A stretch of 64,000 nt of DNA from Collybia mongolica. Its lineage: Eukaryota; Basidiomycota; Agaricomycetes; Agaricales; Clitocybaceae. Shown here piece by piece: positions 1 to 64,000 of the stretch. Position numbers and translations under genes: made by a program. Positions within the stretch are counted from its first letter, which is position 1. Every line of letters begins with the position of its first letter. The notes beneath the pieces were generated by a model. That model ran no database searches, was not told the DNA's origin, and worked only from the letters and a program-made list of their open reading frames with translations. The stretch lies in NCBI GenBank assembly GCA_013420905.1, contig JAAXNY010000009.1, positions 434,001-498,000 of the forward strand, written 5' to 3'.

Positions 1-729
1 CGTTATGGATGCATGTCTGATGAACTAACCTCGATTTCAGTTTTAATTTTTTACCTTCAGTTCGACAACGAGGCGTCGGAAACATTCGTAAATATATCTG
101 TCGCTCTGCTCGAGCGGAACCTTCCCACAGGAGGCGAATTTGATCTCGCAGAGACCGACTTCTTTGACGACGAAAACATCGTGATCACCTACCGTCTTCG
201 GGGGGGCAATCGTCAGTTAAATCTGATTCATACACTCATTGCGTTCGATGTTGATAGTTATCCTGTAGAACTAGCCTACCTGGCAACTTTTGGCTACAGT
301 GATCTAGGATATCTAACATTACCAGCAGATCCAAAACTGTCAACTCGCGAAGAGCTTGTGCACGGAGTACTTGAACAATGGAACCAAGGAAACGTTGGAC
401 CTTATTTAACATCTGGTTGATGTAGTAATGCTAATGCTATCATCTTTTAGCTGCCATCCGTGCCAGTACCAATCAAGGGATGTCGCGTCCTGACACGGTT
501 CTCGTCCGGTGCGATATCATTCGCGTTGAACGGCAGAGTTGGGAGGAAGGTTGCTTGTATCCTCGACAATAACGACAATAAAGGGACAACAATGAAATCC
601 TTTGACCTGGAAGAAGGAGAAGACATTGAAGAAGACCGGGAGGTAATTTAGCATGTTCACTTTAGAAGTACACATCACTGAGCTTGCCGATGGTATGCAT
701 ATTTATTCTACCCCCAGGTTCTGACTTGA
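1..729 (+). CDS. Probable anaphase-promoting complex subunit 4, C-terminal part (5' end outside window)
   Basis: This is the 3' end of a gene that begins left of the window. A splice acceptor at about 60 opens an exon (61-417). An intron to about 475 is followed by an exon with a basic stretch (NGRVGRKVACIL, then SFDLEEGED). A last short exon probably adds VLT and a stop at 727-729; without that splice the frame stops at 651. The pattern of a DDE-containing strand (FFDDENIVITYRL) followed by an NGR-x-GR-[RK]-V-x-C-[IV]-L block and an acidic end is what I associate with the C-terminus of fungal Apc4, a scaffold subunit of the APC/C ubiquitin ligase. The assignment is from memory of the family and moderately secure. 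The WD40 N-terminal part cannot be seen here. Confidence 0.5.
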
Positions 730-1132
730 GAGTGCCAGATTTTGTGGGAATCAATGTATAACATAAATAATTTCGAAACTGGCACCCTATATCTAAATCA
801 TATATATTACCCGCCTATTTTGTGTTGCAGATCTGATACTTTTTGGATGGCACATGCAAGTGCAATTTTGTTTTATTTTCGTCCCGAGATTTTCTTCGAT
901 TCTTGTCGCTCTCGCTTGTCATACGTATATCTCCCAGTGTTTCACTTTTTTTTTTTTAAATCTAGTGTGGTGCAGTGCGTCGCTTTAGCGCAATCTCTGC
1001 AAGAACTGTCGAATGTTTTTTGGTGTGTGATGGCTTGGGGGGTTTTGTAATTGGTGCATATCGTTTCTTCATACTTTCGTTCGGGAATTTCTTTTTTTTG
1101 TCTTATTTTTTTTTGGTTATTCTATCTCCAGC

Positions 1133-4100
1133 CTAGTTTGAAATCTCGCGGCCTCGCCGGAGTGTAAGGTCTGAATGACCTCGGTCAAACAATCGTCGCA
1201 TCCATGACTTGAAGCGAGCAGCAAGCGTTGTGGGGGCTCCTTCAACCCCAGAAGAAGATCCACTTGTTAAGATAGAGTCAGGAACAGTTTGGGGCTGGAC
1301 TTCGCAGATACTTGGTGAGACCAAGATTGGAACAGAATGCGCTCTATTTCGCAGGACATGAGCGCCAAGTAAGTGCGCAGGCATAGCGGGAACAGAGGGC
1401 AGGGTGGATGTTGGCAATAGCGATCCTTCATCTTTAGGAGTGGAGGACATATGCATATGCAGCACATGGGTATCTGAGCGAGTGCGAGATATGTTCCTTT
1501 CATCACGGGGACGGCCAGAGATACGCGGAACTGGGGCAGAGAACTTGCGTCGATTGTCCGTGTAATTTGTGTCAGAGACTATAATGGGCATGACGGAGTG
1601 AGAACGGGTATGGCCGCCACGAAGCAGTTGCGTTCTTGGGACCAAAGGGATAGCTGGAGAGACAGAAGGGCCTCCCCTTCTTGTCATAACATCGTTGGGC
1701 ACTTGGGGTCTAATAGTCGAATTAGGTCGGACGATAATTTTCAGGTAGCGCGGATTCAAAAACCCCGGGGCACCATGAACAGATGATAAAAAGGCAGGGT
1801 GCCGCCTACCAATACGAAAGTTGTCAGGAATCAAATCAAACTTCACCAAGAAAGGTTTTCCTTGAACGTATCCTAGGACGCCAGCGACGGACGGTGGAAA
1901 AGTGGAGTGTTGTCGATTCATGTCGTTGGAACCCAACGGCGGGGAGGCTGACCGAGACCTTTCAACATTAGGGACATAAGCTTGTTGGCCTTCAGGGCGG
2001 CTCCGCCTTCCGGGGATGCGAATAGAGGGAGAAGACGACTTTCTAGGCCTATTCAATAGCACATTCGGGTGAACCCCGGGACACAGACGATCGTGTGGAG
2101 AGTTGTTTGAAGTAGCCCAAGGACCTCCATTAAAATTCTTCTGTGCATGATGTGGGCGACCAGTATGCTTCGTTGATAGAGGTATAGCTATAGGGGCCCT
2201 AAAACGTGTGGAAAGACCAGGAGGACCCCCTCGGTACTCCTTGCGGCCATTGGCGTTTTTAGGAGAGTGTGAGCCAGCAGTAGGATGGTGAGAGAAGGGT
2301 ATAGGCGGATGAGAGCCAGGTAAAGAGGCACGAGAGGCAGAAAGGGGAGTGCAAGAACCAGGAAAAACAGCATGAGAACCAGGGCGAGAATGAGAGGTGT
2401 AAGGAGAGCCAGCCGGGATAGGAATAACGATCCCCGGGTGAGCACGAGTTACCACAGTCGAGAGGGATCCAGAAAGGGGAGGGGGGGCAGCAGGAGGACG
2501 GGGGATAGCGGGAGAACGGGAGACGGCTGGCGAATGAGAACCGGTGCAACACATTGTGGCGTCTGGATAGACAATATCAACAACCCCAGGATTTCCACAC
2601 CCAAGTGTCGAAGAGGGAGATATTACAATCACCTGTGACGGAGGAGCGACCTTCAAAATGGGGCTTTTGATATGTTTGGAATATGTGGAGTAATTCGACT
2701 CAGAGAGGAAGCCAGAGTCCAGCAAAGCTTTCTCTCTGACAATAGAAACGGATGAATGAGAATCAGAGCATTCTTTGACCATACCTGGTAAGATCAGGGG
2801 CCGGAGAGGAGGCCTGAGTACTTTGGGCGAGAGATATACCTTCGATTTAGGGGACTTCTTCAATAGCCCCCCGAGAAAACTGCTCGCTTTCTTAAACACC
2901 TCTCGTGAGCCCTTAGGCTCTGTAACCGGTTGGAGTCGACGCTGATACGGCTTGGAGCAAGTGAACCGAAATTGTGGGAACGGGTCTGTTGTGATGTCAT
3001 ATGTAGTACCTTGAGCTATGGTGAGGGTCGTGGAGGGATTCTTGGGTGGAGGCGAGATATATGGAATCCATGGCGCCTTGAGTTGCCGATGCGCTGCCTT
3101 GTCCCAGGAGCTGTGAATATGATGTGAGGAAAAGATCAACGTGAGGGGAAGGGATTCAAGGATACCCACAATCCCTTAAAGAATGGATGTTCTTTAATGT
3201 TCCGAGGCGACAAACGATTTGAAGGACTTTTCGCTAAGAGACCTTTCAGCAGGTCTTGAGCAACAGCGGAAACATTGTCGCTCTCTAGAAATTGGAGCTC
3301 GTCCTTTATAACACTTGTGCCAATTTCGGCCTTGTTCTTGGCGTCTCCTCCGAAAGGCATCTAGTGGCGAATAATAATACTATTAGTTCAGGTTTTATTT
3401 AGAATTATTGTAAGCCACTAACCCTTGCTGTTAACATACGATAGAGCATTACCCCCATTCCCCAGTAATCTATTTCAAAAGAATACTCGTCTCCTAAATG
3501 TTGTTCAGGTGCCATGTAATAGGGCGTTCCGCAGATTTCGGACGTGGAATAGGACTCTTCAGTTAAAAAGGAGCCAGAGTCGCTGTCCGCTGTGACATCG
3601 AAACTGACATATTCTGGAGGGTTTTTCACGTCGAATGGGCTACTTGATCTCCCCGTCGGAGCACCGAACAGTTTGGAGTATCCGAAGTCTCCCAGTACAA
3701 TGTGCCCATCGGCGCGGAACATGATATTTGCTGGTTTCACATCCCGATGAATAATTTTCTGGGAGTGCAAGATTTCCAGTGCAATGAACTGAAGAGGGAA
3801 TGAACCAAGAAGAAACTTGTTAATGGCTGACAACTTACGATTTCGGCGACGTAAAACCGTGATCTGTCTTCGTCGAACGTCCTGCTCCGGATCATCTCGA
3901 AGGCCATGTCACCACCACCGAGATATTCCTTTTGGTGATTAAGTATCATAATTCTGAAAACCTGAAAGATGGTTCGGTTTCATACCGAGATAAGATAGAA
4001 ATTATTCCCGTCATGCCAGCTACTGATTAAAGGAAGAAAACATTCATGATCATCTGTCGATAGCTTGGCCTGGATACGCTGCTCTGAAATAATCCCATTG

Positions 4101-4444
4101 AAGTCGCCTTGATGTCCTTTACTGATGACTTTAAGGGCCTGCAGGCGAGATGTAAGCTTCTCTTGAACTAGGAAAACCTTGCTATGACCGCCGGCGCCGA
4201 GGAGCTTGAGAACAGTGAAGTCGCTGAGTCTTGGATCACTCGGGATGAGAGACTCAAAAGATTCGTCGGGGTCTGAGTAAACGGATCCAACGCTGACATC
4301 TAAGAAAGGAAGAACATTATTATGGTTCTGTGGTATGAAAACGTCAGCCTCATGACGATGACGACGACGAAGGTAGGGAAGGCTTACTTTAGTTATAGTG
4401 GAAAGAGAACGTACGGGAGCACCGGTGTTCTTGTTTGAAAGCAT
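1133..4444 (-). CDS. AGC-type serine/threonine protein kinase with long proline/serine-rich C-terminal tail
   Basis: A eukaryotic protein kinase domain is rebuilt from several exons. It has a glycine loop ([13 protein letters not shown]), the ATP lysine (LQALKVISK), the catalytic loop [13 protein letters not shown] ([11 protein letters not shown]) and an APE motif ([11 protein letters not shown]). Introns lie near 4328-4387, 3910-3975, 3790-3835, 3365-3410 and 3125-3170. The last joins FFKG to a [13 protein letters not shown] segment typical of AGC kinases (PKA/PKC/S6K group). About 35 residues rich in Ser, Thr and Asp sit between DFG and APE, so the activation segment is unusually long. After the domain come roughly 600 residues rich in Pro, Ser and Arg with no recognisable fold. 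An upstream in-frame ATG at 4492 would add a hydrophobic leader; I prefer 4444. The substrate is unknown. Confidence 0.85.
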
Positions 4445-5000
4445 AAAAGCGAGCGTGGAGAGCAAATATAAAGCGATTGTGTGTAAGAGCAACTGTGGAT
4501 AATATCAGGGGGTCCGGTCATTCACAACTTTATAACCTTTGCATTATAATTTGGACGGGTTTCAAATAGAGGTATATGAAAGCTGAGGCTGACGAGCAGA
4601 TATGGCCATGCCCGTTAAGATTCGAATCCATGCCTAGCCTGCTGGACAAATTATACTGGGTTAAATTTCGTGGAGCTGTTTCACTTGAAAGAACCGCGAC
4701 GCGTCGTACGACTTTGTAAATTGCAGATCGATAGTTTACTCCTATACACTGAAAGTATTTTCAAGTGATCATTTATCATGATTGATATGACAGTGAGTGA
4801 GTGAGGGCAAGTATGCATCAATGTTCTTGATCAAGTTCAAATTTATGTAAGACTCGAAGCGCTGGGTTGTGATTTACACCTGATTTGGAAAACTTAGGTA
4901 AACCGTTTCATCGTCGGGCGCCCATTGAACCTTACTCTTCATCGTTGTGTGCAGTGAGCTCAGCCCTGGTTGACCCTTCACTTCCCTTCCACTACAGGCC
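4445..5000. other. Intergenic region, divergent promoter
   Basis: No coding signal was found between the kinase (leftward) and the KNR4-like gene (rightward). It presumably holds both promoters. Confidence 0.5.
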
Positions 5001-7204
5001 ATGGGCTGGCTTCCTAATTGGTTCTCAGCCGACAAAGACCAGTTTTCAAGGAAAGGACAGGCCCTGTCCTCTACCCACGAGGCCTTTTCCCTCCCAACGT
5101 CGTCACCAACTTTCCACTCACACCCTGACGCCTTCAATCCTGAAGCTCTGCATACCCCTGACATGGACTCTACTATGAGTCCTTCGTATACATACCCGCC
5201 TCAGGGCTCGGGTGCATATGGATACGTTCCTACATCGTAAGTCACGCCTGCTGTCCCCCGTCAGGAAGCTCACTAGCCTTATTGCCTCTAAGTGCTGGTC
5301 TGAATTCTCGACCAGTATCGGCGTCTCTGCTTCCAACTCACTTCGACCCCCATCATACGCCCTTATCCCCTGGGCTTAGTTACCCTCCATTGTCAAGTAC
5401 TTGGAACCGCATACGCACTTGGCTGAGTCGTGAATACCCCGAGCTTGGAGATACACTTAATTACGGGATTCTCCCCCAAGATCTTGCACACATAGAAGTG
5501 CAATTTGGGTTTGCGCTCCCCGCCGTCATACGGGAGTCTTACTTGTGTGTTGACGGCCAAGAGGCAGAGTCTGCCGCGGGATGCTCTGAGGGATTATTCT
5601 TTGGCCTGAAATTGCTGCCTTTGGAGGATGTTCTCGAGGAATGGAAATTTTGGCGAGAAGTTGACGATGACCCCACAACGGGCGGAAGTCACCGGTTGCG
5701 TGAAGTTATGATGTCGATTCCGCCGGGATGGGTTCGCAAGGAATACTCACAACGGGGATGGATTCCACTCATCGCTGATAAAGCAGGTAACTATGTCGGC
5801 GTTGATCTCAATCCCGGAGAAAATGGATCGGTTGGTCAGGTTATTGTGTTTGGGCGTGATTTTGATACCAAAGTTGTGTTATGGAAAGGAGACAGTCCTA
5901 CAGGTTGGGCAAGATGGCTTGCTAGTTTTGTGGAGGAATTAGAGAGCGGTGAAGGCCTTGAAATAGGGACGGGGGGGGATGGAAGTGATGACAGTGAAGA
6001 CGACCTGGGTTACGAAAGCTACTTCTATGACGGCAGTGGAAGAGGCCAAGGCGACGGGGGGGGAGATACTGGTTCCGGTGGTGGTCTGCGCTACACAGGA
6101 GAGTACCGAGGCTGGAATGTATTGGAGGCATGGGCAGATCGGAGTCTAAGGAGATGGCATGAAGCGGGTGTTATCACAGACACATCTTTATTGCCAATTG
6201 ACGAGGACCAGAAGGTAGAGTCTATTGGACATCTAAATGCTTGTCTCTGAAACTCTTCGGGAGTACAGGTTACAGACACTGTTGGAATCAATGTGCTGGA
6301 TGCCACACACGAATCAAGTGCGGCTGTCGGGATCCCTGTTTTGGCAGATATAGACGAACCGATTCCTCCCCCTCCTACAACTGCCACTTCCCGTGGTGAC
6401 GACGCGACAGTCCCTGACTTGGCGCAATCTCTGGATGTCCCAATCATTGCCGTGACGAAAGTCCCCGCACCTCGCCCTGTGGACCTCCCAATGCCTCATG
6501 ACATCGAGTCATCTTCCAATCCACCTTCTTTTGACGAAGACTTGGAGTCTGGGCGGAGACAAGGAATGCGTGAGGTGTCCCATGAGCCTACCAATTTAGC
6601 TTCAACTTCGAGACGGTCAAAAGTCCAGCAACCCGTATTGCATGAAAATATCGATGCGAGCAGATCGGGTCTTGCGAAATCCAACCCTTCTTCCACTCAA
6701 ACGCCGTCACCTCTGGCTAGACCACAGACGGCAGATATCCCTGATCTGCTCGCAGATTCGGCTCCGGCCATGAATACCGAGCCTATCGACCCATCGTCAC
6801 CTATATCAACACAGCCTGACCTGACAACCTTGCAAGAACCTATAATAGACATCTCCAGTGGAGCCAAGGTTGATAATACATCGTCAGTGCCTGAGCCTGA
6901 ACCCCAGGTCGAAGAAGTAAAACCTGATACCACAGTACGACTAGTTGGCGGAGGTGGGATTACTGGCCTTGTGCAGACCGTGGAAGATGAGGAGCCTCGA
7001 ACGGACGGCGAGACTGACACCGACGCTACATCTGTCACCTCTGCGGCTTCAGAGTCCATACCCCAGACCGGTGGGAAGAAGCACAAAAAGACGAAGAGCG
7101 GCTTAGTCGGACTCAAAAAATTGGGTAACTTTGGCGTGTTGCGGAAAAGGGATTCCGGTACTAGCACGAAAGGGACATCTTCGCCATTGTCGACGACGGC
7201 TTGA
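5001..7204 (+). CDS. KNR4: KNR4/SMI1-family cell wall assembly regulator
   Basis: Three exons are supported. The first starts MGWLPNWF and ends at a GTAAGT donor near 5239. The second runs from about 5294 to 6215. The third begins after a 54-nt intron ending at 6268 and stops at 7202-7204. The central part (about residues 105-260) is a SMI1/KNR4 domain, with WNRIRTWLSREYPELGDTLN, a GWIPLIADKAGNYVGVDLNP core and a VVLWKGDSP segment. It is flanked by Pro/Ser-rich N-terminal and long acidic, disordered C-terminal regions that end in a Lys-rich stretch. In yeast, Knr4/Smi1 coordinates beta-glucan and chitin synthesis with the cell-integrity MAP kinase pathway. That role here is inferred from the family. 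A glycine-rich loop (GGGG and GDGSD runs) lies around 5970-6080. Confidence 0.85.
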
Positions 7205-7644
7205 GCATATTGGGTTTGTTGTTTCCATAATCCAGCTTCATTTCCAATACTCGTGCGAGACTAAAACTCTTCACATATTTTACATCCATGTCTGCGAACT
7301 TTGGACACAGCATCCTTCATTCCCCATCCCGCCACTCGTTTAGAATAGCTGGTTAATTGCCTCTTCCTCACTATCTTCATGCGTCATGTAAGGCCATGCA
7401 CCCTTGTCAGCTTTCTTTATACCCCTAATCACAAAAAACAATATACTGCTTTTTAACTGCAGCAGATATTCGTTTTTTTTGGGGACACAAGTTGAACTTG
7501 AAAAACGCTTTCTCTTCATGGATTGTGGTCATGTGACGACAGTTGTTTTTAGTTGCGTGGTGTTGAAATCAACTCAACGTTAGGCTTCCCTTCTCCTACT
7601 TCTCTCGACAGTGGCTTGCTCCATAACCAGGGCCTTCTGGCACC
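7205..7644. other. Intergenic region
   Basis: AT-rich spacer between two genes on the plus strand. No gene seen; it probably contains the KNR4-like 3' UTR and the aldehyde dehydrogenase promoter. Confidence 0.5.
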
Positions 7645-10057
7645 ATGAACTCTCTAACCTCCTTCATATTACACCCTCTCATTACTTTGAATGTTGGCAG
7701 TGATGATGACGACCCAGCAGGTATCGACGTGATTTACCTGCTCTCCATTTTCTTTGCCCTCGGGATCTGGCTGGTATTCCAACGGTATCAGAAGCTGCAC
7801 AACAGCCCCGTACCATTTGAAATATCTATACCCTCGGTATGCTGTTGTAAATTATCTGTGTCGAGCTTGCAGAACATTTGCCTTTTAGCCAGCCGACCCT
7901 GCTTGGGAATCAGTACCTATACGAGACCCACATCTCGAATCACATCTCGAAAGGGACGAAGTAGCACCCGCAATGTCTTTACCGGGACGACGGTACATTA
8001 CAAGCTTTGACCCTGCAACCGGTTTGCATATTGGAACCTATATCGCGGACAATGAGGATGAAATCGGAACCAAAATAATCATGTCTGCTAAGGCGCAAAA
8101 GAAATGGAAGCGGACTACTTTTACGCAACGAAGACGCGTCGTCCGAAGCTTAATGAAGTGGCTCGTCGACAACCAAGAAGTGTGTGCAAGGGTAGCATGC
8201 CGTGACTCGGGGAAGACGCGTAAGTAGCATAACGCTCGAAAACGAACGATTGGTTGAATCATTAATAGTGATTGATGCTGCCCTGGGCGAGATTCTTACC
8301 ACCTGCTCTAAGATGGAATGGCTCCTGAGTCACGGTGAAGCGGCACTCAAGCCAGAACGCCGCGCAGGTAACTTCATGATGTTTTATAAGAGATCGGAAG
8401 TACACTATGAACCGCTCGGAGTGGTCGCAGCTATTGTCTCTTGGAATTATCGTGCGTTTTGCCTGGTTTCATTTATGGCAACTTATTCTAACAATAATTT
8501 TCTGAAACCTAGCTCTCCATAATGCTTGGTCTCCTATCCTCGCCGCCATCTTTGCAGGGAACGGCATTGTGATTAAATGCTCTGAGAATGTTATATGGTC
8601 TACCACTTGGTTTGTTGGAGCTATGACCGAATGTCTTCGTGCATGTGGCCATGATCAAGAGCTCATCCAGGTTGTCTGTTGTTACCCCGAGCAAGCGCAT
8701 GCATTGACCAAGTCGCCCCTTATTAAACACATTACATTCATCGGATCCGAAGAAGTAGGACGAAAAGTATGCATTTATATACAGACTCTTTCAAATGTTT
8801 AATCTTCTTTACAGATCGCGATCGACGCTACAGAGCATTTGACACCTGTAACCTTGGAGCTTGGTGGAAAGGACCCTGCTATCGTTCTGCCTGGAACCGA
8901 CCTAGAAAAGTGGATCAGTCTTTGGATGCGCGGAATCTTGTACGTGCAAGTTACTTGGAACTCTAAAACTATTCTAAGCGTGATATGTCAGCCAAAACAT
9001 GGGTCAAAATTGTATCGGTATTGAGCGGCTAATCGTACACGCTGACCAATACGATGATCTACACGACATGCTCTCTGAACGCATCCGAAAACTCCGCGCC
9101 GGTTCCGTGCTAGCGGCTTCACCTGAGGGATATGTTTCAACAATCGATTGTGGAGCTATGATTTCAGGACATCGCTTCCGTGCGCTAGAAAGAGTGCTTC
9201 GTGATGCTGCTGAGGGGGGTGCTAACGTTGAGGGTGGTTCTCAGTACAACCACGTTTACCTCGAAAATGGATCGTACTTTACCCCAACTCTTGTTGGCCC
9301 GGTTGACGCGTCTATGGACATCGCGCAACAAGAATGTGTGTATCATTATCGTTGACCTGATGATTAACATTAATTCTATCCACAGTATTCGCGCCCATTG
9401 CGGTACTAATGCCCTACGAAACCCTTGAGGAAGCAATTGCAATCGCGAATGGTACGCGATATGGCCTTAGTGCCAGTGTCTTCGGTCCCGATCAGAAACA
9501 AGCCATCAAGGTTGCCAAACAGCTTGAGTGTGGTATGGTTTCGATCAACGACTTTGGGGTATTCTATGTGAGTTCCGAACCTACCGAAGTATTTCAATTT
9601 TACTGATTACGGTCTTAGATCAAGTATGTGTCTTATATGAAACATAGGTTCCTATGCTAAGTGATTATCTTAGCCAAGACCTTCCATTTGGTGGAGCAAA
9701 ATCCAGTGGTTATGGAAGATTTGGTATAATTCCTTTTCTTGTATACATGTGGCTAGTACTCACCCGTGAGACTCGTAGGTGGTCCGGAAGGCCTTCGCTC
9801 TCTGACTAATACCAAGGCTATTATAGTCGATAAGTGGCCGTCTTTCATCCAGACCAGCATTCCGAAAGTATTGGATTATCCCATGCGATCGTTATATCAA
9901 AGTTGGTGAGTAACCTCCAGCAGCGTTTTACCACTCGTCTTCACATGAAATGCCTATCAGGGAGTTTTCGAGCGGTCTGGTGCGCTTCCTTTACGCAAAT
10001 GGCTGGCGTTCTCGGATGCGGGGTCTTTTTGCCCTTGTGCAGGCAGCCCGGAAATAG
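7645..10057 (+). CDS. Membrane-anchored aldehyde dehydrogenase (MSC7-like)
   Basis: A full-length NAD(P)-dependent aldehyde dehydrogenase is spread over about ten exons. Residues ~25-45 form one N-terminal membrane segment (VIYLLSIFFALGIWLVF). Family motifs follow in order: PLGVVAAIVSWNYPLHN, the cofactor-site ITFIGSEEVG, the general-base Glu in VTLELGGKDPA, the catalytic Cys in NMGQNCIGIERL, and PFGGAKSSGYGRFGGPEGLR near the end. The last intron joins YQSW to EFSSGLVRF, and the stop is at 10055-10057. The layout matches yeast Msc7 and related fatty-aldehyde-type enzymes anchored in the ER; the substrate is not shown by the sequence. A five-nucleotide exon (9619-9623) is needed to join the NDFGVFY and DLPFGG segments. 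Confidence 0.88.
9619..9623 (+). other. Five-nucleotide microexon of the aldehyde dehydrogenase gene
   Basis: ATCAA lies between a GGTCTTAG acceptor and a GTATGT donor. Joined to the flanking exons it gives FYINQDLPFGG in frame, which continues the conserved ALDH motif; leaving it out breaks the frame. Confidence 0.7.
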
Positions 10058-10402
10058 ATGTGTATATGCTGGTGTTGCAGGAATAAATCTAATTGGGTTA
10101 CGCGGATTCTTGTTTTGTTTTAGTTTATCTGAGCATTGTTAATATATAAATCTACTAACATCGACTTTTGGACATTTTATGGTCGAAGCTTTACAGTGGT
10201 GATTGAGAACCGAGTCTTTGAGCAACATATCTAGGATTGTCGTGAAATTCCACATGTAGCTCGTAATGGATTACGAATCCCATTGGGAGATATATAATTG
10301 GGGGAGAAGAGTTTGCCTAAGATACAAATGTCCGTGATATGTAAGTTGTGTTTATGGGGAATATTGTTGGAATGTATATGAATCTTGATAGATTGCGTCA
10401 AC
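10058..10402. other. Convergent intergenic region
   Basis: 3'-to-3' spacer between the aldehyde dehydrogenase and DCN1. No coding feature supported. Confidence 0.5.
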
Positions 10403-12383
10403 TCATTCGGCCCCCACTTCATCATTACCGTTGGTAGTTGGACCTTTTTTCCAAATAACGAAGTCATCCAAGAGTGTGGGCCAAGCCTAAAATGAAAGAC
10501 AAGGTTACGGCGAACACCAGATTTGTGGACATAAACTGACCCCGTCTCCTTCATAATCACATAAATTAGGGTTTACTGTCTCGCAGAATTCAAGCATCTG
10601 AAAAGCAGGTTAGCACAAAGCCTCCCAAAGAATAGCTAAGATAGGTATACCATGCTCCAAAGGTCCTTGTTCGTGGCCTTGTAACTACCTTTCTCCTAAG
10701 AGATTATCGATATGAGCTATTCACAAGGCGGACTGATGAACAAACATTAATGAAACCAAGTACTTCGCTCATCAGTGGATACCGGGGTACTAGGAGAACG
10801 GACCATAGTGCTACTGCTGTCTGGGAAAAGTAAGTGCCACTTTTCTACCACATAATGGTTGTTACCCACCTCCATTTCAATATTTCTTGATTGCCTACGA
10901 TGACTTTAGCTTGTGTATTGACCAAGTTCTCATGCAATCTACTAACTCTTGTTTGGCAAGTGCGAAGCAGAACATGTACAAATCCTGGAATGCGGCCTTC
11001 GTATTTGCGCAATACGCCCAATACTTTGTCTTCTCATAAGGTTCCCTCTTCGTTGACCTCTTTTGGGGTTCGTTTCTCGAAATTAATAGGTTCTCAAGGT
11101 CTCTCACGGCCAATGCAAGCGTATACGGTGAAGATGTTCTGGGATAACGGAAAATATGGCACAGCCTCCTACGACGCACAAACAGCTAGACTCACTTTAT
11201 TAGATCTGTCCCCGATGTCCATTCGTCCTTCGTAATCTTCCCCATTTCCTTCGCACCAAGCTGCCATGCCAGGATGAGAGGAAGAGGCCCATCCAGTGGA
11301 AAGTTCGTGTCAGTGCATAGGCTTTCGAACCCTTCTGGTCCAATTACGTTGGGTTCGTCTGAGTCAGCATATTTCTTGAAGAGGGCGAGGGAACGTTGTG
11401 GGGTATAGCTTTCGCTAGTGGGTGGAGGCAAACTTTTTTGCGAGAGGGATTGTGCTGCGGGTTTGGAGGGGGGCGCCGGAGCGCCGGCTGGGGACAACAC
11501 CTAGAGCGCACCCATGAGGATAAGACAAACCTTCCATGTGGTTAACCTATATAGCTTACCTCTACCTTAGATGACTTGGGAAGTTCTGGCTCGTCATCGC
11601 TGTACACATGTTTTACGTTTTTAGAAGAAAAGCAAAATAAGGACAAAAAGCGCATGGGAGTTGCATCCAATGACTACCAAGAGCTCTTTTCGGGGCTTTG
11701 GCGCGTCGATATGTATGGACAAAAAGGAGGTTTGGTCTTGGAAGTAGGAAACTCACAGAGAGGTTGGATTAAATGCACTGCTTTCCTGAGACTGGAATCA
11801 GCCACGCGTCAATCGGAAACTATGCATGCTTACATCAGCAACTCTTTTGGGACCGCACGATGAAAAAAAATTAGATAAAGGGAAAACGATAAGAATGGGA
11901 GTGGGAGAATAGAAGGAAATAATAATGAGACCGGGAATATATAACAGTATTGATAAGACTAACTTGGTAGATGAGGTGGAAGCTTTTGCTGGAGTTTGCT
12001 TGCCCTTGCTCTTCGGGCCCGATGTGACAGTCTTCGCGGTGGTTTTGGCCTTAGCTTTTTTCGTTGGGGGAGTGGACTTGAAGGCCAAAGTAGGACATTG
12101 AATTAAGACCTAAGCCAAAAGATGAAACACGTGGAAAGCATGCACCTCACCACCCTCCTCACCACCCCCCTTCACCACCGAAGATTTAGTTGCGGCACCT
12201 GCTTTGGTAGTTATCGAGGCAGCGGGTGGCTTTCCGTTTGATTGACGAGTCGCGCTACGAGTGGCTCGCGTGGAACTCGACACCTCAGCTGGAGATGTAT
12301 CATCAGTGCGCTTACGCTTTGGGGGAGATAATAGTCAGCTCGCAAACCAGCATCAAAAGCAGGGTTCGAACCTTGGGAGGCAT
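10403..12383 (-). CDS. DCN1: DCN1-like protein, cullin neddylation E3 (potentiating neddylation domain)
   Basis: This protein promotes Nedd8 attachment to cullins by bridging Ubc12 and the cullin-Rbx1 complex. The potentiating-neddylation domain can be followed exon by exon: SLALFKKYADSDEP, IGPEGFESLCTD, LPLILAWQLGAKEMG, then YTLALAVRDLENLLI, AAFQDLYMFCFALAKQE, TAVALWSVLLVPRYPLMSEV, KGSYKATNKDLWSM, MLEFCETVNPNLCDYEGDG and finally AWPTLLDDFVIWKKG. The stop is at 10403-10405. The start (12381-12383) opens a short Lys/Ser-rich leader (MPPK, then after an intron RKRTDDTSPAEV), usual for basidiomycete Dcn1. At least eight small introns interrupt it. Two or three N-terminal exons between 11530 and 12200 are less certain. 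The GTTCGAACC palindrome near 12363 lies in the first intron and is not a tRNA. Confidence 0.9.
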
Positions 12384-12586
12384 ATTTTCCGGGGATCTGG
12401 TGAGAGAATAAGGGTTCGAGGAGGTTTAAGTATTAGAGAATGCGCGGACTGAAGCTAGAGTTGAGTCTGGACGCGACATGCCGCGTGACCTTGTGACAAA
12501 ATCCCTGCCAAGCGGGGCCGAGACGGACCGATCACATACGCTCTACCCGAAACTCTCAAAATACTCCTCTTGACCTCCCCCGAGCC

Positions 12587-13300
12587 ATGGCTGGAGAATC
12601 TTTCAATCCGAATCCCACCGTATACGCACCTGTCAAGCCTGTTGGTAGAAAGTCGGATCTTTCTGCGCAGTCTCTCTGGATCAATGAGACACATGAACCC
12701 GAGGATGGGGCGGACGAGGTCGAGCCCATCGACCAGGATGAAGTTTTTGGTGGGATCCTTCTATTAGAACATCAAGAGAACCGTGCACTCATTTAATCTT
12801 AATTGGTGCGTAGATCTTATTCGCTCAATTTACGACCCAGAGCACCCGAACACTCTTGAGGAGCTCCGTGTTGTCTCTGCGCCCCAATGTCTTGTGGAAC
12901 ATAATCATGTCGTTATCGAGTTCACTCCAACCGTACCACACTGCGGTATGTCGACACTTATCGGCAAGTTCTCTCATTGATAATATTCCTACCTGTGAAG
13001 TCCTTATATTGTGATGTAGGCTTATCAATCAGAGTCCGTCTGCTGCGAAGTCTCCCCAACCGATACAAAGTCGATATTTTCCTGAAACCCGGATCCCATC
13101 AGAGTGAGGCCGCAGGTGCGTCTTCATAATGATTGTTTATAGTTCCATGGTTTCACTGGTTCATACTTTGCAACCTCTCTGCAGTCAATAAGCAATTGAA
13201 CGACAAGGAAAGGGTCGCTGCGGCCCTCGAAAACGCGGTATTACTAGACACTGTAGACCAATGCCTCCAGGATGCAGGGCGCAGGGGACACGCAGAGTAA
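12587..13300 (+). CDS. CIA2: CIA2/MIP18-family cytosolic iron-sulfur assembly factor (DUF59)
   Basis: Four exons give a protein of about 175 residues. After a short variable N-terminus come [20 protein letters not shown], a hallmark of the MIP18/FAM96 family, then [34 protein letters not shown] and [17 protein letters not shown], with the stop at 13298-13300. The Cys in PHCGM matches the conserved reactive cysteine of Cia2. The protein is part of the CIA targeting complex (with Cia1 and Met18/MMS19), which inserts Fe-S clusters into nuclear and cytosolic proteins such as DNA polymerases and helicases. The second intron uses a GC donor (GGCAAGT at 12972-12978) if the conserved MSTLIG-LSI sequence is kept. 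The nearest GT donor would delete six conserved residues. Confidence 0.92.
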
Positions 13301-14063
13301 ACGCAGATTTTGTTATAATGTAAGTATTTGAAGTCGTATTAATGTAATCATCATTGGGGTTTAGTATCACCTACAAGCAGTAAATTTAGGCAGTCAGTTG
13401 GCCCAAGAAGGAGCTCTTCGCTAGATCAGCCCGCAACTGGTGGTGATTCTATCCTAGTCTCAGGCTATACACTACAAACCCAGGTTACGATCAATGGCAA
13501 GATCAGTAACAGACTACCTCCGTTCCGTTGCTTTTACAACCACACGATGCACAAGGAGACCGGGCATATATCATTAAGTGTCGTAATCTGCAATGACCCC
13601 TCGAACTCTCATGGTCCATACAAACATGGCATAATGTTGTCCCCACCATTTATAGTGAAAATGGCCCCCATGTCCAAACCCTCGGAAGTTAAGTGTTGAT
13701 GCTTTCAAGACAAGCCACCAAAAGAGGATACAGATTCAAGGATTAGGAATCACATAGGAGCATATGACTTTCCTATGGAAGAGTATCATCATTGCATGTC
13801 ATGTAGTTGTCATATACATAGTTTTCATATGAGAAAAAAATAATGCTACAGGGATTGAATCTAGAGAGATGTGGGGATACAGTGGACGCCATACTAAGGC
13901 TACATAATATGTGTGTAATAAGCAAGTGGTGCAGGAATAATGCAGGTATAAGAGCGTGTGTATGTGTGGAACGAAGATTGATCTAGTGACCATAGTGAAT
14001 GAGTCGAATATGCAGAGAAGAAACCAGAAAGAAAATGGAAGGTTGACTGTGCTTCCGGACGAC
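13301..14063. other. Intergenic region
   Basis: Convergent spacer between CIA2 and the DUF7330-like gene. No supported coding region or RNA gene. Confidence 0.5.
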
Positions 14064-14850
14064 CTAGTCCTCCAGGAGGAAATCCCAGTCAATAGCAGTT
14101 TCGGGTGTCCTCCGTGTACACCCGAACATACGCTTGAGTGCCTCTTTGTGAGGTTTTTCTGGGGAGCACGTCTGGATGTCCCACATACGGAAGGTGATAT
14201 GTCCCTGGGTGCAGACAAGTACATCGTCCTCGGAGTATACGTCTTCATATTCGGGCTCATTGAGTCGCACATTGTGGATGATTCTGTTCACGAATCCAGC
14301 GGAGAATGAGGCTTTGCCTGAGTGGTGTATTTGGCCCTTGAAGTCGGACGGTAGCCAGACAGTAACATCCGATGATCCACCCTGGACCTCAAGGTAAAAT
14401 TTGGACTGAGGATAGTGCCGGCACTAACACGGGGATCACTGTTAGTTATTGGTGCTAGAAGCAGTGATACACCTCGACGTACAACTTTTACTCTGATTGG
14501 AGCCGTTTCGCTGCCGACAAACATGCTCATGCGGTGATCTACGGGTTGATATCGAGCGCGGTAGTGGGGTAGGGCAAGGGATAAGTCGATGGGTTTGTGG
14601 GCGACATCCAGATGAAAATCCCAGTCTTCATCGGGGGTGTATTTTACTTTATGAGTCCCGGAAGTGGTAGCGTGGAGCTGAACTAGCACGTCAGATGATG
14701 TGATGGAAGCTGAGCTGTGATAATGTACCAAGGGCAACACTTTCTCGCATGAAGAGGTAGAGAACTGTAAAATCACGATGCATATCAGTTCCGTGAAATT
14801 TTCCCTTGCATTGAAGCCAGTGAACGCACCATTGAATGATCAGTTGACAT
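14064..14850 (-). CDS. Small DUF7330-like hypothetical protein
   Basis: Three exons are inferred. A short first exon (MSTDHSM) starts at 14850. A second runs to about 14466. The last begins SKFYLEVQGGSSDVTVWLPS, contains SGKASFSAGFVNRIIHNVRL and HITFRMWDIQTCSPE, and ends at 14064. The intron between the last two has GTACGT, an ACTAAC branch point and CCTCAG. The end resembles the WLPSDF(R/K)G...SFSAGFVNRI...FRMWD pattern I associate with DUF7330 proteins, common in mushrooms and without known function. No signal peptide or membrane segment is seen. The first exon is the weakest part of the model. Confidence 0.6.
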
Positions 14851-16404
14851 TATAATATAGTTTCAACGATGTAGTAAGTTGGAGATTTATACACCAAGGG
14901 ATGTTGATACAGCGAAAGAGGAGACTTAGAGAATAGCAGGCAGCAGTCGTCTGGGCACCATTGTTGGGGGGCGAGGAGGTTATTAAGTTGTTGCCAGCCC
15001 AAATCGGGGACAAGAGCTTGGTGATTCCCCACGTGTTTTTTTTACAACACCTTCCTTTTCTGTGCGTTCGCTTGTTAGCCCCTGCCCTAATTCGGTGCTC
15101 AATAATTGTTTTCTCGACACTTCTATTCACCTGTCAACTCGGATTTGCTGAGAACAATAACGAAATGGAATAACGTCAGTCCCTTATATGTGAATTTCGG
15201 GACGCGTGCACAAAAGCACATACGCAAACCGTAACGTCAATGAACATAGCTCATCTTTATACCCCTGATGGAGGAGCAACGGTGCGTTCGTCATCAGAAT
15301 TCACGCTATTAAAACGTTTATCCATCGACATCGATAAAGCCTAAATGCAGGTGTTATACATTTATGTTGTTGTTTTCATTCCTTATCCGGTGATCCTTAA
15401 CATGCGGCTGACGCGCTGAATTTCATTTTCGTTGCTGTGCCAGACCACGGGGCCAGCATGCAAGCTTTCCTCATCCATCAATTTCAGCTGGATTTTTCCC
15501 GGGTATTGATCATGTACATCATCCTCGTTACTTGCGTGGTCCGTCGCGTCTAGTCGAAACAGCCCTGCTTTGATCCACGCTCATATATCTGTGCAGTACT
15601 TAAAGCGAACGTCTCTAACGATCAACGCAGACAACCCCACGGAACTCGGTCGGTAAGAGGACGTTCACAGCTTGTTCACACGATGTAACATAAAACGGAA
15701 AGTGTTGTTGTGCACCACAAAACTTAGTTTATTGTTCTTGCACATGGCTTTGTTGGTCCAGCCGAATAACAGAGTACAGCACGGACTTAAGACTTCAACG
15801 TTGATAGGTCCATAACGGCTGTACAAAATTGCAACTGATTTCTGGAAATGAGGCCCACCGCTGGGGACAACAGAAGAATCCTGATGTTCAGGTCTTCATT
15901 CTGGACTTCCCTGTGTGCAAGACTTTATGGAGACTTTAATCTTTCATATTTGGAAGTAGCTACTCCGAAACGGTCCTGGTTTCTTTAGGTGGCGGCGTTT
16001 TATACTGATTTCATGGATGGGTGTCTGGTCTATATAAACCATGGAAACTTGACCTAGTCATCACAAACTTCAAATCTTCCCTCAGAATCTAGGACCCAAT
16101 GGTCAACATCCGACGCTCCTTGACAATGGGGAAATTTTTACTGAGAAACGAAACGATTCAATGAACATTGCTGATAACTCCATGTCCAGTTTGCTCGATA
16201 TATTTTTAGCAGTCTGAAAAGATAAAGCATTCACAAAGAGATGATTTCTTTTGCGACATTGCCACCTGGGTGCTATGGCATACCACGTTGGACCCTTTGT
16301 CATCATTGTCTGTGGGCATTAGTTTTTACAGTTATGATTCAAGCTGACTCCTAACTTTTCCAAATGTGATAAAATGCATTTAAATAGAAATAAATACATC
16401 ACAA
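14851..16404. other. Large intergenic region
   Basis: About 1.5 kb between two genes on the minus strand. Only short open frames without domain or codon support occur. Nothing else is recognised. Confidence 0.5.
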
Positions 16405-17966
16405 TTAGGATCCCATTTCCAATTCTTCTTCAGAGTCTACAATAATTACATTGTCGCGAGAAGATTGGCGTTGGATAGATGGTGGTTTTTTCCGCTGCAT
16501 GGCGAACGAAGATGTAGAAAGACGTGTGCCTGTGTTTAAGTTTGCGTTTTTGTTTGTCCGCGCAATATCAATCAGTTGAGCAAAGTCATCTTTATGAAGT
16601 TTCTAGTAGCCCAGAGTGAACGATTTAACTCCTTTACGGGCTAGAAACTGTAAACCCACCTCATGTGCGACCACATCTTCGACAACGGCCTTCTTTTGCC
16701 TTGATCTGTCGTCTTCCCACTTCCTCAAATCTTTTTTGAGGGTTGAGATGGATTGTCGCATACCAACAGACTTATCCAGATTGCCGTTGTATATCATTAC
16801 CCACCTACACCGTAGATAAGTGTATTAATTCACGAAGTAGGGCCTGTAACGTACTGTTGGTGACGTTTTATAAGTGAGTTTCGTTCCCCAATAGTCGGAA
16901 GGCCATGCTCAGCTAGCATCTCCTTTAGTCTTTTATCCTTAAGCATTCCATAGGAGGCTTTTGGAAGTGGGAATTTGTCGTCGTTACCACCAGTATCCCT
17001 GAAATGATAATGATTAACATGCATGCGCTAGATGGATAGATACAGGCCACACGAACGCGTCCTTCCCTCTGCTGCTTTTGGGGGCCATTATCTTGTTCCA
17101 TTCTACTTTTGAAGAGCGAGGGGCTGCGGGCGGAGGATCTGGACAGCCCTTATCGATGTGAATGTTGATGCTCTTGTACTTCACTGCTTTCGTGCACAAT
17201 GGACAGCTTACGATATCATCCGCTTTGTGTGCCCAAGGTTCGATGAGACAGGGATTTATACATGAGCTGCGTATCAATAGAGAACGAAAATCTCCTACTT
17301 ACGTTGCGGGTTAATGTTTGTTCCAGTGTGCAACTCGTCTTCGTCTGCGTCCGAGGTTGGTATCGTTCCCTCAAAGATTTCGCCCAACTTATCCGTTCGG
17401 CGTTGTTTGCCTTTCATAGGTTTCGAGATAGCGGTGGGTGTGATACTACCAGCGGCCGGAGTGCTTGGCGGAATGTCTATATCGCTGCCTTCGGGACTAA
17501 GTTTGCGTTTTTTATTCTGGGGGGTGGCCAAGACAAATCCTTGCGAGGTCTGTCCAACTTTGGCGAACTGTAGAATATATGGCCTGGATAGCCTCAATGA
17601 GGCTGCACAGGCGACGTTAAAACGAATTACCTCGAGAGCTTCCAAGCAGCTACGACCTCTTCCATTACTGGGTTTGGTCTTATGTGACCTTCATTCGCCA
17701 CCTTGCGACATGCTGGACACTCCTGTTTGTCCGACATCGACGTCCTCACACACTATAGAGCCAGTCAGAGAGTGTATGACATTCGAACATAGTATGCTTA
17801 CCACTGAGCAGAAACAGTGGCCGCATGGCAGAGTTACCGGACCATCGAATAAATCTCCACATATGGTACAACGGAGCGAACTATCGAGAGCCCGCAATCC
17901 TGGGGCGTTCGAGTTATCTGGGAAGTCTGTCGGGTCGGGCACATCTGCTGTAAGATATGTATTCAT
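16405..17966 (-). CDS. RAD18: RAD18 E3 ubiquitin ligase (post-replication repair)
   Basis: RAD18 with Rad6 mono-ubiquitinates PCNA at stalled forks. All hallmark domains are present across about seven exons. A C3HC4 RING near residues 28-68 is split by an intron (LRCTICGDLFDGPVTLPCGH, then after the splice CVRTSMSDKQECPACR). A UBZ4 zinc finger follows (DDIVSCPLCTKAVKYKSINI, then HIDKGC). A SAP DNA-binding motif comes next (MLKDKRLKEMLAEHGLPTIG, with NSLIKRHQQ), then a Rad6-binding-type helix (STLKKDLRKWEDDRSRQKK). The C-terminus is disordered and acidic (VIIVDSEEELEMGS) and resembles a SUMO-interacting motif, which is my inference. The start at 17964-17966 fits the usual distance to the RING. 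Confidence 0.93.
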
Positions 17967-18910
17967 GAATATCCAAGTATGATGGCGAATGTCGATAATT
18001 ACTAAATTCTCAGTGGATGAGAACGCGTCGTGGTTGTCACAACACATGACTCAACGACGCGTGACATTTGCACCCATTGGGCCAATCTGGACTTGGACTT
18101 TCCCTACTTGTCGATCGTTTGTTTTTTCTTTTTTGAATATTCACAAGCTGTATTCCTGACCTTTGCGAATTGAAACCTGCAGTGATTCCCTTCTCTCCTA
18201 CTTTGCATAGAATGCCGGGCCGAAATACTCAGAAATGGGTCATCTGCCATCATCGCTTCAAGCCCTTTTTCCTTCAGGGATAAATCTCGGACTCCCTAGC
18301 ATTCTCTCGGATGATTGAATATAAACAGGTTAAAATTCCCTCGTGTTTAACCTTAGTACCACCCGTCTCCCCGGCCTCACGACACTTGCTTGAATTCCTC
18401 GTCGCTTTATCGGAACTTAACACCATTCAACGCCCGTCGTCTAGTCACGGTACACACCATGATTGAGCGCGTGGACCTGGGCGTCAAAGCATGTGCCTGA
18501 TTCAACTCAGGCGCCAACCTCCCGTGTCCTCCGTGACTTTACAGAACCTTCTCCGTATTTGAAAAGTCAAATGAATGATTGATTGATCTGCTTTCTCGAT
18601 GACCCTCGATCAATTCGGGCTAATCTGGCTATATACTCATGTACAAGCTAGACCGCCTATTCTGACGAATAACTTCAATAATGTACTGAGCGTACCTGGC
18701 GTCGACCCCTTGGGTGGAAGAGATGTACGGGCAGCGAAACTCAACCGTTGCTTTGGTCGCGTTAAGCTTTATCCAGGTGTTCAGGATGTAACCTCGGTGC
18801 GTATTTCGGGTTTTTAGGGTCACCTCCAAGACTTGATATCGTCCACCTTGGAACACTTAAAAGGCGCGCGCGCTTTATCGGGACACCCCACTCTTCAAAG
18901 ACTCTTCAAC
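17967..18910. other. Intergenic divergent promoter region
   Basis: No gene supported between RAD18 (leftward) and the first GH10 copy (rightward). Confidence 0.5.
18856..18865 (+). promoter_or_regulatory. TATA-like element upstream of GH10 copy 1
   Basis: CTTAAAAGGC lies about 45-55 bp before the ATG. The same motif (CTTAAAAAGGC) is at the same distance before copy 2, so it looks like a retained core promoter. Confidence 0.5.
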
Positions 18911-21019
<2,109 letters not shown>

Positions 21020-21090
21020 ATCATAAACGGGAAAAGCACCGCCTTACTCATTGACTTGTGTAAATAGTGATTTTTTAATATGACACGGCT

Positions 21091-21112
21091 CCGGAGGAGC
21101 CTGCTCCTCCGG
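21091..21112. repeat. GC-cluster hairpin at the left end of the mitochondrial block
   Basis: Perfect 10-bp inverted repeat CCGGAGGAGC / GCTCCTCCGG with a CT loop in otherwise AT-rich sequence. This is typical of the mobile GC clusters of fungal mitochondrial genomes and helps mark the left boundary. Confidence 0.7.
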
Positions 21113-21131
21113 GTAAAAATAAAAATAAAAA

Positions 21132-21413
21132 ATGAGAATATTAAAAAGTCACGTCTTACTTAGATTGCTAAATTCTTATGCAATAGATTCTCCTCAACCT
21201 GCTAATATTACATATTTATGGAATTTTGGTTCTTTATTAGCAGTATGTTTAGTGATACAAATATTAACAGGAGCATTTTTAGCAATGCATTACACGCCTA
21301 ATATAGATTTTGCTTTTAATAGTGTAGAACATATAATGAGAGATGTTAATAATGGTTGGTTAATAAGATATACACATGCTAATGTAGCTTCATTCTTTTT
21401 TATTTTTGAAATT
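21132..21413 (+). pseudogene. cob: Mitochondrial cob (cytochrome b) N-terminal fragment
   Basis: About 93 residues match the start of mitochondrial cytochrome b: [80 protein letters not shown]. The frame ends in FFFIFE where a mitochondrial intron begins. The remaining three quarters of the protein are absent. It is embedded in the nuclear insertion and is not expected to be expressed. Confidence 0.9.
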
Positions 21414-21600
21414 TGAAAGATTGGGCAATCAGCAGGGAAGTTATTAGTTTTAGATATAAGCAATTGTAGAATTTTTAACCCTTCAACGATCACACGCCAA
21501 CATCCAGAGCTTTACCAACATACTCTTGGTACTGGATGAAGATATGATCTAAACTTAGCTGAAAGGTTAAGAGTATTAGTTTTTATTAGACTAATACATA
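21414..21600 (+). other. 3' core of a mitochondrial group I intron (fragment)
   Basis: Following the cob piece are a P-type element (AATCAGCAGG at 21427-21436), an R-type element (TTCAACGATCA near 21482) and an S-type element (AAGATATGATC near 21540) in the right order. These are the conserved core sequences of a group I intron. Only the catalytic-core region is present and no homing endonuclease frame is seen. Confidence 0.6.
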
Positions 21601-21604
21601 ATGC

Positions 21605-21835
21605 GATGTCGACTCATCCTATCCTCCGGGGGAAGAAGCTTGGAAGGGTTCGGCTGTTCGCCGATTAAAAGGGTACGTGAGTTGGGTTTAATACGACGTG
21701 AGTCAGTATGGTCCCTATCTTCTGGAGGAATAAGTAGTAAAAAGGGGCAGACCTTCTAGTACGAAAGGATCAATAGGCTGTGTTTCTCTAGTGTACCAAT
21801 TGTTTGTACTTTTTTGTAAGGGACCCTAAGTATCT
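21605..21835 (+). rRNA. rnl: Mitochondrial large-subunit rRNA (rnl), 3' fragment
   Basis: The stretch GATGTCGACTCATCCTATCC corresponds to the end of domain V. It is followed by GTACGTGAGTTGGGTTTAAT and, in domain VI, the sarcin-ricin loop core AGTACGAAAGGA. Only the 3' portion is present. It is part of the nuclear insertion, so it is a non-functional copy. Confidence 0.88.
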
Positions 21836-21896
21836 CTATATTATTACTTCCTTTCATTATTTTCAGTAATGAGTAAATTACTTAGATCCCCAGAAT

Positions 21897-22208
21897 TTAA
21901 AACAGATTTAGGAAAAATAAAGAATAAATAAATGGTAAATAAATTTCACTGTGAGATCCTACTTGTTCTCTTACCATTGAACTTAAACTAGCAAAAGATG
22001 ATTCTAATGATATTGACCATTTACTTGGTATTAATTTAGAATCATTATTTCCGTAATAGTGAAAACATAAAGCAATTAATAATATAAAACATGAGTATAA
22101 AGCTAAATTAGTTAAACTTATATTTAAATGACCTAATATTGGAGCATTCAATCCTATTAAACTGGATACTTCAAATTGACTTAAAGGAGATAAAATAAAT
22201 TGTGACAT
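21897..22208 (-). pseudogene. atp6: Mitochondrial atp6 N-terminal fragment
   Basis: About 103 residues of ATP synthase subunit a, opposite in strand to the neighbouring fragments: MSQFILSPLSQFEVSSLIGL, NAPILGHLNISLTNLALYS and MVREQVGSHSEIYLPFIYSL. It breaks off within the first membrane segments. Confidence 0.85.
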
Positions 22209-22234
22209 TTTTAAGATTTGTTATGACTGTTTTC

Positions 22235-23859
<1,625 letters not shown>

Positions 23860-26034
23860 ATGTTGAAGCTTGCCTCTCTCGCCTCCCTTGTTATCCTTGC
23901 GACACACATATCTGCTGTCCCTATCTATGGACAGTGTACGTCCTGATTAATCGCTTCTACATGGACAGTGTGTTAACGATGTTCTCCCGCAGGTGGTGGT
24001 ATTGGTTGGACTGGAGGAGTGAGTATGTAATTTCGTTGCGCCAGCCCTAATCTAATATCTACGTTAATGCAACTCTAGACCACTTGTGAGTACTCTGTTA
24101 TAATGTATAGATTGATTTTCGTGGCACAACGTTAACGTGTACGTTGAAGGCGATTCGGGAACAACTTGCCAGTATATAAACGACTGGTACTCACAGTACG
24201 TGCTGGGGACGGTGGTTTGCTTTGAATATGATTCATAGTTGCTACGTAGATGCTTACCTGGAACCGGGGGAGGAACCACTACCACGCAACCCCCTACCAC
24301 CACCTCGATCCCTGGAGGAAGTGGCACGCTCAATGCCGGGATGAAGGCCAAAGGCAAAAAGTACTTCGTATGTAGATTTATCCCGATATACGTTGTCATG
24401 GGTCTCATCCCTCATAGGGTTCGTGTGCTGATTCAAACACCCTCAATATCGCTGGTATGCGGCTCCAAAGTCTTTACTAGACGCTACTGATTTTTATGCG
24501 CCCTGTAGCAAACGTTGCGATCTTGAAATCTGACTTCGGTCAGGTAACGCCTGTAAGCAACCTGAAAACATTTTCTTCATAAATGCTTGTCTTAGCGTCT
24601 TCATCGCGACACAGGAAAACTCCATGAAGGTAAAGCAACTTGAACCAGTATTTTCGGAGACTCATTCCTAATTTTTGTACTCTGATATATAGTGGGACGC
24701 CACAGAACGTGCGTTTCATTTAATTCATGATTACAACAGCGTTGATTAGTACATCAGCCTCCCGTGGATCCTTCAACTATGGTGGTTCCGATACCCTTGT
24801 TAACTGGGCTGTTTCCAACGGAAAAATGATCCGCGGTCACACCTTGGGTATGTCCTTCATACCATGTCATGGACTGCAGTCCTCACATGTAGACAGTATG
24901 GCACTCGCAGCTTCCTAGTTGGGTATCCTCAATCAGCGACAGGAATACTTTGGTTAGTTCAATATGAAAGCTGGCGACGAGCTTGATCAATATCGACCTT
25001 TTTCCTTTTCTCAAACAGACTTCGGTCATCCAAAACCATATTTCGAACTTGGCTGGGAGATATAAAGGAAAATTATATGGTCAGTTTGATTCATCAAATC
25101 AACTTTCGGCGCTTATGTCTGTATTATAGCTGTGAGTAGTGACTGCTTTTTAAGGTTTGTTCGCTCAACGTCTTGCGCGGTGGATAGTGGGACGTTGTCA
25201 AGTGTGTCCTTTCCCTCGATTTGCGGCGACCGCCCTGATTAACAACTGATAGCGAAATGCTCAACGAAGACGGAAGCATGCGGTCGAGCGTCTTCTCTAA
25301 CGTTCTCGGCGAAGTAAGCAGGTGTCTCTTACTCGTCAGAATACTCCATCGTTAATTTCATTAACAGAGCTTCGTGACCATCGCATTCCAAGCGGCAAGA
25401 GCTGCAGATTCAACTGCCAAGTCAGTAACTCCCGTTATTTTGTGAGCTTCATGCATCGCCTAACAGAACACATAAGGCTCTACATCAATGACTATAACCT
25501 TGATTCGAATAATGCTAAGGTTCAAGGTATGACTATTTGACCCATCATAATATCCCATTTTGATACTCGATTGAAGGAATGGTATCGCTTGTGAAGAGGA
25601 TCAACTCGGGCACGAAGTACATTGATGGCATCGGTACACAAATGCATCTCCAGGTAACATCAGGCTATAATTCAGGCTGCCAATGTTTTTATCTTCCTTG
25701 CCATAGGCCGGTGGTGCTGGAGGCGCGCAGGCTGCCTTGACAGCTCTTGCTAGCTCTGGTGTTCAAGAAGTTGCAATCACTGAGTTGGATATTGCCGGCG
25801 CATCATCTAACGACTATGTCACTGTCGTCAAAGCTTGCCTGGCAGTCCCGGCCTGTGTTGGCATTACGACATGGGGAGTCAGCGACGCCGTATGTGTATT
25901 TTCATTTAGGTGTTGTTCGAATCCGACACAGTTTTCCACAGAACTCCTGGCGTTCGGGCAGTACCCCTCTTCTATTCGACAGCAACTACAGGCCCAAGGC
26001 TGCATATAACAGTGTCATTTCCACTCTTGCCTAA
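23860..26034 (+). CDS. GH10 endo-1,4-beta-xylanase copy 2 with N-terminal CBM1
   Basis: Secreted enzyme that cleaves the xylan backbone. Signal peptide [19 protein letters not shown] is followed by a cellulose-binding CBM1 ([20 protein letters not shown], then [13 protein letters not shown]), a Thr/Pro linker ([11 protein letters not shown]) and a full GH10 barrel. Landmarks are [50 protein letters not shown], the acid/base Glu in [35 protein letters not shown], the nucleophile Glu in [10 protein letters not shown] and [10 protein letters not shown] near the end. The stop is at 26032-26034. More than a dozen short introns interrupt it, including one pair flanking a 2-nt exon at 25130-25131. 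All exons stay open, so this is the one copy of the array likely to be functional. Confidence 0.9.
25130..25131 (+). other. Two-nucleotide exon (CT) in GH10 copy 2
   Basis: Exon of two bases between TTATAG and GTGAGT. It completes the Ala codon of LYAWDVVNE. Treating the two introns as one would shift the frame just before the catalytic acid/base Glu. Confidence 0.7.
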
Positions 26035-27034
26035 AGCTATGTATCACATAAATGTATGCCTTCTCTGGAACAATCCATGTTGTTTGAATATCACGGATGT
26101 GTCCACCAAACATCCTGAAAGACCGTGACCATCGACTTGCAAAGGCTGTGGTTGGGCCCTTCATATGCCTAAACGAACCCCCAAGAACCCAGTGCCTATG
26201 AATATCAGCTCGAGAGGTGCAAGAGACTGATAACCTCTTATCGCGATACACTAAGGCTGCGCCTATCCGGGAGGTCAGAGTTTTGTTCATTGTACGAGTT
26301 ATTAAGAATATTAATGGTCAAACGGACATCTTTTCTGTGCGGTTCCGATCTTTCAAACAGCCTCTACCTGTCTTTCGTGATCAAAACTCAGGTAAGTGTC
26401 CAACTTCCCCAGTCGCACAACATGACGTCATTCTCTCTTGGTGAATCGGGTTTTATCTCGGCACACCAAGTACTCGGCCAGAGCCTTTGATTCTTACGAA
26501 GATTCCTAACCTCAGGCCACAACAAGCTTAAGCTATTTACCTCGTTGGTAATACTCCTCCTCCTCCTCCTCCTCCTTGGTTATCATATTCCTCTGCTACT
26601 CCCCATGACCCCAACGGCCATATGATAGCCCATATCCGTTTACCCGTGGAACGTCTTGGCCCTTGCCAATGGGTATAATTCGAATTATCTGCCACATCGG
26701 AAGCAACGGAGGGAAAGGAGGTGTTATACACATGATAGAGTGCACTTGAAAGTCAAGCCGGCTAAATCGTCAATTAATCAATCATATCATCGTCGATTCG
26801 CCGACTGCACTTTTCAACGAAGTTCATCTGTCAGCTATTACCTTGATGGTGTCTACTTATCAATGGATCTTTAATTGTCACTCGTTCTACTCTCTGCATA
26901 CACATGACACAAGACATTGAACCTCGGAGTGTAGACGGATTAATAAATCGTTGAATAGATGTATGAGTTGTCGCCCGGATGAAAGTTCAGACCTTTACCT
27001 CACCAACTCAACCCCTCCCTAAACTCCGTTAGAT
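26035..27034. other. Intergenic region between GH10 copies 2 and 3
   Basis: No supported gene. Contains a CTC trinucleotide run at about 26554-26577. Confidence 0.5.
26554..26577. repeat. CTC trinucleotide microsatellite
   Basis: About eight uninterrupted CTC units in non-coding sequence. Confidence 0.85.
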
Positions 27035-28760
27035 ATGTTGAACATGTTGCTTTGTGCCTTATCCGTTGCAGTCTTGATTCGTTGCGTAGCTTCTGCCGCT
27101 ACCTGGAGACAAGGTGAGCCTTTTAATATCTTAGAGAATCTCTGAATTGACCGACACTTAAGGTGAGGTTATTGAAAACCACCTCGCCCAATTCGACCAA
27201 AGCCGTAGGAAGACTTTATTGGGTATGCTCGTCACGATAAACAACCTGAGGACTAGTTTTCTGACCAAGATCTCACGAAGGGTGTTTGTATTGACGCGAC
27301 TACTCTCGGTATCGCTGGTAGGTTGTGGCGCATGTCTTCGCGTAACTAAAATGCTGCAGAGAATGTTGTGAAGCTGAAATCAGACTATGACCTGGTATCA
27401 CCGGTGAGTAGTATCGAAGCGCTTCCAGACTCCTTTGGTCCTTAATCAATTTCTCAGTCGAATGCCTTGAAGGTGTGATTATTCTCTTCATTCTCTTAAC
27501 GTCTACAGCTTCGATTGACCGGATCCTACATCCAGTCAGTTGCCATGAACTGATCACCGGCTTGCGGAACTCACGTGCCCTAGCCGCTCGCGGGTCTTTT
27601 ACTTTCTCTGCTGCTGACTTGCTCTTGAATTGGGCTATTTCGAATGGAAAAATGATCCGTGGTCGCTCTTTAGGTTTGTGACCTAGTGGATTATACTTTC
27701 ACCGCTTTACTTCTAACTGTCGTGGCGTAGTTTGGCATTCGCAACTCCCTTCTTGGGTCTCTGTGATTAGCGATTCAGCTGTACTGGTGAGCTGCGCTTT
27801 ACTTGTCAGGTGTGCATGGGCTCACAAGATCCCAGACCTCTGTCATCCAAACCCACATATCGGTCGTAGCAAGCCGATATAAAAAGCAAGATTCTTGGTA
27901 CTTAAAGTTCCTTTTCTACCTCAAAAGGATGAAGTACATTGCTCATATGCCATTCTAGCTGTGCGTATCGTTTTGGTAGATTTGACTATGGCTTACTTTC
28001 TGCATATCATGGCAGTGGGACGTTGTTAGGTATGAATCAAATTTCTGGCGTTCCGGGTACTCGACTTCAATATATCTTCAGTGAAGTTTTGAACGAGGAT
28101 GGCAGTATGCGCTCGAGCATCTTCTACAATATTCTGGGAGAAGTAGATGATATTTCCTCGAGTCCCCTTTGGTACTCATGTCCTCTGAGGCCTTCATCAC
28201 TGTTGCTTTCGAAGCCGCAAGAGCAGCTGATCCGTTTGCTGATCTTGTGTATGCTTGTACTAAACTGGAGTAATCAGGCTCTACATAAATGATTACAACC
28301 TCGATCGGGTCAATGCCAAAGTAAAGGGTTCGTGTTTCGATCCTCCCAATGATCTTAATTCATAAATGCCTATTTGCTCCAAAGGACTGGTGGCTCTTGT
28401 TACCCGTATCAACTCCGGTGTCACCAAATACATTGACGCTATCGGTTCAGATTTACACCTCGTGGTACCATTGTTCCTTGACTCTTGTCATTCTCGATGA
28501 GTTGAGACGCCTTTACCCAGGCAGGAAGCGCTGGCGAAGTGCAAGCTGCATTAGCAGCTCTAGCTTCTGCCCCTGTATCTGAAATCGCTATCACAACACT
28601 TAGTATTAAAGGTGCCCTTGCCGATGGGTCAGATTACACTGCTGTCACCAGAGCTTGTTTAGCTATTCCTTCATGTGTTGGGATCACTCTATGTGACGAC
28701 CCTGTGAGTGATGCTCGCTTGCTATGTTGCACCTTTCGGGATGCTGATAGGTCATAATAG
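27035..28760 (+). pseudogene. Degenerate GH10 copy 3, no CBM1, nucleophile lost
   Basis: A signal-peptide-like start (MLNMLLCALSVAVLIRCVAS) leads into a GH10-related gene with the same exon pattern as copies 1 and 2, but without a CBM1 or linker. Recognisable pieces are [44 protein letters not shown] and [15 protein letters not shown]. The nucleophile motif ITELDI has become ITTLSI, losing both the Glu and the Asp. The invariant Asn of WDVVNE reads as Ser, and GITTWG reads GITLCD. The exon before the 2-nt exon is one base longer than in copy 2, which shifts the frame, and the ENSMKW region is unrecognisable after SNALK. The end is uncertain. It is most likely a decayed copy; a non-catalytic derivative is less likely because of the frame problem. 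Confidence 0.7.
27959..27960 (+). other. Two-nucleotide exon relic (CT) in GH10 copy 3
   Basis: CT between CATTCTAG and GTGCGT, in the same place as the 2-nt exons of copies 1 and 2. Here the upstream exon length no longer keeps the frame. Confidence 0.55.
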
Positions 28761-28947
28761 TCATAATAGAATGCATGGCTGCCTTCCAAAACTTATCCAT
28801 GATACTCTCCGTGTCAGTGTGAGATAGGACAATGTATAGGGGCCCAGATGTTTATGCTTGCTTTTCTAAAGTGTAGCTTTGCGTTTTGTTGAATGCCTCT
28901 AAAACCTCATTTGCCATCGTATTTCATATCAGTACAATACAACATGG

Positions 28948-30913
28948 TTAGATAACTTCCTCCATATCATCGTCATCGCTGTCTTCCTCTTCTTCCTGTT
29001 CCACCTGAAGGCGGTCCATCACAGGTGGCAGTGACTCGGTGACAGCAGGTGGGGGGTCTGTGGCGGAAGGTGCGGCAGTGGTCAATTGGGGATGTCCCTT
29101 ATATGTAACGGGAGGCTCGCTCGGTGGTTGGTTAGGCTGGTAGATTGGGGGAACATCCTCATCATCCGTCTGCGCAAGCTCGGCCAACTGTGCGGCCAAA
29201 AGTGCTAGCTGAGCTTGAAGTTCAGCCCGTGGGTCCCCATTGGAGGATTGTAGCATATTTGTCGTCGCTCCGGCTCTATTCAATTCATGGGTGTGTCCGG
29301 TCGAGGGATCGACACCAGCAGGAGCAATTATGGGCATAGAATGGGGCAACAAGCTGGTCGATGCATCTGTCGTGGATGCTTGAGGAATGGCTGACTTTCC
29401 TGTCGTTTCGTCCTCTTCTGGAAATTCCAGCAGCCCACCAAAATTGATGGCCTTGAGAATGTTTTGCGCAGCCTCGTATGCGTCTGCTGCATCACCTTCG
29501 TTGTGGACAGGACGTTCACCTTCTATCGCTGCTGGTGCTGTAGCCGGGACTGGAGGTTGTTGTGCTGGCTGTTGAGAGAATCCAGGATATCCTGGCTGAG
29601 TTTGAGGATGACCATACGGGAAGACATAAGAAGGTTGAAAAGGCTGATTCGGGGCCACCTGTGGAGCTGATGTTGGTTGTTGGTGATGTACGAGAGGGGC
29701 ATGCGTAAATGGAGATGCTGTCGGGCCAGAAGGAGCGGATGACGCTTGTGTCTGGGGACGTCGTGTTGTGCGTCGAGATGTCTGAGAGAATTAGCATCAG
29801 ACTCTTGGGTTCCTGGTACAGCACCATAACTCACATTACCACCTTCCCATGTAGCATTGATCCGATACTTCCCATTACTGCTCTTCTGAAAACGACCTCG
29901 TTTGAATGCTTTTTGAAGAGCTTGACTTGCAGATGGTCGAAAATTTTGTTGTAGAGGATACCGCAAAGCCATCCAATTGAAAAGGTCCTTCGGCGCACAA
30001 CCCTCAGTTTCCTCAGAATCCTGAAGCGCCTCCGCTATCATTTCTTCGTAGCTAGGGAGATCATCAGTCGATGTATGTTGGTTAAAATTGTCTGCTGATT
30101 GTTGCGGTTGTTGCGGAGGGTTTGTGAACAAGGAATTTGGTTGTGGTTGAGGGAACCCAGGAGGATGTGGAGGTTGGGGATAGCCCGGCATCTGGTAGGG
30201 CGAGTAAGGGTACCCTAGGGATGGGTGTTGATAGTATGGAGCATGTGGGTAGGTCGATTGTGGATGTGGGTAGCCATACGGTTGGTGAATGTAGGGAGGT
30301 GGCTGAGGTTGAGAAGCCTGCGGACCTGGCTGTTCCTTCGGGGCAGACGATGGTTGTGAGGGTGGCCTAGGTGTTGGCGTGGACTTGTCGGGGGGTTGAG
30401 GCTCATCTGGCTTTCCCGGATGTCCCGGAGACGATGAGGCGTCCAAGGATCCACTCAACGAGCCCATCGCAGGGGGCCCATCATTAATAGCAGCCCCCAC
30501 GGTGGGAGGTTCGGCTGTGAGTAGCGGTGTTTTTTGCAGAGTAGCGATTGCCGCATTGATATCAGGGGGCCATATTGTGCTCCTCACATATGGAGGAACA
30601 TGGATATCGAATGTCAAGCAGATCTCAATGATCTGCTGAGGTGGCAAGAGTGTCAAGTACTGTTTCTTGAGTTCATGATCTTGCTGTCCTGTTGCAAACC
30701 AGTCAGTTAAGAATGTTTTCTGTAACTGCCCAGGGATGAGACGAACCAGGAAGGGGTGCGTGGTACGGGATATGATATGGATGGTGAAGGGAAGGAGAAG
30801 AGTAGGCAATATTGCTTGCCTGCATCCTTCCGGGTAGCTGCACAGTTTTTCAGAACAAGGTTCGCTTTCAAGCTCCGACAATCTTCCTGGTCTTTGCGTT
30901 TACGACCACTCAT
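28948..30913 (-). CDS. Proline/glutamine-rich protein with linker-histone (H15) domain
   Basis: A winged-helix H1/H5-type domain lies in the middle of the protein (about 29850-30070): LPSYEEMIAEALQDSEETEG, CAPKDLFNWMALRYPLQQNF, RPSASQALQKAFKRGRFQKS, SNGKYRINATW. It is preceded by about 200 residues rich in Pro, Gln and Tyr (many YPHPQ-type repeats). It is followed, after a 49-nt intron ending at a CTCTCAG acceptor, by a Pro/Gln-rich and finally acidic tail (EEEEDSDDDDMEEV). The first exon probably starts MSGRKRKDQEDC at 30913. One reading then removes a 47-nt intron (GTACCACGCA to TTACAG) before KTFLTDWFATGQQDHELKKQ. A nuclear, chromatin-binding role is inferred from the domain. Canonical linker histones are small and Lys-rich, so this is a divergent relative. 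Confidence 0.75.
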
Positions 30914-32600
30914 TGCTTCCGATTCAATCCCTTCAGTATTCGGGATTTCCAAAAAAAAGCCGTAACTTTCCCCGTCTCACTCAACTCTGACTTTGGAATT
31001 GTTCACCCTGACCCGAGCCCCGCGAGCTGACAATTGAACATTTTGAATTATTACAGGCCATAAATAACGCGTCCGTTTTCAATGGCACGCGTCAGGACCA
31101 CAATCCTCCCGTCCCTTTCCTGGATCCCGGGGATATTTGGGGCCGCGAACCTGCAGGTCATTGTCATACGCGATGACCTTGAAATACAGATTTAAACAGA
31201 GCAGTTCTGCATCTCCGTATTTCGTATATCTCATCTAAAATCTAGGTAAGATCTTAAAAAAGAGCTTAGTTCAACAGGCCCGACCAATAATCTAGAAAAG
31301 CCAAACAAGTCAGCGCACATGGAGCCACGACACCCAAAAAGAAAGAAGTTGAATTCTGACAAAAATATCTGTGATTTGCAGGATTGTCTAATGAGCTGAT
31401 TCATGCGTACTGCATACGATTGCGGGTGGTTCTCCCCGCCCACTTTTATCTCATTAGATGAAGGTGTTCAGCCACCTGTGATCTTTGGTCCTACACCCAC
31501 GGGAGGACCTACAGTTTTCACTGCGAAGCGCAACCTCCGTGCCTTGCTCGGGCTTACTTCTATCTACAATTCGACCGATCAGAGTGAGGCTCTACCCCAA
31601 AGGATGCAATGGCCACGCTTCTCTCTCAATCTTGGCGGCAGCCTGAATGTGGAACCGGAGATATTGGTATTTGTATTACGACAATTTTGAGCAAGCCTAC
31701 GCACGGAATAAACCTAAAATGGAGGAGGGCTAGGGCCGGCGCCAGAATATTGCAATAATTGTGAATGGGTTTATGACCTACCCCCGCCCGAAATTGTCGG
31801 GCCCCCACTTCCACATTACAGTCTTGTTACAGCATCCTCCACTTGAATATAATAACATAATACATACAATGAAATTGCATGCTGGTATTATACACATGCA
31901 CAGTACATTGTGCGCACCCAGCCCAACTCCACTGCTGTCAATAATGAATGTGGTGCCAGGGACCGCAAGCGCACGGACACATAACTATCATCTCATCATA
32001 TGTCCCTATACACTTAACTACCTTTTCAATTGTTCCTGCAGACCCAATGATTGCAGATATGAAACAGGGATTGCACACATTCGATATACGAGTAGGGACA
32101 CGAAGCAGGAATAAACGATCTAGTGGTCACTTTACCTGTGCTTGCTGCCCAGATGCGAGGATGAAGTTTAGGTAATGAGCACCTAACGTAACGTGGTGGT
32201 GTAAGGATGTGGTATATTCCGTATGACTGACGTGGATATGGTATATGTGTATAGAATGTGGATAGCTCGCCGCCATGAACCTATGAAACCCTGAAACGAA
32301 GAAATACAGAACTAGCATTGAGCGTCTCGCGAACGCCGCCAGTCTAGGACCCTATGGCTCGCAATCGCAGGACGAGCTATGGTAAGGTTTCGTCGGTTGC
32401 TCTCCATGGGGCATAATCGAGCAAGCATTTCGATAATCAACAGGGGCCCTCGAGATATTGGAGTTTTCGCAGAGCCAAGTATATCGCATAGCCTGTATAT
32501 CAATTTCACATCAAGCCTTTTCTACGTGTGAACACGGGCGCTCACATGCCACTTTTGAACGTCGACCAACCATCCCACCAGGGACGGGCCAAAAGTTCCT
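30914..32600. other. Intergenic region with one orphan open frame
   Basis: Mostly non-coding. The only stretch with gene-like codon use is at 31403-31690 (separate entry). Confidence 0.45.
31403..31690 (+). CDS. Orphan open reading frame, possible exon or gene relic
   Basis: A 95-codon frame with C-rich third positions (for example GVQPPVIFGPTPTGGPTVFT, AKRNLRALLGLTSIYNSTDQ). No domain recognised. It may be an exon of an unrecognised gene or a remnant; spurious coding is possible. Confidence 0.25.
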   Translation: MRTAYDCGWFSPPTFISLDEGVQPPVIFGPTPTGGPTVFTAKRNLRALLGLTSIYNSTDQSEALPQRMQWPRFSLNLGGSLNVEPEILVFVLRQF

Positions 32601-34180
32601 TCACACTCCTTCAAACTCGTGAAGGGCCTTTCCACTGGAGGTTCCAGGTCCGTCATCCATATTTCTTAATAGTGGGTCTAGCGATGCGAGTTCTTCCTTT
32701 ATTCCGTTCCGTGCAAAGGCGTCAAGCTCTTTAAGTAGAGTTGATGTTATTTTCTGATGAAAGATTTCGTTAATCGCGATTGAATGGAAGGTCATAAATT
32801 AGGGTGGGAATGGACGTACTTTCAACTTCCCATCAATCTTCACCACCATCTCTCCTAACGAGGCTGTCCACGCTGCAGGGGGGCTCCCCAGAGCACCACC
32901 ATACATGACAGACCCAGAACCCCCACCCCCAGGATTGGCAATGCCCCATAAGCTACTGCTCATTTCCTCTGACGAAGATGTACCAGCGTGGTTATTGGCA
33001 TAGTGTGGCTGATGCAAGTTTGGATTGGAGTGTTGGTTTGAATTGAAATATGCATGAGAATTCGGGCCAGGTGTACTGTTGTCCCCAGAGAAAAGATATG
33101 ATACTCCTGGGTGTGGGGATAGCAACCCAAGAGGGCCCATCATGTGTTGGGAGGAATGTGGGAAAGGTGATGGACCTAGAAGTTTAGATATCTTGTTATA
33201 GACTTCGGAGAGAACATCGAGGAGGGACATAAGCGTTTGGTGGTAATCAAGGGCGAACGGCTATTAATAAGATGTCAGGGCGTCCACGCAAGTTGTAAAA
33301 TGAAGATCAATGGAAACCAACCAAATGAGGCGCCATTAGGTACGAGGTATCTTCAAGAAAAGATCCTGAGTATTCCGTGAACCCTCCACCCTGTCGTCTC
33401 GTTGCTTTGGGCCTAAATAGTCGCTTTGGGGGACGCTGTTTACTCGCTCGGTCGCTAGTTAGAGTCGAGAAAATCGAGACATACCATCTTCGGTTTGTCA
33501 TTATCATCCTTGTTCTGATCATACTCTGTGATTGTATTTATGAGGCCCCGAAGAAGATCTTGAGGTTGATTTATATCGAGAAGATTCGAGAGCGACATCC
33601 CTAAAATCGCGAAGCGATAGCTCCTGGATGTGCTTTGAGTGACCTTCATGCATGTACAACGATGAACTCACCGTTTCCTCATGTCGACGTTGTTATTGCT
33701 GAATTCCCTCTCCAGTTCGGCGCGTGATATCATGATGGTGTGGAACCAATGACTTCGCCTACCAGAACGATTTATAAGTTGTTATCGATGTCCATGATGA
33801 TTCACATACCCTTCATGAATGTTCCGGATATAAGTGAGCGTAATTATTCTCTTCTGCACTAGGTCTCTCAGATACTCGACCGACGTCCCTTGTCCCAGTT
33901 GTGGACTCCCAGCACCTCCCAAGGTCGAGCCTGCGATGGTGTCGGAATGCAAAGACTGAGCATCCCATTCCCTAGTCATTGGCGTACTTGATGTCGGTGT
34001 ACCCGCGCCCCCTGCGGCAGCAAACGAAAGTCCTGTTGCAGTTGATAACGTTCCCGGGCCTATTGTTATGGGTGCTGGGGTACTTGAATTATTCGATTTG
34101 AAGGATGATAAGAGGTTTTGCGCGGAGGACTTCCTGCGCATGGTAGGACGTGGAGGCTGGTCCACGGAGAAATGGGACAT
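32601..34180 (-). CDS. Conserved fungal protein of unknown function
   Basis: About six exons. The N-terminus starts MSHFSVDQPPRPTMRRKSSA at 34180 and is Ser/Thr-rich. Then come SVEYLRDLVQKRIITLTYIR with NIHEG, SRAELEREFSNN, SYRFAILGMSLSNLLDINQP with QDLLRGLINTITEYDQ, HQTLMSLLDVLSEVYNKISK with LLGPSPFP, a Gly/Asn/His-rich loop, then TASLGEMVVKIDGKLK and LLKELDAFARNGIKEELASL with DPLLRN. The alternation of helical, well-conserved blocks with low-complexity loops suggests a conserved cytoplasmic protein. I believe similar sequences are widespread in fungi but know no function. An upstream in-frame ATG at 34234 is possible. The gene diverges from NTF2 with 203 bp between the starts. Confidence 0.7.
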
Positions 34181-34383
34181 GGCTGGTACAATATAATACA
34201 GTTGCGACGACTTGATTGACAACCTGGATCTCAAGTGATCAGGATCTCAACCTCCCTGCATACGAGTGATGGTCACGTGGTCTCGCATCACCGAAACGGA
34301 GCTAATCATCTTTCCAATTTTTCAACAACACACCTTTCGATCTACTCTAATCCATTCATTTCTTTCCTCCGTACACGTACACA
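34181..34383. promoter_or_regulatory. Short divergent promoter between the unknown gene and NTF2
   Basis: Only 203 bp separate the two start codons. No TATA box is evident. The pyrimidine-rich stretch near 34310-34380 precedes the NTF2 start. Confidence 0.5.
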
Positions 34384-34972
34384 ATGGCCGATATCAACGC
34401 AATCGCGAAGCAGTTTACTGATTTCTACTACACAACCTTTGACTCTAATCGTGCCCACCTCCAACCCCTTTATGTTCGTGGCTCACACCTCCGAAGTGAT
34501 CTCTCCAAATCTCACACATCTACACAGCGCCCCGAGTCCATGTTATCGTGGGAAGGCACCCCCATCCAAGGCGATGTCGCGATATTGGAACGGCTCATGG
34601 TAACGCGCCTCAATCACCTCTTGAAAACATCGCTCAGTTACGCGCGCTCTCACACAGAACCTACCCTTTTCGAGCGTCAAGCACAAAGTGTCGACCCTCG
34701 ACGCCCAACCATCATCGCAAACTGTAGCCAGCCTCCTCGTTAGCGTCACGGGGCAATTGGTAGTGAGTGGTGAGGTTCTCGATGATCCGCGTTTGTCTGA
34801 CATATCTTCAGGTCGATGACAGCCCAAACCCCCTACAGTTTAGCCAGATCTTCCAGCTCATCCCCGATGGGCAGGGCTACTACGTGTACGTTCCCAGAAA
34901 CAGCCTCGACTAATCAAGTGACACGGTTTTTGGCTCAGATTCAACGATATCTTCCGCCTCAATTATGCGTGA
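34384..34972 (+). CDS. NTF2: Nuclear transport factor 2
   Basis: Carries Ran-GDP back into the nucleus by binding FG-nucleoporins. Five exons give about 125 residues, the normal NTF2 length: MADINAIAKQFTDFYYTTFD, NRAHLQPLY joined to RPESMLSWEGTPIQGDVAIL, LPFSSVKHKVSTLDAQPSSQ, LLVSVTGQLVVDDSPNPLQF, SQIFQLIPDGQGYYV and a short last exon FNDIFRLNYA with the stop at 34970-34972. The single-domain architecture and the FNDIFRLNY end are diagnostic. Confidence 0.97.
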
Positions 34973-35273
34973 GCCCTCAGGGATCAGGTTCCTCATGGGG
35001 TAGACGCGGAATAGTATAGGATGGGTATTGATCGGAAGGGATGGTGGATGTTCGCAAATTGTCTTTTTTTCTTCTTTCTCCTTTTCTTCCTTCATCAGTA
35101 GAAGTAAATTTTGTATGCCCCAACGATTTTGATAATAGCTGTCCGACCAGGACGCGTTGAGTCTGCCAATCAAACATTTGCACCCATGACATCCATTAAT
35201 TGATTGATCCATGCTATTCGTAGACAGATGAGTTTGAATTGTTTTTTTTGAAACCAGGCTGGTATCACTATTT
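34973..35273. other. Convergent intergenic region
   Basis: 3'-to-3' spacer between NTF2 and GH88, with a polypyrimidine stretch near 35065-35095. No gene. Confidence 0.5.
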
Positions 35274-36917
35274 TTATAGACAAGTGGCTAAGTTTTGACT
35301 GATGAGATCATTGCCAGCCTTGATGAAATAGTAATCGCCTGAACGAAACAGTTTGGGTGCGATGCTGCCAAATTCGACAGGGAAACGCACCATAAGCAGT
35401 TCCAGTAAGTTGATTATTCGCGGGCTTGTTGACTGTACCATTGGACAGGAGGCTCTGCCAGCCTGGACGGTTCCAAGATAGCTTGGTAATGCTATTCAGA
35501 AGCTACATGGCAAATAGGGGAATGAGCGATGTGGGATCCTAGGTTTATACCGTGGCACTCACGTTAATGGCGGCATCACTGTAGGACTTGGACGCCGCTG
35601 ATGTTGTTTCGTACTTGGAGAGCAAAAGTAAGCCAGTGGCTGCAATAGTTGCCGCAGAAGAATCGGCAGGACGGGGCGCAGGAGTCAAAGGGGCGTTGTA
35701 ATCCCTGTTAAGGGTACAATAACTAGTTAGCGCATAAACGACAAAAACGTTAATTAAGCTTACCAAGGGACGATGCCGTCAGAAGGAAGATTATCTAAAA
35801 AGTATTTCGCTAGGCGACGAGCAGTTACGAGATAGCTCGTGTTTCCTGTGAATTTAAACACTTTTTTTAAGGTTAGTGATATTAATCCCCACGTTCTATC
35901 AAGAGGACACACTATTTGCGAAGCCGTAAATTCCCCAGGCTTGGCCGCGCGACCAGGTACTTCAGGGACCATTTTAGTTTCATTTGAACTATCATAGTTG
36001 GAATAAAATAAAAATGACTAACCTACTATCAGAGAAGCCTTGGGCCGTTCTTTTACGAATGACGGCACCAGAAGTGGCATTGTATTCCACCACATGCCAT
36101 GTGGAACCTGATGATATGTTTTAAGATGGGCGGCTTTTTACATGTACCTGTGAGATCATACCATCGGCTCGAATGTGATTCTTTATTGTCGTATCAGCGT
36201 GTGCAATGGCAATCTTTTCGAGAGTCTTGTTACCCGTCAAAGCGGCTGAGTGGAAGAGGACCTCCAGATTCATCATATTGTCAATAATCACCTAGTCAAC
36301 CAGGTTCAAGATACAGATACATATGATCTCGGAAGTGTTACCTGAAAATTGACATCAGGATTGTCACCCCAGCTCCGGGTGGCGCCAACAACTGAATTGA
36401 ATCTTCCAGCAAGGAGTTTCGCGAACGCGTTCACTGCCGTTTTGGCAGTCTGGTTGTTCGGGTTTCTGACGTTAGAACACGTATTAGCATACCCCTGTTG
36501 GTAGGGGAAGGACTGCACTCACACAACCAACTCCTCAACAAAGGGGAAGCTTAAAAATCCTACGTCATGTCCAACGCCGTTGGAAGTCTCAAGTGGTATC
36601 AACCCATTACTTGCCGCCCTTCCTAGGGCAAGCCAATCGGCAATGCCCAAGTTGTTAGCAGAAGTCGTTCCACAAAGCGACTTTCTCGTGTTGAGCGCGT
36701 AACCTGTCACTGGAAAGAAACCAGATGTCCACGTATTGGGAGAAAAATATTGCCAGATTCCGCTTGTAGTAGTGTATTGGGGGTATTTAATGGGGTTCGG
36801 GAGGGCTTTGAACGTAGCTAGAATCTTCTGAGGTACGATAGGAGAGAACAGCTCAGCAGGAGGTGACGCTGCCACCGCGGTAGCAAGGATACTAGACAGA
36901 AAGATTATGGAGTACAT
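35274..36917 (-). CDS. Secreted GH88 family hydrolase (unsaturated glucuronyl hydrolase-like)
   Basis: Signal peptide (MYSIIFLSSILATAVAASP) followed by a GH88 alpha/alpha barrel of about 400 residues over seven or so exons. Key segments are SGIWQYFSPNTWTSGFFPVT, VGHDVGFLSFPFVEELV, RSWGDNPDVNFQVIIDNMMN, FHSAALTGNKTLEKIAIAHA, the signature TWSRGQAWGIYGFA, and WDYNAPLTPAPRPADSSAAT. The Asp in GHDVGF and the Asp in IIDNMMN are in the places of the two catalytic acids of family 88. Such enzymes hydrolyse unsaturated uronic acids from oligosaccharides made by polysaccharide lyases. The exact substrate (pectin- or glucuronan-derived) cannot be read from the sequence. The last exon ends GDYYFIKAGNDLISQNLATC with the stop at 35274-35276. 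Confidence 0.88.
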
Positions 36918-36992
36918 CTCGAAACTCCAAACGAGTACGCGCTAGGAAGCTGGGAAAGAGTAAATGTTTAAAATATAGCTGGCAGAGGATGG

Positions 36993-37000
36993 TATTTATA
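36993..37000 (-). promoter_or_regulatory. TATA box of the GH88 gene
   Basis: TATAAATA on the minus strand, about 76-83 bp upstream of the GH88 start codon. Confidence 0.6.
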
Positions 37001-39240
37001 TTGCGGGTGCGGGCTAAGGGCGGTTTAGAAGCAATGCCGGACCGAGTAGGCAGCCTCGTGAGCCTTGTCCACGCGTCGAGGCAGGGGGATGATGCATTTG
37101 TCGACCATCCACTGTGTTGTTTCTGACGTTTTTTGGACAAAGAAGCGGAGTTCATGTGATCCCTTTTACGCGCTCTGACCCTCTGACCCGTATGAAAGTA
37201 ATGATTGCACAGGACCTAGGTTTTGTACGGCCCAGCAGATGCAATAGGCATGTTGAGGATGATTTTTCGGCTCCAAATAGACACCCTCATAACATGCTGC
37301 TTGTGGTTGTTGCCAAGAAGCCCCTTTGTGCTTGCTTGGTCATTAGTCTACCTTTGAATCCGCCGCCACGCATTCTCAAATTCGAGTTAAAAGCAGACTC
37401 TCCAACGAAACAACCGACTGTTCAATCTTATAATACCCTGCGATATCGAAAACGCGGGGGGTAAGGGCGGGCCGCAAACCCATTGATACGCACGCGGCGC
37501 ATGTTAGGACATAGATCGCCCAATATGGCAATATGGCATACTGGAATATACTCTAATTGCGGGACTAGACGTCAGGATCAATCCACGAAGACATTTAAGG
37601 GACCTTGCCCATCCTACATCTTATCCAACCCAATCGCAAAGACCTTTGTGGTTTCATCGGTACACCCAGTTGTGCCTACGACATGTTGTCCGGAACCTAC
37701 GGTCCACACTACGGGGAATCTGGGCATACTGCTTTCTGTCCCCATGTGCGCCTTTGAGGCTTGGCCTTTTATCCTTCTCATATGAGATCATTATTGCTGC
37801 CTTACCTTCCCGGCCCAAGGACCGACATCCCTCAGGAACTCCTAACCGGTTGGTCCAAATGGTTTTGATCATCGTGTCCCAGCGCATGGGGCATACCGTA
37901 TGTGAAGAGAAACCCCCCCCCCCCGATATATCCGAATAATTGACTGGCATGTAACAATGCTCCTTCGGTTGTCGCCTTTTCGTTCCGTCGCCGCTACCTA
38001 CCGTTGGGGTTCTTCACATCCAGCATCTGAGTGTGTATCGTAATTTTGCTCTTTATTGTTTACGATACTCCGTCTGGCAAATCAGATGCACTATCCCACT
38101 GCACCCTGTCAACGTTCCGTTATAATTTATTCCATATGGCAAGCGACACCCGGTTGGGGGATTGTTGTTGAGTTAAATAACCAATTTTGCCCGGATGTAC
38201 TCGAAAAGCACGAGTGGTCGGGTTTATCAGCTGGGCTGAAATTCTGGAATGAATCAAAGGTCAAGAGGAAATTTATATTATTCTCATCTCAGCATTGCTT
38301 ACTACAATACAGTAATGTTCCCACTCGGTCAAACGCCGTAGGGGGAACTCATGCAGCGCATTAGACATTGTCTGATTACTTGGTCTAGTCACCTTGACAG
38401 CCCAAGGTCAGTTTGTTTACGCCTGTCCAGGGGAATCAATATGAAAGTGATATAGATGGCTCAGAACAACCAAATTTGAAGGCGCGAGGTGCATTTTGAA
38501 TCTGTCGGTTCTTTGACACTAGAGACTGTCAAGGATGAACAATGGATACGGTGTAGCACAAGCAGAGTGTGACCCGGTAGAAAATGTGCAGGATATTACA
38601 GGAATATATATTTTTGTGCGTAACAAGTACTTGTAAGATAATTTCAGTTCGTTTGCGGAAAAAGACGTCGGTCGGATGCGAGGATCGATATCGATGAAAG
38701 AGATTGATAACGGTTTGACAGCATGGCTAACAGCTTTCATAAAATCATCCACCTTTGTTTTCGCTCTCCAAGGTCTTGAGCTCTATATGCCCGCCTTTTA
38801 CAGGGTTTCCAGCTTTCGATGAGTTCGATACTTTCGGACTTGTGATGTGGCTCCGTAAACCTGGGACCAATTGGACGTATTTGGAATCACAAGAAAATAG
38901 ACGCCTATGGACTGTGACATATCTGGATGGTTAAAGGACGAGACTCGCAATTCCTTATAGACTGGGCTAGTTGGAGGAGATATTTTGTGGCGTGAATCCA
39001 ATGTCCGACATAAAAACGGGTTCGCTTCCTCGTGGGGGTGACGCGTCCGGACTCAGATCTGACTGTGACTGACTCAAGTTTGGCTCACCCGTCGTGACTT
39101 ATATTTACACCTCTACTTAACGCGCAGTATCTCCATCATATCCACAGCCTCGTACCTCTTCTCACCCATCCCAACCACTCAAATTCCTTCCTTAACACTC
39201 GCTGCCGCATTGGCTTCGTTAACCTCGATACACACTACCC
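37001..39240. other. Large intergenic region
   Basis: About 2.2 kb between GH88 (leftward) and the BCS1-like gene (rightward). Only short, unsupported frames and a C homopolymer near 37913-37924. No RNA gene recognised. Confidence 0.5.
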
Positions 39241-42131
39241 ATGGACGCACTCAAGTCCCTCATACAGCCTCTAGTCGGCGGCGCAGGCGGCTCGTCTGTC
39301 GTTGATGGTATGAAGCTTGTTGTTCTTGGAGGCACTGTTGAGACCGCAAGACGGGTATCCAGCTCAGCATGGTACGGTCACCGCACTCCTCTCCGTTCTG
39401 TTATCCTTAAATTTGTCTACCCAGGTCCCACTTCGTGAACTGTAAGTGCCTTTCTAAGCTGTTGATGGGCGTTAGAGACCCGGATAAAACATTGCCACGC
39501 TGAGCCTCGTTGGTGTGCTGTCCCAAGGCTCTTAACCAGCGGGAGTATTCCTTTTGTGCCTCGTGGCCAATCGTTCTACATTTACAGTCATTTCATTGCA
39601 GCGAGCCACGATGACTACGCATTCATATTATGTCCCCTCGTTCCCATTAACGCTACCGGCCTTGCCACGATGCACGATCAACTGACCCACCGCCTTTCCC
39701 CATCTAGCCTTCTTCCTCACGGCCCACTTCTCCGAGGAAGACTACCCGTACGATTGGCTCATGCTTTGGCTCTCTCGCCGTCCTGAATGGCAACGGTCCC
39801 GAGAGTTCGAAACGACCACTCGGACCTCCGGTATTGGCTCCGATAACTCCAACTCGTTCGGTGAGGAGGACCTGTGGGATGATGGCACAACTCCCAACAC
39901 TGTTGTCACTGGGGATGATGACGATGACATCCCTGGGAAAGTTACAACTAGAGTCGTATTCCAACCCACATTCGATACTACTCATACCATATATTACAAG
40001 GGCCATTGGTTGCGAGTCAGGAGGGGAAGGAAGACGGACGGCAGTGGCACAGAAATGCTGTCCATCAGGTGTGTAGCTCGGTGTTGCCCCGAGCTACGGC
40101 TATCGCTAATCACTTGTTGACGCTTCTCTAATTAGCGTCGTCGCACGTTCTAATACGATTCTGAAGCAGCTCGTGCTACAGGCAAAGAAGGAATACGAGG
40201 CCGAGGCGATTCACCGAATCCAAATATACTTCGCGGATTCGCACGGATCGTGGCGATGGACAGACTCGCGTCACAAGAGGCCTATGGGAAGCATTGTTCT
40301 CAACCCGGGCGTCAAGGAGATGTTGTTGAACGATACCAAGGACTTCCTGAGGTCAGAGAAAGTAAGTATGGCGTCTTAATTGCTCTATAACAAGAGGTTA
40401 AATTTGGCGAATAATTATAGTGGTATGCAGACAGGGGCATCCCCTTCAGACGTGGTTACCTATTGCACGGTGTTCCGGGGTCTGGAAAATCCTCCCTTAT
40501 CCATGCAATTGCTGGTCAGCTCATGCTCGACATCTATGTCGTATCCCTGTCGGCGTCTTGGATCTCGGACTCGACACTCACCACGCTCATGGGTCGCGTT
40601 CCGGCGCGTTGCATTCTTCTCTTGGAAGATTTGGACGCCGCTTTTGTCCGAAGTGTCAGTCGCGAGGATGGGGATGGTTCAGAGGAGAAGGAGAAAAAAG
40701 AGGGTCCAGCTGAGCAGGGGCAAAGCAACAACAACGGAGGTAGCGGTGGATTTAGGAGCCACAGGAGCCGGCGAGGCGAGCACTTGTCGGATGTGAATAC
40801 TTTGAGTTTGAGCGGACTACTCAATGCGCTTGATGGAGTTGCAGCTGCGGAGGGTAGACTGCTGTTTGCGTACGTCTTGTTATTCCAGGAATCTCTCGCC
40901 TCTTATGGCTAATCCGACCTGCCTCTTCCAGCACCACAAATCATCTAGACAGGCTCGATCCTGCGCTATCGCGGCCTGGACGCATGGATGTTTGGGTTGA
41001 GTTCAAGAACGCAAGTAGATGGCAGGCCGAGGCGCTCTTTAGAAACTTCTTCCCTTCTACTGAAGACGAGACAATTGATGCAGAGCCTGAAGTTGCGTCT
41101 CCATCGACTCCCACCAGCCATGCAGGCACAACTGGCGCTCAAGGTTCGACATCGTCTTTATGGTCTATGTCACCATCATTCGCTTCCTCGGTAGCGTCGT
41201 TCTCATCAACACCACTCTCGTCACCATCCTCGCCCACATCGTCTACTACTCCGTCGCTTCCCAGAACGGCCGTTTCGATGACTGCGGCGCCCCTTCCCCA
41301 GTTCGGTGCGTCTAATCAGGCATACCTTCCCCCACCCGTGGAAGAACACATTCTGGCTAGCCATCATTCCGCCAAGCCGCTTGATGCTGTGAGGCTCGGT
41401 TTGTTGGCCAAGAAGTTCGCGGATGGCGTACCAGAGGAGGAGTTCAGCGTCGCTGCGCTCCAGGGCTGTAAGTCATTCGTTGTCGTGCACACGATACATC
41501 ATAACCAAGCTATCTTCTAGACCTGTTGAAGAACAAGTCTCAGCCCGAAGCCGCTGCGAGCGGAGTTGGAGAGTGGGTTATTAGCGAACGGCAGATGCGC
41601 GAGAGGCTGAAGCGAGAGAAGGAAGAGCGTGAAGTCAAGGAGAAACTCGAGGTAAGTTTGATAGGTATAGTGATTATGTATCTGTGCTTATCTGCTTATC
41701 TGGTGTGCCAGCGAGAGAAGAGAAAGAAGGCGCAAGCTGAAAAGGAGGCTGAGAAAAAGGAGTTGGAAAAGAAAGAGGCTGAGCTAGAGAAGATGCGCCA
41801 GCTTCTTGCAGATAAGGAGAAAGAGGAGAAGGAAAAGAAGGAGGAAGAAGAGAAGGAGAAGGAGCGCGAAAAGGAGGAAGATGAAGAGAAGAAAAAGCAG
41901 AGGGAGAAGGAGGATGAAGAGGTCGCCGAGAAAAAGGCTCGAGAAGAAGAGCTCAGAAAGAAAGAGGCTGAGGTAGAAGAAGCCCGCAAGAAGCAACAGC
42001 AACGGGAAGCAGAGGAATTGGATAGCGAGGATAGCGACGGGGAAAATATCCCCCCGCAGTCCGCCTCTCCCACAGCTCAGCCTTTGAATTGGGCTGCGGA
42101 TGAGACTTCGAGCTGGGGCTCGTTTGCCTGA
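39241..42131 (+). CDS. BCS1-like AAA ATPase with charged coiled-coil tail
   Basis: The N-terminal BCS1 region (LTAHFSEEDYPYDWLMLWLS, RPEWQRSREFE) is followed by an AAA domain: Walker A GVPGSGKSSL, Walker B CILLLEDLDAAF, second-region-of-homology ATTNHLDRLDPALSRPGRMD and VWVEFKNASRWQAEALFRNF. Yeast Bcs1 sits in the inner mitochondrial membrane and installs the Rieske protein into complex III. Mushrooms have many BCS1-like paralogs of unknown role. Here an acidic and Ser-rich insert separates Walker B from the downstream AAA part. About 200 residues, mostly Lys, Glu and Arg, form a long predicted coiled coil after the domain (41,540-42,030). At least seven introns. The start at 39241 is the first ATG of the N-terminal exon. 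Confidence 0.85.
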
Positions 42132-43216
42132 CTAGAAGGCGGTGACGACGCGAAATCCTCCAGTTCGTCGACGGCCACTGATACGCCAAACCCTACAAAT
42201 GATAACATATCGCAGCAAATGTTCCAGTCTTCATCACCCCCATCAACACCCAGTACCCCAGCATCATCCATTCGAGCGGATGCCGCATCGGCTCTCCTGA
42301 CGAGACATGCGGGCGGCTTCGCGTTAGTGTATCTCCAGCTCTATTTTCATCTGTACAAGTTATTATTGCATCTCATGGGATTAAGGGAGCGGTAGGGCGA
42401 TACAAACACTCCTGTTGCTCACTCCATCTGTCTACTTACCCATCCCTCACATACATACTCCATTCATCGTATATATCTCGCATCTCCATTCATCATCTCT
42501 GTGTACATCGTTTCTTTCTGCATGCTCTTTTTCGGTTATACATCCGTTTGTCTCTTTTTCAGTAACGATATATTCGCCTTCATTTCTGATTATCGTTGTT
42601 CACTTGATCGATCGTATATGCTCACACACGTTGCGGAAACGTGCAAATGATAATGTGAGAGAATGAGATGACATGTCGTGGGCGCTGTAAAAGACTGGCT
42701 CCAGATATATTTGCGTACTGGTTTCAAGTCAAAAGTGCGGTAATCATCCGCTAGCACTTATAAGCTAGATTGAATTTACTTCATCCGTATGGGCTTCCTC
42801 CCAGCGCATCAGATATCCCAATAGACATGACCTTCAGTTTTGAACGCTTGCTCTGTGAGGAGTTTGGAAATCTATTTCCATGCCTCATGGTCATTTAGGG
42901 GCGGAGAGTGTTCTGTGATCAGAGCAGGGTGACTGGCAATTATGCAGTACACTGCCAAATACTCGCTCGCACGTGGCTTTCAGCCTGAACCACCTGCCAG
43001 GAGCGTGAAGGTCGGAGTGCATTCGGAGTGTAAAATAAGTGTGCTCTGCTGGCAGTTCTACGCCTGCAATCTTCACTTGATCTCTGCCCTCACCCTGCGT
43101 AGAGTACCTGGCTTGCACAGTGACTTACCTCTCTTCTTGAACGCTACTTGCGATCTGTGCTATACTGTGGACAATATATCTTCAACTTTATTATTATTAA
43201 TTTCGTTCTTCTATCA
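42132..43216. other. Intergenic region
   Basis: Pyrimidine-rich downstream stretch (42400-42560), then no recognisable gene up to the two-gene module. Confidence 0.5.
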
Positions 43217-46200
43217 ATGTCTATTGCCCGTCTTTCTGATCCAGAAAGTATGTCGAGCTTGTTCGAGAATAATATGTTCCCACCACTGACTCTTTATCTA
43301 GATTTTGTACGAGTTGACCGGCAGTTCTGGTCATGCTTGAGGTGCAACGATGCTCCTGAGACGATGACTGCGCGAAATGCTGTCATCCACGGGGGTACAG
43401 CCAAGCATCGTCGGGCAACCGACCGTTATATCGCGAGTCTGGAAGCTGCTAACGTCGCTGCGATTGAAGATACCCCAGCTGGGGTTATGATGGTTGACGA
43501 TCATCCTGCAGGCGATCCGTTCTTAGATATGCTCAACACATATAGTCAAGTTGGCCATTCGACGCATCCATCACCATCTCCTGTACCATCTCCCCCACCA
43601 AGGCATTCCCCACAGATGGCCTCACCGGTTGGCCCCAGCGCAATACAAGTCGACGACTTCACTCCCAATGCATATCTTGCTCATCGCAGTCATCGGACCG
43701 CCGTTCGCGAAGCGGTTAACAGAGCACTCGACGCATTCTTACTCAACGAAGACTCTGAGGATGAGGATGAAGGATCCGGGGATGTTGAGGATACATTCTT
43801 ACCACCCCCTCCTGATGTTCCTGCTGGTAAGTATATAGATTGTTTCTTTTGGCCCCTTTCTCATTATTTATGTAGAAAAACATAGCCTGCCATCAGTCCG
43901 TCGCCGTGGTCTGCCCCGATCTTCGTCGACCGGCGTCTGGAGCCCCTGGCCTGACCGCAGTGTCAGCCTCTCTATTACCATCTCAATACGTTGCTAATGT
44001 AGATAACAGTCATGTACACTCGATATTGTATCACAACTCCCGAGGTCGGTTTTTTCGCACAAGGATTTGGAAGTCATGCTCTGGCTATTGGGGATTAATG
44101 GAGTGACTGATGTTCCTACGATTTCAAATATAAAATCCACGTCAGCAGTAATGGAGGGCTTGTGTGGTGTAGGCATCTCCCGCCATTTGGGCTCGTTGGG
44201 ACACACCTACCATATTATAAAACCATCATCTATGATAGCACTGGTAAATTCGGTGTGATCTCACTATGTTCTGTACTGACTGTTGGCCAGGATTTCTCAA
44301 ATCCGGCAGTGAGAAACGTACTAGAAGTTTACCCAGAAGATACTGGTCAGGTCTTGACATCTGCAACGCAAGCTTCTCGTTGGCTACATGATGTTGACCC
44401 ACGTCAGCTTACTCCCATGCACCGAGTCGGGCTCAATGATTACTTTATTATGGAGCCAACACGACTTCATGATGGAACTATGTGTATTCCAACGCGCTGG
44501 TACAAGAAAGCCGGTGTCATGATGTGTCGTGCCTGGCGAATGGTTACCTTGAATGGGGGTTGGGTTGTTGAACGATGGGATGAGTTAACGTTCTCTGATA
44601 ACCAGTTATTGCTTTCGGGGAGCGACATTCACAATGGTGCCTACCTAGGCCCAGGAGTCCCATCAGCAACTCAGATTGCAGGTATGAGACCCGGTGCATT
44701 GCAACAAACCAAATCTAATCGACTATAGGGATGCGAGATGCTTCCAATGAAGCGCTATTGCAGCCGTGGCCTTATCCACTCCTCAATGAGTGGCGCAACA
44801 AGGCCAAAGGTTCGCGAGTGGTTGCTTACCCTGCCTGGCTGTATTGTGACGACACATCTGGGAATCGGTCAAAAAAGTGGAACGAGCATAACAGCTTTCT
44901 CATGGTGGCCGCTGGGCTTCCACGAGAACATGCACATAAGGAAGCCAATGTTCACTTTCTCTGTACATCAAATGCTGCACCTCCATTAGAAATGCTCGAA
45001 GGTCTTGTAGAAGATATTGAGTATGATTGAAAGTTACGCTATATCGTAACATCCTTATTAATGTGACCTGTTAATTCTAGGGAATGCCAAGCGGGCGGTG
45101 TTCAGGTTTATGACTGTCTGTATGGAGAGACAGTATTGGTTATCCTCTGGATACTGGCCTTACTAGGTGATAACCCGATGCAGAGTGAATTTGCTTGCCA
45201 CTCTGGTCTTCGATCCAAATTCTTTTGCAGGTCATGCTGGGTCAAAGGTAAAGATGGTGATGACATGGAAGAATTTGACGGTGCTGTGAAAAAAGGTGAA
45301 ACCTTTGCAGGTATGGTGGATCGTGTTCGGCGTTTCATGCAGGTAAAACCAATAATATATAAGAATATACTATCATGACCCACATTTCTGGTCTCAATAT
45401 GTAGGTTGGCAAGGCACGCGAGCCTGTAGAAACTCAAAAGACGTCTCGCGAGATATTTGAGAACGTTGTTGGAATGGAGCCACAGAAGCAAAATCAGATA
45501 TTACGCACATCAACTGGTATCAAAGACAAATTTCTCCATTATTTCGTCGACAAAATTGACAATGCCCGCAAAAAGCTTAGTGGTCCTCGTGCTGAGGCCG
45601 CAACTCACCGAATTCTGTCCACAATGCCAACTCAGCCATATAGCCCAGTATGGCGCATAAAAGGTAAGCCATCGTGTCCTTTAGCATCATCTGTCTACTG
45701 GTGACATAGCAGGTCTGACAGATCTAAACCCACACTCTGATACACCAGTGGAAATTCTTCATGTTGTGTTGCTAGGCTTTGTGAAGTATTTTTGGCGGGA
45801 TGCCATTGAGCGTCTTTCAGATGAACAGAAGGGAACCCTGAAAGTTCGATTGACTAGTATGGACATGTCGGGACTTGACCCCTGCATTGGATCCTTGCGT
45901 GGTCATACGCTGGTCCAATACGCTGGATCACTCGTTGGACGTGACTTCAAAATTGTGGAGCAGATCGCAATATTTGCGCTGTATGACCTGTTGGATGACA
46001 GTATCCTTCAAACCTGGGCGGCTCTCGCAGCTCTGGTCCCCTTGATTTGGCAACCACGGATTGATAATCTTGATGAATATCTTGTATGTCTCGATACTCA
46101 GGCTAACTGTTAGCACAATCTAATTATCTTCGACAGGCAAAATTAGAAAGTGCAGTCGACCGCTTTCTAAACTGCACTGCTCGGTGGACTCCTCGCTGGT

Positions 46201-47250
46201 TTAATAAACCAAAATTTCATCTTCTTTTACATCTCGTCGCTCACATTCGACGCTTTGGGCCAGCAATCCTTTTTGCAACTGAAGTTTTTGAAGCATTCAA
46301 TGCCATCATACGGGCATGGTCAATTCATTCCAACCGTCAGGCTCCTTCCCTTGATATTGCGAAACATGCCGCTGGGCTTGTTCGTATCCGGCATCTTCTC
46401 AGTGGTGGCTTTTATGAAGAAAAATTTGAGTCAGAAGATGGCAGCGAGACATTAGTTACATGGCGACAAGCTGGATCCTCTGTCATTGCCTTAGGACAGA
46501 CACCGTCAATTGTATCAGCGAGACTTGGGTTGTCACCGCCTAGCAGGTCGCAGAAGGGTATATCCTCATTTCCTTTCTATCTAACTTTACTTATTCTCAA
46601 CTCCAGGAGCTGTCCGATATAAGAAAGCTTCATCAATTATAGATTGGTCAGACACAATTTCATCACAATACTACCGCCCACCTCCGGGAGGCTCAAAATT
46701 CAGGGAAGGCGCTGACATCGTTCTTGACAACGAGGATCGTGTCAGTATTGATGACTTTGTGGTCTACAAGGTTATTAATGGGGATTACCGGGTTGCAAAG
46801 ATCCGTGAAATCCTGTCTCGTCTTGAGGGAGCAATCACCCTTGTAGAGGTTTTTAATACTGGTGAACTGGCATTACCTTACTCAATGCCCACAATTCGGA
46901 GCTCTCAAGAATACTACATGGCAGCCCCTTCGGTAAATAAACCCTCACACTGTGAAAATTATCTGACACTTGCATCTTAGGATCTTCTCTGTGCTGCAAA
47001 CATTCAGCACAACTGTGCAGCTCACCCTTGTGACTTGTCGGGTTCCCGGCCTGTTTTCCTTGAGCGTGAGCGACTTCCTGATAATTCATTGGCGGTGCGC
47101 CATCATGGGGATTTGGCGGATCTAGTCCTTAATACTGGAAAAATGCGGGATGCGTGGATCATTCAAAGGTTTGTTCAGGCTGTGTCTACACTTGATCATG
47201 AAGAAATTATCCATATGGCTGTGAGAGATGATATAGCCAAGGCACTTTAA
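43217..47250 (+). CDS. Large protein of an expanded Agaricomycete family, possibly transposase-derived (module gene A)
   Basis: About ten exons join into an uninterrupted protein of roughly 1,050 residues. It begins MSIARLSDPENFVRVDRQFW and has a C2H2-like motif (CLRCNDAP...HGGTAKH). Then come an acidic disordered stretch, SCTLDIVSQLPRSVFSHKDL, NPAVRNVLEVYPEDTGQVL, YPAWLYCDDTSGNRSKKWNE, LGDNPMQSEFACHSGLRSKF with FCRSCW, DTPVEILHVVLLGFVKYFWR, CTARWTPRWFNKPKFHLLLH and AILFATEVFEAFNAIIRAWS. The end is VSTLDHEEIIHMAVRDDIAK. I recognise this as a family present in many copies in mushroom genomes and usually left as hypothetical. The N-terminal finger, the LHVVLLG...KYFWRD block and the late ATE-FEAFN block recall Tnp2/Plavaka-type transposases, but that is inference. 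All exons are open, so it is intact. A second gene follows after 129 bp. Confidence 0.6.
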
Positions 47251-47379
47251 ATGTATCTACATAGGTCTATTATTAAACGTTACAAGCGGTGTGGGACTTA
47301 GTGAAATTTCTAGATCCTGTCACACATGTGACAGGCCTATTTCCTCCTTTCCACGTCGCTCGGTGAACGCCTGTCCCCA

Positions 47380-48957
47380 ATGCCGATATCACACCTCATG
47401 AATCCTACCCCGATTTCCTATACAGGGTACCAATCTCCACCCAATCACACTCCTTTCGAACAATGTGAACCCCTACCTACTAGGAATTTTGCGAGTGGAA
47501 CGGGCTCCTCCATCGTACAAGGTGATCTCAACATTAGGTCGGTCACATACTCTGATGTACAGAGTCATAGTAGAAATCAGGAGGGCGGGCCTGGGCGTCA
47601 CCGCCGTCTTTCCTCCAGTGACACTCGACAATTGAAGCGGTCCAGGCAAGACGACATCTACGGTGACAACAATGCCGATGGTTATCATAGCAATTTCTCG
47701 AGTCCACAAAGTGCGCCTCAGCAGCTGCCACCACCTCCCCCAACAGGAAACAAAATTCCCATTGAAATTGTCACCGCTTTATCAACACAATATGGGCTCC
47801 TCGAAGACCAGAAGCGCATGCTCTTCTCGTTTCACAGGGTTAGTGGTTCTATACAATACTTAACTTATTTAATACTAAGCCATTACATGTGGACAGACCT
47901 GCTCGGCTTTGGAGAATGCTGATGCATTGACACGATTGATGTCTTTCGCACTTCAACTCAAGGTTGATGCGAAGCTTTCCAAGCTTATTGCCCAAGCGGA
48001 TGCCTCAGAGGCCCGCTTATCGGATGTCGTAGTTCCCAAAGCACCCTTCATTGTCTCTGATGAACTCCGAGTACATTCTCACTTTATATTCTGTTAATGT
48101 GTTTTAACCTTTCCCATTTTAGAATCATATCACCATGCTCGCGAAAAGAGTACTCATCCAGCCTGGTCGTATTAACTTCAAGGGCATGTGGGATGATGTC
48201 TTTGTTCGTATATCGTTTTGTGTTGTCACTCCCATTGCTAATGATGTTTATAGAATGATTTGAAGGAAGATGTTCAGCAGTTTGGAATCGAGAAAGTCAT
48301 CCAGACAGGACAGAAGAGCAAAATTGTCACGGCTTGCAAGCGGGCTTCGAACAGTGCTCGTGAACAACTTCGACGCCTCATAGCCAATGGCAATGTAGTG
48401 ACGGGGCCGACGGCGGCAACCCTCAATGCCTTTTGCTGTACCGTCTTGGAGAAATTCGGGACGGTGCAGCATGGAATTGATAAGGCCTTCATAGCTCAAG
48501 TTGCTTTAATGGTTCGATAGTATTTTTGATTCTTGATTGGTGGCTCACATCCTATCGACAGCGTGCATATGGGCTCAGTGTTGCGATCAAGAGAGAAGGC
48601 TCCGATATTAATTTGTCAGATATAGAGCCAGTGCCGCCACTGAAGAAGAAAGCAGCTGAAGAAGAAAGTGAGAAATTCTGGGAAGGCTTTGAAATCTTTC
48701 TGCGCAAGCTCAACAGCGAATGGCATGGAAATAAGGCAGGGTATAATGGGTGAGTCACACCATTCCGATTATTGTATATGACTCAAAGCCCATTTAATAG
48801 CCATATCCTAACGGTAATCGATGCCGATAACGCGCGCTTCCAGAAATCTGGTGAACCATCAAATGTTGCTCAGTCCGGCTCTTCTGCAAGTGCTTCGAGT
48901 GCTGCTACGTTGACAGCAGCCACTTCGACTTTGGACAATTTCATTGACCTGCTCTAA
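47380..48957 (+). CDS. Unknown protein next to gene A (module gene B)
   Basis: Six exons give about 430 residues. The N-terminus (MPISHLMNPTPISYTGYQSP) is disordered with a basic patch (RQLKRSRQDD) and a run of prolines. A helical part follows (IVTALSTQYGLLEDQKRMLF, LTRLMSFALQLKVDAKLSKL). Then come HITMLAKRVLIQPGRINFKG, KIVTACKRASNSAREQLRRL, IEPVPPLKKKAAEEESEKFW and a Ser/Ala/Thr-rich end (LDNFIDLL). I do not recognise the family. It has the same strand as gene A and lies 129 bp behind it, which suggests they move or work together. The basic patch and helices would fit DNA or chromatin binding, but nothing proves it. Confidence 0.65.
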
Positions 48958-49689
48958 TAACTACTCATATATATCCCCTCGTTCTTTTATTATCGTTTAA
49001 TCATATCCAGTATATTCCTTACTATCTACCCTATCAGTTTTACGCAAAGCGTACAATATAATCGTTGATTGCCCTGCATTATATTCATTATAAGGTTGTT
49101 TCATGGATGGAACTGAGGGTGACAACGAGAGAAGCTTGCGCAATTGCTTGCAGGTAGCTTGAAGATAAAATGGCAAGCCTAGTTCATTCTAGCGATCCAA
49201 GGAGACTATAAGCGTAGAACTATAGTACGGGTGCACTCTATTTGTTAGTTTGCGTGTTTGATGGTGAATGGGCAGCGTGAGAAATGAAATGGCAAGCAGA
49301 CTGCATTCTCTGGTTTGGCAGTGTAGATGGTGGTCTGAGTATTAATGGGGTCAAAATTCCGCAGCTTCACATAGTTTTTAATCTCTTGCTTTTCTGAGCA
49401 TGTGGTAAAAAGTTGGGGTCGTGGGGTCGTCGTGAAATGGTCGGACGTTTGTGTCCTAGGGAAGTGATTGAATGTGGGGATAAGTGTAATTATAACATGG
49501 ATCATCTGAACTGTGACAAGATCTTGGTGAAAAGCACAGCCAAAGGGAACCGCAGCAAGCAAATTTGGCTTTGGTGTAGTTTGGTCACACCTTCTGGCAC
49601 AATCACTGCAATCAGCCTGCGGCAGCCTCGTTTCTATTTAACGAAAACCCCACCCATCCGCCCCCGGCTCACCAACGAACTCATAAAAA
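48958..49689. other. Intergenic region
   Basis: AT-rich spacer. A GTGCACTC element near 49231 is partly complementary to GAGTGCA near 43016 (see rejected items). No gene supported. Confidence 0.5.
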
Positions 49690-52381
49690 ATGGCAACAAG
49701 CACATCAGGCCTTGGGACAGAGATAGTCTCTGTTATCAACAAACTTCAAGACGTTTTCACGGCAGTAGGCTCGTCTGCTTCGCAGATTGACCTTCCTCAG
49801 ATATGTGTACTTGGAAGTCAGAGTAGTGGGAAGAGTAGTGTCCTTGAGGTGAGTTGGTCTATCAGCTGCACATTACAAGTGTTTCAACTATTGAGGACTC
49901 TATCTTAGAACATAGTTGGACGAGATTTCCTGCCGCGTGGTACTGGTATCGTGACGCGGCGTCCACTGGTAAGAACCAATTGAATCATCTTGATTATTGG
50001 AATTCACTCTCTACATAGGTACTCCAACTCATCAACAGGACGTCGACTGGTGCCTCCGCAACCTCTCGTAGGTACTCTCGTCAGCGCTAGGAACTTGTAA
50101 AGCTTATACCAATCCTGCAGCACAAATTAATGGTGCAGACAAAGGAACCGATAAGGCCGCCAACGCAGACGAATGGGGTGAATTTCTTCACCTCCCCGGA
50201 GAGAAGTTCTACGATTTTGGGAAGATTAGGGACGAAATAGTACGCGACACGGAGGCAAAAACGGGCAAAAACGCTGGAATCTCTCCTCAACCCATCAACC
50301 TCCGCATATTCTCTCCTAATGTCCTGACATTGACACTCGTAGATCTGCCAGGATTGACCAAGGTACCAGTTGGCGACCAACCACGCGATATCGAGAAGCA
50401 GATCCGCGACATGCTATTAAAGTATATATCGAAACCAGCATGTATCATTCTCGCCGTCACCGCTGCAAACACCGATTTGGCCAACTCCGATGGCTTAAAG
50501 ATGGCGAGAGAGGTGGATCCTGACGGTACAAGGACGATAGGTGTCTTGACAAAGGTCGACTTGATGTGAGCTCTGTACCTATTGTCTATTCCCTCAAATC
50601 CGAGCTAATCGTTTTTGGACGGAATTTAGGGACAAAGGCACAGATGTTGTAGATATCCTGGCTGGTCGCATCATTCCCCTCCGCCTCGGATACGTACCAG
50701 TTGTGAATCGTGGCCAACGTGACATTGAAAACTCCAAGCCTATCAGCCAGGCACTTGACCACGAACGCGAGTATTTTGAAAATCACCCCTCGTACAAGGG
50801 TAAAGCCCAGTTCTGCGGCACTCCTTTCCTTGCACGAAAACTAAACATGGTACGCGGCTACATACTGTTCCCCATCCCCTGCCTAACTTAATTATTTAGA
50901 TTCTTATGCATCACATCCGAGCAACTATACCAGACATTAAAGCCCGGATCACGCAGCAACTGCAGAAATACAACGCAGAACTGCTCACTCTTGGTGGGCC
51001 TCTCGGGGATGGCAATGCTGGCAATGTGGTCCTATCGGTCATCACTGAATTCACGTCCGAATTTCGGACAACTATTGATGGTAACACCAACGACCTGTCA
51101 TTGAACGAGCTTTCCGGAGGAGCGCGTATTAGTTTTGTCTTCCACGAACTCTTCAACAATGGTGTTAAAAGCATCGACCCCTTCGACCAAGTAAAGGATG
51201 GTGATATTCGAACAATCCTGTACAACTCTTCTGTGAGTTCTGCCTCTTATAACTCTTGCTAATGTATTTTCAACCTATACCCAGGGTTCTACGCCATCGC
51301 TTTTCGTCGGCACGGCGGCTTTCGAAGTAATCGTGAAGCAACAGATCAAACGCCTAGAAGACCCCAGCCTAAAGTGTTGTCAATTGGTCTATGACGAGCT
51401 CATCCGTATCCTCGGCCAACTGTTGGGAAAAATTGTAAGCCTTCCTCCGCCTTTAGTTCGTTTCTTCGGAACATAAACACCCTTTGGGCACCTCTAGCAA
51501 GCATTCCGACGATACCCCGCACTTCGTGAACGTTTTAACTCAGTCGTGGTTAATTTCTTTAAACAATCAATGACACCTACGACGAAATTAGTGACTGATA
51601 TGGTTGCGTGTGTACAATTTACCCGACGGACTTCACCGCCTAACTTCAAAATATTAGCATGCAGGCTTGCTATGTAAACACCACCCATCCTGATTTCATC
51701 AGTGGACACAAGGTACATCAGATTATACTCAAAATTTTTTATACTCATGAAACTCCACAGGCAACCGCCGTCGTTACTGAACGCCTCAACGCTGGCAAAC
51801 CTCAAGCACCCCCCGACCCCAAGAACACAAAAGCGCAGGTTAACAACAACAAAGATCTCGATGTCGATGCTCGAAAGGAGGAGCCAAGCTTCTTTGGATC
51901 GTTCTTTTCTGCAAAAACGGGTGCGGCGAAGAAGAAAGGACAGTCTGTAATGGAAGCTCCACCTGCGATTATTAGGCCACAAGCAGCCTTGAACGAGAGA
52001 GAGACAATGGAGACCGAGGTTATCAGTTGCGTAGACACATTTACTCTGCGGTTTATCGATATTGACTATGCAAATTTAGAACTGCTCATTCACTCATACT
52101 TCAACATCGTAAAGCGGGAGATGATCGACATGGTACCAAAAGCTATTTCGCTTACTCTCGTGTCGCACTCGAAGGAGAACCTCCAACGAGAGTTGCTGCA
52201 AGAGCTTTACAAGCCTGAGGTCCTTGATGATTTATTGAAGGAGAGCGAATTTGTCGTTAGCCGAAGGAAGGAGGTTGTCAGTATGGTGCAAGCCCTCAAT
52301 AAGGCTGAAGAGTGCGTCTCTTAGTCCCTGCCTAATTCATGCCTCTTATTCTTTCTCTCCAGGATCGTTGCAGGCGTCTAA
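49690..52381 (+). CDS. VPS1: Dynamin-like GTPase VPS1
   Basis: A dynamin-family GTPase of about 700 residues for membrane fission in vacuolar protein sorting, endocytosis and peroxisome division. GTPase motifs are G1 [12 protein letters not shown], the switch region [16 protein letters not shown]3 DLPGLTKV, and G4 TKVD. A dynamin middle region and a Lys-rich variable insert ([18 protein letters not shown]) follow. The GTPase effector domain reads [34 protein letters not shown] and [20 protein letters not shown]. An RETMETEVI...YFNIVKRE effector domain without a PH domain fits Vps1 better than Dnm1. More than ten short introns. The last exon adds EIVAGV with the stop at 52379-52381. An intron inside the effector domain must be removed (ATC-A | AA-CTG) to keep IKLLIHSY. 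Confidence 0.92.
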
Positions 52382-53284
52382 TGACCATGATTTTGGCTTG
52401 GTTTTTATCATTGAGGGACACTGGCCCGGTACATCTTACTTCCAACTCTTTTAAACTTTCTGCCACATACTGAGTAATCCTATAATACCCTCTTATACAT
52501 GCGATATTGGATTTCTTTTCTACCGGTTGCTTTTAATCAGTTTTTGATAAGAAAGGATAGTTATAAGTGGGCAAACGATGGAACTTGCCAAGACACACTG
52601 TCATCCCCGCAGAGCGTGCTGCGGATGCGATTGTCATGAATTTTATTAGCGCAGCAAAGTCGGAGCGTATAATATTGTTCGACGTATGGCACTACTCTCG
52701 CCATCAATTTGAGAATAAAATTTGCTTTGCCTCCAACAGAAAACGCTCTTGATGCAGCCTTCCGGTTAACAGCGGTACGTATAGCCGGGCGTGAAGGACA
52801 ATTAGTCAGCATCAGTGTCGAAAGCATTGCCAATGATAGATGTTAAGGATAGGCGTCCTCTCGAGGAGGGAACAGAATGATCGAATGGGAAGGCCAATCT
52901 GTTGCAATGATATGGAGCTGGTCGTTAGGCAGACAGATACGTGATGACTGCTCAGTCCTCCACATGTGGCCCATTCCAGAGCAAAGACGCGCAAAGATGG
53001 CCTGGCCTCAGATCGACAAAGAACCGAGTATGTTCGTCCATCGGGAACGCCTTGCAAAATCACTTACTAGGAGGATGAATTGGACAAAGAAACAGAGGAA
53101 AGGGCGTATGGGATCCGAGTGAAAACGTTGGACAAAGCAGGAGGACTTACGTAAGGTGATACTGACTCATGAGCGGAGTTTGAATCCCTCAAGGTATATA
53201 AGGCGGCCGTTTCGCCTGTTGAATTCTACTTTCACCCCCACCTTATAATTCCCACGCTCGGCTCTGCAAAAAAAAAAAATTGTG
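52382..53284. other. Intergenic region
   Basis: Contains the VPS1 3' end and the TBP promoter. No other gene supported. Confidence 0.5.
53195..53202 (+). promoter_or_regulatory. TATA box of the TBP gene
   Basis: TATATAAG 83-90 bp upstream of the TBP start codon, in good context. TBP may bind its own promoter. Confidence 0.65.
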
Positions 53285-54461
53285 ATGTCTTTACTCCCCG
53301 CCCGCCAGGTCACCTTCGGTCGTTCCAATGTTTCCTCGCAACAGCAGCAGCCTTACCAGCCTCAGCAGCAACACCAGTACCAGCCCCAGCATGGCCTGGC
53401 GCTGCCGGGTGGAAATCCATACATGCCCCAACCCGCGTCGTCGGGCCTTGCCTTACCAGGCCCATCCCCTTTGTCCAATTCATTCTCACAACAGGGTCAG
53501 ACGGGCTCGCAGTCACCCACCACGTCGTCTAGTAATGCCGTCGCTGGTCCATCCACACCCGCCCCTCTCACTCTTGAACAACAGCACATCACTGCTGTGG
53601 AGGGCATAGTGCCTACTCTTCAGAATATTGTCGCGACTGTCAACCTTGACTGCCGCCTTGACTTGAAGACCATAGCCCTGCACGCCCGAAACGCCGAGTA
53701 CAATCCCAAGGTTGGTATTTGCTTGTTTTATACTTTGCGAAACATGTCGAATTACTCGATTTGTTCCGCTTAGCGTTTCGCAGCAGTAATCATGCGTATC
53801 CGTGACCCCAAGACCACCGCTCTAATATTCGCCTCGGGCAAGATGGTCGTCACCGGTGCCAAATCGGAAGACGATTCGCGGTTGGCGTCACGCAAATATG
53901 CGCGTATTGTCCAGAAACTAGGATTTGTTGCAAAGTTTTCAGAGTTCAAGATTCAGAACATTGTTGGGAGTTGTGATGTCAAGTTCCCCATTCGTTTGGA
54001 GGGGCTGGCCTACAGTCACGGACAGTTTAGTAGCTATGAACCAGAGGTAAACCATAATCGCATTATATCTAAATCATCATTAACCGTGCCCTGTTTTCAG
54101 CTGTTCCCAGGTCTCATTTATCGCATGATCAAACCCAAAGTCGTGCTTCTCATCTTCGTGTCGGGTAAAATTGTTCTGACTGGTGCCAAGGTGATTATAT
54201 TCCTCTTGTATCACTTTGAAAACATGGCCAAAGTTACGGTTTTCATTCTTTGTGTACGACCTATTGAATGGGCCGTGCGCGGCGGATGTCGTCGTCACGT
54301 ACGGATGACGACACCCAGCGGCTATCCTGAGTTCAGTGGACCCGGTTTGAATCCCATCCGCTGACACTCCTTTTTTCTCTCGCGACACTCAGGTCAGAGA
54401 AGAGATCTATACAGCCTTCAATACGATTTACACCGTATTGTGCGAGTTCCGAAAACCATAA
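53285..54461 (+). CDS. TBP: TATA-binding protein
   Basis: General transcription factor that nucleates TFIID, TFIIIB and SL1-type complexes. The variable N-terminus is Gln/Pro-rich ([14 protein letters not shown]). The conserved saddle has two repeats: [60 protein letters not shown]; then [60 protein letters not shown] and [10 protein letters not shown] at the end. The stop is at 54459-54461. The last intron (54193-54393) is 201 nt, about four times the usual length here, and it carries a GTCGTCA...TGACGAC inverted repeat. The start (ATG at 53285) is favoured over any upstream frame because the ORF extension there has no ATG. Confidence 0.97.
54193..54393 (+). other. Unusually long last intron of the TBP gene
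   Basis: Donor GTGATT, acceptor CGACACTCAG. It interrupts the codons between KIVLTGAK and VREEIYTAF. Neighbouring introns are about 50-60 nt. It contains a 7-bp inverted repeat GTCGTCA/TGACGAC. Confidence 0.7.
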
Positions 54462-55501
54462 GCTTTTTGAAGCTTTCTACTTGCACACCATGTATCCCGT
54501 CACACCACGACCCGCAACCTCTTTGCCCTTTATCGATGCGCGCTTCGCTCATATTGGTTCCGATTGTTCGCTCGGACGCGAAATCTTTTGTCTTGCGCGG
54601 CTTCGATGAAGGGGCATGGCAAGGGTTTGGGAGGGGACACAGAAACATCTAAAATTACATATTACCCACGTAAAGGAAGAGCATGGAACGTAGTGCACGT
54701 CCCTTTTCCGTCTTATCAAAACATCACCATAATCTTAAATACCTTTGTATCCTGTATCCATTCATACACTCAATTCCCACATAACACACATTCAATCAAC
54801 CATACAGACATTTTTCGATATACAATATACATGTTTTGTCACCACTGATTTTTCGATAGCAACATGGTGAGTTAGATTAGATCGTACACTCAAAGGAACA
54901 AGGAACATAAGGTTAGATTCCGTCCCAATCAATGACTTGTGAGAAATTACTTTATAGGTCTTGCATTTGCTTCATTGTTATGTGATCCGGCAGTGATAAA
55001 TCTGTAAGGGACAACCACAGCTATTTACGCAATGTAAACAACATCGGGGATCCGAAGGGTAATTCCTTACCGGGTTATTGAACAAAGATCGAACAGTCGA
55101 GGTGAAAAAGATTGAAATCTCCGACTACATAGGCCTGCGAACAACAGCCAATCCGCAGCCGATGCCAAGGGAGGAAAACGGTCCGCCAATATCCTAGCAA
55201 TTCACGTACATCAAAGAAATCGAATCAAACAATACAACTTCAGAGGTAAAAATTAAGAGCCGGGACCGCTGTCCTGTGTACTCGTACGTACAATTAATTT
55301 GACGGTGATACTGCGTGCTTGCCTCGTGTGTGCTATCGGAACAAAAGTATATAGTCGAGGGGAACAATGCAACATGTGTGACAACACGTGTGGCTCGCTC
55401 TGGATTCAAAAACGCCAAACCTTGACTCTCTCCATCGATATCTATTCTCCAAACTCCCTTCTGCTCACTTCCCATCCCTCGGCCAACAAGCTCAGAAATT
55501 A
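54462..55501. other. Intergenic region
   Basis: AT-rich spacer. No gene supported. Confidence 0.5.
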
Positions 55502-56959
55502 ATGGCTCACCACTCTAATGGCTCGGGTTCTGGTTTTTCCTTCTCTCAAATAACACGCCACGAAGAGTTCCATATCAATGGGGGTGATCTATTTTTCCTT
55601 GTAAGCTACCACACACTGGAAGTTTTATGAGATTAACCCCTACTGAATCAGGTCGAGCATGTACAATTCCGTGTACACCGTTACTTTTTCGAACGTGAAT
55701 CTGTTGTATTTCGAAAACAACTAATGACACCTGCTTCGCCTGGGGCCTCCCGTCAAGGTACCACGGAGAGTTCTGCTATCATCCTCGAAGATGTCCGCAG
55801 CAGTGACTTCGCTAAGTTCCTCTGGGTCTTCTATAACCCGTGAGTTGACTTTTCTCTCTTGATCTCTAACCAGACACCGAATCATTTTTCAGCAAATATT
55901 CTCTGTACCATACTTCGATAGATGATTGGACGATCATTCTGGACCTGGCACATCGCTGGGAATTCCCGGAGGTCAAAAACCTTGTTGTTCGAGAACTGGA
56001 AAAACTCGAATTCCCGGACGTCACACGGGTATCAGTCTATCATAAATATCAAGTCGATAAGAATCTCCTTATCCCTCGGTATGCGGCGCTATGCGAGCGG
56101 GAAGAACCATTGTCTCTTCGAGAAGGCATGCTATTAGGCATGGAAACGACACTTAACATCGCTCGGGCACGAGAATATGCTAGGGCCAATCGTACGGCAA
56201 GTGGGGCACGCAGTCCCAGTATAGCAGGACTTCAGCGCGATGAGATGCGGAACCTTGTTCGCGAGATGTTCGACGTAAAGCCTCTTGACGGCGCTGGGGA
56301 TCCGGATGAGAGCACGTCGACTCCTTCAGGTGGATTGGTGACCGTTTATTATCTCAAACGTTTACAAGATTGTGCTCAATTTCAGATTATAGGCGCAGAC
56401 CCAGTCACCACCCCAGCAACGAACGGAATCGCCCCAAGAGAAAACAACGAAACCACCCGCGAAGGCAACCACGAAACCGCCAGTGGGCAAGCCGGAAATG
56501 GTGCAGCTCAACCTGCCGCCAACGGGAGAACAACAGAAGAAACAGAAGGCAGCGAAATACAAAAAACCAGCGGGGCAACAGGGGGCGCCAACGCCAACGG
56601 AAACGACCCCCTCGAACCAGCTACCTCCCCACGAAGCGGCCGCGGTGGCAGCATCGGTCCAAAACGCGGAAACGGTCGCAGAACATAAACCGCTTGGAGC
56701 CACATGTGAGGTGAAGGTTGTCAAGGAGGCGGGAGGCAAGGAGGTGAATGGTAAACCAGAGCAGGGATCTGGGAGTGTCGAGAACACGACCACCACCTCT
56801 AAACCGGTTTTAGTAGATACTAGTGCGAGTGGAGTTGCCAACGCGGAGGCTAAGGTTGTTGGGGAGGCAGGTAACATAGGTACAACGATCGTGGATCCTC
56901 TCAGAAACTCGGATGTGGTTGGAGCTGCCCAAGATTCGAGTAGAGTTCCGCTTTTGTAA
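55502..56959 (+). CDS. BTB/POZ-domain protein
   Basis: The N-terminus shows the BTB pattern: HEEFHINGGDLFFL joined to VEHVQFRVHRYFFERESVVF, ILEDVRSSDFAKFLWVFYNP and LDLAHRWEFPEVKNLVVREL with EKLEFPD. This is typical of the large mushroom BTB family, whose members often act as protein-interaction or Cul3 adaptor modules. The region after about residue 230 depends on a splice near 56343. A GTGACC donor with an ATTATAG acceptor gives a Lys/Pro/Ala-rich tail (GKPEMVQLNLPPTGEQQKKQ) ending at 56959. Without it another frame ends at 56688. I prefer the first. Function unknown beyond the domain. Confidence 0.75.
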
Positions 56960-57319
56960 TTTTGACTATTAAAAGCTTCACTAGCCTCTGATGCACTCGT
57001 AAGGGTTACTTATGCCAGCTGTGTATTTCAATTGATACAAAGAAACGGGTTTTCTCAATCATACCTCGTCCCGTTCCATCCATTGTTCTTAGGGTGCTTG
57101 GGATATAGGGTCAATCCGAATATTTAAGTATCAGCTGATAAGGTTTACGCCTTTCGAATAAAAGTATATGCACAATCGGAAACGCTTGGGAACCCTATGA
57201 AAAAAGACTAGTTCGTAGTGTACAACGCGTCGCACCCAGTCCCGCTATACGAATTAGAACAGTGGTATCGTGTACAGAATACCCATACTATATATGTGAT
57301 TAATTAGTTAGGACATTGC
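56960..57319. other. Convergent intergenic region
   Basis: AT-rich 3'-to-3' spacer, no gene. Confidence 0.5.
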
Positions 57320-57778
57320 TCAGCACTCGGGAGTCAGGGAGGTAATAGTTTCAATCCAGGTGACTTCTACGTGTCCAGTTCTTGCCTCACTGTCGAAGGA
57401 CTGGGTTATCATTGATATGCAATTACAAAATTCAAACATACCCTTCTCCATATCTCTTCTCTCCCAATCGCTCATCTCATCACCTGGCTTTTTACGACCT
57501 AGTATGACCTCCTTCCACCTAATGATATCCTTGACGTCTGTCTCTGCAGGTTGCTGCTGAGGCCGCGCTAAATGCTTCATTCTCTCAAACTCCTCTGTTG
57601 AGAAAGGTTTGTCCGATTGCAGGTGTTCCGATATTGATTCTAAAATGGAAATCTGTGCTTTTACGCGCGCGCGGTCGTCACTGAATGTCCTCCTCTGGCT
57701 CACGAGATGTATTGATATGGACGTGATCGCAATCGAGTAAAGAGCATGAGGGAGGTAGGAACTTGCAAACCGCGACAT
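57320..57778 (-). CDS. Small conserved basidiomycete protein with N-terminal membrane or presequence segment
   Basis: A single exon of 152 codons. Residues ~8-27 (YLPHALYSIAITSISIHLVS) form a hydrophobic segment followed by basic residues. Next comes an amphipathic, probably coiled-coil part (ARVKAQISILESISEHLQSD, EEFERMKHLARP). The C-terminal half contains RWKEVILGRKKPGDEMSDWE. Length and pattern suggest a small membrane-anchored, perhaps mitochondrial, protein of a family I have seen only as hypothetical. No function is proposed. No intron is needed, unlike most neighbours. Confidence 0.6.
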   Translation of the reverse strand: MSRFASSYLPHALYSIAITSISIHLVSQRRTFSDDRARVKAQISILESISEHLQSDKPFSTEEFERMKHLARPQQQPAETDVKDIIRWKEVILGRKKPGDEMSDWERRDMEKGMFEFCNCISMITQSFDSEARTGHVEVTWIETITSLTPEC

Positions 57779-58166
57779 TGCGGTAAGTCACGACCCAAAG
57801 CAGGTGGTTGTCTGGAATGTGTGAACTTTTTTTTGTTTAGGCCTGTTGTACTGCTCTTGTCCGTCGACATTTCGCAGCGCCTGTCGAAGTGACATATAAT
57901 GGACAATCACCATGGTTAAACAACTCGCAGAATTCGACCTGTAGCTACCAATGAATTTTGACTGCCAAGTAGATATTACTAGTACTCGCTCCATTACCTG
58001 ATTGCCATGGAAACAAGTGGAATTGTTTCGGGATCAGACGACATTGGGCTCCTATATACCATCTTTGTACAAGGGGCTTCACTTGTACGTGAAACCCCAC
58101 TCAGAAGCGTAGCGGCCCTGAAGTGAAAGTCATTGGAGGTTGATTACTACTTTGTTGTGTACCAGC

Positions 58167-58220
58167 CGCAGTGCTATAATACATACAAGCTTATGGCCCG
58201 TGGCTACGCCACGGCACTGC
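58167..58220. repeat. Nested inverted repeat
   Basis: Outer arms GCAGTGC and GCACTGC enclose a perfect 7-bp palindrome CCGTGGC-TAC-GCCACGG (58198-58214). Possibly a small element end or a structured site; no function assigned. Confidence 0.5.
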
Positions 58221-58981
58221 TACACTCACCCATGGCTCCACCACGTAACCTTCAGCTTGTACATATAGGTTAATTTGTTAAGGGTCGTCTACACAAGGAT
58301 TGATTTGCTCACCACTGGTACCCAGTGTAGACCTAGTAGGCAATTAAAGGCGGCGAGGTCACTGAGGTGAGCCCAAGATGACAGGTCACGACCTGTATCA
58401 AATGATTTGAGTGATGAGTATCAATACGAAGGAGAAAATGAATTTGATGCAAGCCCTAACCAATCAATGACCATCAACCCAAAAGGAACATAGATAGACC
58501 TAAGGGACAGTTCTGAGGTGATATACCAAAACAGGAAAACACTTAGGGGTGTTGATGTTTCCCAGCAGACGACGGAGTTTTAGAGACTTAACGAGTACAA
58601 CGCATCCCAAGTGCGCTGGGAGTCTTCGTAATAACACAGGAACCGTTGCATCATGAATGTCGGCTATTGCAGCCTCCGATCGATGATCCTCGATGAGGGA
58701 GAGCACAAGCGGACTCGCTTAATTTATAAGTATATGTCACTGCCGTAGAGTCGAATTCGTTTCGCTGAACATGTGTGACCTGCCGCTAGGAATTTGCTCG
58801 AGAAGACCCTAGGATTCGTAGGTGATGCCGGGTAAGATTTTCGGGCTTAAAACTCGTGAGATGTATGAGAGGAAATTATTGGGAAGGGCAGTGTGCTGCG
58901 CTATGGGATGAGTGGATTGTGCCTATTTGCAGGATGACTTCCTTCCGGCATGACCTTGAAACATCGAGCATTGGACTCGAC

Positions 58982-59021
58982 GTCCATTACGAATAAAATA
59001 AGTCCATTACAAATAAAATAA
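58982..59021. repeat. Two tandem 20-bp units
   Basis: GTCCATTACGAATAAAATAA is followed directly by GTCCATTACAAATAAAATAA, one mismatch. Confidence 0.85.
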
Positions 59022-59798
59022 GTGAAGCTGGAGAAAAGCTCAGGCCCGACGCCCGAGAGCTGACCCAGGATCATTGCCAGGTTCAAGTGGTGTGACAATG
59101 AACGGGCGATAGTTCTATACTTTCCACACACCATGTAACGTTTGTCTTGATAGATTCAGGTTCCGGCTTGGACTAACGTTGGTAATCGGGGGGTGGGTGA
59201 ATATCGAGCCATTCATAGACAGGTTTTGACTCTAAGAGTACGGCCTGAAACTGGAGAAGGCAGATAAACAGCTCTTGGACATTGGCGGTATATCCACGAA
59301 GAAATCCCCTGTTATCCAAACGTTCAAATTTTAAAATCAAGAAAAATATTGGCCTGGATGGAGATGGATCTCTTTGGAATTCGGAATTTGATGAATGATG
59401 ATATCACGGTTAACCAGCGCTCGTGAACCGGCTCTGACAAACTCCGCCCGAGCCCATAGAAATTATCAGCCACTTCGCACTCTTGACAGTCATCACCTTT
59501 TTAACGTGCAAAGTGTTTCAATCTCGCTGGGGCATCGCAAGCCGCAAGATTTATACGAATGGCCGGTACCACGGTAATACCAGGTTTGCCGTCCACACAG
59601 AGTCATATATTTCATGCCAAGCCAAGCATTTCCATCAATCATTTTCGTTCGAATTCTTCTTCCTTGCTGGTACGCAGGGAAGGCAACCATCTAGGTTACC
59701 CGTCGTAACACAACCGCATGATTTGCGACTGCCACATCACTGGTTTCAAGATGAAAATCGAGGCCTTTTTCGGAGACCATCCGTAAACTAGCGTACCC

Positions 59799-59807
59799 TA
59801 TATATAT
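59799..59807 (+). promoter_or_regulatory. TATA-like element upstream of the secreted-protein gene
   Basis: TATATATAT lies 22 bp before an in-frame ATG at 59821 and about 180 bp before the ATG at 59986. Its position argues that the start is 59986, because 59821 would be at or before the transcription start. Confidence 0.45.
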
Positions 59808-59985
59808 TTGTGAACTCGACATGGTGGGATTCCATTTCTCACCGAGTTCCCTTCAGTGGACGACTGGTTGTTTAGTTTTGGCTCATCCTGTCCCTTCTTT
59901 TCGTTCTTTTCGTTCTCATTCACTTGACCATTTATTCTCGGCCCCGGCAGGTCTAGTATTCACTATTTTTTCCACACTCCCGACT

Positions 59986-62677
59986 ATGATTTATTCAACC
60001 ATACTTCTCGTTTCGCTTGCCACTGCTGTGAAAGCTGTCAACGATTGGAGACAACCTTGTCTGACTGGCATTTGTTCATATGGTACGTCGAACTGATTCA
60101 TGATCCCGATTGATGAGACTATTAAATCTATGTGACAAATATAGACCTTCCTTCCTCAGCTGGATCTTCGTCCGGAACCTTGAAAATTGTCAGTTGGACT
60201 TATCGTACACTAAATATACTAGACGCTGACAGAATGAACAGTGGGGGTCGAAAGACGCTATATCCGATATTACAACTGCTGCTGGATGGGAGATTTTGGG
60301 CTGTGACCAGGACAAACTTGAACAAGATATCCGTCTTGTTTGTACAAGCGACGATCCCAATGCTGCTGGGTGTGCTCACCTTTACGAAAGCACAGGAGCC
60401 GAAGGAAAAATAGTACGATTGCCAGAAGCTGTAAGCTCTGCCAAACAAATCTCTTGAACATTATCTTATGTGGTTTGACCAGTGTGGAAAAAATGCTTTC
60501 GCTCGTGTTTCCAAGGCTTGGGTGCCAACAGACCAGTCTATTCCTGCTGCTTTAGAGAGGCGCCTTATTCGTCGAGACGGAATGCAGCGTCAGGTCAAGG
60601 CACTTCGTCTTGACACAAATTTTGCCGCTGTGGACCCATCAAGGTACAACATCTTATTTTCTTCAAGGGCATCTCCTGACTCTCGACCAGAGTCGGAGCA
60701 GTAAATTTTGCCATCAAAGCCGCTACTGTTCCTGGGGCCAACGGGGAAATCGATACTTCCACAGTCGGATCCCAACGACGCAGCCGCATATATGGTAAAC
60801 GGGGACTTTTTGATTTCGTTGGTGACGCTATCGACGGTAACCCCCTTTACCTCAGTCAATGTATTTATACTCATGATTTTATCAGCCATTTCTGGGCTCA
60901 ATGATTTTAACATTGATGAATCAAAGACTCTTGACCCAATTGACGTTAACAAGAAGTTCAATCTTCTCAACCAGGAGATATCATGCCCTCCCTTTTCCGC
61001 ATCTCTCAACATTGATGTGAATACTAAGACACATGCTCTTGCAACCATTGGGGTCGCTGCGAGTGGTACCATTGTCCCTCCTAAGGTGGACGATTTTGCC
61101 CTCATATCGAGTATGTTATAGCCGTCTTGTACGATGTCTTTTTACGGCAGGGTTGATCACACTATCAGGTTTGACCGCGGATATCAATGACAGCGTTGAC
61201 CTGGCCGGAACCGTTTCGGTAAGCCCATCTTGATTGATGTACACCCTTTTCTGAGAATTATTGAATATGAGGGAACACTTGATTCTGGGAAAATTAAAAT
61301 ATTTGAAATTGGTATCCCCGGCCTTGATTTTCCAGGGTGTGTTATCGCCATCCTTCATGTATCTTCTGGTTTAAATTCACAAATCCTTCCCCTTGTACTA
61401 AACGCAGAATCCTAACAATTGGACCAACATTCGAAGTAAACGCGCAAGCAGTCGCAAGCCTTGATCTTGATGTCGGCCTCACAGTCGGCCTGAATTACAA
61501 GGTCGACAAGGCTGAACTCATCTTCCCCCCAAGTAGCAAGAAAGCCAAGGCCGCTGGAGGGTCATTCAAAGTCGGGGATACACGTACGCGTTCCTTACCA
61601 TTTGGGTTTCTTGCTTGACTTGGTTCTCTAGCACTCAAACTCTCAGTTAGCCCCTCCGTGAAAGCGACCGGCACGGTTGAAGCACATCTCATCCCCAGCC
61701 TCAACCTGAAGCTCTCTGCGTTGGGTGATATCGTCAATGCTGGAATTTTCCTTGAGCTGGATACATCGGCAGACATGAAATTATCGTTGGAGGCCCAAGC
61801 ACAAGGCACGCTGAACCTCCCCAGAGCAAATATGCCTGCGATAGAGGGGGGAGACCACCTTGCGGAAGTAGCACCTGCGCCCGTCCTCGTCGCTGTTACT
61901 ACGGAAAACCCGATGCACATCCTGCCTACACAACCTATGCACCTGGCTCAACAGATGCCTTCTCCGCCGGTAAAGATGTCGATGGGTCACAATGATAATC
62001 AGGAACATCAGGGCTCTACTGTAAAGGTTTCCGCGATGCCACGGAAAGCTACATCAACCGGAATGACAACCAACAAACATACCACGACAGTTATCTCCGT
62101 TGGTGCCCATGCTATGGAGTCTGCATTTGCTACCAAGATGGGCGATGCAACGAAGTCGGTCCAAAACTCAGGTGCTATGGTGAAAACAGGCTCAGCCACT
62201 GCTACCAACTCTGCTACCCTACCCCAGGCGACCGATGGCAAGGGTGGTGTCGTCGCTACCAAAGATATTAATGGAAGCTTCGGAGGCTGTATCGAAATTG
62301 GGGCTGGATTAGATGTCAATGCTGGCGCTGACGCAGACTTCTTTGGGATTTTCAATCCTAGTACGAAGGTGAACCTGTTTACCAAAAAGTTTCAAATATT
62401 CAAAGTTCGTCTCTTCACTCTTTCTTGCATTGATATACCAACAGATAAACCCAGAAATGCTTCGGCGGTAATGCAAAGAGGTCGTTCCCAAGGTTCCCCC
62501 GTCTCGCACGTTCAACGCGATTGGAGGCACGCGAGCTTGCGTGTCCTGCAGCGGGCGTCGGTGTGGCAACCTCCATAGTAGATGAGCTTATCAAGGCTGC
62601 TTCGTGAGTGCTTGGTAAAATGGTATATTCGAACGGCCTATTGACGACTAAACACCTACAGTATCGCCACCCTTTAG
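59986..62677 (+). CDS. Secreted protein of an uncharacterised mushroom family
   Basis: Signal peptide MIYSTILLVSLATAVKA. The body reads DLPSSAGSSSGTLKI, WGSKDAISDITTAAGWEILG, DDPNAAGCAHLYESTGAEGK, VVGAVNFAI-type blocks, LTADINDSVDLAGTVS, GTLDSGKIKIFEIGIPGLDF, ILTIGPTFEVNAQAVASLDL, KLSVSPSVKATGTVEAHLIP, LNLKLSALGDIVNAGIFLEL, IEIGAGLDVNAGADADFFGI and FNPSTKVNLFTKKFQIFK. A last short exon ends SIATL (stop 62675-62677). Many introns. I know this pattern from several Agaricomycete secreted proteins annotated only with a DUF. Glycan binding is a guess. The segment 61840-62270 is odd: it is open in one frame, but a one-base change in a six-G run plus a 42-nt intron would give a Cys-rich reading instead. 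Confidence 0.6.
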
Positions 62678-63047
62678 TCCTGCAAGTGAGCATAAGCATG
62701 AGTATTAACTGGGTTTAAATGTGTTTCAAATTTAATAGTATGGAGTCGTCAGTATAGGATTATATCTGGTGAATTGATTGAATAAACACCGTTCCTTGCA
62801 GTTATGAGGGCCCTGCTCCCCTCCAAGTCGTGGTGGAGCTGATCTTACATGCGTGACCCTCATCGGCAACCACGGACCGCTATCCCGTCCTTGAAGGATG
62901 TCAGCCATTTACATAAACTTCGCACTTCCCCTACTTCCTTCACTTATTTTTCTCTCTCATTCGACGCTGGCTGGATCCTCGTCATTTTTTTCCATACCCT
63001 GATTCACTTTCATTTATTCTATTCACTATATCCTCTTTCTTCAAGGA
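62678..63047. other. Intergenic region
   Basis: Promoter region of the GH5 gene with pyrimidine-rich sequence just upstream of its ATG. No gene. Confidence 0.5.
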
Positions 63048-64000
63048 ATGTATTTTAGTCCGGCCGCATTCTCTTCCCTTTTGGACGCCCTCAATCTGAC
63101 CCAGGGCACCTTCAAACCGGATCCTGGAACATTCCCGACTTCAACTTCTGCCATCAACGCAACCGATACCCCAGGACTCACCCCTTCAGTATCTAGCTCC
63201 GCTGTTCCCAGTTTCGACAGGATTCCAGGGTTGTCACTACTTGAGGCTTCAGCGTCCCCACCGGTAACAGTCGAAAGCAATCTGTGCAACGTAGAGCCAT
63301 ATACTGCCCCTCCAGTTACATACCAAACATATGCTGAATTTGACGAAGGGATGGCGAACGTGTATCGATACCGGCAACAACAGTCCGTCAATTTAGGTTC
63401 CTGGTAAGTGAGAAGGATAAGACATGTTATGAAGCTCAACAAGCTCCTAGGTTTGTCCACGAAAATTGGATGTCGCCCTCTTTGGCCAAGTGTGCGTCCG
63501 GGAAAAAAGCTTCAGAATTAGATGTCGCAACTGGCTGGGGCTCGCTGGAGTCAGCTCGATCTCTTTTGGAGCACCACTGGGACACCTGGATAACTAAGTC
63601 TGACTTCCAGTATCTTGCGAGTATCGGTATCAACACGGTGCGCTTGCCAATCGGCTACTGGAACTTAGGACCATATTACTGTCAAGATACGCCCTTTGCC
63701 GATGTCGCTCAAGTTTATGTGAATTCCTGGAGTCGTGTAGTACGCGCGATCAACATGGCTGCAGAAGCAAACATTGGTGTCCTAATCGACCTGCATGGTG
63801 CTGTTGGAAGCCAGAATGGCCAATCTCACTCGGGCATCTCGGACGGGGCGACGAACCTGTTCAGCAACCCTTCCAGTATGGACAAGACAATGGACGTTCT
63901 CATGTTCCTTGCACAGCAATTAGCATCTGTTACCAACGTTGTTGGGATCCAGTTATTAAACGAACCGAAGAATGTTCCAGAATTGACTGATTTTTGTATG
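63048..64000 (+). CDS. GH5 exo-beta-1,3-glucanase, 5' part (cut at window edge)
   Basis: Probable glucan 1,3-beta-glucosidase (EXG1 group, GH5 subfamily 9), which trims beta-1,3-glucan in cell-wall remodelling. The first exon is a variable N-terminus (MYFSPAAFSSLLDALNLTQG) ending QQQSVNLGSW. After a short intron (63403-63450) come FVHENWMSPSLAKCASGKKA, SLLEHHWDTWITKSDFQYLA, SIGINTVRLPIGYWNLGPYY, NIGVLIDLHGAVGSQNGQSH and GIQLLNEPKN, where the Glu of NEP is the acid/base. The nucleophile Glu lies beyond the edge. No clear signal peptide is visible at this start, so an upstream exon or a lipid-anchored or soluble form is possible. Frame open to 64000. Confidence 0.88.

Follow-up and report, generated by a model that had tools for sequence, protein, structure and literature searches.

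Genes at the locus

The window analysed here, a 64,000-bp stretch of Collybia mongolica contig JAAXNY010000009.1, contains two long, multi-exon and uninterrupted genes on the + strand, as the initial annotation had described. Gene A (43217..47250; 11 exons, 1174 aa) encodes a predicted CMC/RAG1-type transposase, and gene B (47398..48957; 6 exons, 432 aa) encodes a partner protein without a known domain. The splice models of both genes were derived from sequence alone; the 10 introns of gene A are all GT..AG and 46-62 bp long. Since the two frames stay open through 17 exons together and three further near-identical copies are present in the genome, the genes are regarded as more than chance products. 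The start of B was placed at ATG 47398 because the one B homologue found (P0121) begins at the same MNP, and the A-B gap is therefore 147 bp instead of the 129 bp given previously.

All parts of gene A that follow lie on the + strand. An N-terminal C2H2-like zinc finger (C40, C43, H58, H64; 43334..43408) was recognised by eye and its residues were located, followed by a BAH-like domain before the catalytic core (about residues 325-455; 44333..44772), placed by equivalence to model residues 313-446. The first predicted catalytic Asp (D481/D482 in YCDDTSGN; 44848..44853) sits where the first strand of the modelled RNase H fold ends, and both Asp residues are present in 88 of 88 relatives. The second (D568 in LLGDNP; 45169..45171), the C(2)C zinc pair 19 residues past it (C587 and C590; 45226..45237), the H(3)H pair (H864 and H868; 46218..46232) and the predicted catalytic Glu (E885; 46281..46283) are likewise present in 88/88 relatives. 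The signature scored was the DDE/C2C/H3H signature described for CMCT transposases in PMC12730594, and all eight scored residues, with the first Asp taken as the DD pair, were found in every one of the 88 relatives and in the window's own A. The two conserved blocks singled out in the initial annotation were also located, DTPVEILH at residues 722-729 (45739..45762), where H729 is kept in 87 of 88 relatives with one gap, and ATEVFEAFN at residues 883-891, which carries E885. A C-terminal BAH-like domain with a conserved C/H cluster (about residues 960-1147; 46506..47166) follows.

Extent, ends and copies of the element

Alignment of the genomic copies showed that the repeat unit is 42948..49325 (+ strand, 6378 bp) including the flanking TA at both ends, so the span 43217..48957 annotated at first was too short. 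The four-copy alignment ends at these positions on both sides, and the flanks beyond are unrelated; if the TA is a duplicated target, the same alignment gives an element of 42950-49323 (+ strand). The left terminal inverted repeat TACACTGCCAAA (TA plus CACTGCCAAA; 42948..42959, + strand) matches the right one, TTTGGCAGTGTA (49314..49325, - strand), perfectly over 12 bp, and thus the terminal repeats that had been proposed as a check do exist. Inside the TA the termini are CACTGCCAAA..TTTGGCAGTG, perfect inverted repeats of CAC..GTG type with the 5'-CA..TG-3' ends of CMC/CMCT elements. TA was observed at 8/8 ends of the four copies and also in a second family of the same genome, and in the present copies it may be either a part of the repeat or a duplicated target, for which 2-5 bp are usual in CMC/CMCT elements. 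As far as these copies show, CAC.. ends with flanking TA are also the arrangement of ESTA and CNEST, which are TA-target CMC elements. A 3-bp target site duplication, the EnSpm/CACTA trait, was found in 0 of 4 copies whether the TA was counted outside or inside the repeat, and no flanking repeat of 5, 7 or 8 bp was found around any of the four.

The three additional copies are 99.78-99.88% identical in DNA to the copy in the window. Genes A and B are both intact in three of the four copies, while the remaining one carries a stop codon. Sequence divergence among the copies lies mostly at CpG, which suggests that new insertions become methylated by the host.

Exact TACACTGCCAAA occurs 14 times in the genome, against a single occurrence of the control pattern, and eight of these occurrences are termini of the four copies. 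The other six have neither element DNA nor A, B or an L028-type partner within about 4.5 kb; these sites look like chance for this reason, yet they outnumber the control, and non-autonomous relatives with exact ends were dropped as a candidate. A search for a subterminal repeat array gave just two short pairs, one of 26 nt (81%) close to the right end and an inverted one of 19 nt (79%), too little for a binding array.

Family, fold and classification of gene A

The family to which gene A belongs has at least 656 members, most of which are named hypothetical. Among solved structures, RAG1 and Transib matched the core of the A family best, at about 12% identity, as determined with the model of the relative P0001 and not of A itself. 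A looks like an enzyme of the cut-and-paste type that shares its core with the RAG1 recombinase. The modelled RNase H-type fold and the DDE residues support what had been suspected for A; they agree with the wider Tnp2/Plavaka relationship suggested in the initial annotation, while membership of Plavaka itself is contradicted by the profiles and the termini, as set out below. From the sequence pattern, D481/D482, D568 and E885 look like the catalytic residues.

Profile searches gave little at the sequence level. No Pfam family matched A at E<=10, and the search of 36 relatives returned 13 families, each in a single member with a best E of 0.02, so that across the 37 sequences there were only chance-level singletons; a match of one relative to TNP-like_RNaseH_C (E 0.15) is far from a call. 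The Transposase_21 (Tnp2) profile and the BAH profile matched neither A (E<=10) nor the 36 relatives (E<=1). The BAH-like domain does show the BAH fold, but comparison of the inner domain with BAH by sequence gave nothing, the profiles of the inner and C-terminal domains did not match each other significantly, and the conserved residues of A8/A9 spell no obvious aromatic cage of the kind that reads a methylated histone tail. A PDB sequence search with the A profile returned nothing real. Among viral contigs, 30 pattern matches to A relatives were obtained with none confirmed, and a search of a viral structure library gave nothing at E<=0.001.

Gene B and its linkage to gene A

P0121 is 32% identical to B in one comparison and 37% in another. 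Gene B had been described as basic and helical: with a pI of 8.2 it is only mildly basic, and the helical part agrees with the model of P0121, which is all helix at low confidence (pLDDT 48.6). No Pfam family matched B at E<=10, and a domain search of five B relatives returned chance-level hits only.

B-type genes adjoin all nine A loci found, in two gene orders, tandem and divergent, and the co-occurrence of A and B expected earlier is thus borne out. Three outcomes that the initial annotation had listed as refuting its view, a lack of an RNase H fold, of A-B co-occurrence and of copies elsewhere, are contradicted by the data. The presence of two gene orders suggests a shared task of A and B rather than one capture, and the linkage is consistent with B being an accessory protein of A. 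The alternative that A is the entire transposase, with B merely travelling along or serving to escape silencing, would agree with the full catalytic core in A, with the want of a recognisable domain in B-type genes and with the passenger genes, such as TET/JBP, described in other fungal transposons (PMC12730594). It is harder to reconcile with B-type genes at 9/9 loci in both arrangements, and we consider it unlikely, although it keeps an appreciable share of the probability. In the L031/L032 family, no matching repeat was observed at the aligned left edge; a candidate end of L032 lies farther to the left, and L031 seems to be truncated.

Comparison with known transposons

The two-gene plan is shared with plant CACTA elements, which encode TnpD and TnpA. 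EnSpm/CACTA elements, including fungal EnSpm and CNIRT6, also resemble the element in their CAC..GTG ends and in a DDE core of the same group, but they make 3-bp duplications (PMC12730594, PMC12810828), which none of the four copies has, and A has no Transposase_21 match. CNEST of Cryptococcus neoformans is described as a CMC supergroup element of about 7.2 kb with TA target duplication and a DDE transposase without Repbase hits (PMC12810828). It is likewise a basidiomycete element with CAC-starting inverted ends and TA beside them, whereas its ends are 33 bp and start with CACGG and a single transposase gene is named in that description, which is the basis of the comparison. ESTA elements are EnSpm-like, with TA duplications and a transposase with RAG1 similarity and a C(2)C/H(3-4)H signature; three families that carry a TET/JBP gene have been described from Pucciniomycotina (rusts), and the supplement lists ESTA families without TET (PMC12730594). 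TA beside the ends recurs in the present element, and similarity to RAG1 and the C(2)C/H signature recur in its gene A, but the published description of ESTA, compared here in place of sequences, mentions neither a BAH-like domain nor a B-type partner in the parts consulted. TRC elements from fungi, which belong to the CACTA superfamily, were reported in 2006, for example from Coprinopsis cinerea, and three of four fungal proteins carried a D-X-L/M-H-X3-L-G motif (PMC1636069) resembling EILHVVLLG of A. They were recognised by Transposase_21, which A does not match, and the two sets were compared by description only; the A family may have been sighted earlier among such TRC/CACTA-like sequences.

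That the element is simply a Plavaka (or KDZ) transposon, as the initial annotation preferred, is very unlikely. Plavaka is abundant in the same host genome (119 matching pieces of PF18759), and when A1 was compared with three in-genome Plavaka proteins, the motifs other than the first D aligned in order (E 2.6e-4, prob 42.4), from the second D by way of C(2)C, the ILH block and H..H to E. None of the 119 matches lies at the locus (C9:477217-482957), PF18759 was not found in A by Pfam (E<=10), and no Plavaka or KDZ match was obtained in the 36 relatives at E<=1. Plavaka is not known to have a B-type partner. The CAC..GTG termini beside TA also differ from the TGT..ACA or CATCA..TGATG termini of Plavaka A/B (PMC12730594), and KDZ duplications of 7-8 bp (PMC12730594) or 4-8 bp (PMC12810828) have no 7- or 8-bp counterpart at the four copies. 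With other termini and no profile match, Plavaka/KDZ membership was rejected.

Domestication of A and B for a host function, also raised at first, was rejected as highly improbable: both genes are intact in three of four copies and the active-site residues are invariant across the family, but near-identical copies with exact, common inverted ends at unrelated sites, one with a stop codon, form a mobile-element pattern rather than a single locus without transposon ends or copies elsewhere. RAG2 has a beta-propeller fold and a PHD finger, and RAG-like elements make a 5-bp duplication. A strict fungal RAG1-RAG2 counterpart with B as the RAG2-like subunit, which the two genes and RAG1 as the best fold match of A might suggest, is equally remote, since the P0121 model is all-helical (low confidence), no 5-bp duplication surrounds the copies, and the RAG1 relationship is common to the entire CMCT group according to PMC12730594. 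In comparison with RAG1 and Transib, A has an additional C2H2 finger and BAH-like domains, and B is not recognisably RAG2.

Proposed nature and mechanism of the element

The locus very probably holds a two-gene DNA transposon of the CMC/CMCT supergroup (CACTA-Mirage-Chapaev-Transib-RAG1 kind) that moves by cut and paste, is autonomous and was active recently, as indicated by four near-identical copies with exact ends and perfect CAC..GTG repeats beside TA, by the DDE/C2C/H3H signature of A together with a core resembling RAG1/Transib in a modelled close relative, and by B-type genes next to every A-family locus found. In transposition, A would bind the CACTGCCAAA ends and excise the element through metal-dependent DDE chemistry, in which hairpins would probably form as they do with RAG1 and Transib, and would join it into TA, which would be duplicated. 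B, probably helical, may serve as a second subunit or end-binding partner, by analogy with TnpA for TnpD in CACTA, and the BAH-like domains may help A to dock on nucleosomes or on selected chromatin. Afterwards, the host would decay the copies through CpG C-to-T change.

A broader reading, offered as tentative and on the doubtful side of even, is that the large unnamed mushroom family is a RAG1-grade transposase lineage with BAH-type chromatin modules before and behind the core, always accompanied by a fast-evolving helical partner. Such a two-component, chromatin-guided, TA-targeting system would parallel RAG1 and the chromatin-reading RAG2 with an independent fungal origin.

An undescribed system had been anticipated here. 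The superfamily is known, and what appears new is the A-B architecture with BAH-like domains: the literature searched held no recognisable paper on a BAH-bearing transposase or an A-B family, though an entry in Repbase may exist. A family of at least 656 mostly hypothetical proteins thereby gains an identity and a testable predicted active site, and the transposon group that gave rise to RAG1 gains a branch with two genes and, apparently, TA as its target. Whether such transposases choose chromatin is a question that their BAH-like domains raise, and intact, nearly identical copies of the element are available for testing.

Copies and ends of the element

The element is a real transposon that was active recently and belongs to a known supergroup. 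When the organism's own genome (46 Mb, 26 contigs), in which the window occupies C9:434001-498000, was searched with gene A (the transposase gene) and gene B (its partner gene), both queries retrieved the same four loci, near-identical copies in which B lies directly 3' of A. Alignment of the window with the other three copies gave a repeated unit of 6378 bp (window 42948-49325), to which those copies are 99.78-99.88% identical, and the flanking DNA is unrelated among copies on both sides. The element is shown to be mobile. Terminal repeats, raised in the initial annotation as a feature to look for, were present as perfect 12-bp inverted ends, TACACTGCCAAA. This exact 12-mer occurs 14 times genome-wide; eight occurrences are the ends of the four copies, and around the other six no trace was found of the element, A, B or the B-type gene that accompanies the A-family gene at locus L028.

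At 8/8 ends, TA adjoins CAC. If TA is taken as the target, all four copies show a 2-bp repeat and none shows one of 3, 5, 7 or 8 bp. Alternatively, TA could belong to the terminal repeat, in which case a 2-bp repeat is present in two of the four copies and longer flanking repeats in none. TA is read here as the target, with a terminal repeat of 10 bp (CACTGCCAAA).

Among the four copies, 23 sites vary, every one private to a single copy. With changes polarised by majority, C>T or G>A accounted for 21 of 23, of which 19 fell in CpG, a context that holds 18% of C+G positions (binomial p 1.3e-12); the other four changes were two A>G and two of C>T type at non-CpG positions. Three of the four copies have both A and B open; in the copy at C1:7.33 Mb, codon 355 of A is a stop. 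The sequences show a star-like pattern, that of a recent burst and subsequent methylation-type decay.

Gene A and its catalytic residues

Exon models with GT..AG introns were spliced by hand and script. The two multi-exon, uninterrupted genes described initially were recovered, with A at 43217-47250 (11 exons, 1174 aa) and B at 47398-48957 (6 exons, 432 aa), neither having a break between start and stop. The A-B gap is 147 bp, not 129 bp as first given, because the N-terminus of P0121, the sole homologue found with B as the only query, starts at the matching MNP.

Pfam gave no match to A or B at E<=10, and scattered singletons only among 36 relatives of A. Behind A stands a large, mostly unnamed protein family: of the 7993 candidates scored in a protein search, at least 656 were relatives at E<=0.001, and the 120 relatives listed were mostly hypothetical or uncharacterized proteins, none with a precomputed Pfam domain and at least eight with the UniRef name 'Transposase'. 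The named relatives come from genera of mushroom-forming fungi.

An alignment was made of 88 of the 120 listed relatives, the other 32 being excluded for partial coverage, for great length or to limit set size. Residues D472, D473, D559, C578, C581, H851, H855 and E872 (numbering of the relative P0001) were conserved in 88/88, and H716 of the DxPxEILH block in 87/88 with one gap; the equivalents in A are D481, D482, D568, C587, C590, H864, H868, E885 and H729. These residues form a catalytic signature, and the structural model of P0001 has a core resembling that of RAG1/Transib. A C..H.C....C cluster (C1089, H1095, C1097 and C1102 of A, window 46990-47031), kept in 84-85 of the 88 relatives, is a possible zinc site on the margin of the C-terminal BAH-like domain.

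Pairing of A and B

Five further A-family loci (L028-L032) were found in the genome, each with a second gene ahead of A on the opposite strand, shortened by a broken end at L031 and interrupted by a stop at L032. A Collybia nuda protein shares 97% identity with a partner protein from one related element of the genome, which makes Collybia (Lepista) nuda or a near relative the probable host. These second genes were not retrieved by tblastn with B; a profile of B and P0121 nevertheless matched the profile of this partner family (probability 86.9, E 4.2e-6, 91 columns; control probabilities 0.1 and 0.4). With the four copies of the element counted in, a B-type gene accompanies 9/9 A-family loci found, in two gene orders, which bears out the A-B linkage for which the initial annotation suggested a genome-wide search. 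Among the best-scored candidates, genome searches with B and the L028 partner gave no copy away from A-family loci. The search with the L028 partner missed the L031/L032 partners, which were recognised from DNA reading, so divergent B-type genes elsewhere would escape these searches. The model of P0121 had a pLDDT of 48.6.

The L028/L029 element (6695 bp aligned, copies 99.1% identical) ends in TACACCGCCATTTGTGT, again TA followed by CAC. The L031/L032 family has the right end TACACCACCAAAT in common; no repeat matches it at the left edge of the alignment, TTAAAGCC, and in L032 a candidate end lies about 1 kb further to the left. The Plavaka transposase profile matched 119 pieces in the genome, and several of these, at separate places, have the same score.

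Comparison with known systems and proposed mechanism

By ends and probable target, the TA group is nearest; it consists of ESTA, described in rusts (PMC12730594), and CNEST of Cryptococcus neoformans, with TA duplications observed directly in new insertions (PMC12810828). The Tnp2/Plavaka-like affinity first proposed for A held in part: against three in-genome Plavaka proteins (probability 42.4, E 2.6e-4; control 0.3), the second D, C(2)C, ILH block, H..H and E aligned in order, with the first D unpaired, whereas Plavaka identity was ruled out by profile and termini. A CACTA element with a 3-bp duplication was rejected on the missing 3-bp repeat. CACTA-like sequences were reported in 2006 in Coprinopsis cinerea and other fungi (PMC1636069); the A family may be among them. 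In the literature found, no published description matched this combination of features, namely two genes in movable order, BAH-like domains on a RAG1-type transposase, and a large family of mostly unnamed proteins to which the transposase belongs.

A would cut the element out by DDE chemistry and join it into TA, with the BAH-like domains perhaps assisting target choice. TnpA binds the ends of plant CACTA elements; B would be the second component here and may, by analogy, bind the ends. Fast-evolving TnpA-like partners were suggested for an animal CACTA relative (PMC1636069).

Genomic surroundings

A dynamin-family gene (window 49690 onward; PF00350, matched at E 3.4e-34 by one of its later exons) has its likely start, ATG 49690, 364 bp beyond the element's right end, and the insertion seems to be within a promoter region. 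The left end comes after an AAA ATPase gene (PF00004). Imperfect repeats, each about 53 nt long (window 41736-41977), encode a Glu/Lys-rich stretch of the gene left of the element. Genes are also close to other copies: at L025 a frame with an Fn3-like domain ends some 200 bp away, and at L027 a frame about 1.8 kb away resembles an MFS transporter, with a score under the Pfam threshold.
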